From Vulgatibacter incomptus (GTDB lineage Bacteria > Myxococcota > Myxococcia > Myxococcales > Vulgatibacteraceae): a stretch of 64,000 bases of DNA. The translations under genes and the position numbers were made by a program. Under the pieces are notes generated by a model. The model did not search any database. It saw nothing but the letters and a program-made list of their open reading frames with translations, and was not told the origin of the DNA. The stretch is from NCBI RefSeq assembly GCF_001263175.1, contig NZ_CP012332.1, positions 2,539,501 through 2,603,500 on the forward strand, in the 5' to 3' direction. Position 1 is the stretch's first letter. Every line of letters begins with the position of its first letter. This document shows, piece by piece, positions 1-64,000 of the stretch.

Positions 1-2
1 CG

Positions 3-1505
3 GGCGATTCCTTCACGTGGGACGTGACGGATGTGCCGGACGGTGAGTTCAAAATCTCCGGGATGGCGACCTATGGCGGTCGCCAGGTCCTCAGCGATCC
101 CATCACGGTCCGCGTCGATCACCAGCGGCCGACGGCAACCCCGACGAGCCCACTCGAGGTGTGGCCGACAGGCCCCTCGACCCTGCGGATCGACTTTTCC
201 AAGGACATCCTCCCGGCTTCGATCACGGAGGCGTCGGTGCGGACCGAGTCCGAGCGCGGGTCGTCGATTCGAGCGACCGCATCGCTCGAATGGAACAGAA
301 CCACGATGACCGTCTCGATCGAGGGCGTCGAGGTCGCAGACCGGCTTACCCTTCACCTCACGGACTCCATCACGGATAAGGCCGGAAACCCCCTCGTGCC
401 CGCCACCTTCCAGTTCGTCGCCTCCGCTTGGAACACGGTGGGGGGGAGGCTCGTCGCCCAGGACAAGCGGGGCTTTGGGTCCACCATCACCGCCCGCTCG
501 GGCGGTCGGCCTATCGTGGCCTGGACAGAACGGGTGGGCAGGGCGAGCTCAACCGGCGTCGTGCGCATGAGGCAGTGGAGTGGCAGCTCGTGGACCCCGA
601 TGCCCGAGCCCACCGGCGCGCGCTCCTTCGAGCCGGTGCTGGCGTCGACCTCCGACCATCGGCCGGTCGTCGCATGGACCGAGCGCTCGGATCAGATCGG
701 ACTGGGCTCCCAGCTCTACGTCAGCACGTGGGATGGTTCGAGCTGGCAGCCCCTCGGCGACTCGAGCCTGAACATCGATCCCGGCTTCGACGCCAAGGAG
801 CCGGCGCTGGCCCTCGACGACTCGGACAGGCCAGTCGTAGCGTGGCGGCAGCAGGTGAACGGCAGCCCTTCGGGGTTCGGCGATACCCATGTATTCGTGA
901 AGCGCTGGACCGGATCGGAGTGGGAGCAGCTAGGGACGAGCGCGCTGGCGACCGATGGATCGAGCATCAGTGTCTCTGTCGCGGTCGACGCGGAGGGCTC
1001 GCCCGTGGTGGCCTGGTCCCAGGGCGGCCTGCAGGTTCGGCGGTGGGATGGGGAGGCGTGGGTCCCGGTGGGGAGCGGACCGTCGGCGCCGAACGCGTCC
1101 TTGCCCAAGCTCGTAACGGATCCAGCGGGCGGCCTCGTGCTCGCGTGGATCGAGTCAGGCACCGGCTGGACCTCTCTCATCCAGGCGAGACGATGGAACG
1201 GCTCGGAGTGGAATCTGCTCGGCGACGGGCCGGTGAATGTCGCAGGCAGAAGTTGGATTGGCACACTGTCCCTGGCGCTCGATCCCGCGGGCAAGCCCAT
1301 CCTCGCGTGGGGCGAGAATCGCGGGCACACCGGATACCTCTATCTCGCGCGATGGGACGGGAGCACCTGGACAGACGTGGGGACCGAGGGCTACACCTAC
1401 GGGGAACTCTGGCAAGGGCTTTCCCTCGCGATGGACGGTGAGCGGCCTCTTGTCGCCCTCGGGCTCGGCGACGGCACGATCCTGGTCCGCAGTCCAGTGC
1501 GCTGA
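3..1505 (+). CDS. Secreted/surface protein with Ig-like domain and propeller-type repeats (5' partial)
   Basis: The frame is open to the left edge, so the gene starts upstream of the window; the first visible residues (GDSFTWDVTDVPDG) read as the end of an Ig-like strand set. About residues 35-130 resemble a bacterial SbsA-type Ig domain (theme: valley of PTGPSTLRIDFSKDI, then SITDKAGNPLVP). The rest consists of five to six repeats of about 50-60 residues, each with a W-(D/N/T)-G-S-x-W motif and a PVVAW or PILAW strand, the pattern of beta-propeller blades. It is probably an exported or cell-surface protein, but the signal region is outside the window and the ligand is unknown. A strong hairpin follows the stop codon. 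Confidence 0.75.
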   Translation, partial: GDSFTWDVTDVPDGEFKISGMATYGGRQVLSDPITVRVDHQRPTATPTSPLEVWPTGPSTLRIDFSKDILPASITEASVRTESERGSSIRATASLEWNRTTMTVSIEGVEVADRLTLHLTDSITDKAGNPLVPATFQFVASAWNTVGGRLVAQDKRGFGSTITARSGGRPIVAWTERVGRASSTGVVRMRQWSGSSWTPMPEPTGARSFEPVLASTSDHRPVVAWTERSDQIGLGSQLYVSTWDGSSWQPLGDSSLNIDPGFDAKEPALALDDSDRPVVAWRQQVNGSPSGFGDTHVFVKRWTGSEWEQLGTSALATDGSSISVSVAVDAEGSPVVAWSQGGLQVRRWDGEAWVPVGSGPSAPNASLPKLVTDPAGGLVLAWIESGTGWTSLIQARRWNGSEWNLLGDGPVNVAGRSWIGTLSLALDPAGKPILAWGENRGHTGYLYLARWDGSTWTDVGTEGYTYGELWQGLSLAMDGERPLVALGLGDGTILVRSPVR

Positions 1506-1533
1506 CCAGCAACTCGGAGCGTGGTGGAGATCT

Positions 1534-1562
1534 GAGGTGGAGCGCTTGCGACGCTCCACCTC
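1534..1562. terminator. Bidirectional hairpin terminator
   Basis: Perfect 11-bp inverted repeat (GAGGTGGAGCG / CGCTCCACCTC) with a 7-base loop, between the convergent ends of the propeller gene and the minus-strand lipoprotein gene. There is no long T-run, which is common in such GC-rich genomes. Confidence 0.6.
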
Positions 1563-1636
1563 GCGCTGGGCTTGATCCGCCCTCGTGAGCTGGGGCAACT
1601 CCCACACCGGGTTCGCCAGCGGGCAGCGTCCCCAAC

Positions 1637-2950
1637 TCAATTCATAGGATCGCCGAGGTTGTCGAACTGGTCCAAGCGATAGCGATAGACCCTATCGACA
1701 ATGCCTACTTTGCCGGGCTCGTCGAAATCCACGTTGAAGTAGATGTAGGTCTCGTCGACCACGACGCTCGACGTTTTGAGGCTACGACCCGCCGGTGTTG
1801 GAAACATGCGGATCTTCCAATCCGAGAGGCGGACGAGGGCGATACCGACGCTACCGTCATCGGCTTTGAGCCGAGTTGCCGCGAAATCCTCCCAGGTCGA
1901 GAGGACCTCAGCCTGGTAGGCGCGATCGAGAGCCGGACTCTGCCTCAGGTCCCCGCCAGTTCGCGAGAGAGTGAAGAACTGGGGGCTTAGGAGCGGCTTC
2001 CCGCAGGAGAGACTCCCAGTCGCGGGTGCTCCGCGGAATCCAACCACTCGATCGGCTCCAACTCCGAGGCCACAGACCTCACCGTTGATTTGCCCAAGCA
2101 AGCGGACATCGTCCTTCGACACCCACGCCTGGATCATTGAAACCAGGGGACCTACGATTGGCGTCTCGGACCAAACTGCGAGTCCGTGATTTCCTGCACC
2201 CGCAATCGCGAGGTTCGAAGTCGCGAGACTGAAGGTCGAGCTGCTTCCGGCACCGTCCATTACCTGCAGAGCCTGGTCACAGGCGAAGAACACCATCGAG
2301 GGAGACGATTCCAGGTCGAAGACCTTACACCACGTGGAAAATCGCAAATCGTCAGTATCCCACGGCTGCTTGAACTCCCAGCCCTTTGTCGGATCGAACG
2401 ACGCGAAAATCGTCCCCTTCCTCGGGTTATCTCGAACCATAAGGGTCGTAGCAGTCTCAGGGCGGAGAGTAAGGAGCCCGTCCGGCGCCTGATTCGAAGC
2501 CACTGGCACCAACCGAAGCGCGGCAACGGTTTCACCGTCTTTGAGACGCACGAGGCGTCGCACCAGGTTCGATGAACCATCCTCCCTCTGAAGAGTGTGA
2601 ACAACCGTCACGTAGGGATGAGTTGCGAGCCCAATTCCCAACGCGCTCATCCCGACCTCGGTCGTCAGGTCGAACTCGCTCACGGACGTTGATTCGCACC
2701 CGCCGCCGCAGCCCTCCCACTTCAGCGGCTTGAACCGCAGCCCGGATGAAAGGCCCTGCTGGAGCCTGAACCCCTCGGGGGGCTCCCGTAGCGCCACTTC
2801 TGGCCAGACCGAGGGGTCTTCGATCCAATCGGCTTCTTCGCTCCCTCCGCCACTCCCCCCAGTTCCGCCGTCCGGCGGGGGCGCATTCGAACAGGAACTT
2901 GCCAGAAGGCTGAGCGCCGCTGCCAGCACCGCCCAGGTCGAAACACGCAT
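1637..2950 (-). CDS. Secreted lipoprotein, tandem paralogue B
   Basis: A 437-residue lipoprotein of unknown function. The start at 2950 gives MRVSTWAVLAAALSLLASSC, a lipoprotein signal peptide ending in a lipobox Cys, and is preceded by GGAAGGAAG; an ATG further upstream has no such support. After the Cys comes a Gly/Ser-rich tether. The mature part closely parallels the next gene upstream: both have a WIxDPxxWPEV motif, both have VVGFRG, and both end in YRYRLDQFDNxGDPxN, so the pair arose by tandem duplication. Paired cysteines (for example GCGGGC) suggest disulfides outside the cytoplasm. The gap to the paralogue is 35 bp, so the two are probably co-transcribed. Confidence 0.75.
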   Translation of the reverse strand: MRVSTWAVLAAALSLLASSCSNAPPPDGGTGGSGGGSEEADWIEDPSVWPEVALREPPEGFRLQQGLSSGLRFKPLKWEGCGGGCESTSVSEFDLTTEVGMSALGIGLATHPYVTVVHTLQREDGSSNLVRRLVRLKDGETVAALRLVPVASNQAPDGLLTLRPETATTLMVRDNPRKGTIFASFDPTKGWEFKQPWDTDDLRFSTWCKVFDLESSPSMVFFACDQALQVMDGAGSSSTFSLATSNLAIAGAGNHGLAVWSETPIVGPLVSMIQAWVSKDDVRLLGQINGEVCGLGVGADRVVGFRGAPATGSLSCGKPLLSPQFFTLSRTGGDLRQSPALDRAYQAEVLSTWEDFAATRLKADDGSVGIALVRLSDWKIRMFPTPAGRSLKTSSVVVDETYIYFNVDFDEPGKVGIVDRVYRYRLDQFDNLGDPMN

Positions 2951-2985
2951 GACTTCCTTCCCTTCACACTTGTGGAGAATCAACC

Positions 2986-4410
2986 TCAGTTCACAGGATC
3001 GCCGATATTGTCGAACTGGTCGAGACGGTATCGGTAGATTCTATCGAGCTCCCTGAACCTGGGCCACTCGTCATATCCCACGCTGAAGTAGAGGTAGTGG
3101 TCGTCAACAACGACTCCCGACAGCGCCAGAGTTCGCCCCGGCGGGGTGGGGAATCTACGCATCTTCCAGTCCGAGAGACGCACGAGCGTCACGCTCACGC
3201 GATCCGGCCCCGTCGCCGAGGGAGGACGATCCATTACGACAGCTGCGAAGTCTCCCCAAGTCGAGACTGCGCCGACGCCATATGGCCCGTCGAGAACCGG
3301 GCCCTCGCGCAGATCAGCGTCGCTCCTGGAAAGGGAGAAGAAGCGGGGGTTCACGAGCGCGCTTCCGCAGAGGTCCGAGCTGACGGGCCCGTCGCCCCGG
3401 AATCCGACTACACGTTTGGCGCCAACGCCGAGCCCGCATACATCTCCGGGAAGCTCCCCGAGAGATCGGACTTCTCCTTCGACTGACCGCGCCCTGATGC
3501 GAGATTTCCTGGGTCCCTCAACGGAAAACTCGGACCATACGGCCAACCCGAAGTTGCCGGCACCGACCATCGCGCCTTGCGATTCCGGCAGAGTGACAAT
3601 CGTGCTGCTTCCAGAATCGACCATCATCTGCAGTCCCTGAAGTCCACAAGGAAAATAGAGCGACGGTGGTGATGATTCCAGATCAAATGGTTCACACCAT
3701 GCTCCGCGCTGACGATCGGAGTCCCACGGCTCCCGGAAGGTCCAACCCATATCAGGGTCAAACTGTGCGTAAAGGGTGCCATTTTGGGGACCTCCAAGTA
3801 CCATGGCCATAGCAGCGGATTCAAACCTGTACGTAAACGCTCCCTCCGAGTCCAACGACGAGGGCGTTATTCGAAGCGAAGCCATCGTGGCGCCATCCGA
3901 CAAGCGAATGACCCTCCGAAAATTATGCCATTTCCCGTCCTTCTTCTTGAGGCCATGACCCACTGCGACGAAGGCACGAGTCTCGCTTCCAACTCCAATC
4001 GCGCTCATCGCGACTTCGCCCGTCGTGTCGAACGCGTCCAAAGCTGTGGCCTCGCAGCCCACACCACAGCTTTCCCACTGAAGAGTGGGAAACCGAAGCT
4101 TCGAGGGTACACCTTGTTGAAGAATGAAATCACCTGCAGGAATCTGGAGTTTCACCTCCGGCCAAATCCTCGGGTCGTCGATCCACGCAGTATCGTCAGA
4201 ACCTCTCTGGCCTGCTGCGCCTCCAGTCCCATTGTGACCCGCCTCGCCGCCGAGTCCGCCAGTTCCTCCAGTTCCAGAGGTGCTTAGGCCTGCGGCCCCC
4301 CCTGTCGCAACGTCGCCCGGTCCATGCGGAGGTTCCGGCGCTCGTGAACAGGATGCCGCGAGGAGGACGAACGTTCCCACCAATGTCGAATATCGCCTTG
4401 CTCGCCGCAT
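2986..4410 (-). CDS. Secreted lipoprotein, tandem paralogue A
   Basis: A 474-residue paralogue of the neighbouring lipoprotein. The start at 4410 yields MRRARRYSTLVGTFVLLAASC with a twin-basic n-region and lipobox, preceded by AAGGAACGGAAG; the longer frame upstream would add an unlikely basic leader. The segment after the Cys is a Gly/Thr-rich spacer (GGTGGLGGEAG). The mature domain shares the WIDDPRIWPEV start, GVGCEAT cysteine pair, VVGFRG motif and C-terminal YRYRLDQFDN signature with its twin. The function is unknown; it may be a beta-rich surface-binding domain. It lies 87 bp downstream of the secreted protease on the same strand, so the three probably form one transcription unit of exported proteins. 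Confidence 0.75.
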   Translation of the reverse strand: MRRARRYSTLVGTFVLLAASCSRAPEPPHGPGDVATGGAAGLSTSGTGGTGGLGGEAGHNGTGGAAGQRGSDDTAWIDDPRIWPEVKLQIPAGDFILQQGVPSKLRFPTLQWESCGVGCEATALDAFDTTGEVAMSAIGVGSETRAFVAVGHGLKKKDGKWHNFRRVIRLSDGATMASLRITPSSLDSEGAFTYRFESAAMAMVLGGPQNGTLYAQFDPDMGWTFREPWDSDRQRGAWCEPFDLESSPPSLYFPCGLQGLQMMVDSGSSTIVTLPESQGAMVGAGNFGLAVWSEFSVEGPRKSRIRARSVEGEVRSLGELPGDVCGLGVGAKRVVGFRGDGPVSSDLCGSALVNPRFFSLSRSDADLREGPVLDGPYGVGAVSTWGDFAAVVMDRPPSATGPDRVSVTLVRLSDWKMRRFPTPPGRTLALSGVVVDDHYLYFSVGYDEWPRFRELDRIYRYRLDQFDNIGDPVN

Positions 4411-4497
4411 ACTTCCGTTCCTTCTTGTCGTTCGGATTATCGAGGACGATCGGGGGCGGCATCGTGTTCGCAAGCCGCCCCCGATCTGACTCACAGG

Positions 4498-7464
4498 TTA
4501 CAGGCCAGTACAGGGCGTATACTGGGAGAACGACTGCGCCGAAAGCGAGAGCAAACGCATCTGGTTACGCTCCTCGCGTTCCATCCATACCGGAACCAGG
4601 TCGCTCCGGCGAGGCTCGTCGTATAGGACGCCTTCATCCGTGAACTTGCCGCCGAACTTGGCGTCCGCCCCCGATGGCATATAGCGCCAGGCCTCGAGGC
4701 CACGACCGCGGGCCGACGCGAAGATGGTCAGCGCCCCGGTCGAATCGACAGCCAGGGCGGTCTTCTCGTAGAGACCGGGCTGACGCGGAACAGTCAGCAG
4801 GTTGTCGCGCCGCCCGTTTGCGAGGTCATACGAAACGAGACTGACGGTCTTGCCCGCATCCTCGACCTGCAAGAGATAGAGACGGTTTCGAACGGTATCA
4901 AGGGCGATGCCGAGATTCTCGTCGTCCGGCTCGTACTCGAAGGTGGCGAAGCCAGCAACACCGGTGGAGAGATCGTAACGACGAAGGCCGGGGTCGGAGT
5001 CCCTACCCACGAGGTAGAGGATTCCCTGGAGCCCGGAGAAGGCGCCCCGTTCCTCGTCGGAGATCTGCACCGCGCCGATGAAGCCCATGCCCGAGTCGTA
5101 CTCAGGATCGCCGTCGATGTCGATCTGTCCGTCCTTCAGCGTGAGTGGAAGGGGCAGACCTGCTCCAGTGCCCTCACGTGGGACGAGAACGCCAACGTAT
5201 GCATCGAACCTGGCCAATACAGCAGGCTCCTCAGCAGCAGGGACCCAGCGCCATTTTCCGGAGGACATGAGCTCGGTCAAACGAGGTGAAACGCCGTCGA
5301 AGGCATCGACTGCCGCCCCGTCACGACGAACCAGACCAACCCAGCCTGCATCGAAGACGAAGGGACGGATTCTGTCGAGGATTCGATCCTCCGGCGGGTT
5401 CCAGACTCGGGCCAGCGGATGCTCCCATCCGAGACAGTTCGGGAACGAACAGGGGCCAAACCGCCAATCGCGCTTGTAGATCTCGTAATTTGGCGTATCA
5501 AACATCCGGACTACCGTCCGAAGGTTCCACGAACCGGCGTCGCGAGTGCTCGCGAAAACGCCGTTCACGCGAGTCACAATGGAAGCGACGAGCCCATGTG
5601 TCCTCAAGGGGTTCGCCGGATCCCTATCGACCGGATTGTTGGACCTCATGATGTCGTCAAAGGAGTTCCAGACAAACGAGTAGGGATGAGAGACGTTGGT
5701 GTCGAACCGGAGCGACCGGCCTGTCGGAGGGAATGGAGCGGCGTTCGGCTCGACCGCCACAGTGAGAGGCTTCCAGCCATTGAGGACGCGATCGGCCCAA
5801 CGAGGCCGGCATTCGATCCGGTCCGCGCAGCTCGCTTCCGTTTGATACCGCCCGCCTGAAATGCAGGAGCAGTGCTGAAATACCGTCGGCTGTGAAATCG
5901 AAGTCACGAATCGAGTCCCGTCGAACCCGAGCCAAGAGTGGCCCTCGATTGTCTGATAATCGACGCCTTCGGCACCCAGGCCGAATGGGGGAGCAAACTC
6001 CCGATAAACCGGCGGCTCGCCCTGCGCGAAGTCGTAAACCGGCACGGGGTCGCACACGTCTCCGAGCCTCGACACGTTCACGTCATTCTCGATATGGAGA
6101 TTGGCGTTCCGGTTTTCGGGGTCCCAGTCGTACGGACAGTAATCGCAGGCGTCAGGAACGCCATCGCCATCCCAGTCTGCGAGTTGGCTGCAACGGCCCG
6201 GAAGGGGTCGGCCGTCTTTGTCGTAGTCGAAGAGGCAGATGCCTGCTCGAGCGCTCTCGCAGGTCGTGGAGCCGGAGAGGCAAGGGAGGAAGTGGAGCGC
6301 CATGCCCGGGCAGCCGTTACAGGCGTCACCGACGGTACCCCCATTCGAGATTGTCTGGGGCGCGTCTTTCATCGGGCATGAGTCGCAGACATCGCCCACG
6401 CCATCTCCGTCGCTGTCGATCTGCCGGGAGTTGGCACAACTCCGGCCGTCCCCCAAAGCCGCACATCGCGAGGGCGGACAGTTATCACAGGCGTCGCCCA
6501 CGCCGTCGTTGTCCTCGTCGAGCTGATCGGGGTTGAAGCATCGAGAGAGCGGCCAGCCGCGGGCGACGCAGAGCGACGGGGGGCAGTTATCAAACTGATC
6601 GGGGACACCGTCACCGTCGGCATCGGGGATGAACGGAGTCAGGTCCGTTCCAATTCCGTCGATTGTCCCGAGGTGAGCCCAGGCCTGGTGCGAGGATCCA
6701 TCCCACCAGCCGCGGTCGCCGGAGGTCACGCCAAGGAGCACGTACTCTCCCGTCTGAATGTCCATTCCGAAGAGTGCGCCGCCCGAATCGCCGGAATCCA
6801 TCATCGCCTGCCCCGTTCCGTATGGCGCCCATATCTCCGGGAAGTCGAGACATGTGGATCCAGCGACCTTAAACCGATTGCATTTCCGCCTCTCCGCGGT
6901 GACCCAGTTGACCGGTCCATAGCGGCGCTTTTGGTCCCAGACGACGTTGCCCTGGTAGTCGCGGCTTAGTCCGTAGCCTACTTGGATGAAACCGCCGCGG
7001 CGATTCCTGGACATGAACTCCTTGACGCTTCCGGCGTTGTAGGCGGGGATTTTCTTGACGAGAGACATTGGGACATCTCGATCGAGCGTCAGCAGGACGA
7101 TGTCGCGGCCACTCACTCTGTTTCTAGGCGTTCTACCGAACGTCTCCCGATCGATTTCTTTGAACTCTGGATAGTTTCGGTCCTGAGCGAAGCTGACCCG
7201 GATGCTTCCCACACTGTCGCCGACGACGCAGTGACCTGCTGTGACGACATGGCGTCGGGAAACGAGAGTGCCCGAGCACTCCCTGTTCGTATCCGGGCGG
7301 CGAACGAAAGCTACCGCTCCCGCAACGCCTTTCCAGGTTGAGAGCTCTTCGGCCTTGGAGATGGTGGGGTAGTCCGGTTGGAAGGTGCCGTAGATAGGCT
7401 GGGCGCTCTGGTCTACGACTTCATCGACAGGAGTGACCTCGCCCGCCTGACACGCTGCCAGCAT
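4498..7464 (-). CDS. Secreted S1-family serine protease lipoprotein with thrombospondin type 3 repeats
   Basis: Large exported protease. The S1 triad is visible: His in VTAGHCVVG, Asp in GRDIVLLTLDR, Ser in SGDSGGALF. The residue six before the catalytic Ser is Met, not Asp, so trypsin-type specificity is unlikely. Residues about 280-480 carry repeats such as DADGDGVPDQFDNCP and DSDGDGVGDVCDSCP, the calcium-binding thrombospondin type 3 pattern with Cys inserts; the C-terminal half is beta-rich and unassigned. The frame begins MLAAC, a lipobox without its hydrophobic region. A strong ribosome-binding site (GGAGGGAG) and ATG lie 46 bp upstream at 7510 but one frame off, separated by an 8-bp tandem repeat. 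The protein as given may therefore be poorly expressed or switched off. Confidence 0.8.
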   Translation of the reverse strand: MLAACQAGEVTPVDEVVDQSAQPIYGTFQPDYPTISKAEELSTWKGVAGAVAFVRRPDTNRECSGTLVSRRHVVTAGHCVVGDSVGSIRVSFAQDRNYPEFKEIDRETFGRTPRNRVSGRDIVLLTLDRDVPMSLVKKIPAYNAGSVKEFMSRNRRGGFIQVGYGLSRDYQGNVVWDQKRRYGPVNWVTAERRKCNRFKVAGSTCLDFPEIWAPYGTGQAMMDSGDSGGALFGMDIQTGEYVLLGVTSGDRGWWDGSSHQAWAHLGTIDGIGTDLTPFIPDADGDGVPDQFDNCPPSLCVARGWPLSRCFNPDQLDEDNDGVGDACDNCPPSRCAALGDGRSCANSRQIDSDGDGVGDVCDSCPMKDAPQTISNGGTVGDACNGCPGMALHFLPCLSGSTTCESARAGICLFDYDKDGRPLPGRCSQLADWDGDGVPDACDYCPYDWDPENRNANLHIENDVNVSRLGDVCDPVPVYDFAQGEPPVYREFAPPFGLGAEGVDYQTIEGHSWLGFDGTRFVTSISQPTVFQHCSCISGGRYQTEASCADRIECRPRWADRVLNGWKPLTVAVEPNAAPFPPTGRSLRFDTNVSHPYSFVWNSFDDIMRSNNPVDRDPANPLRTHGLVASIVTRVNGVFASTRDAGSWNLRTVVRMFDTPNYEIYKRDWRFGPCSFPNCLGWEHPLARVWNPPEDRILDRIRPFVFDAGWVGLVRRDGAAVDAFDGVSPRLTELMSSGKWRWVPAAEEPAVLARFDAYVGVLVPREGTGAGLPLPLTLKDGQIDIDGDPEYDSGMGFIGAVQISDEERGAFSGLQGILYLVGRDSDPGLRRYDLSTGVAGFATFEYEPDDENLGIALDTVRNRLYLLQVEDAGKTVSLVSYDLANGRRDNLLTVPRQPGLYEKTALAVDSTGALTIFASARGRGLEAWRYMPSGADAKFGGKFTDEGVLYDEPRRSDLVPVWMEREERNQMRLLSLSAQSFSQYTPCTGL

Positions 7465-7469
7465 GATCA

Positions 7470-7499
7470 GCAGTGACGCAGTGACGCAGTGACGCAGTG
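7470..7499. repeat. Octanucleotide tandem repeat, 3.75 copies, in the protease signal-peptide region
   Basis: The minus strand reads ACTGCGTC repeated head to tail over 30 bp between the ATG at 7510 and the lipobox at 7464. One or four full units would put that ATG in frame with the protease (giving MSRCTASLLIMLAAC for one unit); the three seen here do not. The period of 8 is not divisible by 3, as in known slipped-strand switches. Confidence 0.85.
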
Positions 7500-7510
7500 C
7501 AACGACTCAT

Positions 7511-8037
7511 GACTCCCTCCATCATGGTGCGTGTGGATGCTGCGAATTGCCCGAAAACTTTCTACCGCCATCGCCAGCATAACATCAACTCTTCTGAGCC
7601 GACTAGAAATCATGAGCAAATCCAGAGACATGGACGCGATGGAATTTGCTCGCAGTGAAAATATCTTTAACTACAGGAATCGAGGACCGCGTTGGCGAAG
7701 GCAGCCTCGTCGTCTGGAGGCACGAGATTGACGCCAGTAGCGGGGCCAGATCGCTGGCAGGCCACGCGCCCTGCCGGCGGTTCGTAATCGCCTCCCGCTG
7801 CAACAGGAGCCCATCGAGCTCGCCGCGCACCCTTGCAAGGAAGATTCTCCAGTGGAAAGAGGGGCCGGGAGCTCACGATCGCGCCGCGCAATGACCGCTC
7901 GTCGACCCAGGACGGCGACGCGACTGTGCTCGCCCACGTCTAGATCAGCCGGAGACGACGGGAGCGACCACGGTCGGCTTCCTGTAGCGGGACAAGGATT
8001 AGCTCAACGGCTTTTAGCTCGAGCAGCGGCGCTGCGG
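7511..8037. other. Intergenic region without a convincing gene
   Basis: About 530 bp upstream of the protease and downstream of the esterase. The ribosome-binding site of the protease lies at 7511-7520 (GGAGGGAG on the minus strand). Short overlapping frames on the minus strand (about 7600-7940) have no recognisable motif, no ribosome-binding site and mutually inconsistent codon use; they could be the remains of a decayed gene. Composition is less GC-rich around 7540-7680, which would fit a promoter. Confidence 0.5.
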
Positions 8038-9024
8038 CTAGGCCGAGGCGGCGGGCGCTCCCCGTGCGATTGTGCGGCGGATCGTGTCGGACGCCTGCCG
8101 AATCGCGCCGCGGGTCGCCGGTGTCTCGGCGAGCGGATCGAGCATCACGAAGTCGTGGATGGTCCCGAGACAGCGAGATGCCGTCACGGGAACGCCTGCT
8201 GCGGCGAGCTTGTGTGCGTAGGCCTCTACCTCGTCGCGGAGCACGTCGTTCTCGCCGAAGAGGATTAGCGCTGGCGGCAGGCCCTCGAGCTGATCGGGGG
8301 AGGCTCGCAGCGGAGAGGCGGTCGGGTCGGCGCCGTCGGATTCGCGAGCGAGGTAGTTGCCCCAGAACCACTTCATCCCTTCCCGCTCGAGGAAGTAACC
8401 GGACGCGTACTCCTTGTAAGAGCCCGTGTCGAAGCGATCGTCGGTCACCGGGTAGAAGAGGACTTGCAGGTCGATCTTCGGCCCCTTCCGCTCCTTCGCC
8501 ATCATCGTGACGACGGTGGCCATGTTTCCGCCCACGCTGTCCCCGGCGACGACCAGGTGTGACGAATCGAGGCCGAGGGAGCCTCCGTTCTCCGCGATCC
8601 ACTTCGTGGCCGCGTAGGCCTGCTCGTTCTGGACGGGATACTTCGCCTCGGGGGCGAGGGTGTATTCGACGAAGACGACGGCGGCGCCGGTTCGATTCGC
8701 GAGATCTCGAATCAGCCGGTCGTGGGTGTCCTTGCCGCCCAGCACCCAGCCGCCTCCATGGAAGTACATGATCGCGGGCAAGGCCCCCGTGGTGCCCTTT
8801 GGTCTCACGATCCGAACCGGGACGTCCCCGACGCCTGGACCGCAGGGCAGGGTCCGATCCTCGAACTCGACGGGGAGCTTCTCGTGATCGGTCTGGAGCT
8901 CGGAGAGCACCTTCCGGGCCTTCTCCGGCGTCAGCTCGTACAGGGGTTTTCCGCCAGCAGCGCGGAGCGTTTCCAGGAAGCTGCGCGTCGTCGGCTCGAC
9001 GTTCGGATAGGCGTCACGGCCCAT
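8038..9024 (-). CDS. Alpha/beta hydrolase, hormone-sensitive-lipase-type esterase
   Basis: A 328-residue esterase. The HGGG oxyanion motif (YFHGGGWVLGG) and the nucleophile motif GDSVGG, followed by a C-terminal Asp/His region (LGTIHDFVML), are diagnostic for HSL family IV esterases acting on short acyl esters. The start at 9024 (MGRDAYPNVEP) has GGAGAGGAG just upstream; a longer start at 9057 lacks this. No signal peptide is seen, so it is probably cytoplasmic. The natural substrate cannot be told. It is transcribed alone, with a hairpin separating it from the transaldolase gene. Confidence 0.88.
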   Translation of the reverse strand: MGRDAYPNVEPTTRSFLETLRAAGGKPLYELTPEKARKVLSELQTDHEKLPVEFEDRTLPCGPGVGDVPVRIVRPKGTTGALPAIMYFHGGGWVLGGKDTHDRLIRDLANRTGAAVVFVEYTLAPEAKYPVQNEQAYAATKWIAENGGSLGLDSSHLVVAGDSVGGNMATVVTMMAKERKGPKIDLQVLFYPVTDDRFDTGSYKEYASGYFLEREGMKWFWGNYLARESDGADPTASPLRASPDQLEGLPPALILFGENDVLRDEVEAYAHKLAAAGVPVTASRCLGTIHDFVMLDPLAETPATRGAIRQASDTIRRTIARGAPAASA

Positions 9025-9112
9025 GCCTGCTCTCCTCTCCGCGAATGGTCGGGGCAAGCATAGGCACGTGGCGCGAGGCGACGCAGGAACGCAAACGGCC
9101 GTCGACGACGGT

Positions 9113-9130
9113 GAGCACGAATTCGTGCTC
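9113..9130 (-). terminator. Hairpin downstream of the transaldolase gene
   Basis: Perfect palindrome GAGCACGAATTCGTGCTC, extended outward by CGACGG / CCGTCG arms, about 75 nt after the tal stop codon and upstream of the esterase gene. It probably acts as a terminator; an operator role is also possible given the dyad symmetry. Confidence 0.5.
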
Positions 9131-9202
9131 CACTCGCCGTCGGCGGCCGCGATCTTCGACGGGTAGGCGAAACCGAGGCTCCGTCCAGCCCTCGCTACCT
9201 CG

Positions 9203-9853
9203 TTACTTCGTCTTGGGCACCTTCTCCCAGTCGGCGAGGAACTTGGCGAGGCCGATGTCGGTGAGGGGATGCTTGGCGAGCTGCTCGATCACGGAGAGCG
9301 GACAGGTCGCGACGTCGGCGCCCAGGCGGGCGGCCTGGAGCACGTGGATCGGGTTGCGGACGCTGGCCACGAGGATCTCGGTGGCGAAGCCGTAGTTGTC
9401 GTAGATCTCGCGGATCTGCTGGATGAGCTCCATCCCGTCGAAGGAGATGTCGTCGAGGCGGCCGACGAAGGGCGAGATGTAGGTGGCGCCGGCCTTGGCG
9501 GCGAGGAGGGCCTGCGTGGCGCTGAAGCAGAGGGTGACGTTGGTCTTGATGCCCTCGGAGGAGAAGGTCTTCACGGCCTTCAGGCCCTCGACGATCAGCG
9601 GCACCTTCACGACGATGTTCGGGTGGATCTTCGCGAGCTCGCGGCCCTCGGCGACGATGCCCTCGTAGTCGGTGGAGACCACCTCGGCGGAGATGGGACC
9701 GTCGACGATCTCGCAGATCTCCTTGAGCACATCGAGGAAGGCGCGGCCGGTCTTGGCGACGAGCGAGGGGTTGGTGGTCACGCCGTCGAGCACGCCCATG
9801 GCGTTGGCCTTCTTGATCTCGGCGATGTCGGCGGTGTCGATGAAGAACTGCAT
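9203..9853 (-). CDS. tal: Transaldolase (small TalC/FSA-type)
   Basis: A 216-residue protein of the short class-I aldolase family that transfers dihydroxyacetone units between sugar phosphates in the non-oxidative pentose phosphate pathway. The N-terminus [15 protein letters not shown] and [12 protein letters not shown] are hallmark motifs, and the Schiff-base lysine is in VVKVPL at about residue 85. Length fits the 215-220 residue norm of the short subfamily; a fructose-6-phosphate aldolase function is the alternative. It is divergent from the KpsF-type isomerase gene, with promoters expected in the shared 205-bp gap. Confidence 0.93.
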
Positions 9854-10058
9854 GGAGATCTCCTTGATCGGCCCCGCAGACGGGCCGAGGTCGAAAAGTC
9901 GCGCTGCCTATACCACAAAGCCTCCGAGTGAACGAAAGGGGCCCGGGACGGGTCAAAAGGCCCTGCTCGCGCTGCCCCCGGTCTCCTGCCCGCTCGCTCC
10001 TCGTACGGGCGTCCGGGATTCGACAACGGGCGCCGGCGGGTGGTAGGAAGCGGCCACG

Positions 10059-11135
10059 ATGGCCACTCGAAAGAACCCCTCGAAGACCGCTCCCAAGCCC
10101 AAGACCGTCCGTCCTTCGGCGCCGGCGCCCCGCCGGACCCGTCGCAAGCCGGAGAACTCCCCCTCGCCCCACGACCTCGTCGTCGCCGGACGTCGGGTGG
10201 TCGAGGCCGAGCTCGCGGCGATCCAGTCGCTGCGGCCGCGGATCGGCCACTCCTTCGCCAAGGCGGTGGAGCTGATCCTGGGCTGCACGGGGCGCCTCGT
10301 GGTGACCGGCCTGGGCAAGCCCGGCTTCGTGGCCCAGAAGATCTCGGCGACCTTCGCGTCGACCGGCACGCCCTCGCTCTACCTCCACCCCGCCGAGGCC
10401 CTCCACGGCGACCTCGGCCGGGTGACCCGCGACGACGTGGTGCTCGCCCTCTCGAACAGCGGCCGCACCGAGGAGATCGTGCGGCTGATGGGGCCGGTGG
10501 AACGGATCGGCGCCAAGGTGATCGTGATGACCGGCGACACCTCGTCGCCGCTGGCGGAGAAGGCGGACATCGTCCTCGACATCGGCAACGTCGAGGAGGC
10601 CTGCCCGCTCGGCCTCGCGCCCACCGCGTCGTCCACTGTCCTCCTGGTCCTCGGCGACGCCCTCGCGATGACGGTCCTCGAGAACCGCCCGTTCGGCAAC
10701 GACGACTACGCGCTGATCCACCCGAGCGGCTCGCTCGGTAAGAAGGTGATGCGGGTGGCGGAGGCCATGCGCCAGGGCGACTCGAACCCCGTCGTCCGGG
10801 CGGACGAGCCCCTGGCGAAGGCGGTGGCGGTGATGACCCAGACGCCCGGGAAGCCTGGCGCGACCAACGTCGTCGACAAGCGCGGCCGCCTGGTGGGGAT
10901 TTTCACCGACGGCGATCTGCGGCGGCTCTTCGAGCGCGGGCCGTCGGCGCTGGAGTGCACCGTGGGTGAGGTGATGTGTCACGAGCCCCGCACCGTGCAC
11001 CCGGAGATGCTGGTGCTCGAGGCGGCGCAGGTGCTCCGCGACTCGCGGATCGACCAGGTGCCGGTCGTGGACGAGAAGCACCGCCCGGTGGGCCTCCTCG
11101 ACGTCCAGGATCTGCTCGCGCTCAACTCGCTCTGA
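10059..11135 (+). CDS. kdsD: KpsF/GutQ-family arabinose-5-phosphate isomerase
   Basis: Interconverts ribulose 5-phosphate and arabinose 5-phosphate, the first step towards Kdo for lipopolysaccharide. A 358-residue protein: a Lys/Pro-rich N-terminal extension (about 40 residues), a SIS sugar-isomerase domain (TGLGKPGFVAQKISATFASTGTPS is its typical start, with HGDLG), then two CBS domains (about 225-350, ending VGLLDVQDLLAL). The extension is unusual relative to the 320-330 residue norm. The gene start follows a divergent promoter region shared with tal, whose product supplies related pentose phosphates. Confidence 0.92.
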   Translation: MATRKNPSKTAPKPKTVRPSAPAPRRTRRKPENSPSPHDLVVAGRRVVEAELAAIQSLRPRIGHSFAKAVELILGCTGRLVVTGLGKPGFVAQKISATFASTGTPSLYLHPAEALHGDLGRVTRDDVVLALSNSGRTEEIVRLMGPVERIGAKVIVMTGDTSSPLAEKADIVLDIGNVEEACPLGLAPTASSTVLLVLGDALAMTVLENRPFGNDDYALIHPSGSLGKKVMRVAEAMRQGDSNPVVRADEPLAKAVAVMTQTPGKPGATNVVDKRGRLVGIFTDGDLRRLFERGPSALECTVGEVMCHEPRTVHPEMLVLEAAQVLRDSRIDQVPVVDEKHRPVGLLDVQDLLALNSL

Positions 11136-11140
11136 GCGGG

Positions 11141-11166
11141 AGGTCGCGGGCGTTGTCCCTGCGACC
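11141..11166 (+). terminator. Hairpin terminator after kdsD
   Basis: AGGTCGCGGG pairs with CCCTGCGACC directly after the kdsD stop codon; compact GC-rich stem without a T-run. Confidence 0.5.
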
Positions 11167-11300
11167 GACTCCTGGTCCACTCGGCCACCGCCCGGCCGCT
11201 CCTTGCGGGACGGCCGCTGCGTGCTCCACCTTGCCTTGGCGATCCCCGCGCCGATTCCGCGCGGCGCATCGACGGGCGCCCGGGGAAGGAGCGACCGCAC

Positions 11301-12227
11301 ATGCGAGTGGTGCACCACGACGGAATCGAGACGCGCAGGCCCGTAGCTTCGCTCCTTGCCGCCCTCGGACGGTCGGAGCTGCGGACCATCACGCAGAGCA
11401 AGACCGTCGACCAGGTCGGCCGGCCGGTCCAGATGCAGCTCAAGCGCTGGTCACGTCCTCCGGCTGCACAGCGGATCAAGGACTTCCTGAACGGCACCTG
11501 GCTAGGCCATCCCCTCCACCCCGCCATCACAGACGTTCCGATCGGCGCGTGGACCACAGCCGTCGCCCTCGACCTCGCTACGCTCGCGGGACGGAAGGAC
11601 CTGGGCCGGGCGGCGCGGGCCGCGCTCCTCGTTGGGATCGTGGGCGCGGTCGGCTCGGCGCTCACGGGCCTCGCGGACTGGGCCGATACCCGCGACGAGC
11701 AGCGCCGCGTCGGTGTCGTCCACGCCCTGCTCAACACGATCGGCCTCGGCCTGCAGATCGGCTCGGTGGTCAAGCGGAGCTCGAGAAATGGCGGTGGGCG
11801 CGCGCTCACGGCCGCGGGCCTCGCGACCACAGCTGCTGCCGCTTGGCTCGGCGGCAACCTGGTCTTCTCCCAGGGGACCCAGGTCCAGCGCACCGCGTGG
11901 ACCCGAGGGCCGCGCACGTTCACCCACGCGATGGACGACTCCGAGCTGGCAGCAGACAAGCCGACCCGCGCGGTGGTCGACGGCCTCCCCGTGATGCTCG
12001 TGCGGCACGAAGACGAGATCTTCGCCCTCCAGGACACCTGCGGCCACGCGGGCTGTCCGCTCTCCGGCGGTCAGGTGAAGGAGGGCGCGATCGTCTGCCC
12101 CTGCCACGGCTCGACCTACCGCCTCCGGGACGGCGCGGTGCTCCACGGCCCGGCGCCGTTCGCGCAGCCCGGCCTCGACGTCCGCGTCGAGGAGGGGCGG
12201 ATCGAGGTCCGGAGCCGGCGCACCTAG
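11301..12227 (+). CDS. DUF2231 membrane domain fused to a Rieske [2Fe-2S] domain
   Basis: A 308-residue fusion. Residues about 55-200 form a DUF2231-like region with the GHPLHPAITDVPIGAW start and four likely membrane helices; residues about 215-305 are a Rieske domain with CGHAGC and CPCHGS, supplying both Cys/His cluster-ligand pairs plus the extra Cys pair seen in high-potential Rieske proteins. It is probably a membrane-bound electron-transfer protein. The start at 11301 follows an upstream region rich in short inverted repeats. The redox partner is not encoded nearby. The family assignment is clear, the physiological role is not. Confidence 0.88.
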   Translation: MRVVHHDGIETRRPVASLLAALGRSELRTITQSKTVDQVGRPVQMQLKRWSRPPAAQRIKDFLNGTWLGHPLHPAITDVPIGAWTTAVALDLATLAGRKDLGRAARAALLVGIVGAVGSALTGLADWADTRDEQRRVGVVHALLNTIGLGLQIGSVVKRSSRNGGGRALTAAGLATTAAAAWLGGNLVFSQGTQVQRTAWTRGPRTFTHAMDDSELAADKPTRAVVDGLPVMLVRHEDEIFALQDTCGHAGCPLSGGQVKEGAIVCPCHGSTYRLRDGAVLHGPAPFAQPGLDVRVEEGRIEVRSRRT

Positions 12228-12263
12228 CGCGTCGAACCGCTCGTCACAGCAGAGATCAGCCGC

Positions 12264-12554
12264 CTATTTCGCAGCCCCGCGGATGCAGTAATGGGTCTCG
12301 TTGAGGCCGCACTCCTCCCAGACGGGACACGTCGGACAGTTGCAGCTCAGCGTGGAGTCCAGGTCGTCGCACCTGGACTTGCCCACTGCCTCCGCGCAGT
12401 AGATCCCTTCGATCACCTTCGCTGGCGGCAGCTTCCCCGACGACCAATCGATGGAGGCGTTCTTCCCCTTGGCGCAGGCGCTCGAGAGGTAGACCGGGCA
12501 GCTTCCACACTGGCACCGCTTGATGTTCTCGAGCGTGAATTCGACCTTGGCCAT
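12264..12554 (-). CDS. DUF2769-like cysteine-rich protein
   Basis: A 96-residue cytoplasmic protein with cysteine clusters CQCGSCP near the N-terminus, CAEAVGKSRC in the middle and CNCPTCP plus HYCIRG at the C-terminus, the layout of DUF2769 proteins known mostly from archaea. The clusters suggest binding of zinc or an iron-sulfur cluster. The start at 12554 is chosen for the GGAGGAG just upstream; a frame start at 12602 has none. It is convergent with the Rieske fusion gene, so a shared redox theme is possible but unproven. Confidence 0.75.
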   Translation of the reverse strand: MAKVEFTLENIKRCQCGSCPVYLSSACAKGKNASIDWSSGKLPPAKVIEGIYCAEAVGKSRCDDLDSTLSCNCPTCPVWEECGLNETHYCIRGAAK

Positions 12555-12654
12555 CGCTCCTCCATTCGGCGCGATCGGCGCCCGCTGGAGCGACGGTTCC
12601 ATGCGACCTGGGGAGCCGCAAACGACGCGAGCGGCGAGACTGTCGCCTACCGGC

Positions 12655-13170
12655 TCAGAGCGGACCGACGCGCCTCACGCCAGCCCGCTCCTCCTCGGGC
12701 CGCGCCTCGAGCCACTCCCGAACCGTGCGCCCCTCGAGGGTCAGGTCTGGGGCGAGCTCGGCGAGCGGCGCGAGGACGAAGCTCCGCTCGGTGATGCGCG
12801 GGTGCGGAAGGACGAGATCGCCGCGCTGGAGCGCGAGGCCGCCCTGCCAGAGCAGATCGAGATCCAGGGTGCGCGCGGTCCAGCGGGTGGCCGGATCGCG
12901 AACGCGGCCGAGCGCCGCCTCGATGCGGTGCAGCGCCGCGAGGTGTGCACGCGGCGTGAGACAGGCTTCAACCTCTGCGACCGCGTTGAGGTAGTCGGGC
13001 TGCGGAGGCCCCACAGCCGCCGTCTCCCAGACCTGCGAAGTCCGAAGGAGCCTCAGGCCGCGGGTGGCGTCGATCCGCTCACACGCGGCGCGGAGCATTG
13101 CCCGCCTGTCGCCGAGGTTGGAGCCCAGCGCCACGTAGGCGAGGACGCCGCGCATCCGAGCGTGCGTCAC
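12655..13170 (-). CDS. folK: 2-amino-4-hydroxy-6-hydroxymethyldihydropteridine pyrophosphokinase
   Basis: Transfers pyrophosphate from ATP to hydroxymethyl-dihydropterin in folate synthesis. A 171-residue protein with the family motifs ALGSNLGDR at the N-terminus and RWTARTLDLDLL, whose Asp residues bind magnesium, then HPRITERSFVLAPL. The GTG start at 13170 is preceded by GAGAG, which overlaps the stop of the upstream gene six bases away; the inner ATG at 13155 lacks a ribosome-binding site. It is the last gene of a dapA-dapB-FAH-folK run. Confidence 0.92.
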   Translation of the reverse strand: MTHARMRGVLAYVALGSNLGDRRAMLRAACERIDATRGLRLLRTSQVWETAAVGPPQPDYLNAVAEVEACLTPRAHLAALHRIEAALGRVRDPATRWTARTLDLDLLWQGGLALQRGDLVLPHPRITERSFVLAPLAELAPDLTLEGRTVREWLEARPEEERAGVRRVGPL

Positions 13171-13176
13171 GAGCTC

Positions 13177-13938
13177 TCAGACCACCGGATTGGCGAGGGC
13201 GCCGATCCCGTCGATGACGACCTCGACCCGCTGCCCGGCAGTGAGCCTCGCGACGCCGGCAGGCGTACCGGTGGCGATCACGTCGCCGGGCTCCAAGGTC
13301 ATCACGTGGGAGATGAACGAAAGCAGCTCCGCCGGGCCGAAGACCATGTCGCCGGTGTTGCCGTCCTGGCGCACTTCGCCGTCGACGAGGCAGCGGACGC
13401 CGAGGTTCGACGGATCGCTCCAGCCCTCGACGATCCACGGACCGATGGGGCAGAAGGTGTCGAAGCCCTTGGCGCGGGTGAACTGGGTCTCCGAGCGCTG
13501 GATGTCGCGAGCGGTCACGTCGTTCAGGCAGGTGAAGCCCGCGACGTAGGACGGCGCGTCCTCCGCCGAGACTGCGCGGCACCTCTTGCCGATCACCAGC
13601 GCGAGCTCGGCCTCGTGCTGCACGTCGGAGGAGACGGCGGGCAGGATGATGCATGCCTCGGGGCCGATCACGCTCGAGGCCGGCTTCAGGAAGATCAGCG
13701 GCTCCTGCGGCAGCGCGTTGCCGAGCTCCTTTGCGTGGGCCGCGTAGTTGCGCCCGACGCAGACCACCTTGGTCGGCTCGCAGGGGGCGACGAGCTCGAG
13801 GCCTCCCAGCTGCGTCCGCCTTCCCGCGGAAACTCCGCCCGACCACGGCGCGGCGGTGAGAACCTCGACTTCATTGCCGTCCCGGACCCTGCCGTAGTGG
13901 AGGGCGCCGCCCTCGTCAAAGCGAACGATGCGGTTCAC
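13177..13938 (-). CDS. Fumarylacetoacetate-hydrolase-family protein
   Basis: A 253-residue enzyme of the FAH superfamily, which cleaves or isomerises beta-diketo acids. The motif VCVGRNYAAHAKELG, the metal-binding HEAELALVIG glutamates and the GDVIATGTPAGV loop are visible. Substrates in this family range from fumarylpyruvate to hydroxyheptadienedioate and oxaloacetate, so only the family can be named. Its start overlaps the end of dapB by four bases (ATGA), so translation is coupled to lysine-pathway genes, although no lysine role is implied by its chemistry. Confidence 0.88.
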   Translation of the reverse strand: MNRIVRFDEGGALHYGRVRDGNEVEVLTAAPWSGGVSAGRRTQLGGLELVAPCEPTKVVCVGRNYAAHAKELGNALPQEPLIFLKPASSVIGPEACIILPAVSSDVQHEAELALVIGKRCRAVSAEDAPSYVAGFTCLNDVTARDIQRSETQFTRAKGFDTFCPIGPWIVEGWSDPSNLGVRCLVDGEVRQDGNTGDMVFGPAELLSFISHVMTLEPGDVIATGTPAGVARLTAGQRVEVVIDGIGALANPVV

Positions 13939-14744
13939 GGCTTCGTCTCCTCTCCGGGAATGGGCTCGAAACCCAGGACGTGCTGCATGGTGTAGAGGCC
14001 CGGAGCGTGCCCGGCGAGCCAGAGAGCCGCGCGCACGGCGCCGCCGGCGAAGGCCTCGCGGCTGGACGCGCGGTGGGCCAGCTCGACCCGCTCGCCATCG
14101 GCGAGGAAGAGGACGGAGTGGTCGCCGACGACGTCGCCGCCGCGAACGGCGTGGATCCCGATTTCCCGTCGGGGCCGCGCGCCTACCTGCCCCTCCCGCC
14201 CGAAGTTGGCGACGTCGCCGAGGTCCTCTCCGCGGGCCCGGGCGACCGCCTCGGCGAGGCGGAGGGCCGAGCCGGAGGGCGCGTCCTTCTTGTGCCGGTG
14301 GTGAGCCTCGACGATCTCCACGTCGTAGCCTTCGCCGAGGACTTCGGTCGCCTGTGAGACCAGCCTGAACAGGAGGTTCATGCCGACCGACATGTTCGGC
14401 GCGAGCACGACCGGGATCTCCTTGGCGCCACGGGCGACCGCGGCCTGGGTCTCGGGATCCAGGCCGGTCGTGCCGATGACGATGGGGAGCTTCGCCCGAA
14501 CGCAGGCGTCCACGTGCTCGGCGGTGGCCGAGGGGCTCGTGAAGTCGATGACGGCGTCGGCGCCCCGCGCGAGGGCCGCGTCCAGCGACTCCTCGACCGG
14601 CAGGCCGAGCTCCGCGGTGAGCCGCTGCGCGGGCCCGCCGGGGCGCGTGGTCCCGGCGAGGGCGCGGGTCGCCGAGGTCGAGCGGACGGCGCGGAGCAGC
14701 GCGTCTCCCATCCGTCCGCCGATGCCTGTGATGACGACGTTCAC
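13935..14744 (-). CDS. dapB: 4-hydroxy-tetrahydrodipicolinate reductase
   Basis: Second committed step to diaminopimelate and lysine: reduces the DapA product with NAD(P)H. A 269-residue protein with the nucleotide-binding motif GIGGRMG at the N-terminus and the substrate motif EAHHRHKKDAPSGSAL near residue 150, whose HHRHK carries the acid/base His and Lys. The length is normal for DapB. It lies 39 bp downstream of dapA in one operon and overlaps the FAH-family gene by four bases. Confidence 0.96.
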   Translation of the reverse strand: MNVVITGIGGRMGDALLRAVRSTSATRALAGTTRPGGPAQRLTAELGLPVEESLDAALARGADAVIDFTSPSATAEHVDACVRAKLPIVIGTTGLDPETQAAVARGAKEIPVVLAPNMSVGMNLLFRLVSQATEVLGEGYDVEIVEAHHRHKKDAPSGSALRLAEAVARARGEDLGDVANFGREGQVGARPRREIGIHAVRGGDVVGDHSVLFLADGERVELAHRASSREAFAGGAVRAALWLAGHAPGLYTMQHVLGFEPIPGEETKP

Positions 14745-14783
14745 GACGACTCCGTTGGGTGGCGCGAAATGGGCCCGGCGGGA

Positions 14784-15680
14784 TTAGCTCGCGAGGACCC
14801 CGAGGGAGCGGAGCGAGTCCTCCAGGAGCTTGCGGGTGCCGGCTGCGGCGGGGAGCAGCGGGAGCCGGACCTCGTCGGCGAAGAGCCCCTGCATGTGCAG
14901 CGCTGCCTTCACCGGGATCGGGTTGGACTCGACGAAGAGAGCCCGGTGGAGCGCGTTCATCGCCACCTGGATCCGCCCCGCCTCGGCGAGGTCGCCGGCC
15001 AGCGCCTTGTGCACGAGGTCGGCCATGTGCCGCGGCGCCACGTTGGCGCTCACGCTGATCACGCCCTTCCCGCCGGCGGCGATGAAGGGGAGCACCGTGA
15101 AGTCGTCGCCCGAGAGCAGCGTGAAGCGGTCGCCCACCTTCTCCCGGATGTCGATCACGCGCTGGAGGCTGGCGGTGGCTTCCTTCACCGCGACCACCTC
15201 CTCGACCTCCGCGAGGGCAACGTAGGTGTCGGGGAGGAGATCCACGCCCGTGCGTCCCGGCACGACGTAGGCGACGATCGGGAAGCCGGGCACCGCCTTC
15301 GCCACGGCCCGGTAGTGCTCCACGATCCCGGCCTGGGTGGGCTTGTTGTAGTAGGGCGTCACCACCAGGGCGCCGTCGGCGCCGGCGTCGCGGACCGCGG
15401 CGACGTTGCGGGCGGTCTGGGCGGTGGAGTTCGATCCCGCCCCGGCGATCACGGGCTTGCCGGCCTTGTGGCCCACCTCCACCGCGATGGCGACGCAGCG
15501 TCGCTGCTCGGCCTCGTCGAGGGTGGGCGTCTCGCCCGTGGTGCCGCAGGGCACCAGGCCGTCCGTGCCCTGGGCGAGCAGCGACTCACAGAGGGCTCGA
15601 TAGGCCGCCTCGTCGAGGGCGCCTCCGCGAAACGGCGTCGCGAGCGCGACGAACGATCCAACGAGCTCGGGCTTGATCAT
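14784..15680 (-). CDS. dapA: 4-hydroxy-tetrahydrodipicolinate synthase
   Basis: Condenses pyruvate with aspartate semialdehyde at the start of the diaminopimelate/lysine branch. A 298-residue TIM-barrel aldolase with GTTGETPTL, the PYYNKPTQ tyrosine motif and the Schiff-base lysine in VVAVKEAT. First gene of the dapA-dapB-FAH-folK run; the 94 bp upstream gap to the small lipoprotein gene could hold a promoter. Confidence 0.96.
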   Translation of the reverse strand: MIKPELVGSFVALATPFRGGALDEAAYRALCESLLAQGTDGLVPCGTTGETPTLDEAEQRRCVAIAVEVGHKAGKPVIAGAGSNSTAQTARNVAAVRDAGADGALVVTPYYNKPTQAGIVEHYRAVAKAVPGFPIVAYVVPGRTGVDLLPDTYVALAEVEEVVAVKEATASLQRVIDIREKVGDRFTLLSGDDFTVLPFIAAGGKGVISVSANVAPRHMADLVHKALAGDLAEAGRIQVAMNALHRALFVESNPIPVKAALHMQGLFADEVRLPLLPAAAGTRKLLEDSLRSLGVLAS

Positions 15681-15774
15681 GATCGCGCATCTCCACGCGA
15701 GGGCTCGGCCGCCCTCGCTCGTGTGTCCATGTCGTCCGCCGATATCCCAACGCGCTCCGAGAGCGCCGGGGACC

Positions 15775-16125
15775 TCATTCGCGGATCGGCTCCTCTTTGG
15801 GAGGCGCCTGCTCGACGGAGGGCGCGCCCTCGTCGGGCGCTGCGGGGACCTCCACGGGGCCCGGGAGACCTGGGGGGATCTCGCCTTCCTTACCGGTCCT
15901 GCCAGGCGGGTTCGCCGGCGCCGACGAGCCGATGGGGTTCGGGCTCGGGGAGGAAGGCGCCGGGAAGGCGTCGGGGCCCGGGATCTCGCATCCCGAACAG
16001 GGCGCCACGAGCTCTCCGCGCTTGGCGGCCGGAATCCCGGGAGGACGAGGCGGGGCCTTCACGCCGCAAGCCGCGAGCCCGGCGCCGAAGAGCAGGACCA
16101 CGCAGGCGGGAAGGACCCTCCCCAT
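15775..16125 (-). CDS. Small LptM-like lipoprotein
   Basis: A 116-residue lipoprotein: signal peptide MGRVLPACVVLLFGAGLAAC, then GVKAPPRPPGIP. The LAACGxKxPPxxP start matches the pattern of LptM/YifL-type lipoproteins (LxxCGxKGPL...P), which help mature the LptD lipopolysaccharide translocon. In enterobacteria such genes sit next to dapF; here it sits just upstream of dapA. The rest is Pro/Gly/Glu-rich and disordered, with a CSGC pair near residue 43. It starts only two bases after the stop of the large barrel gene, so the two are co-transcribed. The LptM assignment is inference from the N-terminus only. Confidence 0.65.
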   Translation of the reverse strand: MGRVLPACVVLLFGAGLAACGVKAPPRPPGIPAAKRGELVAPCSGCEIPGPDAFPAPSSPSPNPIGSSAPANPPGRTGKEGEIPPGLPGPVEVPAAPDEGAPSVEQAPPKEEPIRE

Positions 16126-16127
16126 CG

Positions 16128-18065
16128 CTAGTAGACCACGCCCAGGAAGAGGCGGACGGTCTGGGCCGACTTGGCGGAGATCACGCCGGCCGCGGGATTC
16201 GTGAAGTCCACGAGCTGGTCGAGGCCGGAGAGCGGGAAGAGCACGCCGTAGGCCAGCGACATGACGAAGCCGTCGTCCGAGAGGTAGTTGATCGCAGTGT
16301 CCAGCTCGACGCCGAGGGGCCGCGACTGGGTGGGCGTCGTGACCGATTCCGCGGCCTGCGAGTAGACGCCGGCGAAGTTCACGTCAAGGCCCGTGGTGAT
16401 GTCGTATCGAATGCTGGGTCGCACATAGATCGCGTCGGTGACACCGCCCAGGATCTCGCGGAAGAGGATGAGGTCGACCCGGTAGTCGCGGTTGAAGCGG
16501 AAGTTGTTGATCGTGCGGTTCGGGCAGGCGGTGGGCCCGCAATTGAACTGGGGCCCGTCCCAATCGCCGCGCTGCGTGAAGCCGCCGGGAACGGTCGGAT
16601 CGAGGCGGCCCGGGAAGTTGCCAAACCCCGGCGCGTTGCCGCCCGAGGCGTAGCCCAGCTCGAGACCGAGCGCGAGCTTGTCGTCCGCGAGCTTGAGCTC
16701 GTTCTGGAGCACCGCGCCGTACTGCGCGAGGGTCAGCTCCCGTACCTGTTCGCCGGCAATCGGGCCCGCCTCCAGCTCCGACGGCTCGACGTTGAACTTG
16801 CCATGGACCGTGACGAACTCGAACTCCAGACGATATTTCTTGTGGATCAGGCGGAACCAAACGTCCGGAGTGAGGGTCCAGGCGCGCCGAGCGACGAACG
16901 ACGCAGGGTCGACGGTCCCGACCCCTTCCTGCGGCGCACCGCCTCCGGCGTTCCCGTTCCCGCTGCCGCCCACCGCGAGGAGCGGAGCGTCCCAGGTCTG
17001 GATGCGGTAGGCGAGGCGGAGGCCGTAGTTGACGAAGGTCTCCCGGCCCGCGGCCTGGAGCTTACGGATCTCGTCGTCCGAGTCGCGGCGCAGAATCGTG
17101 AGGATCCAATCCCGGGCGTCGTCCGCCTGGGTCCGATCGAAGGGCTGCGCGGTCGGGAACTGCGTGAACGGGTTGGCGCTGGTGGGCCCCTCGGAGACGA
17201 AATCGAGGGACGGCGCGATCACGTGGTTGAAGATCTTGGTCGCGAAGAGGACGCGGTCGACGGTGTTGCCGTGGTCGCAGTCGAGGCAGTTGCCGTCGTT
17301 GATGTTCATCCCGAGACCGAAGTCGTCGGCCATGCGGCCGAAGCGCAGCTCGCCCACGGGGGTACGGACCTCGGCCCACACGCGCTTCGCCGTGATCGAG
17401 TCGGTGATCGAGTTGAAGCCGAACCGCGGCGGCCCCTGGCCGTCCGAGCCGATGTTCCACGGATTGCGCTGGTTCCCCGTGCCGGCGGAGAACCCGGCGT
17501 TCGGCGTCGAGCCCCAGACCAGGTTGTCGAAGACGTCGACCTGCGCCTTGAGGCGGACGTCCTCGCTCACGTTCAGCGTGGGGTTGATCCGCAGCCGCAT
17601 GTTCGTGGTCGCCTGGGTGTGGCGGTCCGTGTTCTGCGGATCGATCGGGAAGATGCCGTTGCCCGACGGGTCCAGGCCGGTGTCCATGTCGAAGCGATAG
17701 AAGAGGTCGCCGCGGGTGCGGAAGTAGCCGTTCACCTCGAAGAGATCGAGCTTGGGGCGCACCTCCTGCCACTCGTCGCTCCACTCCTGGGCGGCGCCCG
17801 CCGACGTCACGGCGGCGCGGACCTCGTCCCGCATCTCCTCCTTGGCCGCGTCGAGCTTCTCCTGCATCTCGCCCTGGAGCTGCCGGCGGATCTCCTCGCG
17901 GATCGCCTCGCGCTCGGCCGCCGAGAGCGTCGATCCGCTCGTTCCGGGCGCCGTGTTCGCCGGAGGCGGCGCCGGCGGCGGCGAAACCTGCGTCTGGGCG
18001 AGCGCGGGTGCGGCGGAGGCGGTCAGGATGAGCGCGAGCGTCGAGATCGCAGGGAGACGGGTCAT
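16128..18065 (-). CDS. Large outer-membrane beta-barrel protein, possibly TIGR04551 family
   Basis: A 645-residue exported protein. Signal peptide MTRLPAISTLALILTASAAPALA, a Pro/Ala linker, a charged coiled-coil segment (about 45-95, EREAIREEIRRQLQGEM...), then a long region of alternating hydrophobic strands with aromatic girdle residues ending in the C-terminal pattern VRLFLGVVY typical of barrels. The overall plan fits large myxobacterial outer-membrane proteins that I recall as TIGR04551; this should be checked. No ligand or transport substrate is evident. It lies directly upstream of the small lipoprotein gene and is divergent from spmA. Confidence 0.72.
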   Translation of the reverse strand: MTRLPAISTLALILTASAAPALAQTQVSPPPAPPPANTAPGTSGSTLSAAEREAIREEIRRQLQGEMQEKLDAAKEEMRDEVRAAVTSAGAAQEWSDEWQEVRPKLDLFEVNGYFRTRGDLFYRFDMDTGLDPSGNGIFPIDPQNTDRHTQATTNMRLRINPTLNVSEDVRLKAQVDVFDNLVWGSTPNAGFSAGTGNQRNPWNIGSDGQGPPRFGFNSITDSITAKRVWAEVRTPVGELRFGRMADDFGLGMNINDGNCLDCDHGNTVDRVLFATKIFNHVIAPSLDFVSEGPTSANPFTQFPTAQPFDRTQADDARDWILTILRRDSDDEIRKLQAAGRETFVNYGLRLAYRIQTWDAPLLAVGGSGNGNAGGGAPQEGVGTVDPASFVARRAWTLTPDVWFRLIHKKYRLEFEFVTVHGKFNVEPSELEAGPIAGEQVRELTLAQYGAVLQNELKLADDKLALGLELGYASGGNAPGFGNFPGRLDPTVPGGFTQRGDWDGPQFNCGPTACPNRTINNFRFNRDYRVDLILFREILGGVTDAIYVRPSIRYDITTGLDVNFAGVYSQAAESVTTPTQSRPLGVELDTAINYLSDDGFVMSLAYGVLFPLSGLDQLVDFTNPAAGVISAKSAQTVRLFLGVVY

Positions 18066-18186
18066 GAAGGCCCTCCAGGCCGGAAAGGGCCGAGGAACGC
18101 GGGTCGTATCAACCCCCGCGCTGCGGTGTCAATCAACGAAACCAGTTGGTTTGCTCACGTCGGCGACGCGCGGTAGCGTGCCAGCC

Positions 18187-18795
18187 GTGGGATTGATCTG
18201 GTTTCTGCTCCTCGCGCTCGGGCTCGTCGCGGCCGCCATGGGCGGCGACATCGGCGGCTTCACCTCCGGCGCCATCGACGGCGCCGCCTCGGCGATCACG
18301 CTCGCGATCGGCCTCGCCGGGATGCTGGCCCTGTGGATGGGCGTCCTCCGCGTCGCCGAAGAGGCCGGCCTCACCAGGCACCTCGCCGCCCTCGTCCGAC
18401 CCGTGATGTGCCGGCTCTTCCCCGACGTGCCCCGCGATCACCCGGCCATGTCGGCGATGGTGCTCAACGTGGCGGCCAACATGCTGGGCCTCGGCAACGC
18501 CGCCACGCCCTTCGGCCTCAAGGCGATGGAGGAGCTCCAGACCCTCAATCCCCGGCGGGACACGGCCACCGACTCGATGATCCTCTTCCTGGTGATCAAC
18601 GCCAGCAGCGTCCAGCTCGTGCCCGCCACGGTGGTGGCCCTCCGAACGGCAGGCGGCGCGGCGGATCCCACCTCCGTCGTCGGCCCCACCCTCCTCGCCA
18701 CTGCGGTCTCCACCACCGTGGGCGTGGTCGCCGCGAAGCTCCTCGCCCGCGCGCGCCTCTTCCGGGCCCCCGCCCAGGCCGGGCTGGAGGGCTGA
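18187..18795 (+). CDS. spmA: Spore-maturation-protein-A-like membrane protein (nucleoside recognition Gate domain)
   Basis: A 202-residue membrane protein of the SpmA family. The GTG at 18187 gives MGLIWFLLLALGLVAAAMGG, matching the usual SpmA N-terminus; a second GTG at 18178 is an alternative, and longer frames read into the divergent gene. The family core MVLNVAANMLGLGNAATPFGLKAMEEL and ILFLVINASSVQL is present, with about four membrane helices. In Bacillus, SpmA and SpmB act in spore core dehydration; in other bacteria the role is unknown. The stop overlaps the spmB start by one base (TGATG). Confidence 0.88.
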   Translation: MGLIWFLLLALGLVAAAMGGDIGGFTSGAIDGAASAITLAIGLAGMLALWMGVLRVAEEAGLTRHLAALVRPVMCRLFPDVPRDHPAMSAMVLNVAANMLGLGNAATPFGLKAMEELQTLNPRRDTATDSMILFLVINASSVQLVPATVVALRTAGGAADPTSVVGPTLLATAVSTTVGVVAAKLLARARLFRAPAQAGLEG

Positions 18796-19340
18796 TGTCG
18801 CTCCTCGCGCAGGTCCTCGAGGCGATCTCCCGCTGGACCATCCCCGTGATCCTCGTGGGCGTCCCCGGCTACGCCCTCGCCAAGCGGGTGAAGGTCTACC
18901 CCGCCTTCGTCGCCGGCGCGAAGGAGGGCCTCGAGATCGCCTTCCGGATCGTGCCCTTCCTCGTGGCGATCCTCGCCGCGGTGGGCGCCTTCCGCGGCGC
19001 CGGCGCCATGGATCGGCTCTCGTCCTGGCTGGAGCCCGTGCTCGCGCCCCTGGGGATCCCGGCCTCGGTGCTCCCCCTCTTCCTCGTGCGGCCCCTCTCG
19101 GGGAGCGGCGCCAACGGCCTCCTCGCCGACCTCATCCGGAGCGAGGGCCCGGACAGCCTCGCCTCCCTGATCGGCGCGGTGGCCAGCGGCGCCACCGAGA
19201 CCACCTTCTACGTCCTGGCCGTCTACTTCGGCGCCGTCGGGATCACCCGCTTCCGGCACGCCATCCCAGCGGCGGTCCTCGCCGAGGCAGCCGGGATCGC
19301 CGCCTCCATCGCGATCGTCCGCCTCGTCTTCGGCTCCTAG
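18795..19340 (+). CDS. spmB: Spore-maturation-protein-B-like membrane protein
   Basis: A 181-residue membrane partner of SpmA, read from the ATG that overlaps the spmA stop. Typical family segments are WTIPVILVGVPGYALAKRVKVYPAFVAGAKEG, FRGAGAMD, FLVRPLSGSGANGL and a C-terminal ATETTFYVLAVYFGAVG helix. SpmA and SpmB probably form one transporter-like complex in the inner membrane. The tight overlap shows translational coupling. Presence in a myxobacterium-like genome fits spore formation but does not prove it, because non-sporulating bacteria also carry the pair. Confidence 0.9.
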   Translation: MSLLAQVLEAISRWTIPVILVGVPGYALAKRVKVYPAFVAGAKEGLEIAFRIVPFLVAILAAVGAFRGAGAMDRLSSWLEPVLAPLGIPASVLPLFLVRPLSGSGANGLLADLIRSEGPDSLASLIGAVASGATETTFYVLAVYFGAVGITRFRHAIPAAVLAEAAGIAASIAIVRLVFGS

Positions 19341-19356
19341 GGATACTCTCCTCCCG

Positions 19357-20472
19357 ATGCTCCTCGACCTCGTAGGCGACAGACGGCTGGTGATCTGCAG
19401 CGGCGCCGGCGGCGTCGGCAAGACCACCACGTCGGCGGCGATCGCCCTCGCCGCTGCACGATCGGGGCGGCGCGCAGTGGTGCTCACCATCGATCCCGCG
19501 AAGCGCCTGGCCGACGCCCTCGGGCTCCCCTCGCTCCCGAGCGAGCCCGAGCCCGTACCCCGCGAGCTCCTCGACGCGGCGGGCGTTCCCCCGGAGGGCT
19601 CCCTCCACGCGCTGATGCTCGATCCGAAGGCGACCTTCGACGAGCTCGTGCGCCGGCTCAACGCCCCCGCGGAGGCCCAGCGGATCCTCTCGAATCGGAT
19701 GTACCAGAACGTCTCGGAGCTCCTGGCCGGCCTCCAGGAGTACGCGGCGGAGGAGAAGCTCCACCAGCTCGGCTCCGATCCGCGCTTCGACGTGGTCGTC
19801 GTGGACACGCCTCCCACCCGGAACGCCCTCGACTTCCTCGAGGCGCCGAACAAGCTCTCGCGCTTCCTGGACGAGCGGGTGCTCAAGTGGTTCGCGCCCC
19901 AGGAGCCCAAGCGCTTCGGCTTCCTGCAGCGGACGGGGAAGGTGGTGGGCGGCGTCCTGGGGAAGGTCTTCGGCGAGTCCTTCACCGAGGAGCTCGGCGG
20001 CTTCCTCGGTGCCCTTGGCGGGATGACCGCGACCTTCCGTAGCCACGCGGAGGAGGTCCGGCGCATGCTCGCCTCTCCCGGCGCGGTCTTCCTGCTGGTC
20101 ACGGCGCCGGAAGCGGCGGCCTTGGACGACGCGCTCTTCTTCCGGCACAAGCTCGCCGAGCTCGGCCTCCCCTTCGGCGGCTACGTCGTGAACCGCCTCC
20201 TCCCCGAGCGCCCACCGCCCACCGAGTCGGAGCGCCAGGCCACCGAGGCCGCGCTCGTGCACGAGCTGGGCGAGGAGAAGGCGCGCGCCCTCCTCCAGCG
20301 CCTTGAGGCCTCATATGGGCAGGAGCGGGCGAGGGCGCTTCTCGAGAGGGCCATGCTCGACCGCCTGCAGGCCCAGGGCAGCGCGAAGGTCGTCGGGATC
20401 CCCCGCCTCGAAGGGGAGATCGCCGATCTGCCCGGCCTCGCCCAGCTCGATCGCCTGGCCTTCGTGCCCTGA
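19357..20472 (+). CDS. ArsA/Get3-family ATPase
   Basis: A 371-residue soluble ATPase of the deviant P-loop ArsA class. It has the signature CSGAGGVGKTTTSAA, the LTIDPAKRLADALG motif and the switch DTPPTRNALDFLEAP. It is a single ATPase domain. No arsenical pump or metalloregulator is nearby and the metal-binding Cys residues of arsenite pumps are not seen, so an arsenic role is unlikely; tail-anchor or membrane-protein handling, or an unknown function, is more plausible. It starts 17 bp after spmB and is probably in the same operon. Confidence 0.88.
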   Translation: MLLDLVGDRRLVICSGAGGVGKTTTSAAIALAAARSGRRAVVLTIDPAKRLADALGLPSLPSEPEPVPRELLDAAGVPPEGSLHALMLDPKATFDELVRRLNAPAEAQRILSNRMYQNVSELLAGLQEYAAEEKLHQLGSDPRFDVVVVDTPPTRNALDFLEAPNKLSRFLDERVLKWFAPQEPKRFGFLQRTGKVVGGVLGKVFGESFTEELGGFLGALGGMTATFRSHAEEVRRMLASPGAVFLLVTAPEAAALDDALFFRHKLAELGLPFGGYVVNRLLPERPPPTESERQATEAALVHELGEEKARALLQRLEASYGQERARALLERAMLDRLQAQGSAKVVGIPRLEGEIADLPGLAQLDRLAFVP

Positions 20473-20517
20473 TCCCGGCTTGCGAGGATCGCGCCTGCGC
20501 GGGTAGGGTCGTCGCGC

Positions 20518-21513
20518 ATGCATCGCCCCTCCTACGTGATCGTCGCCGTCGTCTTCGCCGTCCTCCTTGCAGCCTCCGGCTGCTCCAGCGCGGAGGATCG
20601 CGCGGCCAAGGCCCGGATCTTCTCCCCCGAGGACCCGCCCAAGGTCCTTCAGGCGGCGGCGCAGACCCTGGACGCCCGCAAGCTCGACCGCGATCCCGCC
20701 GGCCTCGACCGGATCCTCTCCATCCCTGCAGCCGAGGCCGTCGCGCGCATCGGACCCCACGTCCAGGACGCGAAGGTGAGCTTCCGGTGGAGCCGGTCGG
20801 ACAAGGACGTGAAGCTCTCCGAGGAGCGCCACGTCGCGCTCGGCCCCGACGGCGACTTCCACGTTCGAATCGAGAACGACGAACGCCAGGGCATGGAGTG
20901 GATCAAGCTGGACGGCGTCTCGTACACCCGCTCGCGCTACGGGCGCTTCCGCGAGCGGCGGCGCGACCGAGGGTCGTCGGAGCACGTGGTCGCCTCGGCC
21001 TACGACTCCCTCGCCACCTTCCACGACCTGGTCCACGGGGCGATGAAGCTCTCGCCGAAGGGCGAGGGGACGGTGGAGGGCCGAAAGGTCGTCCAGTACA
21101 CGGTGAGCCTCGGCGAGCCCCGCAAGGACGAGGGCGAGGCCGCCCTGCCGCCGGTGGTCTTCCCCAAGAACGGCCCTGATTCGGACACCACCCTCCGCCT
21201 CGCGGCAGCGAAGGAGGGACGCCCCTCGGCGGCCTCCGGCACGCTGCGGATCGACGCCGAGACCGGGGTTCCCCTGGGTGCGGATCTCGAGGCCACGCTG
21301 GTCGTCCCCGCCGCCGAGGGCAGGCCCGAGGCCCACCTGGAGCTCTCGATCCACCTGGAGGTCCGGGGAGTCGGGAAGGACCCGAAGATCGCGGTCCCGG
21401 AGCACCTCGACGACGCGCCGCGGCCGCCCGGCGTGGTCGCAACCCTCCGGGCCTACGGCCTCGAGAAGGCGCCCGAGAAGCCCGAGGCTGCGGAACCCGC
21501 GGACGAGGACTGA
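20518..21513 (+). CDS. Hypothetical lipoprotein
   Basis: A 331-residue lipoprotein with signal peptide MHRPSYVIVAVVFAVLLAASGC and a mature domain of alternating beta segments (VSFRWSRSDKDVKLSEERHVALGPDGDFHVRIEND). The layout, with a hydrophobic-cavity-like beta sheet and a late region beginning SGTLRIDAETGVPL, resembles LolA/LppX-like carriers in general shape, but no family motif is recognised. The tail (EKAPEKPEAAEPADED) is charged and disordered. It is 46 bp downstream of the ArsA-type ATPase. A dispersed repeat copy begins soon after its stop codon. Confidence 0.75.
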   Translation: MHRPSYVIVAVVFAVLLAASGCSSAEDRAAKARIFSPEDPPKVLQAAAQTLDARKLDRDPAGLDRILSIPAAEAVARIGPHVQDAKVSFRWSRSDKDVKLSEERHVALGPDGDFHVRIENDERQGMEWIKLDGVSYTRSRYGRFRERRRDRGSSEHVVASAYDSLATFHDLVHGAMKLSPKGEGTVEGRKVVQYTVSLGEPRKDEGEAALPPVVFPKNGPDSDTTLRLAAAKEGRPSAASGTLRIDAETGVPLGADLEATLVVPAAEGRPEAHLELSIHLEVRGVGKDPKIAVPEHLDDAPRPPGVVATLRAYGLEKAPEKPEAAEPADED

Positions 21514-21532
21514 AAGGTCGCGGAGCCACGCA

Positions 21533-21607
21533 AAGGCGCGTCGCGCGAAGCGCGGATGAAGGAATCGCGCCCGCTTCGAGCGCGACCGATTTTTTTCACA
21601 GGCTCAG
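21533..21607 (+). repeat. Dispersed stop-codon-associated repeat, copy 1 (module C, divergent)
   Basis: Follows the lipoprotein stop at 21513. Contains the CGCGCGAAGCGCG hairpin and the stem TGAAGGAATCGCGCC / ACCGATTTTTTTCA ending in GGCTC. This copy is the most diverged and its stem is imperfect. Confidence 0.65.
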
Positions 21608-21610
21608 AGC

Positions 21611-21740
21611 TGTCCAGAAGTCCGCACGCGGGGGCGATTTCTGGACACGCGTCGATTCGCCGGGGTTGACTGGTCAACGGGAACGGGAACGCGCATCCGT
21701 CGCGAGGGCGCACCTGTGCCTACGTTGGCATTCAGCCAAC
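21611..21740. promoter_or_regulatory. Cluster of three inverted repeats upstream of a small unknown gene
   Basis: Within one non-coding 300-bp stretch lie TGTCCAGAA / TTCTGGACA (21611-21619 and 21639-21647), GTTGACtgGTCAAC (21665-21678) and GTTGGC / GCCAAC (21724-21740). The second has the form of a compact dimeric operator. They precede the gene at 21814, whose ribosome-binding site is GAGGTGA. A small RNA in this stretch cannot be excluded. Confidence 0.45.
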
Positions 21741-21813
21741 CACAATGTCGGAAAAATTGACCACCGAGGAATCGCGGGTAGCCTACCATCATTCTTTCTT
21801 CTCGAGGTGAACT

Positions 21814-22131
21814 GTGAGCGGGACTCAGCGTAAAGGTGGAAGCCGAATTTCGACCGAGGAGCGCCAGGGCGCGATCACCGTGTCGGAGGCCCTCACCACG
21901 CGCTCCGACCACCTTTCCTCCGAGGAGGAGCGGGTCATCCGCGGGCTTCGCGGCATCCCCGCCGCCCGCGGAACCCGCCTAGAGGCCAAGGCCTCCGGCA
22001 CGATGCTGGACGAGCTCCACGTCATGGAGCTCGAGATCCGCCGCCGCTACCAGGCCCACCTCGCCCGGCCGCAGCCGCAGGCCTCCGCCGCGAAGGACAG
22101 CCTGATCCGCGCGCTGCGCGAGAAGAAGTAG
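21814..22131 (+). CDS. Small conserved-looking hypothetical protein
   Basis: A 105-residue protein of unknown function starting at a GTG with an ideal GAGGTGA site five bases upstream, which is the main evidence that it is real. It is mostly helical and charged: an N-terminal basic stretch, ISTEERQGAITVSEALTTRS, a central SSEEERVIRGLRG and a C-terminal helix LDELHVMELEIRRRYQAHL followed by DSLIRALREKK. No signal peptide or membrane segment. The helical, arginine-rich ends could mediate dimerisation or nucleic-acid contact, but no family is recognised. The inverted repeats upstream suggest that it is regulated. Confidence 0.65.
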   Translation: MSGTQRKGGSRISTEERQGAITVSEALTTRSDHLSSEEERVIRGLRGIPAARGTRLEAKASGTMLDELHVMELEIRRRYQAHLARPQPQASAAKDSLIRALREKK

Positions 22132-22144
22132 CCGAGGTCCGACG

Positions 22145-23058
22145 ATTCGCCGCATCAAGCTCGTTGCCGCCCCGAGGACGAGGGCGAGAGGCTGGACCGC
22201 TTCCTCGCGAACCGAGGCGGTGTCTCGCGTGGCGAGGCACGCCGCGCCCTCGAGCGGGGCGGCGTCTACCTGGACAACACCCGCTGCCGGATCGCGTCGA
22301 AGACGCTGCGCGCCGGCCAGAGCGTCGAGGTCGTCCTGGAAGAAGCCGGGCGGGTTCAGCAGGCGCCTGCGGCACCACTCGCCGTCCTCTTCGAGGATGA
22401 CGCCGTCCTCGCAGTGAACAAGCCCGCTGGTGTCCCGTCCCAGGCCGCCGCGTCCGGCGACGTCGGCACCCTCCCCTGGCTCGTGGCGCGACACCTCCGG
22501 CTCAAGCCCTCCGAGGTGCCCACGATCCACCGCCTCGACCGTGACACCTCCGGCGTCGTGATCTTCGGAAAGACCCGGGGCGCCGTGCGCGCGCTCTCCG
22601 CGGCCTTCCGCGAAGGGACGGCCCACAAGGAATACGTCGCGGTCGTCTCGGGGAGACTAGAGGGCTCGGGCCGGATCGACGGCGCGCTCGCGCCCTCCCC
22701 TACGCGGCGGGGCTCCTTCGAGGTTCGCGAAGGTGGCCTGCCCGCGGCGACGCGGTGGGAGGCAATCGGCCATCTGGACGATGTCGCGACCGCCATTCGG
22801 CTCTTCCCCGAGACGGGACGGACGCACCAGCTCCGCGTCCACCTCTCGCACCTGGGCCATCCGATCGTGGGCGACGCCCGCTACGGTGGACCCGCCCGTG
22901 CGGGCCCCATCCAGCCGCCGCGGATGCTCCTCCACGCCAGGGCCCTCGCCCTCCCCCATCCGAAGACGGGAGCGCTCCTGCGGATCGAGGCGCCCGCGCC
23001 GGCCGACCTCTCGGAAGCGCTCTCGCTCATCTCCCGAGCCGAAGGCGAGCAGACGTAA
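22145..23058 (+). CDS. RluA-family 23S rRNA pseudouridine synthase with anomalous 5' end
   Basis: S4 RNA-binding domain (ERLDRFLANRGGVSRGEARR) followed by a pseudouridine synthase domain with the catalytic HRLDRDTSGVVIF motif and GRTHQLRVHLSHLGHP. No ATG, GTG or TTG occurs in the S4 frame between the preceding in-frame stop (22129) and residue NKPAG at 22414. A GAGG site at 22134 precedes ATTCGCCGC at 22145, which would enter the S4 frame only if one base were added to the CCCC run near 22170. Rare ATT initiation plus a frameshift, a non-standard CTG start, or a sequencing error are the options. The last codons (AEGEQT and the TAA) lie in a repeat copy. Which RluA subtype it is cannot be told. 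Confidence 0.8.
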
Positions 23059-23133
23059 AGGGAGCGCCCTCGCGCGAAGCGCGAGCTGAAGGCATTGGAC
23101 CCGCTCCAGCGGGGCCGATGCCTTCACACGCTC
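23035..23133 (+). repeat. Dispersed stop-codon-associated repeat, copy 2 (modules B and C)
   Basis: Begins inside the last codons of the pseudouridine synthase gene; its GACGTAAAGG, where other copies read GACGAAAAGG, supplies the stop codon. The stem AAGGCAT / ATGCCTT around CCCGCT / AGCGGG differs from other copies by paired changes. A T5 run follows at 23140, so it may also terminate transcription. Confidence 0.8.
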
Positions 23134-23147
23134 CGCGCCTTTTTCGC

Positions 23148-23176
23148 TTGAATCGCCTTCGAAGTGATGGATATGC
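23148..23176 (+). promoter_or_regulatory. Candidate promoter of the histone gene
   Basis: TTGAAT and ATATGC separated by 17 bp, about 65 bp upstream of the histone start. A perfect leader hairpin GCGGGCA / TGCCCGC (23190-23207) lies between it and the ribosome-binding site GAGAGGAGAG. Confidence 0.35.
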
Positions 23177-23239
23177 CTTGCGACACTCAGCGGGCACTTC
23201 TGCCCGCGTCCGGTTGCTCCGGTTGAGAGGAGAGACATC

Positions 23240-23437
23240 ATGGCCGAAGAGCGCGAGATGCTGCTCGTCCAGTCCAAGGTTCGGGAAGTAATCAAGGCGA
23301 AGGGTGGCGAGCAGGGAGTTCGGACCAGCGAGGACTTCCTCACCGGCCTGAACGACGTCGTCCATGCCGCGATCGACAAGGCGATCGAGCGGGCCAAGAA
23401 GAACGGCCGCGCGACGCTCCGCGACTACGACCTCTAG
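23240..23437 (+). CDS. Single-domain bacterial histone-fold protein
   Basis: A 65-residue protein matching the minimal histone fold: helix 1 about residues 10-21 (VQSKVREVIKAKG), long helix 2 about 29-54 (TSEDFLTGLNDVVHAAIDKAIERAKKNG), loop RATLR and a short helix 3 DYDL. The AKKNGRATLRDYDL end corresponds to AKHAGRKTVKAEDI of archaeal histones, keeping the loop-2 Arg and the Asp partner. Similar short histones (Bd0055 of Bdellovibrio) are known nucleoid proteins. It is expected to form dimers and bind DNA. The start has a good GAGGAGAG site; the gene is monocistronic, flanked by a repeat upstream and hairpins downstream. The fold call is from pattern reading, not a search. Confidence 0.85.
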   Translation: MAEEREMLLVQSKVREVIKAKGGEQGVRTSEDFLTGLNDVVHAAIDKAIERAKKNGRATLRDYDL

Positions 23438-23446
23438 GATGGCTTC

Positions 23447-23467
23447 GCGATCCCCTAGCGGGATCGC
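23447..23467 (+). terminator. Hairpin terminator after the histone gene
   Basis: GCGATCCC / GGGATCGC with a 5-base loop, ten bases after the histone stop codon. Confidence 0.65.
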
Positions 23468-23472
23468 TGATT

Positions 23473-23513
23473 CGAGCCGCCGCGTCGTGCCAGGTGCACG
23501 GCTCGGCGGCTCG
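23473..23513. terminator. Second hairpin between the convergent histone and tyrA genes
   Basis: CGAGCCGCCG pairs perfectly with CGGCGGCTCG over a 21-base loop. Together with the preceding hairpin it separates convergent transcripts. Confidence 0.55.
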
Positions 23514-23576
23514 ACTCGTTTCTCCCGGAGCGTCAGCCCCGAAGCCCGGTCGCGAGCCAAAGGCTCGATTCCGGGT

Positions 23577-24425
23577 TCAGGGCTCGGAGAGCAGCCGCGC
23601 CCGGGCCGCCCTGCCGTCGATCGCCGCGGCGAGGAGCCCCTCGGGATCGCTCTCGGCCAGATCGGCCAGCCGGCGGAGCTCGTCGGCGACCACGCGGACC
23701 GCTGCCGGCGCGAAGGGGTTGGCGCCGACCGCCGCGGCCATCGCCTCCGCCGAGAGACCGGCGGGACGAAGCGCCTCCGCGAAGGTCTTGGCCATCAGGC
23801 GCTCGGCGCCGTCGAGGGCGCCGGCGATCCGGATCAACGCCAGCGAGGCCAGATAGGGCGCGTGCGCCGTCGCCGCGATGAGGCGGTCGTGCTCGTCCGC
23901 CGGGATCACCACCGGCCTCGCCCCGATCGCCGCCCAGACCGTTCCCACACCGGCTGCGAGGCTCTCCTGCCCCGGCCGCGGGCAGAGCGCCACCGGCCGC
24001 CCGACGAAGAGATCCGCCTTCCCGTTCGACCCGGGCTCGCCTGCGACCAGCGGATGCCCGCCCACGTGGCGGACGCCGGGCAGGTGCTGCTCCACCAGGG
24101 AGGCGACGGCCCCCTTCACCGGCGAGAGGTCCGTGACGATCGCCTCCGGCCCGAGGTGGGGCCCGAGGAGGGGAAGAACCTCCGGCAAGGTGCCCAGCGG
24201 GACGCAGAGGAAGACGAGGCCGCAGGGAGTGAGCGACGGCCCGGGCGTCTCGTCGGCCACTCCCACGAGCCGATCCTGGAGGGCCTGGGCGCGGGCCTTC
24301 GGATCCGGCTCGATCGCGACGATCGGGGACTCCGGAAACGCCCGGCCGATGGCCTTCACCAGGGCCGTGCCGAGCTGGCCGAGGCCGACGACCGCGAACG
24401 GCGGCTTCGGAGGGGTGGCGTTCAT
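23577..24425 (-). CDS. tyrA: Prephenate dehydrogenase
   Basis: A 282-residue NAD(P)-dependent dehydrogenase of the TyrA family, which makes 4-hydroxyphenylpyruvate for tyrosine. Rossmann motif VVGLGQLGTALVKAI near the start, VTDLSPVKG, and HVGGHPLVAGEPGS carrying the catalytic His. Arogenate specificity cannot be excluded. The ATG at 24425 overlaps the stop of the upstream AroH-like gene by four bases, so the longer open frame further upstream is not coding here. No ACT domain is seen, so feedback control by tyrosine would have to act otherwise. Confidence 0.88.
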   Translation of the reverse strand: MNATPPKPPFAVVGLGQLGTALVKAIGRAFPESPIVAIEPDPKARAQALQDRLVGVADETPGPSLTPCGLVFLCVPLGTLPEVLPLLGPHLGPEAIVTDLSPVKGAVASLVEQHLPGVRHVGGHPLVAGEPGSNGKADLFVGRPVALCPRPGQESLAAGVGTVWAAIGARPVVIPADEHDRLIAATAHAPYLASLALIRIAGALDGAERLMAKTFAEALRPAGLSAEAMAAAVGANPFAPAAVRVVADELRRLADLAESDPEGLLAAAIDGRAARARLLSEP

Positions 24426-24787
24426 GGAGATGGCTCCGTCGTCGGGGTGCCCGCTTCCGGCTCGGGGTCGGGCGCCTGCACGTCGTCGTTCGACGCGAGG
24501 ACGACCGGGCGCAGCCGCCGCCGCCGCTTGACGCGGACGTGGGCGATCACCCGCAAGCCGCCGTCGACGCCCGCCTCCCAGAAGATCGGGATCCCGGTCA
24601 AGCCGAGCTCGGCCAGGGCCCGGAGGGGAGGCTCGCATCCGTCGGGGATCCGGACCCGCGCCGCCACCACCGCTGCGGGCGGAAGGCGGTTCTCGGCGAG
24701 GAGCGCGGCGCAGAGCTTCGCGACGGAGGCCTCGACGCCCGCTCCCTCCACCGGCCCGTCGCCCTGGATCGCTGCCAGCAAGGACAT
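24422..24787 (-). CDS. AroH-type chorismate-mutase-like protein
   Basis: A 121-residue protein translationally coupled to tyrA by an ATGA overlap. Its segments run parallel to AroH chorismate mutases: AIQGD at the start for AIRGA, ENRLPPAAVVAARVRIPD for the helix-strand unit, LAELGLTGIPIFWEAGVDGGLRVIAHV for the core with the LRVIAHV arginine. Chorismate mutase would feed prephenate to TyrA, which fits the context. However, the N-terminal active-site Arg is Gln here and the Cys/Glu active-site positions are not obviously kept. It could be a divergent enzyme or a regulatory relative. The acidic Pro-rich tail is disordered. Confidence 0.55.
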   Translation of the reverse strand: MSLLAAIQGDGPVEGAGVEASVAKLCAALLAENRLPPAAVVAARVRIPDGCEPPLRALAELGLTGIPIFWEAGVDGGLRVIAHVRVKRRRRLRPVVLASNDDVQAPDPEPEAGTPTTEPSP

Positions 24788-24843
24788 GGCGTCGACCCTA
24801 CCATGGCCGCCCATCCGGGGCGAAAGCCTCGGCTCGCAACCCC

Positions 24844-25707
24844 TCAGAGGAAGAACGAGAGGGTGAAGCTGAAGATCCGGTCGCTCGACTCCCCCTTGCG
24901 GAGGCTCTGGACGTAGGCGAACTCGATTCCGGCCCGGTCGGAGATGAAGCCGAAGCCCCCCGAGACATAGTTCCGATCCTCGCGCTCCAGGCGCTTGAAG
25001 CCGGCGCGGATCGGCATGAAGTCGTCGAAGAGGTACTCGCCGCCGGCGTGCCAGGCGATCCCGGTGTCCGCCTGGGAGACGTCCCAGACCGTGTCGAAGG
25101 CCAGGCGGAAGGAGGTGTCGGTCCCCACCGCGATGCCGGCGCCCAGCTTGCGCGGGGCCTCGGGGCTGTCGATGTCGATCACGTTGTAGGCCGCGCCGCC
25201 GATCGAGATGAAGTCCACCGGCCGGATCAGCAGCCCGAGATCCCCGGTGACCGCGTTGGCGTGCCGGGGGTCAGAGAAGCCGAGGTACTTGATGCCGAAG
25301 CCGAAGGCCACGCGGGATGCCAGGGGCACGCCGAAGCCGAGGTGCGCGATCGAGCCCGACACCTCGCCCTGGGCGGCGTCGCCCTTCAGGTGGGTATAGG
25401 CGAGGCCGGTGGCGAGGCGGGTGCTCTTCGAATCGACGATCGAGCCGTTGATGCGGGAGAGGTCGTTGCCGGGATCGAAGGCGTAGACGAGGTCGATCTC
25501 GTATTTGTGGGCCTGCGCCAACCCCGCGAGGTTGAAGTAGATCGCCTCGTTGGACGAGGCGACGGCGATGAAGGCGTCGCCCATCCCCAGCGCGCGGGTC
25601 CCGGAGAGGTCCTGGGCGTTCGGCGTCGGGATCGTGGACGCCCGGGAGGGGGAGGCGGCGAGGAGCAGCAGGGCTGCGGCGGGCAGGGAGCGGACCAGCT
25701 TGCGCAT
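24844..25707 (-). CDS. Outer-membrane beta-barrel protein, FadL/PorV-like
   Basis: A 287-residue exported barrel. The start at 25707 gives the signal peptide MRKLVRSLPAAALLLLAASPSRA; the open frame further upstream translates a dispersed repeat and is not part of the gene. The mature N-terminus (LSGTRALGMGDAFIAVASSNEAIYFNLAGLA) is the classic pattern of FadL/PorV/UPF0164 proteins, where an N-terminal plug precedes the barrel; the C-terminus ends in FSFTLSFFL, a barrel insertion signal. Candidate roles are uptake of hydrophobic compounds or assistance in protein secretion. Confidence 0.78.
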   Translation of the reverse strand: MRKLVRSLPAAALLLLAASPSRASTIPTPNAQDLSGTRALGMGDAFIAVASSNEAIYFNLAGLAQAHKYEIDLVYAFDPGNDLSRINGSIVDSKSTRLATGLAYTHLKGDAAQGEVSGSIAHLGFGVPLASRVAFGFGIKYLGFSDPRHANAVTGDLGLLIRPVDFISIGGAAYNVIDIDSPEAPRKLGAGIAVGTDTSFRLAFDTVWDVSQADTGIAWHAGGEYLFDDFMPIRAGFKRLEREDRNYVSGGFGFISDRAGIEFAYVQSLRKGESSDRIFSFTLSFFL

Positions 25708-25754
25708 CGTCTGTAGTCTACCAGACAGATGGCCGCTCGATGCTCCAGCGCGCG

Positions 25755-25854
25755 CGAAGCCGAAGGCGGAGCAAACGAAAAAGGAGCGGTTCCGCGCGAA
25801 GCGCGGCTGAAGAAATGGGGCCCGCTTCAGCGGGACCGATTTCTTCAAACGCTC
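25755..25854 (+). repeat. Dispersed stop-codon-associated repeat, copy 3 (modules B and C)
   Basis: GAAGCCGAAGGCGGAGCAAA (module B) followed by GAGCG, the CGCGCGAAGCGCG hairpin and the stem GAAGAAAT / ATTTCTTC, ending CGCTCAG. The far end overlaps the ccdA stop codon (TGA on the minus strand at 25853-25855). Confidence 0.8.
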
Positions 25855-26560
25855 AGAGCGCGAGGGACTCGAAGCCCGGGAGGAACTGCATCACGACTCC
25901 CATCTTGCCCGTGACCAGCAGGACGCCGAACGCGGTGAGGAGCGCGCCGCCCGTCCTCTCGACCCAGGGCAGCCAGGGCCGGATCCGGCTCGAGGCCGCG
26001 AGGAAGCGCTGGAGCGCCGCCGCGGAGACGATGAAGGGGATCGCGAGGCCCACGGCGTAGCCCGAGAGGAGCAGGACGCCGTGCCCGATGGTGCCGTCGG
26101 CTGCGGCCAGGGTGAGCACGCCGCCGAGGAGCGGCCCCACGCAGGGCGACCAGCCGAAGCCGAAGGCGAGGCCGACCAGGAGCGCGCCGAAGAAGCCCTT
26201 CGGGCTCGGCAGCTTCTGGAACCGCGCCTCCCGGAAGAAGAGCGAGACGCGCAGGATCCCGAGGAGGTGCAGGCCGAAGAGGATCACCAGCGCGCCTCCG
26301 GCGAGGTCGAGCCAGCGGCGGTGCTCGCCGAGGAGCTGGCCGAAGGTGGAGGCCGTCGCGCCGAGAGCCACGAAGACGAGGCCGAAGCCGAGCGAGAAGG
26401 CCGCAGCGCGCCCGATCGCCTTCCCCCTCGCGCCTTCCGCGTCGCCGGCGGACGAGCCGGTGAGGAAGGAGAGGTAGCCTGGGACGAGGGGAAAGACGCA
26501 GGGGGAGAGAAACGAGAGTGCCCCTGCGAAAACGGCGGCGGGTAGCGAGATCGAGGTCAT
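25853..26560 (-). CDS. ccdA: Cytochrome c biogenesis CcdA-family membrane thiol-disulfide transporter
   Basis: A 235-residue membrane protein with six predicted helices that passes electrons from cytoplasmic thioredoxin to periplasmic acceptors. The two redox cysteines lie in LSPCVFPLVPGY and FGWSPCVGPLLGG, at the usual places in helices 1 and 4. It begins 63 bp after the anti-sigma factor gene on the same strand and may belong to that operon, linking the sigma pair to envelope redox or c-type cytochrome maturation; this is inference. Its stop codon lies in a dispersed repeat. Confidence 0.93.
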   Translation of the reverse strand: MTSISLPAAVFAGALSFLSPCVFPLVPGYLSFLTGSSAGDAEGARGKAIGRAAAFSLGFGLVFVALGATASTFGQLLGEHRRWLDLAGGALVILFGLHLLGILRVSLFFREARFQKLPSPKGFFGALLVGLAFGFGWSPCVGPLLGGVLTLAAADGTIGHGVLLLSGYAVGLAIPFIVSAAALQRFLAASSRIRPWLPWVERTGGALLTAFGVLLVTGKMGVVMQFLPGFESLAL

Positions 26561-26623
26561 CGGCGGTCGGCTCCTGGTTGCATCAGGAAGGACACGACCC
26601 GCCTCCCGGAAGGTTCCGCACGA

Positions 26624-27433
26624 TCACCCGCTCGCCGCGATCGAGCACATCGCGTCGCCCGGCATCGCGCCGACCATGAGCCACGGCGAGTCGTCCCCGC
26701 CGGGGATCACGCAAACCGTCTGTCCGTCGCGCGCCTGCACGCAGCCGCTGCGGCTCTTCTCGCACGCCGCCGCCACCCCGCTCCCCTTGGGCGGCAGGTA
26801 GACGGAGACCGCGCGATCGCCGGCCCGGTAGACCACCGCCGCCGTCTCTTCGCCCAGCAGCGAGCAGCGCCTCGCGCCGATGAGTGTGGCGCCCGCCAGC
26901 ATGGGGACCTCCACCTCGTGGCCCAGGGCCGTGCTCAGCCAGGCGGAGAGCTCGGAAGGGTCCTGACTCTCGACCTGGCATCCGGTCCCATCACCCACGG
27001 TGAAGGCACGGATGTGGTTCGCGACGGCGTCCTCCGCCAGGGCGCGAGAAGGCGAGCCGGTCTCCGGCGCAATCACCATCACGGCGAGCGCGGCGGCCAT
27101 GGCCGCGAGGCCGGCCACGGCCCGCGAGAGGTGCCGCTTTGCGGGCGCCAACGACGGAGGTGCGAGCGATCGCGCGCGGCGCGCGAGCCGGCGAGTCCCG
27201 CCCGGCGCCGGCGCGCTGGTTTCGCCGCCGGCCTTGAGACCGCGCAAGGTCGCCGCCAGCGTGGACGATGGGGCCTCGCGGGCCAAGGGCAGAGATCGTA
27301 GGGCCGCGTCGAGGGCCTCCAGCTTCTCCAGCCGGCCGCGGCAACGGTCACAGCGGCGGAGGTGCGCCGCGTGCTCGCGGCCAGCCTCGCCATCCACCAT
27401 TGCGCTCAGCACCTCGTCGGAGACGCAGCTCAT
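26624..27433 (-). CDS. Anti-sigma factor with zinc-finger (HC2) domain
   Basis: A 269-residue membrane anti-sigma factor. N-terminal zinc-binding motif HAAHLRRCDRC (His-x3-Cys-x2-Cys) sequesters the sigma factor; a single membrane helix follows near residues 102-122 (LSRAVAGLAAMAAALAVMVI), then a periplasmic domain with several cysteines (GCQVES, CSLLGEE, CEKSRSGC, CVIPG), which could sense redox or metal. The start overlaps the end of the sigma gene by four bases, as usual for such pairs. What signal it reads is unknown; the downstream ccdA suggests a thiol theme. Confidence 0.85.
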   Translation of the reverse strand: MSCVSDEVLSAMVDGEAGREHAAHLRRCDRCRGRLEKLEALDAALRSLPLAREAPSSTLAATLRGLKAGGETSAPAPGGTRRLARRARSLAPPSLAPAKRHLSRAVAGLAAMAAALAVMVIAPETGSPSRALAEDAVANHIRAFTVGDGTGCQVESQDPSELSAWLSTALGHEVEVPMLAGATLIGARRCSLLGEETAAVVYRAGDRAVSVYLPPKGSGVAAACEKSRSGCVQARDGQTVCVIPGGDDSPWLMVGAMPGDAMCSIAASG

Positions 27434-27951
27434 CTCTCACCTCCTGCGGCAACAGCCTTCGTTTCCAGCGCTTCGATCATCGCTACCCGCGCCCGCGACA
27501 GCCGGGAGCGGACCGTCCCCACCGGGGTCTCCATCGCCTCGGCGATCTCCTCGTACGAGAGGTCTTCCACCGAGCGGAGCCAGAGCACCGTCGCCTGCTC
27601 CTCGGGGAGCTGGCGCAGGGCCAGGAGCAGCTCGTCGCTCAGGGCGCCGTCCTGGAGCTCCCGCTCGAGGTCCCCGCGGGGCTCCTCGTCGGTTCCCCGG
27701 GTGTCGGAGAGCACCAGCAGGTGGGGCCGCGCGTCCCTCACGCGGTTCAGGTGGAGGTTGCGGACCGTCGCCAGGATCCAGCCGCGGATCCGCTCCGGCT
27801 CCCGGAGCGAGCCCCGGCGCTCGAACGCGCGGATCAGGGCCTCCTGGGCCAGATCCTCGGCGTCCGACCGAGTGCGGCATAACCGCCGGGCCAGCCGATG
27901 GAGCACCGGAAGGTGCGGCTCGATCAGGCGAGCGAAGTCGCTTGGCTTCAC
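27430..27951 (-). CDS. ECF-type RNA polymerase sigma factor
   Basis: A 173-residue sigma-70 family protein with region 2 (LARRLCRTRSDAEDLAQEALIRAFERR) and region 4 (LPEEQATVLWLRSVEDLSYEEIAEAMETPVGTVRSRLSRAR). The start is taken at the GTG at 27951, giving VKPSDFARLIEPHLPVL, a normal ECF N-terminus, with GGGAAA upstream; longer frames run into the neighbouring repeat and gene. It is translationally coupled to the anti-sigma factor. It probably controls its own operon and an envelope-stress or redox regulon. Confidence 0.9.
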   Translation of the reverse strand: MKPSDFARLIEPHLPVLHRLARRLCRTRSDAEDLAQEALIRAFERRGSLREPERIRGWILATVRNLHLNRVRDARPHLLVLSDTRGTDEEPRGDLERELQDGALSDELLLALRQLPEEQATVLWLRSVEDLSYEEIAEAMETPVGTVRSRLSRARVAMIEALETKAVAAGGER

Positions 27952-28105
27952 GTTTTCCCAGGTCCGAACGATCGTCGACGAGGCCGGCACCGGGGTCGGA
28001 GCCGGCCGTTCGATCGGGAGGACACGCCAACCCTCCCGGAAGTTCCCCGACGCGAAACGAGCGTCGGGCGCACGCCCAGGACGGCGCCCGGCGGACCCTG
28101 GGGCC

Positions 28106-28175
28106 GAGAGTTCGTGAAGAAATTCACGAACTCTCGCGAGGCGGAGCCGAGCAAACGAAAAGGAGCGCTCTCGCG
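28106..28175 (+). repeat. Dispersed repeat, copy 4 (modules A and B, truncated)
   Basis: Module A is a perfect 13-bp hairpin, GAGAGTTCGTGAA / TTCACGAACTCTC, closed by a GAAA loop of the GNRA type. Module B (GGAGCCGAGCAAACGAAAAG) follows. Module C is cut off at the stop codon of the large membrane protein gene, which lies at 28176-28178. Confidence 0.8.
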
Positions 28176-30023
28176 CTAGGCCTTGCGCCGTGCGGGCTGC
28201 AGGGCGGGCTGCAGCTTGCCGGGCGCCTGCTCCCCTGCCGGCAGGGGCTGGAGGAACGTCCAGATCAGCAGCAGGCCGTACGCGACGCTGGCGAGGCCCA
28301 TCCACACGTACTTGTCGTCGTCCCAGATCGGCATTCGCGTGATCGCGTGGGTGCCGATCGCCAGGAGGATCAGCCAGAGCCCCATCTCCCGCCGCTTCTC
28401 CATGAGGAAGGCGCCCGGGATCATGAACGCGTAGTAGTAGCAGGTGAGCTCGGTGGCGGCCGGGATCATCACCACGCCGCAGAGGGCGGCCGCGACCCAG
28501 GCGGGCTCGTCGCGGCTGGTGCGCCACACGCCCCAGAGGAAGATCAGGTTCAGCGCCAGGAAGAGCCACTTGAGCTGGTGGTAGTTGTCCAGCCGCGTCT
28601 CCTTCCAGGTCTTGAACGGATCCTCCTGGCTCGCGTCCTTCAGATTCTTGGCGTTCGACCAGGGCCGCCACGAGAGGACCGTGCGCAGGCCCATGTGGTT
28701 GGTGAGCGGCGTCTCGGCGTGCTTCTCGGTGTTCGCGGCGAACTCCGAGTAGACCTCGAGGCCCCCCCTGGCCACCACGAGGGAGGCGGGGACCAGCAGC
28801 GAGGTCGCCACCAGGGCGCCGACCACGATCCGCTTGTGCTCCGCCGGGAAGGCCTTGTCCTTGAACCACCGCCAGCCGCCCTGGATCGCCGGCCCCAGCG
28901 CGAAGAAGATCGGGAAGAGCCGGAAGGCCGCGCCGGCGGCCAGGAGCGCGCCGCCCGTGGCCGGTTTCTTCTTCTTGAGGAAGCAGATCCCGAGCACCGA
29001 CCAGGCGAGGTAGTCGTAGCGGAGGAAGGCGCCGCCGTTCCAATAGAAGCGCGAAGGGAAGTTCAGGGCGAAGAAGGTCGCGGAGACCGCGAAGACCTCC
29101 AGGCCGAAGGCCCACCAGATCCCCGCGAACATCGCCACCAGCAGCAGCGGATCCAGCAGCGCCAGGACGACCATGCTCGTGTCGCTGGCCGGTCCCACCA
29201 GGTTGGCGAGGAGCGATCCGCCGATGTTCCACCAGGGCGTGCCGTTGTAGCCGTGATCCTTCTGGGAGTCGGCCCAGCGGGATCCCAGGCGGCCGATGAA
29301 GAAGGAGATGTCCTTCTTGAACGCCGTCCAACGCGCCTCGGTGAAGTGCTCCTTGCAGCGCTCGGGGTGGGCGAGGATGTCCTCGGTGGAGCCGATGAGG
29401 TTGGTGTGGGCGATGTCGCGCATGTTGCGCTTCTCGACCAACGACCGGCGCCCCATCTCCACCTCGGCGATGGCGCTGCACTCGTAGAGGCGCGCGAACC
29501 GGAGCTCGGGGAAGTACTTGGCGCCGATGTAGTAGTGGTAGTGCTCCCACACGTGGACGAAGTTCCCGCCGTGGAACTTGCCGTAGTTGAACCAGCCGAA
29601 GACGCCGAGGATCCCGAGGAGGCCGATCGCGAAGCGGCGCTCCTTACGCCACTTCTTGCCCTTGCCCGCGTCCGCCAGGTTCCAGCTCCAGACCAGAAGG
29701 GCGACCAGCAGCGCGGCGAAGGTGAGCTTGAGGACGTTCGCCTTGCCCTCGGTGTAGTCGAAGAGGCTCGGCGGGTCGGGAGGCTTGCGAACGTTCGCGA
29801 GCTGGCGCGCGAGCGTCGGCGATGCCGGCTCGCTGCGCTGCTCGAACGAGGCGGGCGGGATCGCGCGCGGCTGCGTCTCGTCCACCGCGGAAGTGGGCGC
29901 GAGCGCCGGGTTCGGGAGTACCGCCTGCTGCGCGGCCGGGGAGGAGGGCTCCTCCGCCGGGGCCTGCGGAGCGAAGAAAACGACCGTTGAGCAGGCCATC
30001 GCCTGGAGGAGGTTGCGGATCAT
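28176..30023 (-). CDS. Polytopic membrane protein, GT-C-like (possibly GT87/DUF2029-related)
   Basis: A 615-residue inner-membrane protein. A signal-like N-terminus (MIRNLLQAMACSTVVFFA, start at 30023 with AGGATTCG upstream), a Pro/Ala-rich exported linker to about residue 90, then about ten hydrophobic helices with a large loop around residues 145-260 (HVWEHYHYYIGAKYFPELRFARLYEC) and NGGAFLRYDYLAW later. The arrangement resembles polyprenol-dependent GT-C mannosyl/arabinosyl transferases such as GT87, but no catalytic motif can be assigned with certainty. A sugar-transfer role would fit the neighbouring galU. Confidence 0.6.
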   Translation of the reverse strand: MIRNLLQAMACSTVVFFAPQAPAEEPSSPAAQQAVLPNPALAPTSAVDETQPRAIPPASFEQRSEPASPTLARQLANVRKPPDPPSLFDYTEGKANVLKLTFAALLVALLVWSWNLADAGKGKKWRKERRFAIGLLGILGVFGWFNYGKFHGGNFVHVWEHYHYYIGAKYFPELRFARLYECSAIAEVEMGRRSLVEKRNMRDIAHTNLIGSTEDILAHPERCKEHFTEARWTAFKKDISFFIGRLGSRWADSQKDHGYNGTPWWNIGGSLLANLVGPASDTSMVVLALLDPLLLVAMFAGIWWAFGLEVFAVSATFFALNFPSRFYWNGGAFLRYDYLAWSVLGICFLKKKKPATGGALLAAGAAFRLFPIFFALGPAIQGGWRWFKDKAFPAEHKRIVVGALVATSLLVPASLVVARGGLEVYSEFAANTEKHAETPLTNHMGLRTVLSWRPWSNAKNLKDASQEDPFKTWKETRLDNYHQLKWLFLALNLIFLWGVWRTSRDEPAWVAAALCGVVMIPAATELTCYYYAFMIPGAFLMEKRREMGLWLILLAIGTHAITRMPIWDDDKYVWMGLASVAYGLLLIWTFLQPLPAGEQAPGKLQPALQPARRKA

Positions 30024-30140
30024 CGGGCGAATCCTAGCGTTTTTTCCCGGAGATGGGGCCATTCGAGCGAGCGGGCGTGCGCCCCGCGGGTGGGGACGGT
30101 ACGCCAGCGCGCTCCCGTTCGCTCCCGGGGACGCGAGAGA

Positions 30141-31031
30141 TCAACGGCCCTTCGCGTTCGCGATGAGCTGCTCCAGCCAGGGCACCAGCCCCTCCCGGAG
30201 CTCCGGCCGCTTCATCGCGTAGGCCACGTTCGCCTTGATATAGCCGAGGCGATCGCCGGCGTCGTAGCGCTTGCCCTCGAAGCAGTAGCCCACGAGGCCG
30301 CCCTCGGCGGCGAGCATGGCGAGGGCGTCGGTGAGCTGGATCTCCCCGCCGACCCCTGGCTTGGTGTTCTCGAGGAGCTCGAAGATCCGGCCCGGGAGCA
30401 CGTAACGCCCGATCACCGCGAGGTTCGAGGGAGGGCTCGCCTTCGGCTTCTCGACCATGTGGTCGATCGCCATCGTGCGGCTGTCGAGCATCTGGCCGGC
30501 GGCGATCCCATAGAGGTGGGTCTCTTCCGGCGGGACCTCCATCAAGGCCACGACGCCCTTGCCCGTGCGCTCATGGCACTCGATGAGCTGCCGGATCCCC
30601 GGGACCTCGGCGTCGATGATGTCGTCGCCGAGGATCACGGCGAAAGGCTCGTCGTTGATCACGGACTTGGCCTGGAGGACCGCGTGGCCCAGGCCGAGGG
30701 GCTCCTGCTGGCGCACCGAGACGATCGAGGCCATCGCGCTGATCGCGCGGATGGCGTCCCGCTCCTTGTGCTTCCCCCTCGCGACCAGCGTCTCCTCGAG
30801 CTCGGGCGTGAGGTCGAAGTGGTCCAGCATCGACCCCTTCCCCCTCGCGGTGATCAGGATCACGCTCTCGATCCCGGCATCCGCAGCCTCTCCCACGATG
30901 TACTGCAGGGTCGGCGTGTCGACGATGGGGAGGAGCTCCTTGGGCACCGCCTTGGTCGCCGGAAGAAACCTCGTCCCGAGCCCCGCCGCCGGGACCACGC
31001 ACTTGCGTACCTTCCTACCGCCCCGCTCCAT
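30141..31031 (-). CDS. galU: UTP-glucose-1-phosphate uridylyltransferase
   Basis: Makes UDP-glucose for polysaccharide and envelope synthesis. A 296-residue nucleotidyltransferase with VVPAAGLGTRFLPATKAVPKE at the N-terminus, ILGDDIIDAE (metal-binding Asp) and VEKPKASPPSNLAVIGRYVL typical of GalU. The start at 31031 (MERGGRKVRK) has a GGGAGGGGAT site; the longer frame upstream is rejected. It is divergent from priA across a 248-bp gap that should hold both promoters. Confidence 0.95.
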   Translation of the reverse strand: MERGGRKVRKCVVPAAGLGTRFLPATKAVPKELLPIVDTPTLQYIVGEAADAGIESVILITARGKGSMLDHFDLTPELEETLVARGKHKERDAIRAISAMASIVSVRQQEPLGLGHAVLQAKSVINDEPFAVILGDDIIDAEVPGIRQLIECHERTGKGVVALMEVPPEETHLYGIAAGQMLDSRTMAIDHMVEKPKASPPSNLAVIGRYVLPGRIFELLENTKPGVGGEIQLTDALAMLAAEGGLVGYCFEGKRYDAGDRLGYIKANVAYAMKRPELREGLVPWLEQLIANAKGR

Positions 31032-31279
31032 CGATCCCCTCCCAAGGTGGCTTTTCGCGGAATCGGAACGATCCCGCCACCGTGCCGGAAGGCGCACCCT
31101 AGTCGCCGAAACGTAGGCCAGGCAAGCGCTCGCATGCCCTCCGGCGTCGTCCGCGAGGCGTTCCGACGAACCTTCACCGGGGCGTCCCGTTGGGGTCGCA
31201 GTCGCGCCCGCGGGCCGTCACCGGAGCGGCCCGCGCCTCTTTCGGGTCGGACGTCCGAGTCGGCTGCTATGGTGCGCCC

Positions 31280-33502
31280 GTGCTCCTCGAGGTTGCCGTC
31301 GGCGCGCCGGTGCGCGGAACGTTTACGTACGAAGCGGACGACGACGCCCGCCTCGAGCCGGGTCAGCGCCTCGTCGTGCCCTTCGGCAGGCGGCGCGCCA
31401 TCGGCTTCTACCTGGGCCCCGCCCAGGCCGCGCCCGAAGGCAAGGTGCGCCGGATCGAGCAGGCCCTGGACGGCGAGACCCTCTTCTCGCCGGACCTCCT
31501 CTCGCTGATCCGCTTCGCGGCGGACTACTACCTCTACCCGCTCGGCGAGGCCCTCCGCTCGGCGCTCCCGCCGGATCTCGGCCGCGTGGACCGGCAGCCC
31601 GCGACCGAGCGGGCGCCCGCCATCGAGACGGTCTCGCTCATCCAGCCGGCAGAGGTGTGGAAGGCGGCGCTTGGCCGATCGAGGAGCCAGGCCGCGCTGG
31701 CCGCCCACCTGGAGGCCCGTGGAGGCAGCGCCCGCCTCGAGGAGCTCAAGGTCGCGGTCAAGGACGCCCCCGCCCTCGTGCGCAAGCTGGCCGCCAAGGG
31801 GATCCTGGCCTTGCACGCCGCGGACGGCGGCGCGCCGGACTCGCCCTTCTCAGGAGGCCAGGCGCCGCGGCCCTCCGACGACCAGGCCCGCGCCATCGAG
31901 ACCATCACGGCGTCGCTGGGCCGCTTCGAGACCTTCCTCCTCCACGGCGTCACGGGCTCCGGAAAGACGGAGGTCTACCTCCGGATCATCTCCGAGGTGC
32001 GGGAGCGCGGCGGCGGCGCGCTCGTCCTGGTGCCGGAGATCGCGCTCACGCCCCAGCTCGCGGGCCGGTTCCGCGCCCGCTTCGGCTCCCAGGTCGCGGT
32101 CCTGCACAGCGGCCTCTCGGATCGCGAGCGCACCCGCGAGCATAGCCGCCTTCGGAACGGCGAGGCGACGATCGCGGTGGGGGTCCGCTCCGCCGTCTTC
32201 GCGCCGGTCCCTTCGCTCGGGGTGGTCATCGTCGACGAGGAGCACGAGCCCTCCTTCAAACAGGAGGAGAAGCTGCGCTACAACGCGCGGGATCTCGCGG
32301 TCTACCGGGCGCGCCTGAACCAGACACCCTGCGTGCTTGGCTCCGCGACGCCTTCGCTCGAGAGCCTCGCCAATGCCCGCGAGGGGCGATACCGGCTCGT
32401 CGAGCTGCCCGAGCGGATCGACTCGCGGCCGCTGCCGACGGTGGAGCTCGTGGACCTCTCCGCCGCCCGGCGCACGCGCAACGAGGCCCCCACGGAGCCG
32501 CGAGACGAGCTCGAGCTCCTGGGCCCGCGCCTCTCCCTCGCCCTCGAGGAGACCCTCGCCTCCGGGAAGCAGGCCATCCTCTTCCTCAACCGCCGCGGGC
32601 ACGCCTCCCTCGTGCTCTGCGGCGCCTGCGGCGAGAGCGCGCGCTGTCCCGACTGCGACGTGGCGCTCACCCATCATCTTTCTCGTGGCGGCGAGCTCCG
32701 CTGCCACTACTGCGACTTCCGCACGCCGAAGCCCGCGGGCTGCCCTTCGTGCAAGGGCGAGCTCCTGGTGATCGGCGCAGGCACCGAGCGCGTCGAGCGC
32801 GAGCTCGCCAAGCGATTCCCCGACGCCCGCACCCTGCGCCTCGACCGCGACGCGGTGGGCAGCACCGCCGAGCTCACCCGGATCCTCGCCGCCTTCGCGA
32901 AAGGTGAGGCCGACGTGCTGGTGGGGACGCAGATGGTGGCGAAGGGCCACGACTTCCCGGGCGTCACGCTCGTCGGCGTGATCCTCGCGGACATCGGCCT
33001 GGGCATGCCCGACTTCCGCGCCTCCGAGCGGACCTTCCAGCTCCTCGCCCAGGTGGCGGGGCGGGCCGGCCGGGGCCGCGACCCCGGCCGCGTGCTCATC
33101 CAGAGCTTCCACCCGTCCGCCAGCGCGATCGCCTGTGTGGAGGGGCACGATTTCCCGCGCTTCGCCGCTGGCGAGCTCGAGCGCCGCCGTGAGCTCGGCT
33201 ACCCGCCCTTCTCTCGAGCCCTCGCCGTCCGGATCGAGGGCGAGGATTCCGCCGAGGCGGAGAGGACCGGGCGCCGCCTCGCCGAGGCCGCCAAGCGCTG
33301 GGCGTTCCCCGGCATGAAGCTCCTGGGACCGGCGCCCGCCCCGATCGCCAGGCTCCGCGGCCGCAGCCGGTTCCAACTCCTCCTGCTCGCCCAGGGTCCC
33401 GGCCCCCTCCAGGCCCTGGGCCGGCGGCTGGTCGACGTGGCCCAGACCGCGCCGAACGGCGTCAAGGTCGCGTTCGACATGGATCCGCTCTCGATGCTCT
33501 GA
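31280..33502 (+). CDS. priA: Primosomal protein N' (replication restart helicase)
   Basis: Superfamily 2 helicase that reloads DnaB at stalled forks. About 740 residues from the GTG at 31280 (VLLEVAVGAPVRGTFTYEAD is the usual PriA start); an in-frame ATG at 31190 would add 30 atypical residues. Walker A HGVTGSGKTEVY, Walker B VIVDEEHEPS, and the zinc-binding insert CGACGESARCPDC...CHYCDFRTPKPAGCPSC with eight cysteines are all present, followed by the conserved TQMVAKGHDFPGVTLVGVI. The length matches the 730-residue norm. Confidence 0.94.
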   Translation: MLLEVAVGAPVRGTFTYEADDDARLEPGQRLVVPFGRRRAIGFYLGPAQAAPEGKVRRIEQALDGETLFSPDLLSLIRFAADYYLYPLGEALRSALPPDLGRVDRQPATERAPAIETVSLIQPAEVWKAALGRSRSQAALAAHLEARGGSARLEELKVAVKDAPALVRKLAAKGILALHAADGGAPDSPFSGGQAPRPSDDQARAIETITASLGRFETFLLHGVTGSGKTEVYLRIISEVRERGGGALVLVPEIALTPQLAGRFRARFGSQVAVLHSGLSDRERTREHSRLRNGEATIAVGVRSAVFAPVPSLGVVIVDEEHEPSFKQEEKLRYNARDLAVYRARLNQTPCVLGSATPSLESLANAREGRYRLVELPERIDSRPLPTVELVDLSAARRTRNEAPTEPRDELELLGPRLSLALEETLASGKQAILFLNRRGHASLVLCGACGESARCPDCDVALTHHLSRGGELRCHYCDFRTPKPAGCPSCKGELLVIGAGTERVERELAKRFPDARTLRLDRDAVGSTAELTRILAAFAKGEADVLVGTQMVAKGHDFPGVTLVGVILADIGLGMPDFRASERTFQLLAQVAGRAGRGRDPGRVLIQSFHPSASAIACVEGHDFPRFAAGELERRRELGYPPFSRALAVRIEGEDSAEAERTGRRLAEAAKRWAFPGMKLLGPAPAPIARLRGRSRFQLLLLAQGPGPLQALGRRLVDVAQTAPNGVKVAFDMDPLSML

Positions 33503-33633
33503 CGTCTCGGCCGGAACCGAACGCGAAAGCGGGCGGCCCACGTGTTCCGTCCGACGGTTGCGGCGGTCCACGTCCCCGATTATCTTTTCTCGGGCCGCGA
33601 AGATTCTTGGCTGCGGCATGTTATTAGAGCGCC

Positions 33634-34167
33634 ATGGTTCGCGAAATCCTCATCTGGCCCGATCCCCGCCTGAAGGAAAAGGCGCTCCCCGTTTCGACGG
33701 TCGACGACTCGATTCGAGCTCTCATCGACGACATGTTCGAGACGATGTACGCCGCCGACGGCGTGGGCCTGGCCGCTCCCCAGATCGGCGTGCTCCAGCG
33801 CGTGATCGTCACCGACACTTCGCCGGGTCACGAGGGCGCGAAGCCCCTCGCCCTCATCAACCCGGAGATCCTCTCCCGCGACGGGACGCTCAAGTGGCGC
33901 GAAGGCTGCCTCTCGGTGCCCGACGAGTCGGAAGACGTCATCCGTGCCGCCCACGTCCGGGTCCGCTTCCTCGATCGCGATGGCGTCGAGCAGGAGATCG
34001 AAGCCACCGGGATGACGGCTGTTTGCCTCCAGCACGAGTGCGATCACCTCGACGGCGTGGTCTTCGTCGACCATCTGTCGACGCTGAAGCGCGAGCTCAT
34101 CCGCAAGCGGATGAAGCGCCTCAAGCGGGATCGCACCGCCGACGACGTCGCGGACGTTCGGGCCTAA
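33634..34167 (+). CDS. def: Peptide deformylase
   Basis: Removes the formyl group from nascent N-terminal methionine. A 177-residue metalloenzyme with all three signature motifs: GVGLAAPQIG, EGCLSVP (metal-binding Cys) and QHECDHLDG (metal-binding His residues and catalytic Glu). The C-terminal basic tail is typical. The gene stands alone after priA, with a TTATTAGAG promoter-like stretch just upstream of the ATG. Confidence 0.96.
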   Translation: MVREILIWPDPRLKEKALPVSTVDDSIRALIDDMFETMYAADGVGLAAPQIGVLQRVIVTDTSPGHEGAKPLALINPEILSRDGTLKWREGCLSVPDESEDVIRAAHVRVRFLDRDGVEQEIEATGMTAVCLQHECDHLDGVVFVDHLSTLKRELIRKRMKRLKRDRTADDVADVRA

Positions 34168-34230
34168 GCATTTCGACTACATGCCCCGGGGCTGGAACCC
34201 GCCACGGGGCAGCGGAACCGACTGCAGAGA

Positions 34231-34932
34231 CTACGTTTCCGCGTCGACGCCGCGCTTCGGGCAGAGGTCGGCCACGACGCAGCGGGAGCAGGCTGGCTTG
34301 CGCGCGTCACAGCAGCGCCGGCCGTGCCACACCAGGAGCTGGTGCCCCTTTCCCCAAAGCTCGGGCGGCAGCGTCCGCTGCATCTCCTCCTCCACCTTGT
34401 CCGGATCCGACTGCTTGGTGAACCCCAGCCTGCGGGCGAGCCTGCCGACGTGGGTATCCACCGGGAAGGCCTGGCCGCCAAAGGCGTAGACGGCCACCAC
34501 GCCGGCGGTCTTCCTTCCGACGCCAGGCAGCTCCTCGAGGGCCTCGCGCGTCCGGGGGAGCTCTCCGCCGAAGTCCGCCTCGATCCGCTGCATCGCGGCG
34601 ACGATGTTCTTGGCCTTGTTCCGGTAGAGGCCGCAGCGCGAGATGTGGGGATGGAGGTCCTCCGGCTGGGCCGCCGCGTAGTCGGCCGCCGTCCGGAAGG
34701 CCGCGAAGAGCGAGGGCGTGCACCGGTTCACCATCGCGTCGGTGCACTGCGCCGAGAGCATCACCGCCACCAGCAGCTCGAGATCGTTCGCGAAATCGAG
34801 CTCGATCTTCGCGTCCGGCATCTCGCGGTCGAGCCGCGCGATCACCTCGATCGCCCTCTCCTTCTCGGCCCTGGAGATCGCTCGCGGCCGCTTTGCGCCA
34901 CCCTTCGACTTCGTCCCTGTGCTCGTGCTCAT
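34231..34932 (-). CDS. nth: Endonuclease III
   Basis: DNA glycosylase/AP lyase removing oxidised pyrimidines. A 233-residue protein with the helix-hairpin-helix [12 protein letters not shown] (catalytic Lys), [14 protein letters not shown] (catalytic Asp) and the [4Fe-4S] loop Cys-x6-Cys-x2-Cys-x5-Cys in [18 protein letters not shown]. The N-terminal 20 residues are Lys/Ser-rich and non-conserved. It is convergent with def and divergent from the threonine aldolase gene. Confidence 0.95.
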
Positions 34933-34989
34933 TCTCGTCCGGAGGATAGCGGTTTCGTCCGCGGCGTGCCGTCGGGTACTACTTCAAGG

Positions 34990-36018
34990 ATGACCGAACC
35001 GCTCATCGATCTCCGATCCGACACCGTCACCCGCCCCTCCGCCGAGATGCGCGAGGCGATGGCCCTCGCCGAGGTGGGCGACGACGTCTACGGAGAGGAT
35101 CCCACCGTCCGCACCCTCGAGGCCCGCGTCGCCGAGCTGCTGGGCAAGGAGGCGGCGGTCTTCGTCCCCTCCGGCACCATGGCGAACCAGCTCGCGATCG
35201 GCGCCCAGGCCGGCCCTGGCGACGAGGTGATCGGCGAGGCCGGATCCCACGTCTTCGCCTTCGAGGGCGGCGCCCTCTCCGCCCTCTGGGGCGCGCAGGC
35301 CCGCACCCTCGAGGGAGAGCGCGGTCTCCTTCGCCCCGAGCAGGTGGAGGCCGCGATCCGGCCGACGGGGAACGACCACCTCCCGCTCTCCCGCCTCCTC
35401 AGCCTCGAGAACACGCACAACCGCGGCGGCGGGACCGTCTGGCCCATCGAACGGTTCCAGGCCGTCGCGGGCGCAGCGAGGAAGGCCGGTCTCGCTGTAC
35501 ATCTCGACGGCGCTCGGCTCTGGAACGCCTCGGTGGCCTCCGGCGTGCCTCTGTCACGGTACGCGTCCGAAGCGGACACCGTGAGCGTCTGCCTCTCCAA
35601 GGGTCTCGGCGCGCCTGCGGGCTCCCTCGTCGCAGCGAGCGCGGCCCTCTGCAGCAAGGTGCGCCGCCTGCGGAAGCGGCTGGGCGGCGGCATGCGGCAG
35701 GCCGGCGTCCTCGCCGCCGCGGGCCTCTACGCCCTCGACCACCACCTCGTGCGCCTCCACCTCGATCACGAGAACGCCCGACTCCTCGCCGATGCCCTCG
35801 AGAAGGTGCCCGGCCTCCGCGTCGATCCGGTGGAGACGAACCTCGTCTTCGTCGATCTGCCGGCAGGGACCGACGGCGCCGGCGTCCTCTCGCGGCTACG
35901 TGAGAAGGGTGTGCTCGCCGGGAGCGACGGCGCGAGCCGCCTGCGCCTGGTCACCCACCTCGACGTCGATCGCGACCGATGCATGGCCGCTGCGGCCGCC
36001 CTCGCGGCCTGCCTCTGA
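34990..36018 (+). CDS. ltaE: Low-specificity threonine aldolase
   Basis: PLP enzyme splitting threonine or allo-threonine to glycine and acetaldehyde. A 342-residue protein starting [17 protein letters not shown], with [12 protein letters not shown], the PLP-binding [10 protein letters not shown] and the Schiff-base lysine in [13 protein letters not shown]. The ATG at 34990 follows AAGG closely; a longer open frame upstream is antisense to nth and is rejected. Its stop codon TGA overlaps the first base pairs of a dispersed repeat (TGAGAG). Confidence 0.93.
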
Positions 36019-36147
36019 GAGCTTGTGAAGAATTCACAAGCTCTCGCGGAGCCGAAGGCGGAGCAGACGAAAAGAAGAGCGTTTCCGCGCGGAGCGCGGC
36101 TGAAGAAGTCGGGCCCGCTCGTGCGGGACCGATTTCTTCAAACGCTC
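36017..36147 (+). repeat. Dispersed stop-codon-associated repeat, copy 5 (complete A-B-C)
   Basis: Module A hairpin GAGAGCTTGTGAA / TTCACAAGCTCTC starts within the ltaE stop codon and differs from copies 4 and 7 by paired substitutions. Module B (GAGCCGAAGGCGGAGCAGAC) and module C (GAGCG, CGCGGAGCGCG, stem GAAGAAGTCGGGCCCGC / GCGGGACCGATTTCTTC, CGCTC) follow. Confidence 0.85.
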
Positions 36148-36170
36148 TGAGGCGCGGGGCTGGACCCGCC

Positions 36171-37313
36171 CTACCCGACCCGCGTCGCTCGCGCCTCGAG
36201 CCATCGGGCGATCTGCGGATAGACCTCGCCCGGCGCCGCGCGGCCGAGCATCAGATCGCCGTGGCCGTAGTCGAACGAGGCGCCGAGCTCCTTGCCGAGG
36301 ATGACCAGGGTCTTGTCTGCGCTGCCGAGGCGGCGGTGGGCGTCCTCCATGCATCGCGGCGGCGCCATCTTGTCGCTGGATCCGCCCATCACGAGGACCG
36401 GCGCCGTGAAGGCACCCATCGCGCTTCGATAATCCTGGCTCTTGTCCAAGGAGCGAAACGCGTCGTTCGAGACCCAGTCGTCGAACTGCCGGGCGACACC
36501 AGCGCTGATGTCTTCGAAGGCCCACGCTTGCAGCCGACGCACCAGCCTCCCGTCCATGCTCTGCGGGGCGATCGCGATCTCGGAGAACGGCAGATTGAAG
36601 TGCCCCATGAAGGGCGCGATCATGTGGGTGACGAAGCGCTGCGGCACCCGCGACGAGCGGGCGAGCCACTTCCCGAGCCTGGCGACGCTCCGGAGATAGG
36701 GCTGGTTGCTGAACGAGGAGGGTGACGCGACGGCCACCACGCCTCCCGCGAGGATCCTCTCGTACGGACCGCCTCCCAAGGCGTACGCCAGCATCCCTCC
36801 CATCGAGTGCCCGACCCACTGCACCTTCGGGACGCTGGTGGACGCCGTCACGTGGTCGAGCACCGCGGGGACGTCGAAGCGCAGGTAGTCGTCGAAGGAG
36901 AAGCCCCAGCGCAGGGGGTTGAAGGCCGTCGGCCGGTCGCTCCCGTCGTGTCCACGGAGGCTCACCACCCAGCAGTCGCGCCCCTCCGCGGCGAGGGCCT
37001 GCGCGAGGCCGTAGGGCGGATCCCAATCGAGGTTGTAGTGGTTCGCGCCAAGGCCATGGCAGAGGACCACGGGCTCCGCGTAGCGCTTGTCCCCCTTCGG
37101 GAGATAGCGCCGGATCCCGATCCGCCAGCCGTCGGCGGTGCGCACCGTGTGGACCTCGTCCGGCACGTCCTTGGGGCTCAGGTACCCGCGCCAGAACCAG
37201 TGGTGCGCCCATCCCAGGAGCACCAGGGCCAGGGATGCCGCGACGAGGATCAATGCGAGGATCAGGGCGTGCTCCTTCCAGGCCGGACCCTCTTTCGCCG
37301 TGCAGTCGGCCAT
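36171..37313 (-). CDS. Membrane-anchored alpha/beta hydrolase
   Basis: A 380-residue hydrolase with one N-terminal membrane helix (about residues 13-34, ALILALILVAASLALVLLGW) and a large alpha/beta-hydrolase domain: LCHGLGANHYNLD oxyanion region, nucleophile GHSMGGMLAY, and a late HGDLMLGR histidine. This resembles lipases and haloperoxidase-like hydrolases that act at the membrane. The start at 37313 places the helix at the N-terminus; an in-frame start at 37394 would add a basic leader and cannot be excluded. Substrate unknown. Confidence 0.82.
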   Translation of the reverse strand: MADCTAKEGPAWKEHALILALILVAASLALVLLGWAHHWFWRGYLSPKDVPDEVHTVRTADGWRIGIRRYLPKGDKRYAEPVVLCHGLGANHYNLDWDPPYGLAQALAAEGRDCWVVSLRGHDGSDRPTAFNPLRWGFSFDDYLRFDVPAVLDHVTASTSVPKVQWVGHSMGGMLAYALGGGPYERILAGGVVAVASPSSFSNQPYLRSVARLGKWLARSSRVPQRFVTHMIAPFMGHFNLPFSEIAIAPQSMDGRLVRRLQAWAFEDISAGVARQFDDWVSNDAFRSLDKSQDYRSAMGAFTAPVLVMGGSSDKMAPPRCMEDAHRRLGSADKTLVILGKELGASFDYGHGDLMLGRAAPGEVYPQIARWLEARATRVG

Positions 37314-37630
37314 CCGCACGGCGGTCCGGTCGCCCGTGCGTCCACGAGCGCCCGAGGCGCTCCCGCGCCCATTTGCCCACCGCTCCGCTCTCAAGGGGCG
37401 AAGTGGAGAACGCGCGGCGCCACCGCCAGATGCTGCCCAGCCGACACGCCCGCGTCGAGCGAATCGGTGGAAGAACCGTCTCCACCTGGCAAAGCTTCGC
37501 GCACCAGCCTCCGTTCGGGAGCCACCGCCGGGTGGCAGCGTGGAGAGACCTTCGCCGCCCGCTTGGGCCGGATTCGCCGGATTCCGGTCACGCAGAGCCC
37601 ACTTTAGACGACATCCAGAGGCGACCAGGC

Positions 37631-37649
37631 CATGCCGCGTCGCGGCATG
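37631..37649. promoter_or_regulatory. Perfect 19-bp inverted repeat upstream of pssA
   Basis: CATGCCGCGTCGCGGCATG lies about 95 bp before the pssA start in a 430-bp non-coding gap (37314-37745). It could be an operator or a short leader hairpin, since a CTTTCTTC stretch follows. Nothing else was recognised in this gap. Confidence 0.4.
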
Positions 37650-37745
37650 CGGCTTGCTTTCTTCGGGGAAAAGGTGGTGGTATGGCCAGCTGGCCGGTGC
37701 CGCGGCGGTTCACAGTCCGGCCTTCGCATGGGGTGCTCCCAGATG

Positions 37746-38558
37746 ATGCGTCCACGCAAGTGGCTCTACATCCTGCCGAACCTCTTCACGCTGAGCTCGG
37801 TCTTCTGCGGCCTCTACGCCATGAGCCTCGTCGCGGGTGAGCCCTCCGCGGAGAAGCTCTACGCGGCGGCGCTCGCGATCCTCTTCGGCATGCTCTTCGA
37901 CGGGCTAGACGGCCGGGTGGCGCGGCTCACGAAGACCCAGTCCGACTTCGGCATGCAGCTCGACTCGCTCGCCGACGTGGTCACCTTCGGCGCTGCGCCC
38001 GCGCTGCTGGTGTGGAAGTGGGCCCTGGCGCCCCTGGGCTTCGTGGGGCTCTTCCTCGCGTTCGCCTTCGCCGCGTGCGGCGCGCTGCGCCTCGCCCGCT
38101 TCAACGTCCTCGAGATGAGGGGCAGCAAGGGGAGCTCGACCTTCTTCGTCGGCCTCCCCATCCCCCTCGCCGCGGGCGTCCTCGTCTCCCTCGTGATCGC
38201 GCACTACAAGGGCTTCGGCGGCGACGAAGTGCCCGTCTTGCCCGTCGCGGTGCTGGTCGCCCTGCTCTCGTACCTGATGGTCTCCACCGTCCGGTACCGG
38301 ACCTTCAAGAAGATGAACCTCTCGCGGAAGACCGCGGGGATCTCCGCCTTCTTCGCCACCAGCGCCGTGGCCCTCACCCTCCAGTACCGGGCGAGCTTCA
38401 CCCTCCTCGTCTTCGGCACGCTCTACGTCTGCGCCGGCATCGCCGAAGAGGTGATCTTCTTCCGCCGCCGCCGCGACGAGCGCCTCCTGGCTCGCGCCGC
38501 CGCCGACGGGCGCTCCACCATCGTCGATGAGGACGAGGAGAGCCCGGAGGACGAATAA
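37746..38558 (+). CDS. pssA: CDP-diacylglycerol-serine O-phosphatidyltransferase
   Basis: Makes phosphatidylserine, the precursor of phosphatidylethanolamine. A 270-residue membrane protein with the CDP-alcohol phosphotransferase signature FDGLDGRVARLTKTQSDFG followed by QLDSLAD, and six to seven helices. Start taken at MRPRKWLYILPNLFT (an ATG three bases earlier is equivalent); the longer open frame includes the inverted repeat region. The acidic C-terminal tail (DEDEESPEDE) is unusual. No phosphatidylserine decarboxylase gene is adjacent. It lies upstream of pgpA, another phospholipid gene. Confidence 0.92.
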   Translation: MRPRKWLYILPNLFTLSSVFCGLYAMSLVAGEPSAEKLYAAALAILFGMLFDGLDGRVARLTKTQSDFGMQLDSLADVVTFGAAPALLVWKWALAPLGFVGLFLAFAFAACGALRLARFNVLEMRGSKGSSTFFVGLPIPLAAGVLVSLVIAHYKGFGGDEVPVLPVAVLVALLSYLMVSTVRYRTFKKMNLSRKTAGISAFFATSAVALTLQYRASFTLLVFGTLYVCAGIAEEVIFFRRRRDERLLARAAADGRSTIVDEDEESPEDE

Positions 38559-38597
38559 CGAAGGGCGCTCGCGTCGCGAGCGAGCGCGCTCTACTCT

Positions 38598-38652
38598 TCG
38601 TCTGCTCCGCCTTCGGCTCCGCGAGAGCTCGTGACCATCTTCACGGGCTCTC
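38598..38652 (-). repeat. Dispersed repeat, copy 6 (modules B and A, opposite orientation)
   Basis: Read on the minus strand: module A GAGAGCCCGTGA / TCACGAGCTCTC, then module B GGAGCCGAAGGCGGAGCAGA. It lies between pssA and pgpA, 40 bp after the pssA stop, and is the only inverted copy in the window. A GCGCTCG / CGAGCGC palindrome precedes it at 38565-38590. Confidence 0.75.
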
Positions 38653-38677
38653 AGCCTCCGCCCGGGCTGCACCGACC

Positions 38678-39229
38678 ATGGCACCCTCTCCCCTTCCGAA
38701 ATCCGAGCCGCACCAGCCCTCCTCCGTGGCTCGAGGAGAAGGCCTGCCGAAGCACACCCTCTGGGATCGCTTCGCCATCGTCTGGAGCTCGGGCCTGGGC
38801 TCGGGCTACTTCCCCGTGGCGTCCGGCACCTTCGGGACCCTCGCCGCCCTGCCCTTCGCCTGGATGCTGTCGCGGATCGAGCCCTGGTGGGGCTGGGCCG
38901 CCTGCGTCGCGCTGTTCACGGCCGTCTCCGTCGTGACCGCCCACCGCGCAGGCCAGCTCCACGGCGTGGTGGACTCCAAGCGCATCGTCTCCGACGAGTT
39001 CGCCGGCCTCTTCATCACGGTGGGCCTGCTCCCGTTCACGTGGCAGGTCGCCGTTGCCGGCTTCTTCGTCTTCCGGGTCTTCGACATCGTCAAGCCCTGG
39101 CCCGCCTCCTACTTCGATCGCAAGGTGCACAACGGCTTTGGCGTCACCTTCGACGACGTCGTAGCAGGCGTCTACGCGCGCATCGTCCTCGAGGTCCTAT
39201 GGCGCCTCGGCTGGCTCGGAGCGGCATAG
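38678..39229 (+). CDS. pgpA: Phosphatidylglycerophosphatase A
   Basis: Dephosphorylates phosphatidylglycerol phosphate. A 183-residue membrane protein with GSGYFPVASGTFGTLAALP, the acidic RIVSDEFAG motif, FRVFDIVKPWPASYFD and GFGVTFDDVVAG, which together define PgpA. About 25 N-terminal residues are Pro/Ser-rich and not conserved. It is 20 bp upstream of cinA; the PgpA-CinA neighbourhood is common in bacteria. Confidence 0.93.
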   Translation: MAPSPLPKSEPHQPSSVARGEGLPKHTLWDRFAIVWSSGLGSGYFPVASGTFGTLAALPFAWMLSRIEPWWGWAACVALFTAVSVVTAHRAGQLHGVVDSKRIVSDEFAGLFITVGLLPFTWQVAVAGFFVFRVFDIVKPWPASYFDRKVHNGFGVTFDDVVAGVYARIVLEVLWRLGWLGAA

Positions 39230-39249
39230 GCACCTCCGAGGGGGATGCG

Positions 39250-40533
39250 ATGCGGATCGAGATGCTGGCCACCGGCGACGAGCTCGTCTCCGGCGTCCTC
39301 GCGGACACCAACACCACCTGGTTCGGAGGCGCCCTCTTCTCGCTCGGCGAGAGGCTCGCCCGCACCACCGTGATCGGCGACCGCCTCGACGACCTCGTCT
39401 CCGCCCTCCGGGAGCTCGCGGCTCGGGCGGACCTGGTCGTGGTCTCCGGCGGGCTCGGCCCCACCCTGGACGACCTCACCGTCGACGGCGTCTGCGAGGC
39501 CTTCGACCTGCAGCCCGTGGTCGACTCCGAGCAGCTCGAGCGCATCCGGGCCCGCTTCCACGCCCTCGGTCGGACCCTGACGCCGAACAACGAGAGGCAG
39601 GCGCGGGTGCCGGACGGCGCGGAGGTCCTCGGAAACGAGTACGGGACCGCCACGGCCTTCGCCCTCGAAGTGGGCGAGCCTCACCGGACCCGCCCGGGGA
39701 CCTGCGAGCTCTGGTTCCTGCCCGGCGTTCCGACCGAGCTCCAGGGGATCGTCGGCGACCGGCTCCTTCCCCGCCTCCGGCGACGGATCGAGGCCGAGGG
39801 CGTCCACCGCTGTGCCCGCGAGGTGCGCTGCTTCGGGATCCCCGAGTCGCACATGGATCAGGCGGTGGTCCCGCTCCTCGCCGCCCATCCCCATGTCCGC
39901 TACGGCACGCGCGTCCCGTTCCCGGATGCCCACGTCCGGCTCCTCGCCGAAGGGAGCACCGCCGACGAGGCCCAGCAGAGGTGCGACGCCATCGAGCGTG
40001 ACGTTCGCGCGGCCCTCGGCGACGTCGTCTTCGGTGGCGAGGGCGAGACCCTCGCGGGCGCGACCCTCGCCGCACTCCGGCAGCGCGGCTGGACTGTGTG
40101 CTTCGCCGAATCGCTCACCGGAGGGCTCGCCTCCGCCGCCCTCGCGGCGGTGCCGGGCGCGAGCGACGTCCTCCTCGGCTCCTCGGTCACCTACGCCGAG
40201 TCGCTGAAGGAGCGCTGGCTCGACGTTCCGCAGGACCTCCTCGAGCGCCACGGTGCCGTGAGCGAGGCATGCGCCGTCGCCATGGCCGAGGGCGCCCTCG
40301 CCCGGAGCGGCGCCGACGTGGCGGTCTCCCTCACCGGCTTCGCCGGCCCGGACGCGGGAGACGACGCCCACCCAAGGGGCACGGTCTTCGCCGCGATCGC
40401 AGGGGGCGGTGGGCCGACCTCGGTCGTGCGCCAGCGCTTCCTCTTCGGCCGGAACGACGTCCGCCGGATAGCGGCCCACCTCGCCCTCGACCTCCTCCGC
40501 CGACGGGCCCTCGGCCTGCGCCTGCCCGGCTGA
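39250..40533 (+). CDS. cinA: CinA-family protein (nicotinamide-nucleotide amidase / competence-damage type)
   Basis: A 427-residue two-domain protein. The N-terminal COG1058 domain (MRIEMLATGDELVSGVLADTN, SGGLGPTLDDLT) resembles molybdopterin-binding folds and has ADP-ribose pyrophosphatase activity in relatives; the C-terminal PncC-type domain (CFAESLTGGLASAALAAVPGAS, SLTGFAGPD) hydrolyses nicotinamide mononucleotide. Both domains look complete. The start at 39250 follows GAGGGGGATGCG. The gene is often co-regulated with recA, which here lies elsewhere in the window. Confidence 0.92.
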   Translation: MRIEMLATGDELVSGVLADTNTTWFGGALFSLGERLARTTVIGDRLDDLVSALRELAARADLVVVSGGLGPTLDDLTVDGVCEAFDLQPVVDSEQLERIRARFHALGRTLTPNNERQARVPDGAEVLGNEYGTATAFALEVGEPHRTRPGTCELWFLPGVPTELQGIVGDRLLPRLRRRIEAEGVHRCAREVRCFGIPESHMDQAVVPLLAAHPHVRYGTRVPFPDAHVRLLAEGSTADEAQQRCDAIERDVRAALGDVVFGGEGETLAGATLAALRQRGWTVCFAESLTGGLASAALAAVPGASDVLLGSSVTYAESLKERWLDVPQDLLERHGAVSEACAVAMAEGALARSGADVAVSLTGFAGPDAGDDAHPRGTVFAAIAGGGGPTSVVRQRFLFGRNDVRRIAAHLALDLLRRRALGLRLPG

Positions 40534-40595
40534 TCCTGGATAATTCGTCCGCCGCCCCCAAGGGAGACGAGCCAAGCGCAGCCGGTCGGGGTACG

Positions 40596-41126
40596 ATGGC
40601 GTCCGTGACGAAGCGTCTCCACACGCGGGTCGACAGCGGCATTCGCCTGGATGCGCACGGCCGGTTCTGGCACGACGACGAGCCGGTCCGGCATCCCGCG
40701 ATCGTCCGAGCGTGGCATCAGGGGCTCGAGCGTGCCCCGGATGGTCGATACCTGCTCCGCTTTGGCCGCGATTGGGCCTACGTCACAATCGAGGACGCGC
40801 CGTACCAGGTGACGAGAGTGGTGCCCGAAGACGACCACCTCGATCTTCGGCTCTCCGACGAGAGCCGGGAGCCCCTCGATCCCGCTACGCTCGCCCGCTC
40901 TCGCGAGCAGGTGATCTACTGCCGCGTGAAGGGCGATCATCGGGCCCGTTTTTCCAGGCAGGCCCAAGCCGATCTCATTCCCTATCTCCGCGAGGACGGA
41001 GGCAGCTTCTTCGTTTCGTTCGGCGATCGCTCATGGGCGATCTCCGACGATCCCGGCTCGCCTCCTCCCAGACCCGAGGAGGGTCCGGCGCCTGCCGACA
41101 ACGGCCCGCCGGTCCTTCGAACATGA
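40596..41126 (+). CDS. DUF1285-family protein
   Basis: A 176-residue cytoplasmic protein of the DUF1285 type. The recognisable core is GIRLDAHGRFWHDDEPVRHPAIVRAW, then DGRYLLRFGRDWAYVTIEDAPYQVTRV, a two-lobed beta domain whose function is unknown in the family. The C-terminal tail after about residue 155 is Pro-rich. The start is the ATG at 40596; GTG codons nearby are alternatives. The stop overlaps the ATG of the following low-complexity ORF by four bases. Confidence 0.75.
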   Translation: MASVTKRLHTRVDSGIRLDAHGRFWHDDEPVRHPAIVRAWHQGLERAPDGRYLLRFGRDWAYVTIEDAPYQVTRVVPEDDHLDLRLSDESREPLDPATLARSREQVIYCRVKGDHRARFSRQAQADLIPYLREDGGSFFVSFGDRSWAISDDPGSPPPRPEEGPAPADNGPPVLRT

Positions 41127-42205
41127 GGATTCCCGCTCCGGCGGGGACGAACCCAGGATTTCCCCTGCATCCTTCGCGTGTTCCTTTCATGAATCCCTTG
41201 GCGGCCTCGACCAGGCGGACGCACGCGGCGAACCACTTCGCCCCTCGCGCCCTGGGCCTGCCGCCCCTACAGCGAGCGATCGCGGGCCCGCGCCATGAGC
41301 GCGCCTGCGCCGAAGCTCGCAGGACGAAATTCGTCCGAGGTTTTCTGCTTGCACCGATTCGAAACCGCCAGCGACGTCGCGGATTTTTCACCGACTCCCC
41401 CACCCCCTCCGACCACGCCCCGTCCTCCGGGGAGCCCACCGCTCCGCACACGCACGCGATCGGCGCTGACGAAGCCGGCGCCTCGTCCGACGCGGGCGGT
41501 GGCCGCCGACGCCGGCGAAGGGGACGGCGCGGAGGAAGAGGCCGTCGCAAGGACGGGGCGACGGAAGACACGCTCGCCGCCCACCAGGACGACCACGAGT
41601 CCGACGTCCACGATTCCGACGACGACGCGTCCGCCGACGCCCCGGAGACCAAAGCTCACGCTCCGTCCAAGGCCGCCACGTCGGTCCCGAGCGAGGCCGA
41701 CTCTACGAGCGCCGTCGTCGAGGCCCCGCAGGCTGCTGGACGGCGTGCGCCCCCGAGCCCCAAGGATGCGCCCCCGGCGCGACGGGACGACGGACGGCGA
41801 TCCGACGCTCCCGCCCAGGCGAATGGCGACGGCAGGCGAAATGGCGGCCCGTATACCCGGTCCGCCAAGCCCGGCGGCGCCGATGCGAGGCGGAACGGAC
41901 AGGATCAGAACGGGCGGCCCGGGAAGGCGGACGGGAGAAACGGCGCCGCCGATCCGTCGAGGAACGGGAACCGGCCAGGGAACGCCGACCCCCGACGCGG
42001 AGGCGACCGCCGCGCTGCGGGTCCCGGCCAGGACGGCCGGAACGGAGATTCCCGCGGGCGGGCCCTTGATCCCCGGGCGAACGGCCGCAAGCGGCGGAGC
42101 ACCCCCATGGAGAACGAACGTCGCCCGGGAGCCCAGCCTCCTTCAGCGACCGTCTGGGCGGGCTGGAGCGCCGCCCGCTACGGCACCACGACGGAAGAGG
42201 ATTGA
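41123..42205 (+). CDS. Putative disordered Arg/Gly/Asn-rich protein (uncertain ORF)
   Basis: A 360-residue open frame whose ATGA start overlaps the DUF1285 stop. The first 100 residues are nondescript, followed by GGGRRRRRRGRRGGRGRRK, an acidic HDSDDDASADAPE stretch, and a long tail with recurrent RNG/RRGG motifs (DGRRNGG, ARRNGQDQNGRPG, DGRNGAADPSRNGN). Such tails occur on RNA helicases and other RNA-binding proteins. For: coupling, a hairpin right after the stop, and recurrent amino-acid motifs in this frame only. Against: low complexity, no folded domain, and two competing frames. The true start may be downstream of 41123, or the ORF may be a fragment. Confidence 0.4.
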   Translation: MRIPAPAGTNPGFPLHPSRVPFMNPLAASTRRTHAANHFAPRALGLPPLQRAIAGPRHERACAEARRTKFVRGFLLAPIRNRQRRRGFFTDSPTPSDHAPSSGEPTAPHTHAIGADEAGASSDAGGGRRRRRRGRRGGRGRRKDGATEDTLAAHQDDHESDVHDSDDDASADAPETKAHAPSKAATSVPSEADSTSAVVEAPQAAGRRAPPSPKDAPPARRDDGRRSDAPAQANGDGRRNGGPYTRSAKPGGADARRNGQDQNGRPGKADGRNGAADPSRNGNRPGNADPRRGGDRRAAGPGQDGRNGDSRGRALDPRANGRKRRSTPMENERRPGAQPPSATVWAGWSAARYGTTTEED

Positions 42206-42206
42206 T

Positions 42207-42232
42207 CTCGCCGGGCCTCCACGGCCCGACGA
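42207..42232. terminator. Hairpin between convergent genes
   Basis: CTCGCCGGGCC pairs with GGCCCGACGAG (one bulge each side), between the end of the Arg/Gly/Asn-rich ORF and the carotenoid oxygenase gene. Confidence 0.5.
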
Positions 42233-42250
42233 GTCATCGTTCGAGCCAGG

Positions 42251-43630
42251 CTACCAACGGGCAGCCGCGAACGCGCCGTGGAAGGTGATCGGGATCGGCT
42301 GATCGAAGTGCACGGTGGCGACCGGTCCTTCCTCGAGGCGCTGGCCATCGAGGACCGCCAGGTAGCTCGTGTCGCGCCCCCCGTCGTAGACCAGATCGAG
42401 CACCCAGGCGTCGTCCTCCGCCTCGCCCCGAGCGACCAGCATCGGCTCGCTCGGGATGTGCCCGTTTGGAACCAGCCACTCCGCGCTCCGCTCGCCTGCG
42501 AGGTCGATGCGGGTGACGCCGCGCAGGCGCTCGTTCCCGTCAAGGCGCTCGGTCTGGGCGAAGACAGTCCCGTACCGTCCGCCGGCGACCTGCGGAGCGA
42601 TCTGCGGCAGCTCGCAGGCCACGTCGAAGAGCCGCGTCTCCGAGGCCTTTCCCGTCGCGAAGTCGAGGTGGAGGCGCGTCAGCAGGGGCGCCGTCCCGTC
42701 CGATCGGACGAGGTCGGTCTCGTCGAGGCCGAAGGTCGGTAGGCGGCAGATGTCGAGGCTCGGACCGCCTCCCTCTTCGAAGGCGTTGGCGATGTGCCAG
42801 GCCCAGAAGGGATCCAGCTCATAGGTCCGGGCGGCGTTCACGTCGTCCAGGGGGACGACGAAGAGCCGCGAGCCGAGCTCGGGCCGCCAGCGGAAGAGCT
42901 TGGTGATGTCGGCGAGGCCGGCCATCGCGCGGAGGAGGTTGAGCTCCACGGGACCGAGCAGGAGGAGGATGTGGCGCTCGGTGGCGATGAAGTCGTGCAC
43001 CATGCTCTGCCACGGAGCCTCGAGGGTGCCGAGCTTCCGCGCCGGGCCCTCGTCGGGCAGCGCGAAGAGATCGATCTGCATCTTCCTGCCGTAGCGGAGC
43101 CCGAAGTTGAACGTGGTCCGGAGGGAGGCCACGCGGTGCGGGTGCGCCGAGAAGGCGCCGGGGATCACGCCGAGATCGGTGGCGTCCAGCGTCTCGAGCG
43201 TGTCCTGGTCCATCTCCTGCGGCAGCCCGCCCTCCATCAAGCCGAAGAGGCGGTCCTGCCAAAGGAACGCCGACGTGTTCCCGGTGCTCTTCGACGAGCC
43301 GCGCCGGGCGATGCGCATGCGATCGAGCCACGACGCCGACGAGTTGTAGAGGAATCGTCCGGCGGCTTCCTCGTCCCGGTAGCCCGCGCTCTCCACGATG
43401 CGCGTTGCTCCCAGCGCCATGCCGTCGCCGAAGCGCACCGCCGTGATCGCGCCGTCGGTCTCGAAGGCGTGGGCGACCGGCTTGCCGAAGCGCTCGAAGA
43501 GGCCCGGCCCCGCGCGAAAGAGCGTGCCGCGGAGCCCTTCTGGGAGCCTGCCTTCGACCCGGAGGGGCTCGAAGCCGTGGGGCCGGGAGAGGGAGCGGAG
43601 GAGGGGATTTCGGGGGCTCGCGGCGCGCAT
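42251..43630 (-). CDS. Carotenoid oxygenase (RPE65/apocarotenoid cleavage family)
   Basis: A 459-residue seven-bladed propeller enzyme using non-haem iron to cleave carotenoid or related double bonds. The N-terminus (VEGRLPEGLRGTLFRAGPGLFE) is the family entrance, and the four iron-ligand histidines are likely in SAHPHR, MVHDFIATERH, WHIANAFEEGG and ITFHGAF. It starts opposite a TetR regulator across an 81-bp gap containing a large palindrome, so its expression is probably repressed by that regulator. The substrate (carotenoid, apocarotenal or stilbene) cannot be told. Confidence 0.92.
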   Translation of the reverse strand: MRAASPRNPLLRSLSRPHGFEPLRVEGRLPEGLRGTLFRAGPGLFERFGKPVAHAFETDGAITAVRFGDGMALGATRIVESAGYRDEEAAGRFLYNSSASWLDRMRIARRGSSKSTGNTSAFLWQDRLFGLMEGGLPQEMDQDTLETLDATDLGVIPGAFSAHPHRVASLRTTFNFGLRYGRKMQIDLFALPDEGPARKLGTLEAPWQSMVHDFIATERHILLLLGPVELNLLRAMAGLADITKLFRWRPELGSRLFVVPLDDVNAARTYELDPFWAWHIANAFEEGGGPSLDICRLPTFGLDETDLVRSDGTAPLLTRLHLDFATGKASETRLFDVACELPQIAPQVAGGRYGTVFAQTERLDGNERLRGVTRIDLAGERSAEWLVPNGHIPSEPMLVARGEAEDDAWVLDLVYDGGRDTSYLAVLDGQRLEEGPVATVHFDQPIPITFHGAFAAARW

Positions 43631-43659
43631 GGGGACCTCTTCGTAAGCAGCGGTGACAT

Positions 43660-43691
43660 CCTTGTAAGTAAGTGATACTTACTTTGCAAGG
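43660..43691. promoter_or_regulatory. TetR-type operator between carotenoid oxygenase and regulator genes
   Basis: Near-perfect palindrome: left arm CCTTGtAAGTAAGT, spacer GAT, right arm ACTTACTTtgCAAGG. It lies midway between divergent starts (43630 and 43712), so one bound repressor could block both promoters. The AT-rich core stands out from the GC-rich surroundings. Confidence 0.8.
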
Positions 43692-43711
43692 GGGGACGGA
43701 GAGGAAGCGCC

Positions 43712-44356
43712 ATGGCAAAGCAGGACAGGACACGCCCGTACCACCACGGAGACCTCAAACGTGCGCTCGTCGAGGCCAGCCTCGAGCTGCTGCGGGAGCA
43801 GGGCCTGGACACGCTGACCGTCGCGGAGGTCGGCCGCCGCGTCGGCGTCTCCTCCGCCGCGCCCTACAAGCACTTCGCCGACCGACACGCGCTCCTGCGC
43901 GCCGTCGCAGCCGAGGGCAACCGGCTCCTCAACGCGGCCATCCTCGAGACTGTCGGGAGCGCGGCCGATCCCGTCGAGGCCTTCCGCCTCTCCGGCGTGG
44001 CGTACATCCGATGGGCTGCGCAGAACCCGGCTCTCTACCGCCTCGCGACCGACCCCGCACTCCTCGACTACGGCGGCGCCCCTCCGCCGGATGCCAAGGC
44101 GCCCGAGGCGCTGCAGGGCTCACTCGACACCTTCTGGAGCCAGCTCGCCGAGCTCGTGCGCTCGGGGCGGGCCATCCCCGCCGGGCACCCGCTGATCGAG
44201 CAGCTGCGGGGACGAGCGCTGGCCCACGGCGTGGCGAGCCTCTTCGTGAGCGGCGTGTTCGACTCCATCGGCATCCCGATGGACGAGGCCGAGCGCATTG
44301 CGCGGGCCGTCACCGGAGAATTCGTGCCGGCCCGGCGTGAGCCTCGGAAAGCCTGA
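43712..44356 (+). CDS. TetR/AcrR-family transcriptional regulator
   Basis: A 214-residue repressor. N-terminal helix-turn-helix TVAEVGRRVGVSSAAPYKHFADRHALLRAV is typical of TetR; the C-terminal ligand domain (FRLSGVAYIRWAAQNPALYRL...) resembles the WHG-type TetR C-terminus. It is divergent from the carotenoid oxygenase gene across the palindromic operator, so it is likely to control that gene and itself. The ligand may be the oxygenase substrate or product, which is inference. Ribosome-binding site GGAGAGGAAG overlaps the end of the operator region. Confidence 0.92.
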   Translation: MAKQDRTRPYHHGDLKRALVEASLELLREQGLDTLTVAEVGRRVGVSSAAPYKHFADRHALLRAVAAEGNRLLNAAILETVGSAADPVEAFRLSGVAYIRWAAQNPALYRLATDPALLDYGGAPPPDAKAPEALQGSLDTFWSQLAELVRSGRAIPAGHPLIEQLRGRALAHGVASLFVSGVFDSIGIPMDEAERIARAVTGEFVPARREPRKA

Positions 44357-44480
44357 GCGAGACCCCGGGTAGGAGGCGGCGAGCGGTGGTAGTCGAGCCC
44401 CTTGTGCATGGGGTCTCCGTCGGCAACACTTCCAGGTGTAGCGGTTTCCCAGCGATGCACCGACATCCGGAGACACTGGT

Positions 44481-45872
44481 TTGCCTGACTCGAACGGCCT
44501 TCGCTCCTTCGCGTTTTTCGCGCTCCTGGCCGGCTCCATCGCGGCCTCTGCCCATGCCGCCACGCGAACGAGCGGGGCAGACGCGAAACGACCTCCTGGG
44601 CAGGTCGACATTGCGGCCCTCTTTGCACCGAGTCCGGAGTCGCTTCGGGATCATGCGAGAGCGATGAACGAGTTCGGCCTCGAGCTCTTTCGTGCCGCGA
44701 GGACCGACGAGAACGGAGCGATCTCGCCTCCGTCGATCGCCGCGGCGTTCTCGCTGGCAGTTCCCGGCGCGAATGGGACGACCCTCGCCGAGCTTCGCCG
44801 GGCCCTCCGCGTCGGGAGCGACGACGTGGCGTACATGCGCCTGGGCCACGAGCTGCTCCAGTCGATCTCCGACCGAGCGGAGCTAGAGGCTGCGAGCCGC
44901 GCCTTCGTCGACGATGACCTTTCACTGAAGGCCGAGTACGAGCGCACGATCGCATCCGCGGCCGGGATGTCGTTCGAGCGTCTGCCGATCTCCAGCGATC
45001 CGGAAGGCGCGCGGGTGCGGATCAACCGGTGGGTCGACCAGACGACGAAGGGGAAGATTCCGTCGCTCCTCCCGCCAGGGCTCGTGACCACAAGGACCCA
45101 GCTCGCCCTCGTCTCCGCGCTGAGCCTCTCCGGAAGTTGGATGCATCCGTTCAAGCTCGACGACACACGTCCCGGCCCCTTCCATCTGCTGACGGGCCAG
45201 ACGATCGAGGTGCCGATGATGCACGCCCAACGCCGTGCGTCGTACGCCCGGGTGGATGGCGTGAAGCTCCTCGAGCTTCCCTTCCGCGGCGATCTATCGA
45301 TGCTTTTCGTGCTGCCGGACGAAGGAGAGGACGATTCGACCGGATCAACTGGTTTGGGACTGGGTCAGCTGGGCCCGAGATCGTCAGCACCCACCCCTTC
45401 CACCCCGGCGAATCGCGTCGCACCCTCGCGCCCGGCGGCCAGCGCAAAGCCGGCAAAGACCCTGCGGCAGGTCGAGGATGCGCTGACGGTCGAGACCCTC
45501 GAAAGGTGGACCTCGCGGCTCTCCCGGAGCAACGTTTCGATCGCGATTCCACGATTCACCGTCGACGCGCCCCTGGACCTGAAGCCGCCGCTGATGTCGA
45601 TGGGCATTCGGCGGGCCTTCAAAGAGGGAGAAGCGGATTTCAGCAAGCTCTCGGCGAAACGGCTGTACATCGAGCACGCCGTCCACCGGTCCTTCGTCCA
45701 CGTCGACGAACGAGGCGTCGAAGCGGGCGCGGCGACGGCCCTCCTCTTTGGCAGCCGGGGCGCGACCCCCATGCCGTCGTTTCATGCCGATCAGCCGTTT
45801 CTCTTCCTCATCCGCGACCAGAAGACCCAGGCGATCCTCTTCATCGGCCGGGTGACCCACCCGCGCGACTGA
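44481..45872 (+). CDS. Exported serpin
   Basis: A 463-residue serine protease inhibitor. A TTG start at 44481 with CGGAGAC upstream gives a signal peptide (FAFFALLAGSIAASAHA). Serpin core motifs: ALVSALSLSGSWMHPF, LLELPFRGDLSMLFVLP, HRSFVHVDERGVEAGAATA and DQPFLFLIRD. The reactive loop hinge ERGVEAGAAT follows the P17-P8 pattern of inhibitory serpins; counting on, P1 would be the Arg in LLFGSRGAT, suggesting trypsin-like targets. A Pro/Ala/Ser-rich insert of about 50 residues (about 295-345) interrupts the core where most serpins have a short turn. It probably protects the cell against its own or prey proteases. Confidence 0.9.
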   Translation: MPDSNGLRSFAFFALLAGSIAASAHAATRTSGADAKRPPGQVDIAALFAPSPESLRDHARAMNEFGLELFRAARTDENGAISPPSIAAAFSLAVPGANGTTLAELRRALRVGSDDVAYMRLGHELLQSISDRAELEAASRAFVDDDLSLKAEYERTIASAAGMSFERLPISSDPEGARVRINRWVDQTTKGKIPSLLPPGLVTTRTQLALVSALSLSGSWMHPFKLDDTRPGPFHLLTGQTIEVPMMHAQRRASYARVDGVKLLELPFRGDLSMLFVLPDEGEDDSTGSTGLGLGQLGPRSSAPTPSTPANRVAPSRPAASAKPAKTLRQVEDALTVETLERWTSRLSRSNVSIAIPRFTVDAPLDLKPPLMSMGIRRAFKEGEADFSKLSAKRLYIEHAVHRSFVHVDERGVEAGAATALLFGSRGATPMPSFHADQPFLFLIRDQKTQAILFIGRVTHPRD

Positions 45873-45884
45873 GGAAAGCGACAA

Positions 45885-45926
45885 ACGCCGTTCGCCGCGT
45901 CCTCACGGGATTGCGGCGAACGGCGT
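45885..45926. terminator. Strong bidirectional terminator hairpin
   Basis: Perfect 14-bp stem ACGCCGTTCGCCGC / GCGGCGAACGGCGT between the convergent serpin and recA genes. Confidence 0.75.
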
Positions 45927-45956
45927 CCAGCGCCCAGCCACGAACCGACGGACGAC

Positions 45957-47018
45957 TCAGGCGATGGCGGCGAGCGGAGCTTCGAGACCGCCGGCAGCGT
46001 CACCGCTCAGCCGGGCGACGAGCTCCGCCGCGATCTTCTCGCGGAGCTCGGGCTGGCGATCGAGGGTCTCGGCGGCGCGATCCCTCCCCTGCCCCAGGCG
46101 CTCGCCGTTGTAGACGTACCAGGCGCCGTTGCGGTCGACGAGGTTGACGCCGTCGCGGCTGGCGAGGTCGAGCACCTCCGCCGAGCGATTGATCCCGAAG
46201 GAATAGCGGATCTCGAGCTCGGCCTCTCCGAAGGGAGGCGCGACCTTGTTCTTCACCACCTTCACCCGCGCCTTGCTCGCCACGACCTTGTCGCCGTCCT
46301 TCACCTGACCGGCCCGGCGGACCTCCAAGCGCACCGAGCTGTAGAACTTCAGCGCGTGTCCGCCGGTCGTGGTCTCGGGGTTGCCGAACATCACGCCGAT
46401 CTTCATCCGGATCTGGTTCACGAAGACGACCGTCGTCTTGCTCTTCGCGACCGCGGCAGTGAGCTTGCGGAGCGCCTGGCTCATCAGCCGCGCATGGAGC
46501 CCCACGTGGCTGTCGCCCATCTCGCCCTCGATCTCGGCGCGAGGGACGAGAGCGGCCACGGAGTCCACGACGATGAGATCCACGGAGCCCGAGCGGACGA
46601 GGGCGTCGGCGATCTCGAGGGCCTGCTCGCCGGAGTCCGGCTGTGAGACGAGCAGGTTCTCCAGGTTCACACCCAGACGGCGCGCGTACGACGGATCGAG
46701 CGCGTGCTCGGCGTCGATGAACGCCGCGATCCCCTTCTTCGCCTGGCACTGGGCGATCGCCGACAGGCATAGGGTGGTCTTTCCCGACGACTCGGCGCCG
46801 TAGATCTCCACGACCCTCCCGCGCGGCAGACCGCCGCAGCCGAGCGCGAGGTCGAGGCCGATGGAGCCCGTCGGAATCACCTCGATCGCCTGCTGGCTGC
46901 CCTCTCCCATCGCCATGATCGACCCCTCGCCGTACTGCTTTCGAATCCCACTCAGCGCCGCTGCGAGCGCCTTCGCCTTCTCGGACATCCGCTCCGCCAC
47001 CTTCTCCAGCTTGCCCAT
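45957..47018 (-). CDS. recA: Recombinase RecA
   Basis: A 353-residue recombinase for homologous repair and SOS induction. Walker [11 protein letters not shown], the [19 protein letters not shown] segment, [22 protein letters not shown] (L2 loop) and [12 protein letters not shown] are all canonical. The length is normal. It starts 33 bp after comM on the same strand. No LexA box was seen in the short gap, so the promoter is probably upstream of comM, or regulation is not by a recognisable LexA site. Myxobacteria may carry a second recA elsewhere. Confidence 0.97.
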
Positions 47019-47051
47019 CGCTCTCTCCTTTTCGGCGCCCTCGCGCCCTCG

Positions 47052-48581
47052 CTACAGCCCTTGGTCCAGCATTCGAAAACAGGTCGCCCGCACGACGTCC
47101 TCGACCTCGAGCGCGTCTCGATCGGCGAGATCGGCGATGGTCCGCGCCACGCGCAGGAGCCGATCGAAGGCCCGCGCCGAGAGCTCCCAGCCGCGGATGA
47201 GGGTGGCGAGGTAGGCCTCTGCGTCGGGCCTGGCCCTGCAGGCCTTGCGGAGCAGCCCCGTCGGCACTGCGGCGTTGGTGAGCGCGGGGCCGATGCCGTC
47301 CAGGCACCCGAGACGATCAGCCGCCCGCTCCCGGGCGGCGAAGACCCTCTCGCGGACGCTCCGCGAGCTCTCGCCAGGGGGACCGGTGAGAGCCTCGGTC
47401 GCGACCGGGCCCACCTCCACGTGCATGTCGATGCGATCGAGCAGCGGTCCGGAGAGGCGGGAGCGATAGCGCCTCACGGCCTCGATGGCGCAGGAGCAGA
47501 GCGCGGGGTTCGCCGCCGAGTACCTCCCGCAGGGGCAGGGGTTCATCGTCGCCACCAGCTGGAAGGTCGCCGGGTACGAGACGGAGAGATGGGCCCGGCG
47601 GATGCGGATCTCTCCGTCCTCCAACGGCTCCCGAAGCGACTCGAGGGCGTTGCGCCGGAACTCCGGCAGCTCGTCCAGGAAGAGGACCCCGCGGTGGGCG
47701 AGGCTCGCCTCCCCCGGCGCAGGGGGATTCGAGGCGCCGATGAGGCCTGCATCGCTGACCGAGTGATGGGGCGCGCAGAAAGGCGGCCGGGTGAGGATCG
47801 GCCTGCCTCCCAGGCGGCCGGCGGCGCTCCAGACCCGCGTGGCCTCCAGCGCCTCGGGGAAGGAGAGATCCGGCAGGAGCGAGGAAAGCCGGCGCGCCAG
47901 CATGGTCTTGCCGGTCCCGGGGGGCCCGATGAGGATCAGGTTGTGGCCGCCTGCTGCGGCGACCTCCAACGCGAAGCGCGCCTCGCTCTGGCCGCGAACG
48001 TCACAGAGATCGAGCTCCTGCGGCGACCTGGCGGGATCGAAGCGGAACGGTTCGGGGCTCGGGAGGCGCTCGTCGCCCGCCAGATAGGAAGCGAGCTGCG
48101 CCAAGCTGGAGCAGCCGAGAATCTCGATCCCGTCTACGACGGCTGCCTCGCGGGCGCTCTCCACGGGGAGGATGACGCCAGCGCAACCCTGGTCCCGGGC
48201 ATGGGCCGCGAGGGAGAGGCCGCCGGGGATTGGCCGAAGGCTTCCGTCCAGGGCGAGCTCGCCAGCGAGGAGGAAGCCCTCCAGGCGTTCCGGCTTGGCG
48301 AAGCCGGCCGCGATCAGCACCGCGACGGCAATCGGGAGATCGAAGCCCGTGCCGTCCTTTCGGAGATCGGCGGGCGCGAGGTTCACCGTCATCCGCTGCT
48401 GGGGAAACTGGAAACCCGATTGCTGGATGGCGGACCGGACGCGATGCCGGGACTCGGCGACCGCTCGATCGCCCATCCCGACGACCTGGAAAACGGGCAT
48501 TCCAGTGCTCGCCTCAGCCTCGACCTGCACCCTGGATGCTTCGATCCCGCTCAGCGCACCGCTCAGAACACGCGCGATCAT
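47052..48581 (-). CDS. comM: YifB/ComM-family Mg-chelatase-like AAA+ ATPase
   Basis: A 509-residue AAA+ protein that drives branch migration during natural transformation in relatives. N-terminal S5-like domain (VQVEAEASTGMPVFQVVGMGDRAVAESRHRVRSAI), Walker A LIGPPGTGKTMLARRLSSLLP, Walker B LFLDELPEF, and the C-terminal LSGPLLDRIDMHVEV and GWELSARAFDRLLRVARTIADL motifs. Domain order and length are typical. Operon with recA, consistent with a joint role in DNA recombination. Confidence 0.93.
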   Translation of the reverse strand: MIARVLSGALSGIEASRVQVEAEASTGMPVFQVVGMGDRAVAESRHRVRSAIQQSGFQFPQQRMTVNLAPADLRKDGTGFDLPIAVAVLIAAGFAKPERLEGFLLAGELALDGSLRPIPGGLSLAAHARDQGCAGVILPVESAREAAVVDGIEILGCSSLAQLASYLAGDERLPSPEPFRFDPARSPQELDLCDVRGQSEARFALEVAAAGGHNLILIGPPGTGKTMLARRLSSLLPDLSFPEALEATRVWSAAGRLGGRPILTRPPFCAPHHSVSDAGLIGASNPPAPGEASLAHRGVLFLDELPEFRRNALESLREPLEDGEIRIRRAHLSVSYPATFQLVATMNPCPCGRYSAANPALCSCAIEAVRRYRSRLSGPLLDRIDMHVEVGPVATEALTGPPGESSRSVRERVFAARERAADRLGCLDGIGPALTNAAVPTGLLRKACRARPDAEAYLATLIRGWELSARAFDRLLRVARTIADLADRDALEVEDVVRATCFRMLDQGL

Positions 48582-48777
48582 CAGCGCCTCCGATCCGACG
48601 GGTCGCCTTTCGCAAGAGCGGTGCCGCGTCCCGGTGGGGCGTGAGATCCACGGAATCCCTGGGGATTGGAGATCAGGCGCTCGGGGACCGAGGCCGCGCG
48701 GGCGTACCGGCGGGCCCGGAAGCCGGTCCGGCCTCGTGTCGATTGTGTGCGTTCCGCGCTTTGCCTATATCGAGCCG

Positions 48778-49485
48778 ATGCGCGTGAACGGATCCTCGAA
48801 CCGACCTTCGTCGCCCGAACCGTCGCCGGAAGGCGAGCTCCTGGGGGAGCGACCAGGGGATGCCGTCGGCGAGGAGCCGGAGGAGCGGGGAGAGCCCCGC
48901 TCGCGAACCACCGAGGAGCTGGTCGGGCGAAAGCCGCGGCCGGAGGACTTCGAGGAGCTACCCCGCGCGCCTCTCCACGTGGTGCTCGCGGACGTACGCG
49001 GCCTCGCGAACGTCGGGCTGGCCTTCCGCCTCTGCGACAACCTTCGGGTGGCCCACCTCTGGCTCTGCGGGATCACCGGTCATCCGCCGTATCCGGGCGA
49101 TCCCCGAGCGGCCGTGATCGCGGAGCGCTGCGATCGGGAGATCCGGAGGACGGCGGTGATGGCGGTCCCCTTCGTCCCGTGGACCTACGCGCCGTCGGCA
49201 CTCGAAGTCGTCGCCGCCCGGAAGGCCGCGGGAGATCGCATCGTGGTGCTGGAGCAGGCGGAAGGCGCCCTCCCACCGGCGAAGGCGGACCTGACGGCGC
49301 CGCTCTGCCTCGTGCTCGGCCACGAGCGCCAGGGCGTCGCGCCGGAGATCCTCCGCGAGGCCGACCTCGTCCTCGAGATCCCGGTGTGGGGGATGGCCAA
49401 CTCGCTCAACGTCGCGATGTCGCTCGCGGTCGTGGGCTACGAAGCGGCGCGCCAGAACGCCGGCTTCGGCCTCGAGCCGCTCTAG
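48778..49485 (+). CDS. TrmH/SpoU-family RNA 2'-O-methyltransferase
   Basis: A 235-residue SPOUT methyltransferase. An acidic disordered leader of about 65 residues is followed by motif 1 (LADVRGLANVGLAFRLCDNL), motif 2 (CLVLGHERQGVAPEIL) and motif 3 (LEIPVWGMANSLNVAMSLAVVGYEA), which bind S-adenosylmethionine in a trefoil knot. Target RNA (tRNA or rRNA) cannot be told. The start is the ATG at 48778 with CGAG upstream; a GTG about 30 bases earlier is possible. Divergent from comM. Confidence 0.88.
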   Translation: MRVNGSSNRPSSPEPSPEGELLGERPGDAVGEEPEERGEPRSRTTEELVGRKPRPEDFEELPRAPLHVVLADVRGLANVGLAFRLCDNLRVAHLWLCGITGHPPYPGDPRAAVIAERCDREIRRTAVMAVPFVPWTYAPSALEVVAARKAAGDRIVVLEQAEGALPPAKADLTAPLCLVLGHERQGVAPEILREADLVLEIPVWGMANSLNVAMSLAVVGYEAARQNAGFGLEPL

Positions 49486-49542
49486 GCGCCGCCAGCAAGG
49501 TCGACCGCCAGGACACGCGCGATAGGGCGCAACGCGATGGGC

Positions 49543-49572
49543 GATCCGCCCCGCCCTTCCGGGAGGCGGATC
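49543..49572. terminator. Hairpin between convergent genes
   Basis: GATCCGCC / GGCGGATC stem, with further GC pairs inside, between the TrmH gene and the export lipoprotein gene. Confidence 0.6.
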
Positions 49573-49596
49573 CCGCCGAGCCGAAGCGGAACCCGA

Positions 49597-50226
49597 TTAG
49601 AAGAAGCTCTCGCCCACGAAGACGATGTCGCCGGGGCTGAGATAGAGGTTCGGCTGCCGTCCCGTTCCGATGTCGTCGACTGCGACCTTGATCCGCTCCT
49701 CCCGCCCGTCGATCGAGCGGGTGACGAGGACGGAGTTCCTCGCGGCCAGCTTGGTGAAGCCGCCGGCGAGCGTGATCGCCTGGACCACGTTCATCCGATC
49801 CTCGAACGGGAAGGTGCCGGGCTTCTGGACCTCGCCGAAGACGAAGACCTTCTTGGAGTTGTGCTCCTTGAGGAAGACCGTCACCTGCGGGTTCTTGAGG
49901 TAGCCGTCGGCGAGGCAGACGGTGAGATCGTTGGCGACCTCGGTGGCGCCCTTGTTCGCGACGTCCACGCGCCCGCAGAACGGGAACGAGATCGCCCCGT
50001 CGCTGGCCACCCGGTAGGAACCCGAGAGGTCCGCCTCCCCGACCACGCGCACGACGAAGACGTCGCCGGATCCGAAGGTCTGGGCGGGAACCAACACGGG
50101 AGGCTCTCCCCGTGCCTCACCCGCGTGGACGGCGCGCGACGAACCACGCCCGCCGCTCGCGCAGGCCGACAGGATGGATGCGATTCCAACGACGGCGACG
50201 AAGGTCGCCCAAGCTCGAAACTTCAC
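49597..50226 (-). CDS. Polysaccharide export lipoprotein (Wza/BexD-type)
   Basis: A 209-residue outer-membrane exopolysaccharide exporter component. The GTG at 50226 (GGAGACG upstream) gives VKFRAWATFVAVVGIASILSAC, a lipoprotein signal. The Poly_export domain (FGSGDVFVVRVVGEADLSGSYRVASDGAISFPFCGRVDVA) and one SLBB domain (VFVFGEVQKPGTFPFEDRMNVVQAITLAGGF) follow, ending LSPGDIVFVGESFF. It is shorter than Wza of E. coli (about 380 residues), as are many myxobacterial homologues. Next to it is a barrel protein probably of the same export system; no Wzc, polymerase or glycosyltransferase gene is adjacent. Confidence 0.9.
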   Translation of the reverse strand: MKFRAWATFVAVVGIASILSACASGGRGSSRAVHAGEARGEPPVLVPAQTFGSGDVFVVRVVGEADLSGSYRVASDGAISFPFCGRVDVANKGATEVANDLTVCLADGYLKNPQVTVFLKEHNSKKVFVFGEVQKPGTFPFEDRMNVVQAITLAGGFTKLAARNSVLVTRSIDGREERIKVAVDDIGTGRQPNLYLSPGDIVFVGESFF

Positions 50227-50329
50227 CGAACGTCTCCAAGCCACGCGTCGAACCTCCTGCCTTTTGCCCGAGGCCATGCCCCACGGCAAGGAGATCGACG
50301 AACGGGCGAGAACCGCTCCGATCGCACGA

Positions 50330-50355
50330 AGGGCGCCCGAACCTCCAGGCGCCCT
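50330..50355 (-). terminator. Hairpin after the outer-membrane barrel gene
   Basis: AGGGCGCC / GGCGCCCT stem about 35 bp downstream of the barrel stop codon and upstream of the export lipoprotein gene; it separates or attenuates transcription between them. Confidence 0.6.
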
Positions 50356-50387
50356 CGCGTGAACTCGAGTCGGTGTACCGCCTCGAC

Positions 50388-51671
50388 TTAGTAGTAGACC
50401 ACCACGTGAGCGCCGATCTCGTGGCGATCGTACTCGAGGCCCGCAAGCTTCGCGGAGGTGGTGCGGCTGGTGTACCCGTAGGACACACCAGCGGTGACGA
50501 GCTGGCTGAACTCCCAATCCGGCCCGATCTGGAAGCCGAGCTGCTCGTCGTTGCCGCGCGCGTCGGCGGGGAACTTGAGCACGTCGTAGGAGAGGCCGCC
50601 CTTGAGGAGGAGCTGGCCCGCCATCCGGGTCTGGCCGTTGAGGTAGACGCGGTCGTCGGAGTAGTAGAGCGACGCCGAGGCGGAGGGCTCGAAGGTCCGG
50701 GCGTAGCCGAAGCGGATCTGGCTCTGCTCGGAGTAGAGGTAGCCGACCTCCGCCTGTCCGATCATCCCGCCGTAGGGCTTGCCGTCCTCGAGATCGGAGG
50801 ACTGCTTGCCGTAGCCGGCCTTGAGGACGAGGGCGATCTTCGGCATCACCATGCCCACGAAGCCGGCGGCGACCCGGATGTTCGTGCTGTCGTAGTTCTG
50901 GGCGACCTCACGCTCGAAGTTGCGGATGGAGAGGCCCGTGTCGAGCACGAGGGCGGAGATCGGGCTCAGCTTGTAGCCCAGGTTGAGGCCGACGGTGTGC
51001 TGCATGTAGTCGTGGTTGCTGACGGACTCGTCGGCGCCACCGTTCTTCGGCTCGAAATGCTCGTAGGTGTTGACGTAGGCCGGCTTGATAACCAGCGCGC
51101 CGCCGCCCGGAGCGACCTCGACGTTAACGCCCAGGTCGTTCCGATCGCTGATCGTCAGCGTCCCGAGCTCCATGTTCGTGGTGCGGTCGCTGCGGTTGAA
51201 GCGCTCGTCGAGGCCCACCTTCGTGTTGCCCTTCGGGTTGAAGAGCGAGTTCAACTCGAAGTTGACGCCGGTCTTGCTCTGATCGCGCGTCCAGCTCTCC
51301 TGGGCACCCGTGTAGGCGTTGTAGTCGATCATCAGGCGCGCGCCGAGCTCCACCGACTCCGAGGGGATCGTGAGCTCGAGGCCCGGCCGGAGGTGGAGGA
51401 TCAGATCTCCGGTGCCGTTCTTGGAGTCGAGGGCGTCGACCGCCTTCTCGCTGCGGCCGACGTAGGAGTCGTAGCGCGTCTCGAAGCCGAAGAGCGGGTG
51501 GAGGCGGCCCGAGCCGACCCGCAGGCCGTTCTCGCTACGGGTGCCGACCGAGGTCTGCGCGTGCGCGGCGCCGGCGGCGACGACGGTCGCCACCGCGACG
51601 ATGGAGCAGAGGAGCTGCGTGAGGCTCGGGCGCCCGGCGGGCGCGGAGCCATCGAAAGACTTCCTGGACAT
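50388..51671 (-). CDS. Outer-membrane beta-barrel protein, probably exopolysaccharide-related
   Basis: A 427-residue exported barrel. The start at 51671 has AAGGTGA upstream and gives a signal peptide ending VVAAGAAHA. The mature part is a run of amphipathic strands (FGFETRYDSYVG, LHLRPGLELTIPSESVELGARLMIDY, ... IGAHVVVYY), consistent with a barrel of about 16-18 strands and the C-terminal aromatic signal. Barrel proteins of this type sit beside Wza-like genes in myxobacterial exopolysaccharide (eps) loci, where they are thought to form the terminal channel; this role is inferred from context. Confidence 0.75.
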   Translation of the reverse strand: MSRKSFDGSAPAGRPSLTQLLCSIVAVATVVAAGAAHAQTSVGTRSENGLRVGSGRLHPLFGFETRYDSYVGRSEKAVDALDSKNGTGDLILHLRPGLELTIPSESVELGARLMIDYNAYTGAQESWTRDQSKTGVNFELNSLFNPKGNTKVGLDERFNRSDRTTNMELGTLTISDRNDLGVNVEVAPGGGALVIKPAYVNTYEHFEPKNGGADESVSNHDYMQHTVGLNLGYKLSPISALVLDTGLSIRNFEREVAQNYDSTNIRVAAGFVGMVMPKIALVLKAGYGKQSSDLEDGKPYGGMIGQAEVGYLYSEQSQIRFGYARTFEPSASASLYYSDDRVYLNGQTRMAGQLLLKGGLSYDVLKFPADARGNDEQLGFQIGPDWEFSQLVTAGVSYGYTSRTTSAKLAGLEYDRHEIGAHVVVYY

Positions 51672-51744
51672 CGAATTCACCTTGTCTGCCGTTCCCGCCC
51701 CCCTCGGGGACACGGGCGAGGCAAAAGTGCCAAGCGGTGGAGAG

Positions 51745-52299
51745 CTACTTCGTCGGGCTCGCGGCAGGGAGACGTCGCTGGAGCGGAACGGAGCCAAAGG
51801 GAGACGTGGCCGAGTCGGAGAGCGGGTTGTACCAGCCCGTGCCGTCTTCTCTCGAGCCCTTGGCGGCGAGAGCGTCCGTCGAGGCGTCCGTGCCGCCGGC
51901 CTTCTCGTCCGAATCGGCGAGAACGGCGCCGTCCTCGATGCCGACACAGCGGTTGGCCTCGGCCCGCTGCAGCTTCACCTGCTGTGAAGCGGACTTCACC
52001 GCCTGAAGGGCGGCGGTCGCGACGTCGAGGCCCCAGCCGTTGGCCGCGTCGAGGGTGGCCTCGGCCCGCGCCACGCTCTGCTCCATGGAGTCGCGGCGCT
52101 CGGTCACGCAGTTGAGCTTCAGCTTGTCGGAGCCCTTGGCCTGCTCGGTGGCGAGCTGCCGGACCTGCGAGGTCGACTGCTTCATCGCCGTGATCGTGGC
52201 CCGGGCTTCCTCGAGGAGGCTGGCAGGCGTTTCGGCCGAAGAGGCCAAGGGCGCGGCGAGAACGGCCGCCGCGATCAGAATGCTGAGATTGGCACGCAC
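51745..52299 (-). CDS. Secreted hypothetical protein with helical domain
   Basis: A 184-residue exported protein starting at a GTG (52299, GAGG eight bases upstream) with signal peptide VRANLSILIAAAVLAAPLASSAE. The mature domain to about residue 120 is helical (LLEEARATITAMKQSTSQVRQLATEQAK, MEQSVARAEATLDAANG) with one Cys pair (LNCVTE, NRCVGI); the tail is acidic then Pro/Ser-rich. No family is recognised. It precedes the barrel gene by 73 bp on the same strand and may belong to the same export operon. Confidence 0.7.
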   Translation of the reverse strand: MRANLSILIAAAVLAAPLASSAETPASLLEEARATITAMKQSTSQVRQLATEQAKGSDKLKLNCVTERRDSMEQSVARAEATLDAANGWGLDVATAALQAVKSASQQVKLQRAEANRCVGIEDGAVLADSDEKAGGTDASTDALAAKGSREDGTGWYNPLSDSATSPFGSVPLQRRLPAASPTK

Positions 52300-52511
52300 G
52301 TAATGACCTCGGAGAGTTGCTGAACAACGTAATTTGGAGCTGGGACGGTAGTGGCCAAGATCCGGATTGTCAAATTCCAAATTGCGGATTGTATGAGATC
52401 AAGACCGCTTCCTGCCCTCGGTAGCGAAGTTGGCCACCGAACACCATCCCATATGCATGGGGCTGCCGGGCCGCCCCCCCTGCCCGCCGAATGGCCGGTG
52501 CGGAACGACGA

Positions 52512-52540
52512 AAGGCCGCTCGCGCGGTGCGAACGGCCTT
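52512..52540. terminator. Hairpin in the gap between mglA and the secreted protein gene
   Basis: AAGGCCG / CGGCCTT stem. Together with the hairpin next to mglA it fills the 326-bp gap 52300-52625, which otherwise shows only an AT-rich stretch near 52320-52400 suitable for the promoter of the secreted protein gene. Confidence 0.5.
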
Positions 52541-52590
52541 CACTTTCGCGGATTGGAGGTCGAGAGCTCGAAGGCGGAGAACAAGGAGGG

Positions 52591-52619
52591 AGGTCGCACG
52601 CCGAATCCGGCGGCGACCT
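52591..52619 (-). terminator. Terminator of mglBA
   Basis: AGGTCGC-CGCCG / CGGCG-GCGACCT nested stem beginning seven bases after the mglA stop codon, followed on the minus strand by a pyrimidine-rich CCCTCCTTGTTCT. Confidence 0.7.
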
Positions 52620-52625
52620 TCGGCC

Positions 52626-53213
52626 TCAGGTGCCGCTCTTGACCTTGGTCAGGACCTGCTTCGCCACGGCCTTCAGGGTGTCGAAGACCCCGACGCCGGT
52701 GAGGGCGACGGCGTTGAACTCGGGCACGCGGGTCGGGTTGAGCTGGCGGGAGAGCTCCTCGACCGGGAGGATGTTGGGGAGATCCCGCTTGTTGTACTGG
52801 ATCACGTACGGGATCTTGTCGAGGTCGTAGCCCTGCTCGGCGAGGTTGATCCGGAGGTTCTCCACGGACTCGAGGTTGGCCTCCATGCGATCCGTGAGCG
52901 AATCGGCGACGAAGACGACGCCGTCGACTCCGCGCAGGATCAGCTTCCGGGACGCGTCATAGAAGACCTGACCCGGCACGGAGTAGAGGTGGAAACGGGT
53001 CTTGAAACCCCGGATTTCGCCGAGCCCCAAAGGCAGGAAGTCGAAGAAGAGCGTGCGATCCGTCTCCGTGGCGAGCGAGATCATGTTGCCCCGCGCCTCT
53101 GGGTTCGTCTTCGCATACACGTACTGGAGATTGGTGGTCTTCCCACACAAGCCCGGTCCGTAATAGACGATCTTGCAGGTGATCTCGCGCAGCGGCAGGT
53201 TGATGAAGGGCAC
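52626..53213 (-). CDS. mglA: Polarity GTPase MglA
   Basis: A 195-residue Ras-like GTPase that sets the leading pole and drives gliding and pilus-based motility reversal in myxobacteria. P-loop [12 protein letters not shown], switch [22 protein letters not shown], and [11 protein letters not shown] (NKxD base recognition). The sequence parallels M. xanthus MglA over its full length, including the [13 protein letters not shown] and [20 protein letters not shown] segments. It is 48 bp downstream of mglB, the same order as in Myxococcus, and followed by a terminator. Confidence 0.96.
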
Positions 53214-53261
53214 GTTCTTCCCCGCGATTCTAAGGGAGGGCGAGCGACGGGCTAAAGCCGG

Positions 53262-53741
53262 CTACTCGCTGAAGAGGTTGTCGATGTCCTCGTCGGTGAT
53301 CTCGGCGAACGGGCTGCCGCCGCCGGGGGCGCTCCCCTTCCGCTGGAGGTCGGCGAAGATCTGGCTGAGCTGCTCGCTCGCCTTCTTCACCCGGAGCCTC
53401 ACCAGCCCGAGGGAGGAGCGAGCGTCGAAGATTACGACGAGGATCACGCGTTGGGCGACGAGCGAGATGTGGAGGTTGTCCCGTTCACCCTCGTGGAAGA
53501 GGATCGAGAACTCCTTCTCCCCCAGGAGCTTGGCGAGGCCGCCGGTGGCCGCGATGTTCCCGGCGGTCAGCGACGCCAGGGACGTGGTGTCGATGTTGGC
53601 GGTCGCGCCGCTGCTTGCGATGAGCTGGCCGTTCTTATCGACGAGGAAGACCACCTTGGCGTTGGCTTCGCGCGTCAAGCTGTCGCAAATCCCGGTGATC
53701 CGATGGAATTCGTCGTCGTGCATCACCATCTGCTGGATCAT
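53262..53741 (-). CDS. mglB: MglA GTPase-activating protein MglB (roadblock/LC7)
   Basis: A 159-residue roadblock-domain dimer that activates GTP hydrolysis by MglA and marks the lagging pole. Core NAKVVFLVDKNGQLIASSGATANIDTTSLASLTAGN, then SLVAQRVILVVIFDARSSLGLVRLRVKKAS and the C-terminal SPFAEITDEDIDNLFSE, nearly as in M. xanthus. The ATG at 53741 with AAGGAG upstream gives the length of the Myxococcus protein; two further in-frame ATGs downstream and a GTG upstream are alternatives. First gene of mglBA, divergent from the deoxynucleoside kinase gene over a 296-bp gap with promoters not individually recognised. Confidence 0.95.
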   Translation of the reverse strand: MIQQMVMHDDEFHRITGICDSLTREANAKVVFLVDKNGQLIASSGATANIDTTSLASLTAGNIAATGGLAKLLGEKEFSILFHEGERDNLHISLVAQRVILVVIFDARSSLGLVRLRVKKASEQLSQIFADLQRKGSAPGGGSPFAEITDEDIDNLFSE

Positions 53742-54037
53742 CTGGCCGCTCACTCCTTGCAGGTCCCTCGGAAGCCTTCGGACCGGGGCAACCGAACCTT
53801 GGAACCGCATCCCGCGACGGCCGATGGCCCGGGCTGGCGCGTCGACCTTTTCTATCTGGCTGGTGGGTCACTTCTAGCAGAGGCCCCGGGCACCGGCAAG
53901 TTGCTCGCCCGCCTTGCGATCGAGCCGGCGTGGCCCACCGGGTTCCGCCTCGCGCCCGATGTAGACATGCGAAGGGACGGCGTGCTTAATGCCGCCCTTC
54001 CTCGTCGCGTTTCGCCAATCACACAGCCGAGGCAACG

Positions 54038-54679
54038 ATGGATCGCTCGCTCTACATCGTCGTGGAGGGGCCGGTGGGCGTGGGCAAGACCACGCTGGCC
54101 AAGCTCCTCGCGGACCGCCTCGGCGGCGTGCTCGTGGCGGAGCCGGTCGAGGAGAATCCGTTCCTGGCGCCGTTCTACTCGGATCGGGAGAAGCACGCGT
54201 TCCAGGCGCAGCTCTTCTTCCTGCTCTCGCGCTTCCAGCAGCAGCAGGAGCTCCACCAGCCGGACCTCTTCCGGCAGGTGACGGTGAGCGACTACCTCTT
54301 CGCCAAGGATCGCATCTTCGCGGCGCTCAACCTCGGCGCGCCGGAGATGGCGCTCTACGACCGGGTCTACTCGATGCTCCGCCCGCGGGTGGCGAAGCCC
54401 GACCTCGTGGTCTATCTCCAGGCCAGGCTCGACGTGCTCCAGGCGAGGATCCGCAGGCGGGGCCGCGACTTCGAGCGGAACTTCGATCCCGACTACCTCG
54501 CCCGGATCAGCTCGACCTACAACGACTTCTTCTTCCACTACGACGAGACGCCGCTGCTCGTGATCAACACGACCGACATCGACCTCGCGTCGAACGAGGC
54601 CGACCAGGACGCGATCGTCGCCGCGGTTCGCCGCCACCGGAAGGGCGTGCAACACTACATTCCGCGGGGGGCGGTCTGA
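54038..54679 (+). CDS. Deoxynucleoside kinase
   Basis: Salvages deoxynucleosides by phosphorylation. A 213-residue dNK-family kinase with P-loop VEGPVGVGKTTLAKLLADRL, the EPVEENPFLAPFY substrate loop, VSDYLFAKDRIFA, the LQARLDVLQARIRRRGRDFE lid arginines and late NTTDID. Substrate base is undetermined (deoxyadenosine or deoxyguanosine are usual for bacterial homologues). Its TGA stop overlaps the first bases of a complete dispersed repeat. Confidence 0.9.
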   Translation: MDRSLYIVVEGPVGVGKTTLAKLLADRLGGVLVAEPVEENPFLAPFYSDREKHAFQAQLFFLLSRFQQQQELHQPDLFRQVTVSDYLFAKDRIFAALNLGAPEMALYDRVYSMLRPRVAKPDLVVYLQARLDVLQARIRRRGRDFERNFDPDYLARISSTYNDFFFHYDETPLLVINTTDIDLASNEADQDAIVAAVRRHRKGVQHYIPRGAV

Positions 54680-54847
54680 GAGTTCGTGAAGAAATCACGA
54701 ACTCTCGCGAGCCGGAGGCGAGCAGACGAAAAGGAGCGCCCTCGCGCACGCGAAGCCGAAGGCGGAGCAAAAGAACGGCGCGATCGCGCGAAGCGCGAGC
54801 TGAAGATAGCGAGCCCGCACCTGCGGGACCGATATCTTCACACGCTC
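54678..54847 (+). repeat. Dispersed stop-codon-associated repeat, copy 7 (A-B, second B, C)
   Basis: Starts within the stop codon of the kinase gene exactly as copy 5 does in ltaE. Module A is GAGAGTTCGTGA / TCACGAACTCTC. Module B occurs twice (GAGCCGGAGGCGAGCAGACG and GAAGCCGAAGGCGGAGCAAA), and module C has stem GAAGATAGCGAGCCCGC / GCGGGACCGATATCTTC. It fills most of the 292-bp gap before panB. Confidence 0.85.
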
Positions 54848-54971
54848 GGACGAACCTTGCCGCCGGGCATTTGCTGGCGGGCACTTCGCATTCGCGACAG
54901 GCCCGACCACTCAAGCGAGGCACGGCGGCTTCACCGGCTCCGAGAGGGGCCATTTCCAACGGAGGTGAACC

Positions 54972-55859
<888 letters not shown>

Positions 55860-55862
<3 letters not shown>

Positions 55863-55959
55863 GCCGAAGGCGAAGCAAACGAAAAGAAGAGCGTTTCCGC
55901 GCGGAGCGCGGCTGAAGAAGTTGGGCCCGCTCCTGCGGGGCCAACTTCTTCACTCGCTC
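55860..55959 (+). repeat. Dispersed stop-codon-associated repeat, copy 8 (modules B and C)
   Basis: TGAGCCGAAGGCGAAGCAAA overlaps the panB stop codon. Module C has the cleanest stem in the window: GAAGAAGTTGGGCCCGC pairs with GCGGGGCCAACTTCTTC apart from one position. It ends CGCTC, 21 bp before panC, so it is transcribed within the panB-panC operon. Confidence 0.85.
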
Positions 55960-55980
55960 TACGCGGGCGCCGAGGGCACC

Positions 55981-56841
55981 ATGCAGAAGCCGATCGTCGT
56001 CCATACCCGCGAAGAGCTCCTGAAGGAGCTGCGAGCCCTGGAGGAGCGCGGAGTGAGCCTCGCGCTCGTCCCGACCATGGGCTACCTGCACGAGGGCCAT
56101 CTCTCCCTGGTCCGCGAGGGCGCCGCCCGAGCGGATCGGGTGGCCGTCTCGATCTTCGTGAACCCGACCCAGTTCGGTCCCGGTGAGGACCTCGATCGCT
56201 ACCCGCGGGACCTGTCCGGCGACGTCGAGAAGCTCGACGCCGCCGGCGCGTGGCTCGTCTATGCGCCGAAGAGCCCGAGGGAGGTCTATCCCGAGGGCTT
56301 CCAGACCTGGGTGGACGTGGAGGGGCTCTCGCTGGGCCTGTGCGGCGGCAAGAGGCCGGGACACTTCCGCGGCGTGGCGACGGTGGTGTGCAAGCTCCTG
56401 ACACTCTTCCGCCCGAAGGTCGCGCTTTTCGGACAGAAGGACTATCAGCAGCTCGCGGTGATCCGGCGCATGGCGCGGGACCTGGATCTCGACGCACGGA
56501 CCGAGGTCGTGGGGATGCCGATCGTCCGGGAGCCGGACGGCCTCGCGATGTCGTCGCGGAACGCCTACCTCTCGGCGGACGAGAGGCGGCGCGCGCTCTC
56601 GCTGCATCGCGGGCTCTACGCTGCACGCGCGCTCCACGAAGCCGGCGAGCGCGACCCCGCGCGACTCATTGGTGCGGCGCGGGACGCGATGGCCGGCGAC
56701 GTCGATCGGATCGACTACGTCGAGCTCGTGGACGCGGACTCCCTCGAGACGGTGGAGCGCGTCGAAGATCCCGTCTGCCTCCTCGTCGCGGCCTTCGTCG
56801 GCCGCACGAGGCTTATCGACAACCTCGTGGTGGGGCGGTAG
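55981..56841 (+). CDS. panC: Pantothenate synthetase
   Basis: Joins pantoate and beta-alanine using ATP. A 286-residue enzyme with PTMGYLHEGHLSLVREG (HIGH-like motif), SIFVNPTQFGPGEDLDRYPR, GQKDYQQLAVIRRM and the KMSKS-like MSSRNAYLS. It starts 21 bp after the repeat that follows panB; upstream in-frame codons translate the repeat and are rejected. Two bases separate it from smpB. Confidence 0.97.
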   Translation: MQKPIVVHTREELLKELRALEERGVSLALVPTMGYLHEGHLSLVREGAARADRVAVSIFVNPTQFGPGEDLDRYPRDLSGDVEKLDAAGAWLVYAPKSPREVYPEGFQTWVDVEGLSLGLCGGKRPGHFRGVATVVCKLLTLFRPKVALFGQKDYQQLAVIRRMARDLDLDARTEVVGMPIVREPDGLAMSSRNAYLSADERRRALSLHRGLYAARALHEAGERDPARLIGAARDAMAGDVDRIDYVELVDADSLETVERVEDPVCLLVAAFVGRTRLIDNLVVGR

Positions 56842-56843
56842 CG

Positions 56844-57326
56844 ATGTCGACGAAGGCCAAGAGCGGCGAGAAGCTCGTCGCCGAGAACCGCAAGGCGCGG
56901 CACGACTTCGAGCTCGGCGAGAAGTGGGAGTGCGGTCTCGTCCTCGTGGGCAGCGAGGTGAAGGCGCTACGGGAGGGCAACGCGAACCTCTCGGACTCCT
57001 ACGCCATGGCGAAGGACGACGAGCTCTACGTCCACAACCTGCGGATCGGCGAGTACAAGGCCGCCGCGATGCTGGGCCACGTGCCGCTGCGGGATCGCAA
57101 GCTGCTGCTCCACCGGGCGGAGATCGACAAGATCCTGCGCAAGGTGAAGGAGCGCGGTTTCACGCTCGTCCCCACGAAGCTCTATTTCAAGGACGGGCGC
57201 GCGAAGCTCGAGATCGCCCTCGCGAGCGGCAAGACGGGCGTCGATCGCCGCGACACGATCAAGGAGCGCGACACCAAGCGCGAGATCGATCGCGCGATGC
57301 GCGGGGGCAAGGGCCGCGCGCGCTGA
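56844..57326 (+). CDS. smpB: SsrA-binding protein SmpB
   Basis: Partner of tmRNA in rescuing stalled ribosomes. A 160-residue protein with ENRKARHDFELGEKWECGLVLVGSEVKALREG, VPLRDRKLLLHRAEIDKI, TLVPTKLYFKDGRAKLEIALASGK and the basic C-terminal helix. It follows panC by two bases. No tmRNA gene was recognised next to it. Confidence 0.96.
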   Translation: MSTKAKSGEKLVAENRKARHDFELGEKWECGLVLVGSEVKALREGNANLSDSYAMAKDDELYVHNLRIGEYKAAAMLGHVPLRDRKLLLHRAEIDKILRKVKERGFTLVPTKLYFKDGRAKLEIALASGKTGVDRRDTIKERDTKREIDRAMRGGKGRAR

Positions 57327-57393
57327 ACGCGCCCGGCCGATCCCACTGAGATGACGTCCAGGGACGGCGACGAGCCGCCCCGCGTCCCCACGC

Positions 57394-58286
57394 TCAGGCC
57401 TGCGAGAGGATCCGGAGCGGGATCGGGCCCGGCTCGTTGGTGGGATGCGCGCAGCCGCCGCCGAGCGCGTCGTCGTCGGAGCCGCCGGGATCGAGGGCCA
57501 GGAGCGACTCGTCGGCGCTCTCGATCCGATCCACGCCGTAGAGCTCGCGCAGCTTGGGATCGAGGAGGTGCGTCGGGCGCACGTTGCCGATCGCCGCGAG
57601 CATGTTGCCCTTCACGTTCGGGTTCGACTCGTGGAGCTGGGCGATGAGGCGCTTCACCTGCTTGCGCTGCAGGTTCTCCTGGGAGCCGCAGAGATCGCAG
57701 GGGATGATCGGGAACTTCATCTCCGCGGCGAACTCGGCGATCTGCTCCTCGGCGCAGTACGCCAGCGGCCGGATCACGGTGTTGCGGCCGTCGTCGGAGC
57801 GGAGCTTGGGAGGCATCGCCTTGAGCTGCCCCGAGTAGAGCAGGTTGAGCATCAGGGTCTCGACGATGTCGTCCCGGTGGTGGCCGAGGGCGATCTTGGT
57901 GGCGCCGAGGTCCACCGCGACGTCGTAGAGGATGCCGCGACGCAGCCGCGAGCACAGCGCGCAGGTGGTCTTCCCGGCAGGGACCTTCTCCTTCACGATG
58001 GAGTAGGTGTCCCGCTGGATCATCCGGTACTCGTAGCCTTCGGCCTCGAGGTAGTCGCGGATCACGTGGCCGGGGAAGCCCGGATGGCCCTGGTCGAGGT
58101 TGACGGCGACGATCGAGAAGTCGAAGGCGACGCGCCTCTGGACCTGGCGGAGCAGGTACAGGAGCGTGTAGGAGTCCTTCCCCCCGATAGGCCGACCATG
58201 ATCCGGTCGTTCGGCTCGATCAGGTTGAAGTCGCGGCTGGCCCGCGACAGGTCGTTGAGGAGGATCTTCTCCAGGCGGCTGCTCAT
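57394..58286 (-). pseudogene. ttcA: tRNA 2-thiocytidine synthetase TtcA, interrupted by a frameshift
   Basis: PP-loop ATPase that thiolates C32 of tRNAs. The N-terminal 34 residues ([20 protein letters not shown]... to VGLSGG) are in one frame and the remainder, from [14 protein letters not shown] onwards, is in another. The break is in a G6 run (58180-58185), exactly inside the ATP-binding SGGKDS motif; one extra G restores a normal protein of about 298 residues with [19 protein letters not shown] and both iron-sulfur Cys pairs (CALC, CDLC). The start has GGAGCGAAGG. A homopolymer read error, a recent mutation or slippage are all possible. Confidence 0.85.
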
Positions 58287-58333
58287 CCTTCGCTCCGAAT
58301 TCTATGGCGGGCGCGCGACCGATCGTTGCCGGG

Positions 58334-58351
58334 AACCGCCTCGCGGCGGTT
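58334..58351 (-). terminator. Hairpin between rsmA and ttcA
   Basis: AACCGCC / GGCGGTT with a TCGC tetraloop, about 35 bp after the rsmA stop codon. Confidence 0.6.
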
Positions 58352-58383
58352 TACCACAACCGGCTCCCGACCTGACAACCAGG

Positions 58384-59223
58384 TCATCCCGCCTGAGCGA
58401 TCGCGCGCGCGAGCGCGGCGAGCTCCTCGACCGCGAGGGTCTCGGCGCGGCGTCCGCCGTCGATCCCGCTGCGCTCGAGGGCGGCGGCCAGGATCTCGGG
58501 CGAGGCGATGCGCCCTCCCCGGAGGGAGTTGACGAGGGTCTTTCGACGCTGGGCGAACGCGCCCTTCACCACGCGGCGGAAGAGCTCCTCGTCGCCGGGA
58601 TCGGCCCTGGGAGCCTCCCGCAGCTCGAGGCGCACGACGGCGCTCTCCACCTCGGGGGGCGGCGTGAACACGCCGGCGGGAACGCGGTGGGGGACGTCGA
58701 CGTCCGCGTGGAGCTGGAGGAGCACGGAGAGGACCCCGTATTCCTTGCCGCCCGGACGCGCGGCGATGCGCTCGGTCACCTCCCGCTGGAGGAGGAAGAC
58801 CATGCGGCTGACGGAGTCGCGCTGGGACTCCACGTGGAAGAGGATCTCGGTGGAGAGGTGGTACGGGAGGTTTCCCACCACGACGAGCTTTCGGCCCGTC
58901 TCCGCAGCGAGAGCGGCGAGATCGATGGTGGCGGCGTTCTCCTCGCGGACCTCGACGTTCCGGAGCGGCTCGAGGTCGGCGCGAAGGATGGGGACCAGGT
59001 CGCGATCCCGCTCGACCGCGACGACCCTCGCGCCGGTGGCGGCCAGGTGCCGGGTGAGATGGCCGAGGCCCGCGCCGAGCTCGACGACCGTGTCGTCGGC
59101 GCCGATCCGGCACGCTTCGGCGATCGCGCCGAGGTGGTGGTCGTCGCCGAGGAAGTTCTGCCCCCAGGCCTTCTTGGGACGCAGGCCGTGGCGGCGAAGG
59201 ATGACGGAAGGGGAATCAGCCAT
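58384..59223 (-). CDS. rsmA: 16S rRNA (adenine-1518/1519-N6) dimethyltransferase
   Basis: KsgA-type methyltransferase of the small subunit. A 279-residue protein with FLGDDHHLGAIAEACRI, the SAM-binding VELGAGLGHLTRHLA, and the catalytic NLPYHLSTEILFH motif, then FTPPPEVESAVVRL. Its ATG lies directly after the tsaD stop codon, with GGAGG supplied by the end of tsaD, so the two are translated as a unit. Confidence 0.96.
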   Translation of the reverse strand: MADSPSVILRRHGLRPKKAWGQNFLGDDHHLGAIAEACRIGADDTVVELGAGLGHLTRHLAATGARVVAVERDRDLVPILRADLEPLRNVEVREENAATIDLAALAAETGRKLVVVGNLPYHLSTEILFHVESQRDSVSRMVFLLQREVTERIAARPGGKEYGVLSVLLQLHADVDVPHRVPAGVFTPPPEVESAVVRLELREAPRADPGDEELFRRVVKGAFAQRRKTLVNSLRGGRIASPEILAAALERSGIDGGRRAETLAVEELAALARAIAQAG

Positions 59224-60225
59224 CTAGAGCCTCCAGGAGGGATTGGCGTTGAGGGCGAGGCCTTCGGCCCCGCCGCCGCGGCGGAAGGTCTCGTAGCCCG
59301 CGACGGCGATCATCGCGCCGTTGTCGGTGCAGAGGCGCTTGGGCGGCACGTGGACGTGGATGCCGCTCGCGGCGCCCCGCTCCACCGCGAGCTCGCGGAT
59401 CCGGCTGTTGGCGGCGACGCCCCCGCAGAGCACGAGGCGCGGCAGGCCGGCCTCCTTTGCCGCGGCGACGGCCTTGCGGGTGACCACGTCGGCGATGGCC
59501 TCCTGCACGCTGGCGCAGAAGTCGGCGAGCGCCTGGCCCTGCGGGAGCCCGTGCTGCTGCACGTGGTAGAGCGCCGCGGTCTTGAGACCGGAGAAGGAGA
59601 AGTCGTTCGTCTTCCGCTTGTTGAGCCCGCGGGGGAAGCGGATGGCCTTGGGATCGCCGGTCCGGGCGAGGCGGTCGATCTCGACGCCGCCCGGGTACGG
59701 GAGGCCCAGGAGCCGCGCCACCTTGTCGAAGGCCTCGCCGGCGGCGTCGTCGAGCGTGGCTCCCAGGAGGCGGTAGCGGCCGTAGTCCTCCACCGCGTAG
59801 AGGCTGGTGTGGCCGCCGGAGACGATCAGGCCGAGGAAGGGCGGCTCGGGCGCCTGCTCGTCCATGCGGATGGCGAGGAGGTGGCCCTCCAGGTGGTTGA
59901 CGCCGACCACCGGCTTGCCGGCGGCGTAGGCCAGCGACTTTCCGACCTGCAGACCGACGAGGAGCGCGCCGATGAGGCCGGGGCCGCTGGTGACGGCGAC
60001 GACGTCGATGTCGCGCAGGCGCACGCCGGCCCGCTCCAGCGCCTCATCCACGACCGGCATCACCTGGAGGACGTGGTTGCGCGAGGCGAGCTCGGGGACC
60101 ACCCCGCCCCACCGCCGGTGGATCTCGATCTGGGTCGAGACGACGTCGGAGAGGGCTTCCCTGCCGTCGCGCACCACGGCCGCGGCGGTCTCGTCACAGG
60201 AGGTCTCGAGTCCAAGAACCAACAT
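59224..60225 (-). CDS. tsaD: tRNA N6-threonylcarbamoyltransferase
   Basis: Catalytic subunit for the t6A37 modification of tRNAs reading ANN codons. A 333-residue ASKHA-fold enzyme with LGLETSCDETAAAVV, metal-binding NHLEGHLLA, IVSGGHTSLY, and LVLCGGVAANSRIREL. The ATG at 60225 follows CGCGGAATG; the long open frame further upstream is antisense to other genes. Operon with rsmA, both being RNA modifiers. Confidence 0.96.
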   Translation of the reverse strand: MLVLGLETSCDETAAAVVRDGREALSDVVSTQIEIHRRWGGVVPELASRNHVLQVMPVVDEALERAGVRLRDIDVVAVTSGPGLIGALLVGLQVGKSLAYAAGKPVVGVNHLEGHLLAIRMDEQAPEPPFLGLIVSGGHTSLYAVEDYGRYRLLGATLDDAAGEAFDKVARLLGLPYPGGVEIDRLARTGDPKAIRFPRGLNKRKTNDFSFSGLKTAALYHVQQHGLPQGQALADFCASVQEAIADVVTRKAVAAAKEAGLPRLVLCGGVAANSRIRELAVERGAASGIHVHVPPKRLCTDNGAMIAVAGYETFRRGGGAEGLALNANPSWRL

Positions 60226-60268
60226 TCCGCGGCTTATAACACGCGAAGGGCCCCGGACTTTCGAGGGG

Positions 60269-61777
60269 TTAGGGCGAGATCGCGTCGGCGTGGGCGGTTT
60301 CGGGTGCTTGGCGCCGAGAAGACTGCGCGTAGAGCACGCCCAGGACGGCCAGGGCGACGATCGCGGCGGCGAGCCAAAGCCGCATACGGAGGCGCCGGGC
60401 CCGCTGGCGGTCCTCCTCGAGCGACCGGTACTTTTCCATGACCGGCAGGTCGATCGGGGCGGCGGCAGGCTTCGCCGGACGCGGCCCACTTCCACCCTCG
60501 GGACCGATGGACACCGGGCGCGCCGAAGCGCCGGACGGCTCGAACGCGCTGGCGCCGGCAGCGATCCCCATCGGCAGGCCGGGGGAAGCAGAGGAGGCGA
60601 GGGCCGAGCCGGGCGTGGCGGCAGGCGAGAGGGCCGCGGACGGCTGGGCGACGGGGCGCTGCGCCGATGGAGCGGCGGCAGGGGCCGGCTGCGAAGCGGG
60701 GACGGCGGCGGGGGCCGGTTGCGACGCGGGGGCGTCGGCCTCGTCCGGTCCGGCGAACCAGGAAGCGGCCGGAGCAGTGGCGACCGCCTTTGCCGCGGGC
60801 GCGGCCTCGGGCGTTCTCGGCACGGAGGGATCCGCCGGGCGGAGGATGCCGGCGGCGTAGAGCTTCGCAGCGGCGGTCAGGCAGGCGAGGTCGTCCAGCT
60901 CGGTCTCCTCGACCACCGCGCCGAGCGCTCGGGTTCCGTCGAACTCGCGAAGGACCGGGTTGATCTCGTCGGGGAGACCGGAGAGGCGCTGGCCAAGGAC
61001 GGCGTGGTCCACCGCGAGCGCCGTATCGAAGGGAGGGAGCTGCTCGGCGAGCCGCGCGCGCTCGTCCATGCGGCGCATGCCCTCCATCAGCAGGCCCTGG
61101 GTGGAGAAGTCGATCCGGTTCTCCCGCGAGACGGCCTTGAACTCGATCTCGAAGGATCCTTCGGTCCAGGCGAGGAGGCGATGGAATGCCATCTCGCCGC
61201 TGAGCCTGCCGAGCTCGACGTCGACGACCTTTCCGTCCCGGAAGAAGACCTCGGCGGCGGTGCCCCTCTTCTCGACCAGGCGGATGACGCCGGTCTTCCG
61301 CCCGATCTCGAGGGTCTGGACGAGATCGACCACGCCCATGTGGGAGAGGCTGCCTGCGAAACCACCTTTCTGGTCCCGGCGCTCGAGCCGCTCCTTGTCC
61401 CGCTTCTGGAGCAGGATCTTCACCCGGGTGATGATCTCCTGGAGGTAGATCGGCTTGGTGAGATAGTCGTCCACCCCCAGCTCGAGGCCCTTGACCTTGT
61501 ACTCGAGGGACTTCTGGCTGCTCAGGAAGACGAAAGGGACTCCGAGGAAGCGCTCGTCCTCCTTGAGCCTCCTGCAGAGCTCGAAGCCGTCCATCTCCGG
61601 CATCTTGGTGTCGGAGATCACGAGGTCGGGTACGTGGGATCCGCACTTCTCGAGGGCGTCGACGCCGTTGACTGCCGTGATGACGCCGTAGCCGACGGTC
61701 TTCAGGCTCACCTCCATCACGCGGAGGCTCTTGGCGTCGGCATCGACGAGGAGAAGGTGCTGCTTCACCGGGTGCAT
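60269..61777 (-). CDS. Response regulator with DUF4388 domain and C-terminal membrane anchor
   Basis: A 502-residue signalling protein. Receiver domain at residues 1-125 ([11 protein letters not shown], phospho-acceptor Asp in [15 protein letters not shown], Lys in YLTKPIY); DUF4388/PATAN domain at about 140-240 ([47 protein letters not shown]); a Pro/Ala-rich linker with PASQPAPAA-type repeats; and a single membrane helix near residue 475 ([18 protein letters not shown]). A receiver tethered to the membrane by its C-terminus is unusual. The partner kinase is not in the window; DUF4388 proteins are abundant in myxobacteria. Confidence 0.88.
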
Positions 61778-61861
61778 CGCTCCCTCACGATCGGGCGAAC
61801 ATGATCCAGGCAGAGCGAGAGGGGTGTCAAGCTCGCGGAGTCGAGTGCAGGGCCGGTTGCT

Positions 61862-62977
61862 TCATTCGGTCCGGGGCCCGGCGGAGCGCTGATCCAGGAC
61901 CCAGAGGTAGTGGAGGGCCGTCTCACACCCGGGATGCTTGTTCAACAAGCGCACGAGCTCCTGGCGTGCCTTGCCAAGGGCCGGCCTCGTGGGATCCGCG
62001 TGGACCGCCCAGATCACGTGAGCCCGGAGGTCCGGACGATCCTCGACACGGAGGGCTTGCATGAAGAGCGCGAGCGCCTGGCTGAAGTGCCTGGCGGAGA
62101 GGGCTTCCTCGCCTCGCGCCACCAGGGACCGAAGCTCCTCGTTGGCGATGGCGCCGGCCCGAAGCGGCCCGTTGCTCGAGAAGCCGGGCGTCCTCTCCAG
62201 CTCGTTCGGCTGCCCAGCGGGCCGAGCGAGGACTTCGGCTTCGCCTTCGCCGGGTACCGCGAGAGCGATGCCCATCAAGAAGAAGGCGGCGGTGATCGCT
62301 GCCGCCATGGGCTCGTCGACATCGGCCGCGGACAGGAGCTCCTTCAACGCCCGGGGCTCCAACATGCGCAGGACGACGGCGGTCTCCCGCTCCGCGAGCT
62401 CGAAGTGGGCGGCGTACCGCTCCCATCCGTCTCGCAAGCGTAGACCATGGCCGGCAGGAATCTCCTTGAGGATCCGATGGGCGGTCGCGCGGCCGCCGGC
62501 GGCCGCGAGCGCGTCGAGGATGGCGCGATGCGGGCCGATTCGGACCTCTTCGGTCCATGCCGGGAGATCGGAGACCGAGTGAAACGAGTAGACACCTTCC
62601 GTGACGTTCGAGAGCGTCTGCAGATGGCTCCTGTGGTGGAGGCCGAGACCTCGAGCGAGTCGCTCTTCGGTGATGCAGCCGAGCGCGATGAGCGCTTCGC
62701 CCTGTTTACGCCCCTCCGCGACCGCCACGAGGCTGCGCTCGAGGGCGACCATGTCGATCCAGCCCAGCTCGAGGAGGAACTGCCCCAGCGGCTTGAAGCC
62801 GAAGAAGATCTGCACGCCGCAGGGGCGGCCCCCACGGAAGTAGACGTGGGAGGTACCCCTCGGGGAATCGATGACGAGGTTTCCGGTAGCCCTGGTGCGC
62901 AGCGCCTCGATGAGGATCGAGGCGAAAGGCGAGGATCGAAGCTCGCCGCCCGAGAGGTCGCATGGAGGTCGGATCAC
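61862..62977 (-). CDS. DUF4388-domain protein
   Basis: A 371-residue cytoplasmic protein. DUF4388/PATAN domain at residues 10-110 (SSPFASILIEALRTRATGNLVIDSPRGTSHVYFRGGRPCGVQIFFG), a helical middle region, and a C-terminal tetratricopeptide-like part (LVARGEEALSARHFSQALALFMQALR). No receiver or output domain. The adjacent receiver-DUF4388 gene suggests a common pathway or a duplication of the domain. The start at 62977 is a GTG/ATG-type codon with few alternatives. It ends 84 bp upstream of the receiver gene and may be co-transcribed with it. Confidence 0.8.
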   Translation of the reverse strand: MIRPPCDLSGGELRSSPFASILIEALRTRATGNLVIDSPRGTSHVYFRGGRPCGVQIFFGFKPLGQFLLELGWIDMVALERSLVAVAEGRKQGEALIALGCITEERLARGLGLHHRSHLQTLSNVTEGVYSFHSVSDLPAWTEEVRIGPHRAILDALAAAGGRATAHRILKEIPAGHGLRLRDGWERYAAHFELAERETAVVLRMLEPRALKELLSAADVDEPMAAAITAAFFLMGIALAVPGEGEAEVLARPAGQPNELERTPGFSSNGPLRAGAIANEELRSLVARGEEALSARHFSQALALFMQALRVEDRPDLRAHVIWAVHADPTRPALGKARQELVRLLNKHPGCETALHYLWVLDQRSAGPRTE

Positions 62978-62988
62978 GATGTACGACT

Positions 62989-63477
62989 CTATCCCCCCTT
63001 TGGCCCCCTGGCCAATACCTGGCGTAGCGCCTCGTAGACCGCGATGCCCGCGGCGGTCGAAAGGTTGAGTGAGCGAAGTCCGGGCTGTTGAGGAATCGAC
63101 ACCGTTCGATCCGCGTGGCGCTCCAGGAGCTCGGGAGGCAAGCCGTGGGGCTCGGATCCGAACACGAGCTGGTCACCCGGCTGGAAGTCGGTCTCCCAGA
63201 GTGTACGGCTCGCACGGCCGGTGAAGAGATGCACCCGCGGGAAAGGCGCCGACGCCTCCCACGACTCCACGTCGGGGTGGATCCGGGCGACGACGCGATC
63301 CCAATAGTCGAGGCCGGCGCGGCGCAGATCCTTGTCCGCGATCGAGAAGCCGAGGGGCTCGACGAGGTGGAGCCTCGAGCCCGTGACGGCGCAGAGCCTG
63401 GCGATGTTGCCGGTGTTGGGAGGGATCTGCGGGTGGACGAGGACGACCGAGAACGGCGGATCGAGGTCGGGAAGCAT
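62989..63477 (-). CDS. trmL: tRNA (cytidine/uridine-34-2'-O)-methyltransferase
   Basis: Methylates the wobble ribose of leucine tRNAs. A 162-residue minimal SPOUT enzyme with HPQIPPNTGNIARLCAVTGS, LVFGSEPHGLPPELL and RSLNLSTAAGIAVYEALRQ. Length is typical (about 157). It starts 40 bp from the divergent DUF192 gene and lies 11 bp upstream of the DUF4388 gene. Confidence 0.95.
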   Translation of the reverse strand: MLPDLDPPFSVVLVHPQIPPNTGNIARLCAVTGSRLHLVEPLGFSIADKDLRRAGLDYWDRVVARIHPDVESWEASAPFPRVHLFTGRASRTLWETDFQPGDQLVFGSEPHGLPPELLERHADRTVSIPQQPGLRSLNLSTAAGIAVYEALRQVLARGPKGG

Positions 63478-63517
63478 AGGGCGCGCATCCTAATCGACTG
63501 CGTTGTAGAAAGGAGAT

Positions 63518-63910
63518 GTGCGCGACGATCGCTTCGAGGCCTGGAACGAGACCCGGGGGACCGCGCTGGCCCTTCGGGCCCGGAGGGCATCGAGCGTCTC
63601 CTCCCGCCTGCGCGGTCTCCTCGGAGAGGCGAGCTTCGAGCCCGGAGACGGCCTGCACATCGTCCCGTGCAACTCGATCCACACCTTCTTCATGAGGTTC
63701 CCGATCGACGTGCTCTTCCTGGACGCGCACGGCAAGGCGATCCGCGCGCTCCAGGACATCCCGCCCTGGCGCGCGACGCGCATCCACCTGGCGGCCCGGA
63801 CCGTCCTCGAGCTCCCCGCGGGCACGCTCCGCTCGACGGGAACGCTCGCGGGGGACTCGATTGCCCTCCGCGCACGCTCTGATCTTGCCTGCGCTCCGGC
63901 CATCCGGTAG
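63518..63910 (+). CDS. DUF192-family protein
   Basis: A 130-residue protein with the DUF192 core: RGLLGE, HIVPCNSIHTFFMRFPIDVLFLDAHGKAIRAL and ELPAGTLRSTGT. A GTG start with AAAGGAG seven bases upstream. Many DUF192 proteins are exported, but no signal peptide is seen here, so it is probably cytoplasmic. Function unknown. Downstream, 63911-64000 shows no complete gene. Confidence 0.82.
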   Translation: MRDDRFEAWNETRGTALALRARRASSVSSRLRGLLGEASFEPGDGLHIVPCNSIHTFFMRFPIDVLFLDAHGKAIRALQDIPPWRATRIHLAARTVLELPAGTLRSTGTLAGDSIALRARSDLACAPAIR

Positions 63911-64000
63911 TGATTCGACGCTCCTTGCAAGAAATTCAACGTGAGGCGAGGGCCAGATGCGCATCGAGGCCGCGGGCAGCACGCATGTCGGTATGAAGCG

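Follow-up and report, generated by a model that had tools for sequence, protein, structure and literature searches.

A predicted exported inhibitory serpin with P1 Arg and a private Pro/Ala/Ser-rich insert

The window, by which we mean the whole stretch of 64,000 nucleotides analyzed here, encodes a serpin that we consider likely to be an exported inhibitor, acting through the standard suicide-substrate mechanism with Arg426 as its P1 residue and directed against basic-residue-specific and mostly foreign proteases. Serpins, of which those of human blood are the most familiar, are single-use protease traps. Following this mechanism, a basic-residue-specific protease would attack the Arg426-Gly427 bond, the cleaved loop would enter sheet A as a new strand, and the acyl-enzyme would be dragged across the serpin molecule and then trapped. 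The basis in hand consists of the fold, the hinge, the register of the reactive loop, a signal-like N-terminus and a genome in which no Asp189 trypsin or subtilase was found; actual inhibition, Arg/Lys-specific targets and their mostly foreign origin are what we infer. The window protein is an ordinary serpin save for a floppy loop of 45 residues that is absent from its relatives.

The serpin gene, delimited by open reading frame analysis and the Pfam profile PF00079, occupies positions 44,481–45,872 of the forward strand and encodes 463 amino acids between a TTG start and a TGA stop, with a possible Shine-Dalgarno sequence on the same strand (GGAG, 44,469–44,472) from which the TTG lies 8 nt downstream. 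The PF00079 match covered the full-length domain with 319.6 bits (cut-off 27) and an E-value of 4.1e-95, which rules out a chance match, and was composed of two stretches with the insert between them. Alignment to Pfam and PDB sequences together with an AlphaFold model placed the first part of the serpin body, from helix A to strand s3B, at 44,649–45,323, and the second, from helix G to the C-terminus, at 45,462–45,869, both on the forward strand. The first-pass annotation had located the serpin at 45,290–45,780; it is indeed encoded there, but this interval holds its C-terminal part only. No NCBIfam named family was matched at E 0.001, and a profile search of the host genome, a single contig of 4,350,553 bases, found one serpin, that of the window. 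Residues 1–26 (44,481–44,558, forward strand), ending in ...SIAASAHA/A, read as a predicted Sec signal peptide. This N-terminus has no lipobox Cys; a simple pattern detected a lipobox-like motif in 61 of 111 relatives tested. The gene is flanked by a TetR regulator and an RPE65-family gene on one side and by recA and a Mg-chelatase-family gene, presumably ComM-like, on the other, and nothing in this neighborhood ties the serpin to a protease gene.

The AlphaFold model of the serpin showed a complete fold (mean pLDDT 86.7, pTM 0.84), its main low-confidence parts being the insert and the reactive loop, the latter with a pLDDT of 28. Antithrombin was the best structural match in a fold search, with a Z-score of 48.3 and an rmsd of 2.0 over 370 residues, and the Foldseek list also included chloropin and conserpin.

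The Pro/Ala/Ser-rich insert spans residues 283–327 (45,327–45,461, forward strand), between elements that we take to be s3B and helix G. A disordered insert of about 50 residues had been anticipated; its presence is clear, although its size is 45 residues, and the low model confidence (pLDDT of about 47–75 in 10-residue blocks, dropping to 47–58 within the insert) agrees with disorder. Its 45 codons include 7 Pro, 7 Ala, 7 Ser, 5 Thr and 5 Gly. Where the window serpin has 47 residues (positions 282–328), the 120 relatives compared have 1–5 (three residues in 85 of them, four in 31, five in two, and two and one in a single relative each), so that the insert adds 42–46 residues and is private to the window serpin within this set. 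The insert had a third-position GC of 0.667, against 0.831 and 0.853 for the serpin body on either side. Its codon-adaptation index, with four window genes as reference, was 0.439 (0.296 for the first 18 codons) compared to 0.599 and 0.664. As the N-terminal stretch of the serpin gave similar values for both measures, low codon adaptation is not peculiar to the insert; such values are what one would expect of a linker under weak constraint. An origin by frameshift was rejected as far as tested, since the insert comprises 45 complete codons and leaves the reading frame of its flanks unchanged, and so was an origin from a mobile element, with neither a tandem repeat nor a second copy in the genome. 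The insert is most simply explained as a tolerated flexible linker grown in the surface loop from s3B to helix G.

The hinge, P17–P9, corresponds to residues 410–418 (E-R-G-V-E-A-G-A-A; 45,708–45,734, forward strand), as placed by loop count and by comparison with relatives. P17 Glu, P15 Gly, P12–P9 A-G-A-A and P8 Thr are in place, so at the sequence level the hinge is of the inhibitory type that the first-pass annotation had recognized. P17, P15, P13, P12, P10, P9 and P8 carry the majority residue among the 120 relatives. P14 is Val instead of Thr or Ser, a Val shared by 4 of the 120, of which 105 have Thr, and P11 is Gly, found in at most one of the 120, of which 108 have Ala. Counting 17 residues from P17 Glu410 gives Arg426 as P1 (codon CGG, 45,756–45,758, forward strand) and Gly427 as P1'. 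The same P1 had been proposed from counting, with alignment to structurally known serpins named as the check, and in these alignments it stays at Arg426: the loop of neuroserpin aligned without gaps, Arg on Arg, and conserpin and chloropin likewise presented an Arg opposite Arg426. By its loop register, therefore, the window protein is predicted to belong to the P1-Arg serpins.

When the same 17-residue count was applied to 120 relatives within the phylum, P1 was Thr in 32, Gly in 18, Val in 17, Arg in 9 and Lys in 2; P1 Arg is thus a minority state in the phylum (9/120). An enrichment of P1 Arg among the nearest relatives was rejected (2/15 versus 7/105, Fisher p 0.31). In a tree of the window serpin and 58 relatives, the branch of the window serpin was long (1.58) and its placement unsure. 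This quick tree hinted at an Arg-P1 clade containing the window serpin, with a support of 90 at an open fork, and such a clade is not claimed because the window serpin is a long branch. No ortholog that could show conservation of the Arg was found, the best identity being around 40%; there was no serpin match in one genome of the same family (G001), and a scan of genome contigs for close orthologs returned one distant partial relative (L003). For the superfamily as a whole, the phylogeny of Spence 2021 is reported to contain bacterial groups S, T and U as well as hub-like prokaryotic serpins (PMC8233489). Tandem serpin genes adjoining on one contig were observed among the relatives (L136 and L142, from genomes G087 and G088), and an in-frame stop was flagged inside some of the search matches to these copies.

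The proteases of the host genome were surveyed with six family searches, including PF00089, PF13365, PF00082 and PF03415, which proteases of other families would escape. PF00089 matched at 7 places and PF13365 at 8, overlapping. One of these proteins is the window's own secreted protease (4,498–7,464, reverse strand), a Trypsin-domain protein with TSP3 repeats, for which Met at the specificity-pocket position had been proposed; this Met does align with Asp189 of trypsin and plasmin. Its paralog L066 is likewise secreted, with a trypsin fold and thrombospondin type 3-like repeats; the window protease combines Met189 with GDSGG, whereas in the paralog Thr replaces the catalytic Ser (GDTGG). In the six proteins with a G[DN][ST]GG motif, residue 189 was Ala, Ser, Ala, Thr, Met and Pro. 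L147 reads PIGYGASGG, so Pro at 189; L149 has a GGNSGS motif and is by appearance, we assume, an S46 peptidase. In L069 (around 3.42 Mb), a trypsin-fold relative, the context of the catalytic His seems lost and GDSGG is absent, as in a likely inactive homologue. No Asp189 was found in the S1/Trypsin_2 proteins matched by PF00089 and PF13365, and neither an S8 subtilase (PF00082) nor a C11 clostripain (PF03415) was matched. The C25 search gave one weak match, covering the last 82 profile positions, in L082 (around 0.707 Mb), an exported protein of possible gingipain-family affinity with possible His and Cys dyad residues. Three paralogous C14 proteins were found, L070–L072 (around 1.84, 2.12 and 3.18 Mb), with signal-like N-termini, a conserved His-Cys dyad and an Asp two residues before the Cys; the matches of L070 to solved metacaspases were weak (E 0.095 and 0.16). 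In two of the three, a possible beta-barrel region is followed by a terminal aromatic residue, and upstream of L072 lies a reading frame for a possible anti-sigma-type protein.

Loop length may vary among these serpins, since two relatives (L074 and L075) have their Arg one position earlier under the same count, and a variation of one residue in the window serpin would make Ser425 or Gly427 the effective P1. Such a shift appears very improbable, given the gapless alignment to neuroserpin, the agreement of chloropin and conserpin on Arg, and the fact that Arg426 is the only Arg or Lys between P8 and P10'. A different objection is that the protein could be a non-inhibitory or substrate-like serpin, drifting since the loss of its original target. 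The long branch, the private insert and the weak codon adaptation are consistent with drift, as is, in a comparison addressing the conserved shutter and breach residues, the alteration of 14 of the 79 columns conserved in at least 80% of the 58 relatives (the other 65 being kept). The altered positions include Ser and Leu substitutions in strand s3A, which we equate with Asn186 to Ser and Phe190 to Leu in A1AT. However, the hinge remains of the inhibitory type, and the residues that we equate with Ser53, Ser56 and His334 are retained. Moreover, such divergence is not unique to the window serpin, because in a set of relatives ranging from 1 to 22 changed columns three of the 58 also have 14 and four have 18–22. 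We therefore consider drift unlikely, and the window serpin is, as judged from its sequence, probably a diverged yet functioning inhibitor.

As for the targets of such an inhibitor, a classical trypsin-like self protease is unlikely as judged from the genome sequence, because neither a chymotrypsin-fold protease with Asp189 nor a subtilase was found in it. The suggestion that the serpin might act on other self proteases was narrowed: the family searches found no Asp189 trypsin, S8 or C11 enzyme, and the three C14 proteins and the weak C25-like one are left. The candidates predicted to have the expected basic specificity are chiefly the three exported C14 proteins, and the serpin could be a self-directed regulator of these caspase-fold proteases (orthocaspases) using the same trap chemistry. 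A C14-type self target is possible because orthocaspases are reported to cut after positively charged residues (PMC6426788) and plant and algal serpins to inhibit metacaspases, AtSerpin1 acting on AtMC9 and AtMC1 and CrSERPIN on CrMCA-I (PMC10609998). The three signal-bearing proteins with their His-Cys dyad and preceding Asp fit such a role, and, apart from the weak C25-like L082, the searches revealed no other self protease class that is clearly Arg-specific. Against it, the C14 genes are not linked to the serpin gene at 2.58 Mb, and the activity, specificity and location of their products are predictions. We judge this self-directed role improbable, and decidedly improbable its elaboration into an endogenous, cross-class orthocaspase off-switch based on P1 Arg, in which the insert would serve as an envelope exosite or tether. 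Among the listed titles and abstract openings on bacterial serpins, myxobacteria, caspase-like proteins and disordered insertions, there was no bacterial serpin-orthocaspase pair and nothing on the window serpin. Control of periplasmic HtrA/Deg-type proteases would be another self-directed function: the genome encodes four HtrA-like proteins with NPGNSGG, and SerpinE2, a P1-Arg serpin, is reported to bind and inhibit HtrA1 via its loop (PMC11026092). Yet these four proteins have Ala, Ser or Pro at position 189, and HtrA enzymes usually favor small aliphatic P1 residues. We hold this function to be very unlikely indeed.

Foreign proteases, whether from competitors in the soil, from microbial grazers or from decaying matter, are the likeliest targets, and defense against foreign Arg-specific proteases is the simplest reading of an exported inhibitory serpin with P1 Arg. 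An action on prey, as also suggested by the first-pass annotation, gained no support; the host, with its small genome, probably belongs to a group whose predation is described as different from that of other myxobacteria (PMC12093494). With one serpin and few own proteases in the genome, the question of self or foreign targets is unusually tractable here. If the C14 proteins were the targets, the serpin-metacaspase pairing of plants and algae would extend to bacteria; if not, the window would hold another secreted P1-Arg serpin.

Among the closest solved bacterial serpins is chloropin (PDB 8GXV), whose P1 is reported as Arg383 by mass spectrometry and which is reported to form complexes with trypsin, thrombin, KLK1, KLK7, FXIa and elastase (PMC10090351). 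The window serpin resembles it in fold, inhibitory hinge and P1 Arg, and also in the primed side (R-x-A-x-P-M-P ... F-x-A-D-x-P-F); in contrast, the aligned part of chloropin lacks a long insert, its P1' is Ser instead of Gly, and identity in the Foldseek alignment is 29%. Of the solved structures, the one matching the window serpin best in sequence was conserpin (PDB 5CDX; E 3.6e-57), a designed consensus serpin. It has Arg in the aligned P1 column, but its primed side is three residues shorter and it lacks the insert. Neuroserpin (PDB 3FGQ), whose gapless loop puts on Arg426 an Arg that we take to be its P1, is an animal protein with Met at P1'. Within Myxococcota, the nearest tree rows are two serpins of the same order (L034 and L036), which share P1 Arg with the window serpin and differ from it in overall sequence (36–40% identity), in having 4 residues instead of 47 at the insert, and in P14 Thr and P11 Ala.
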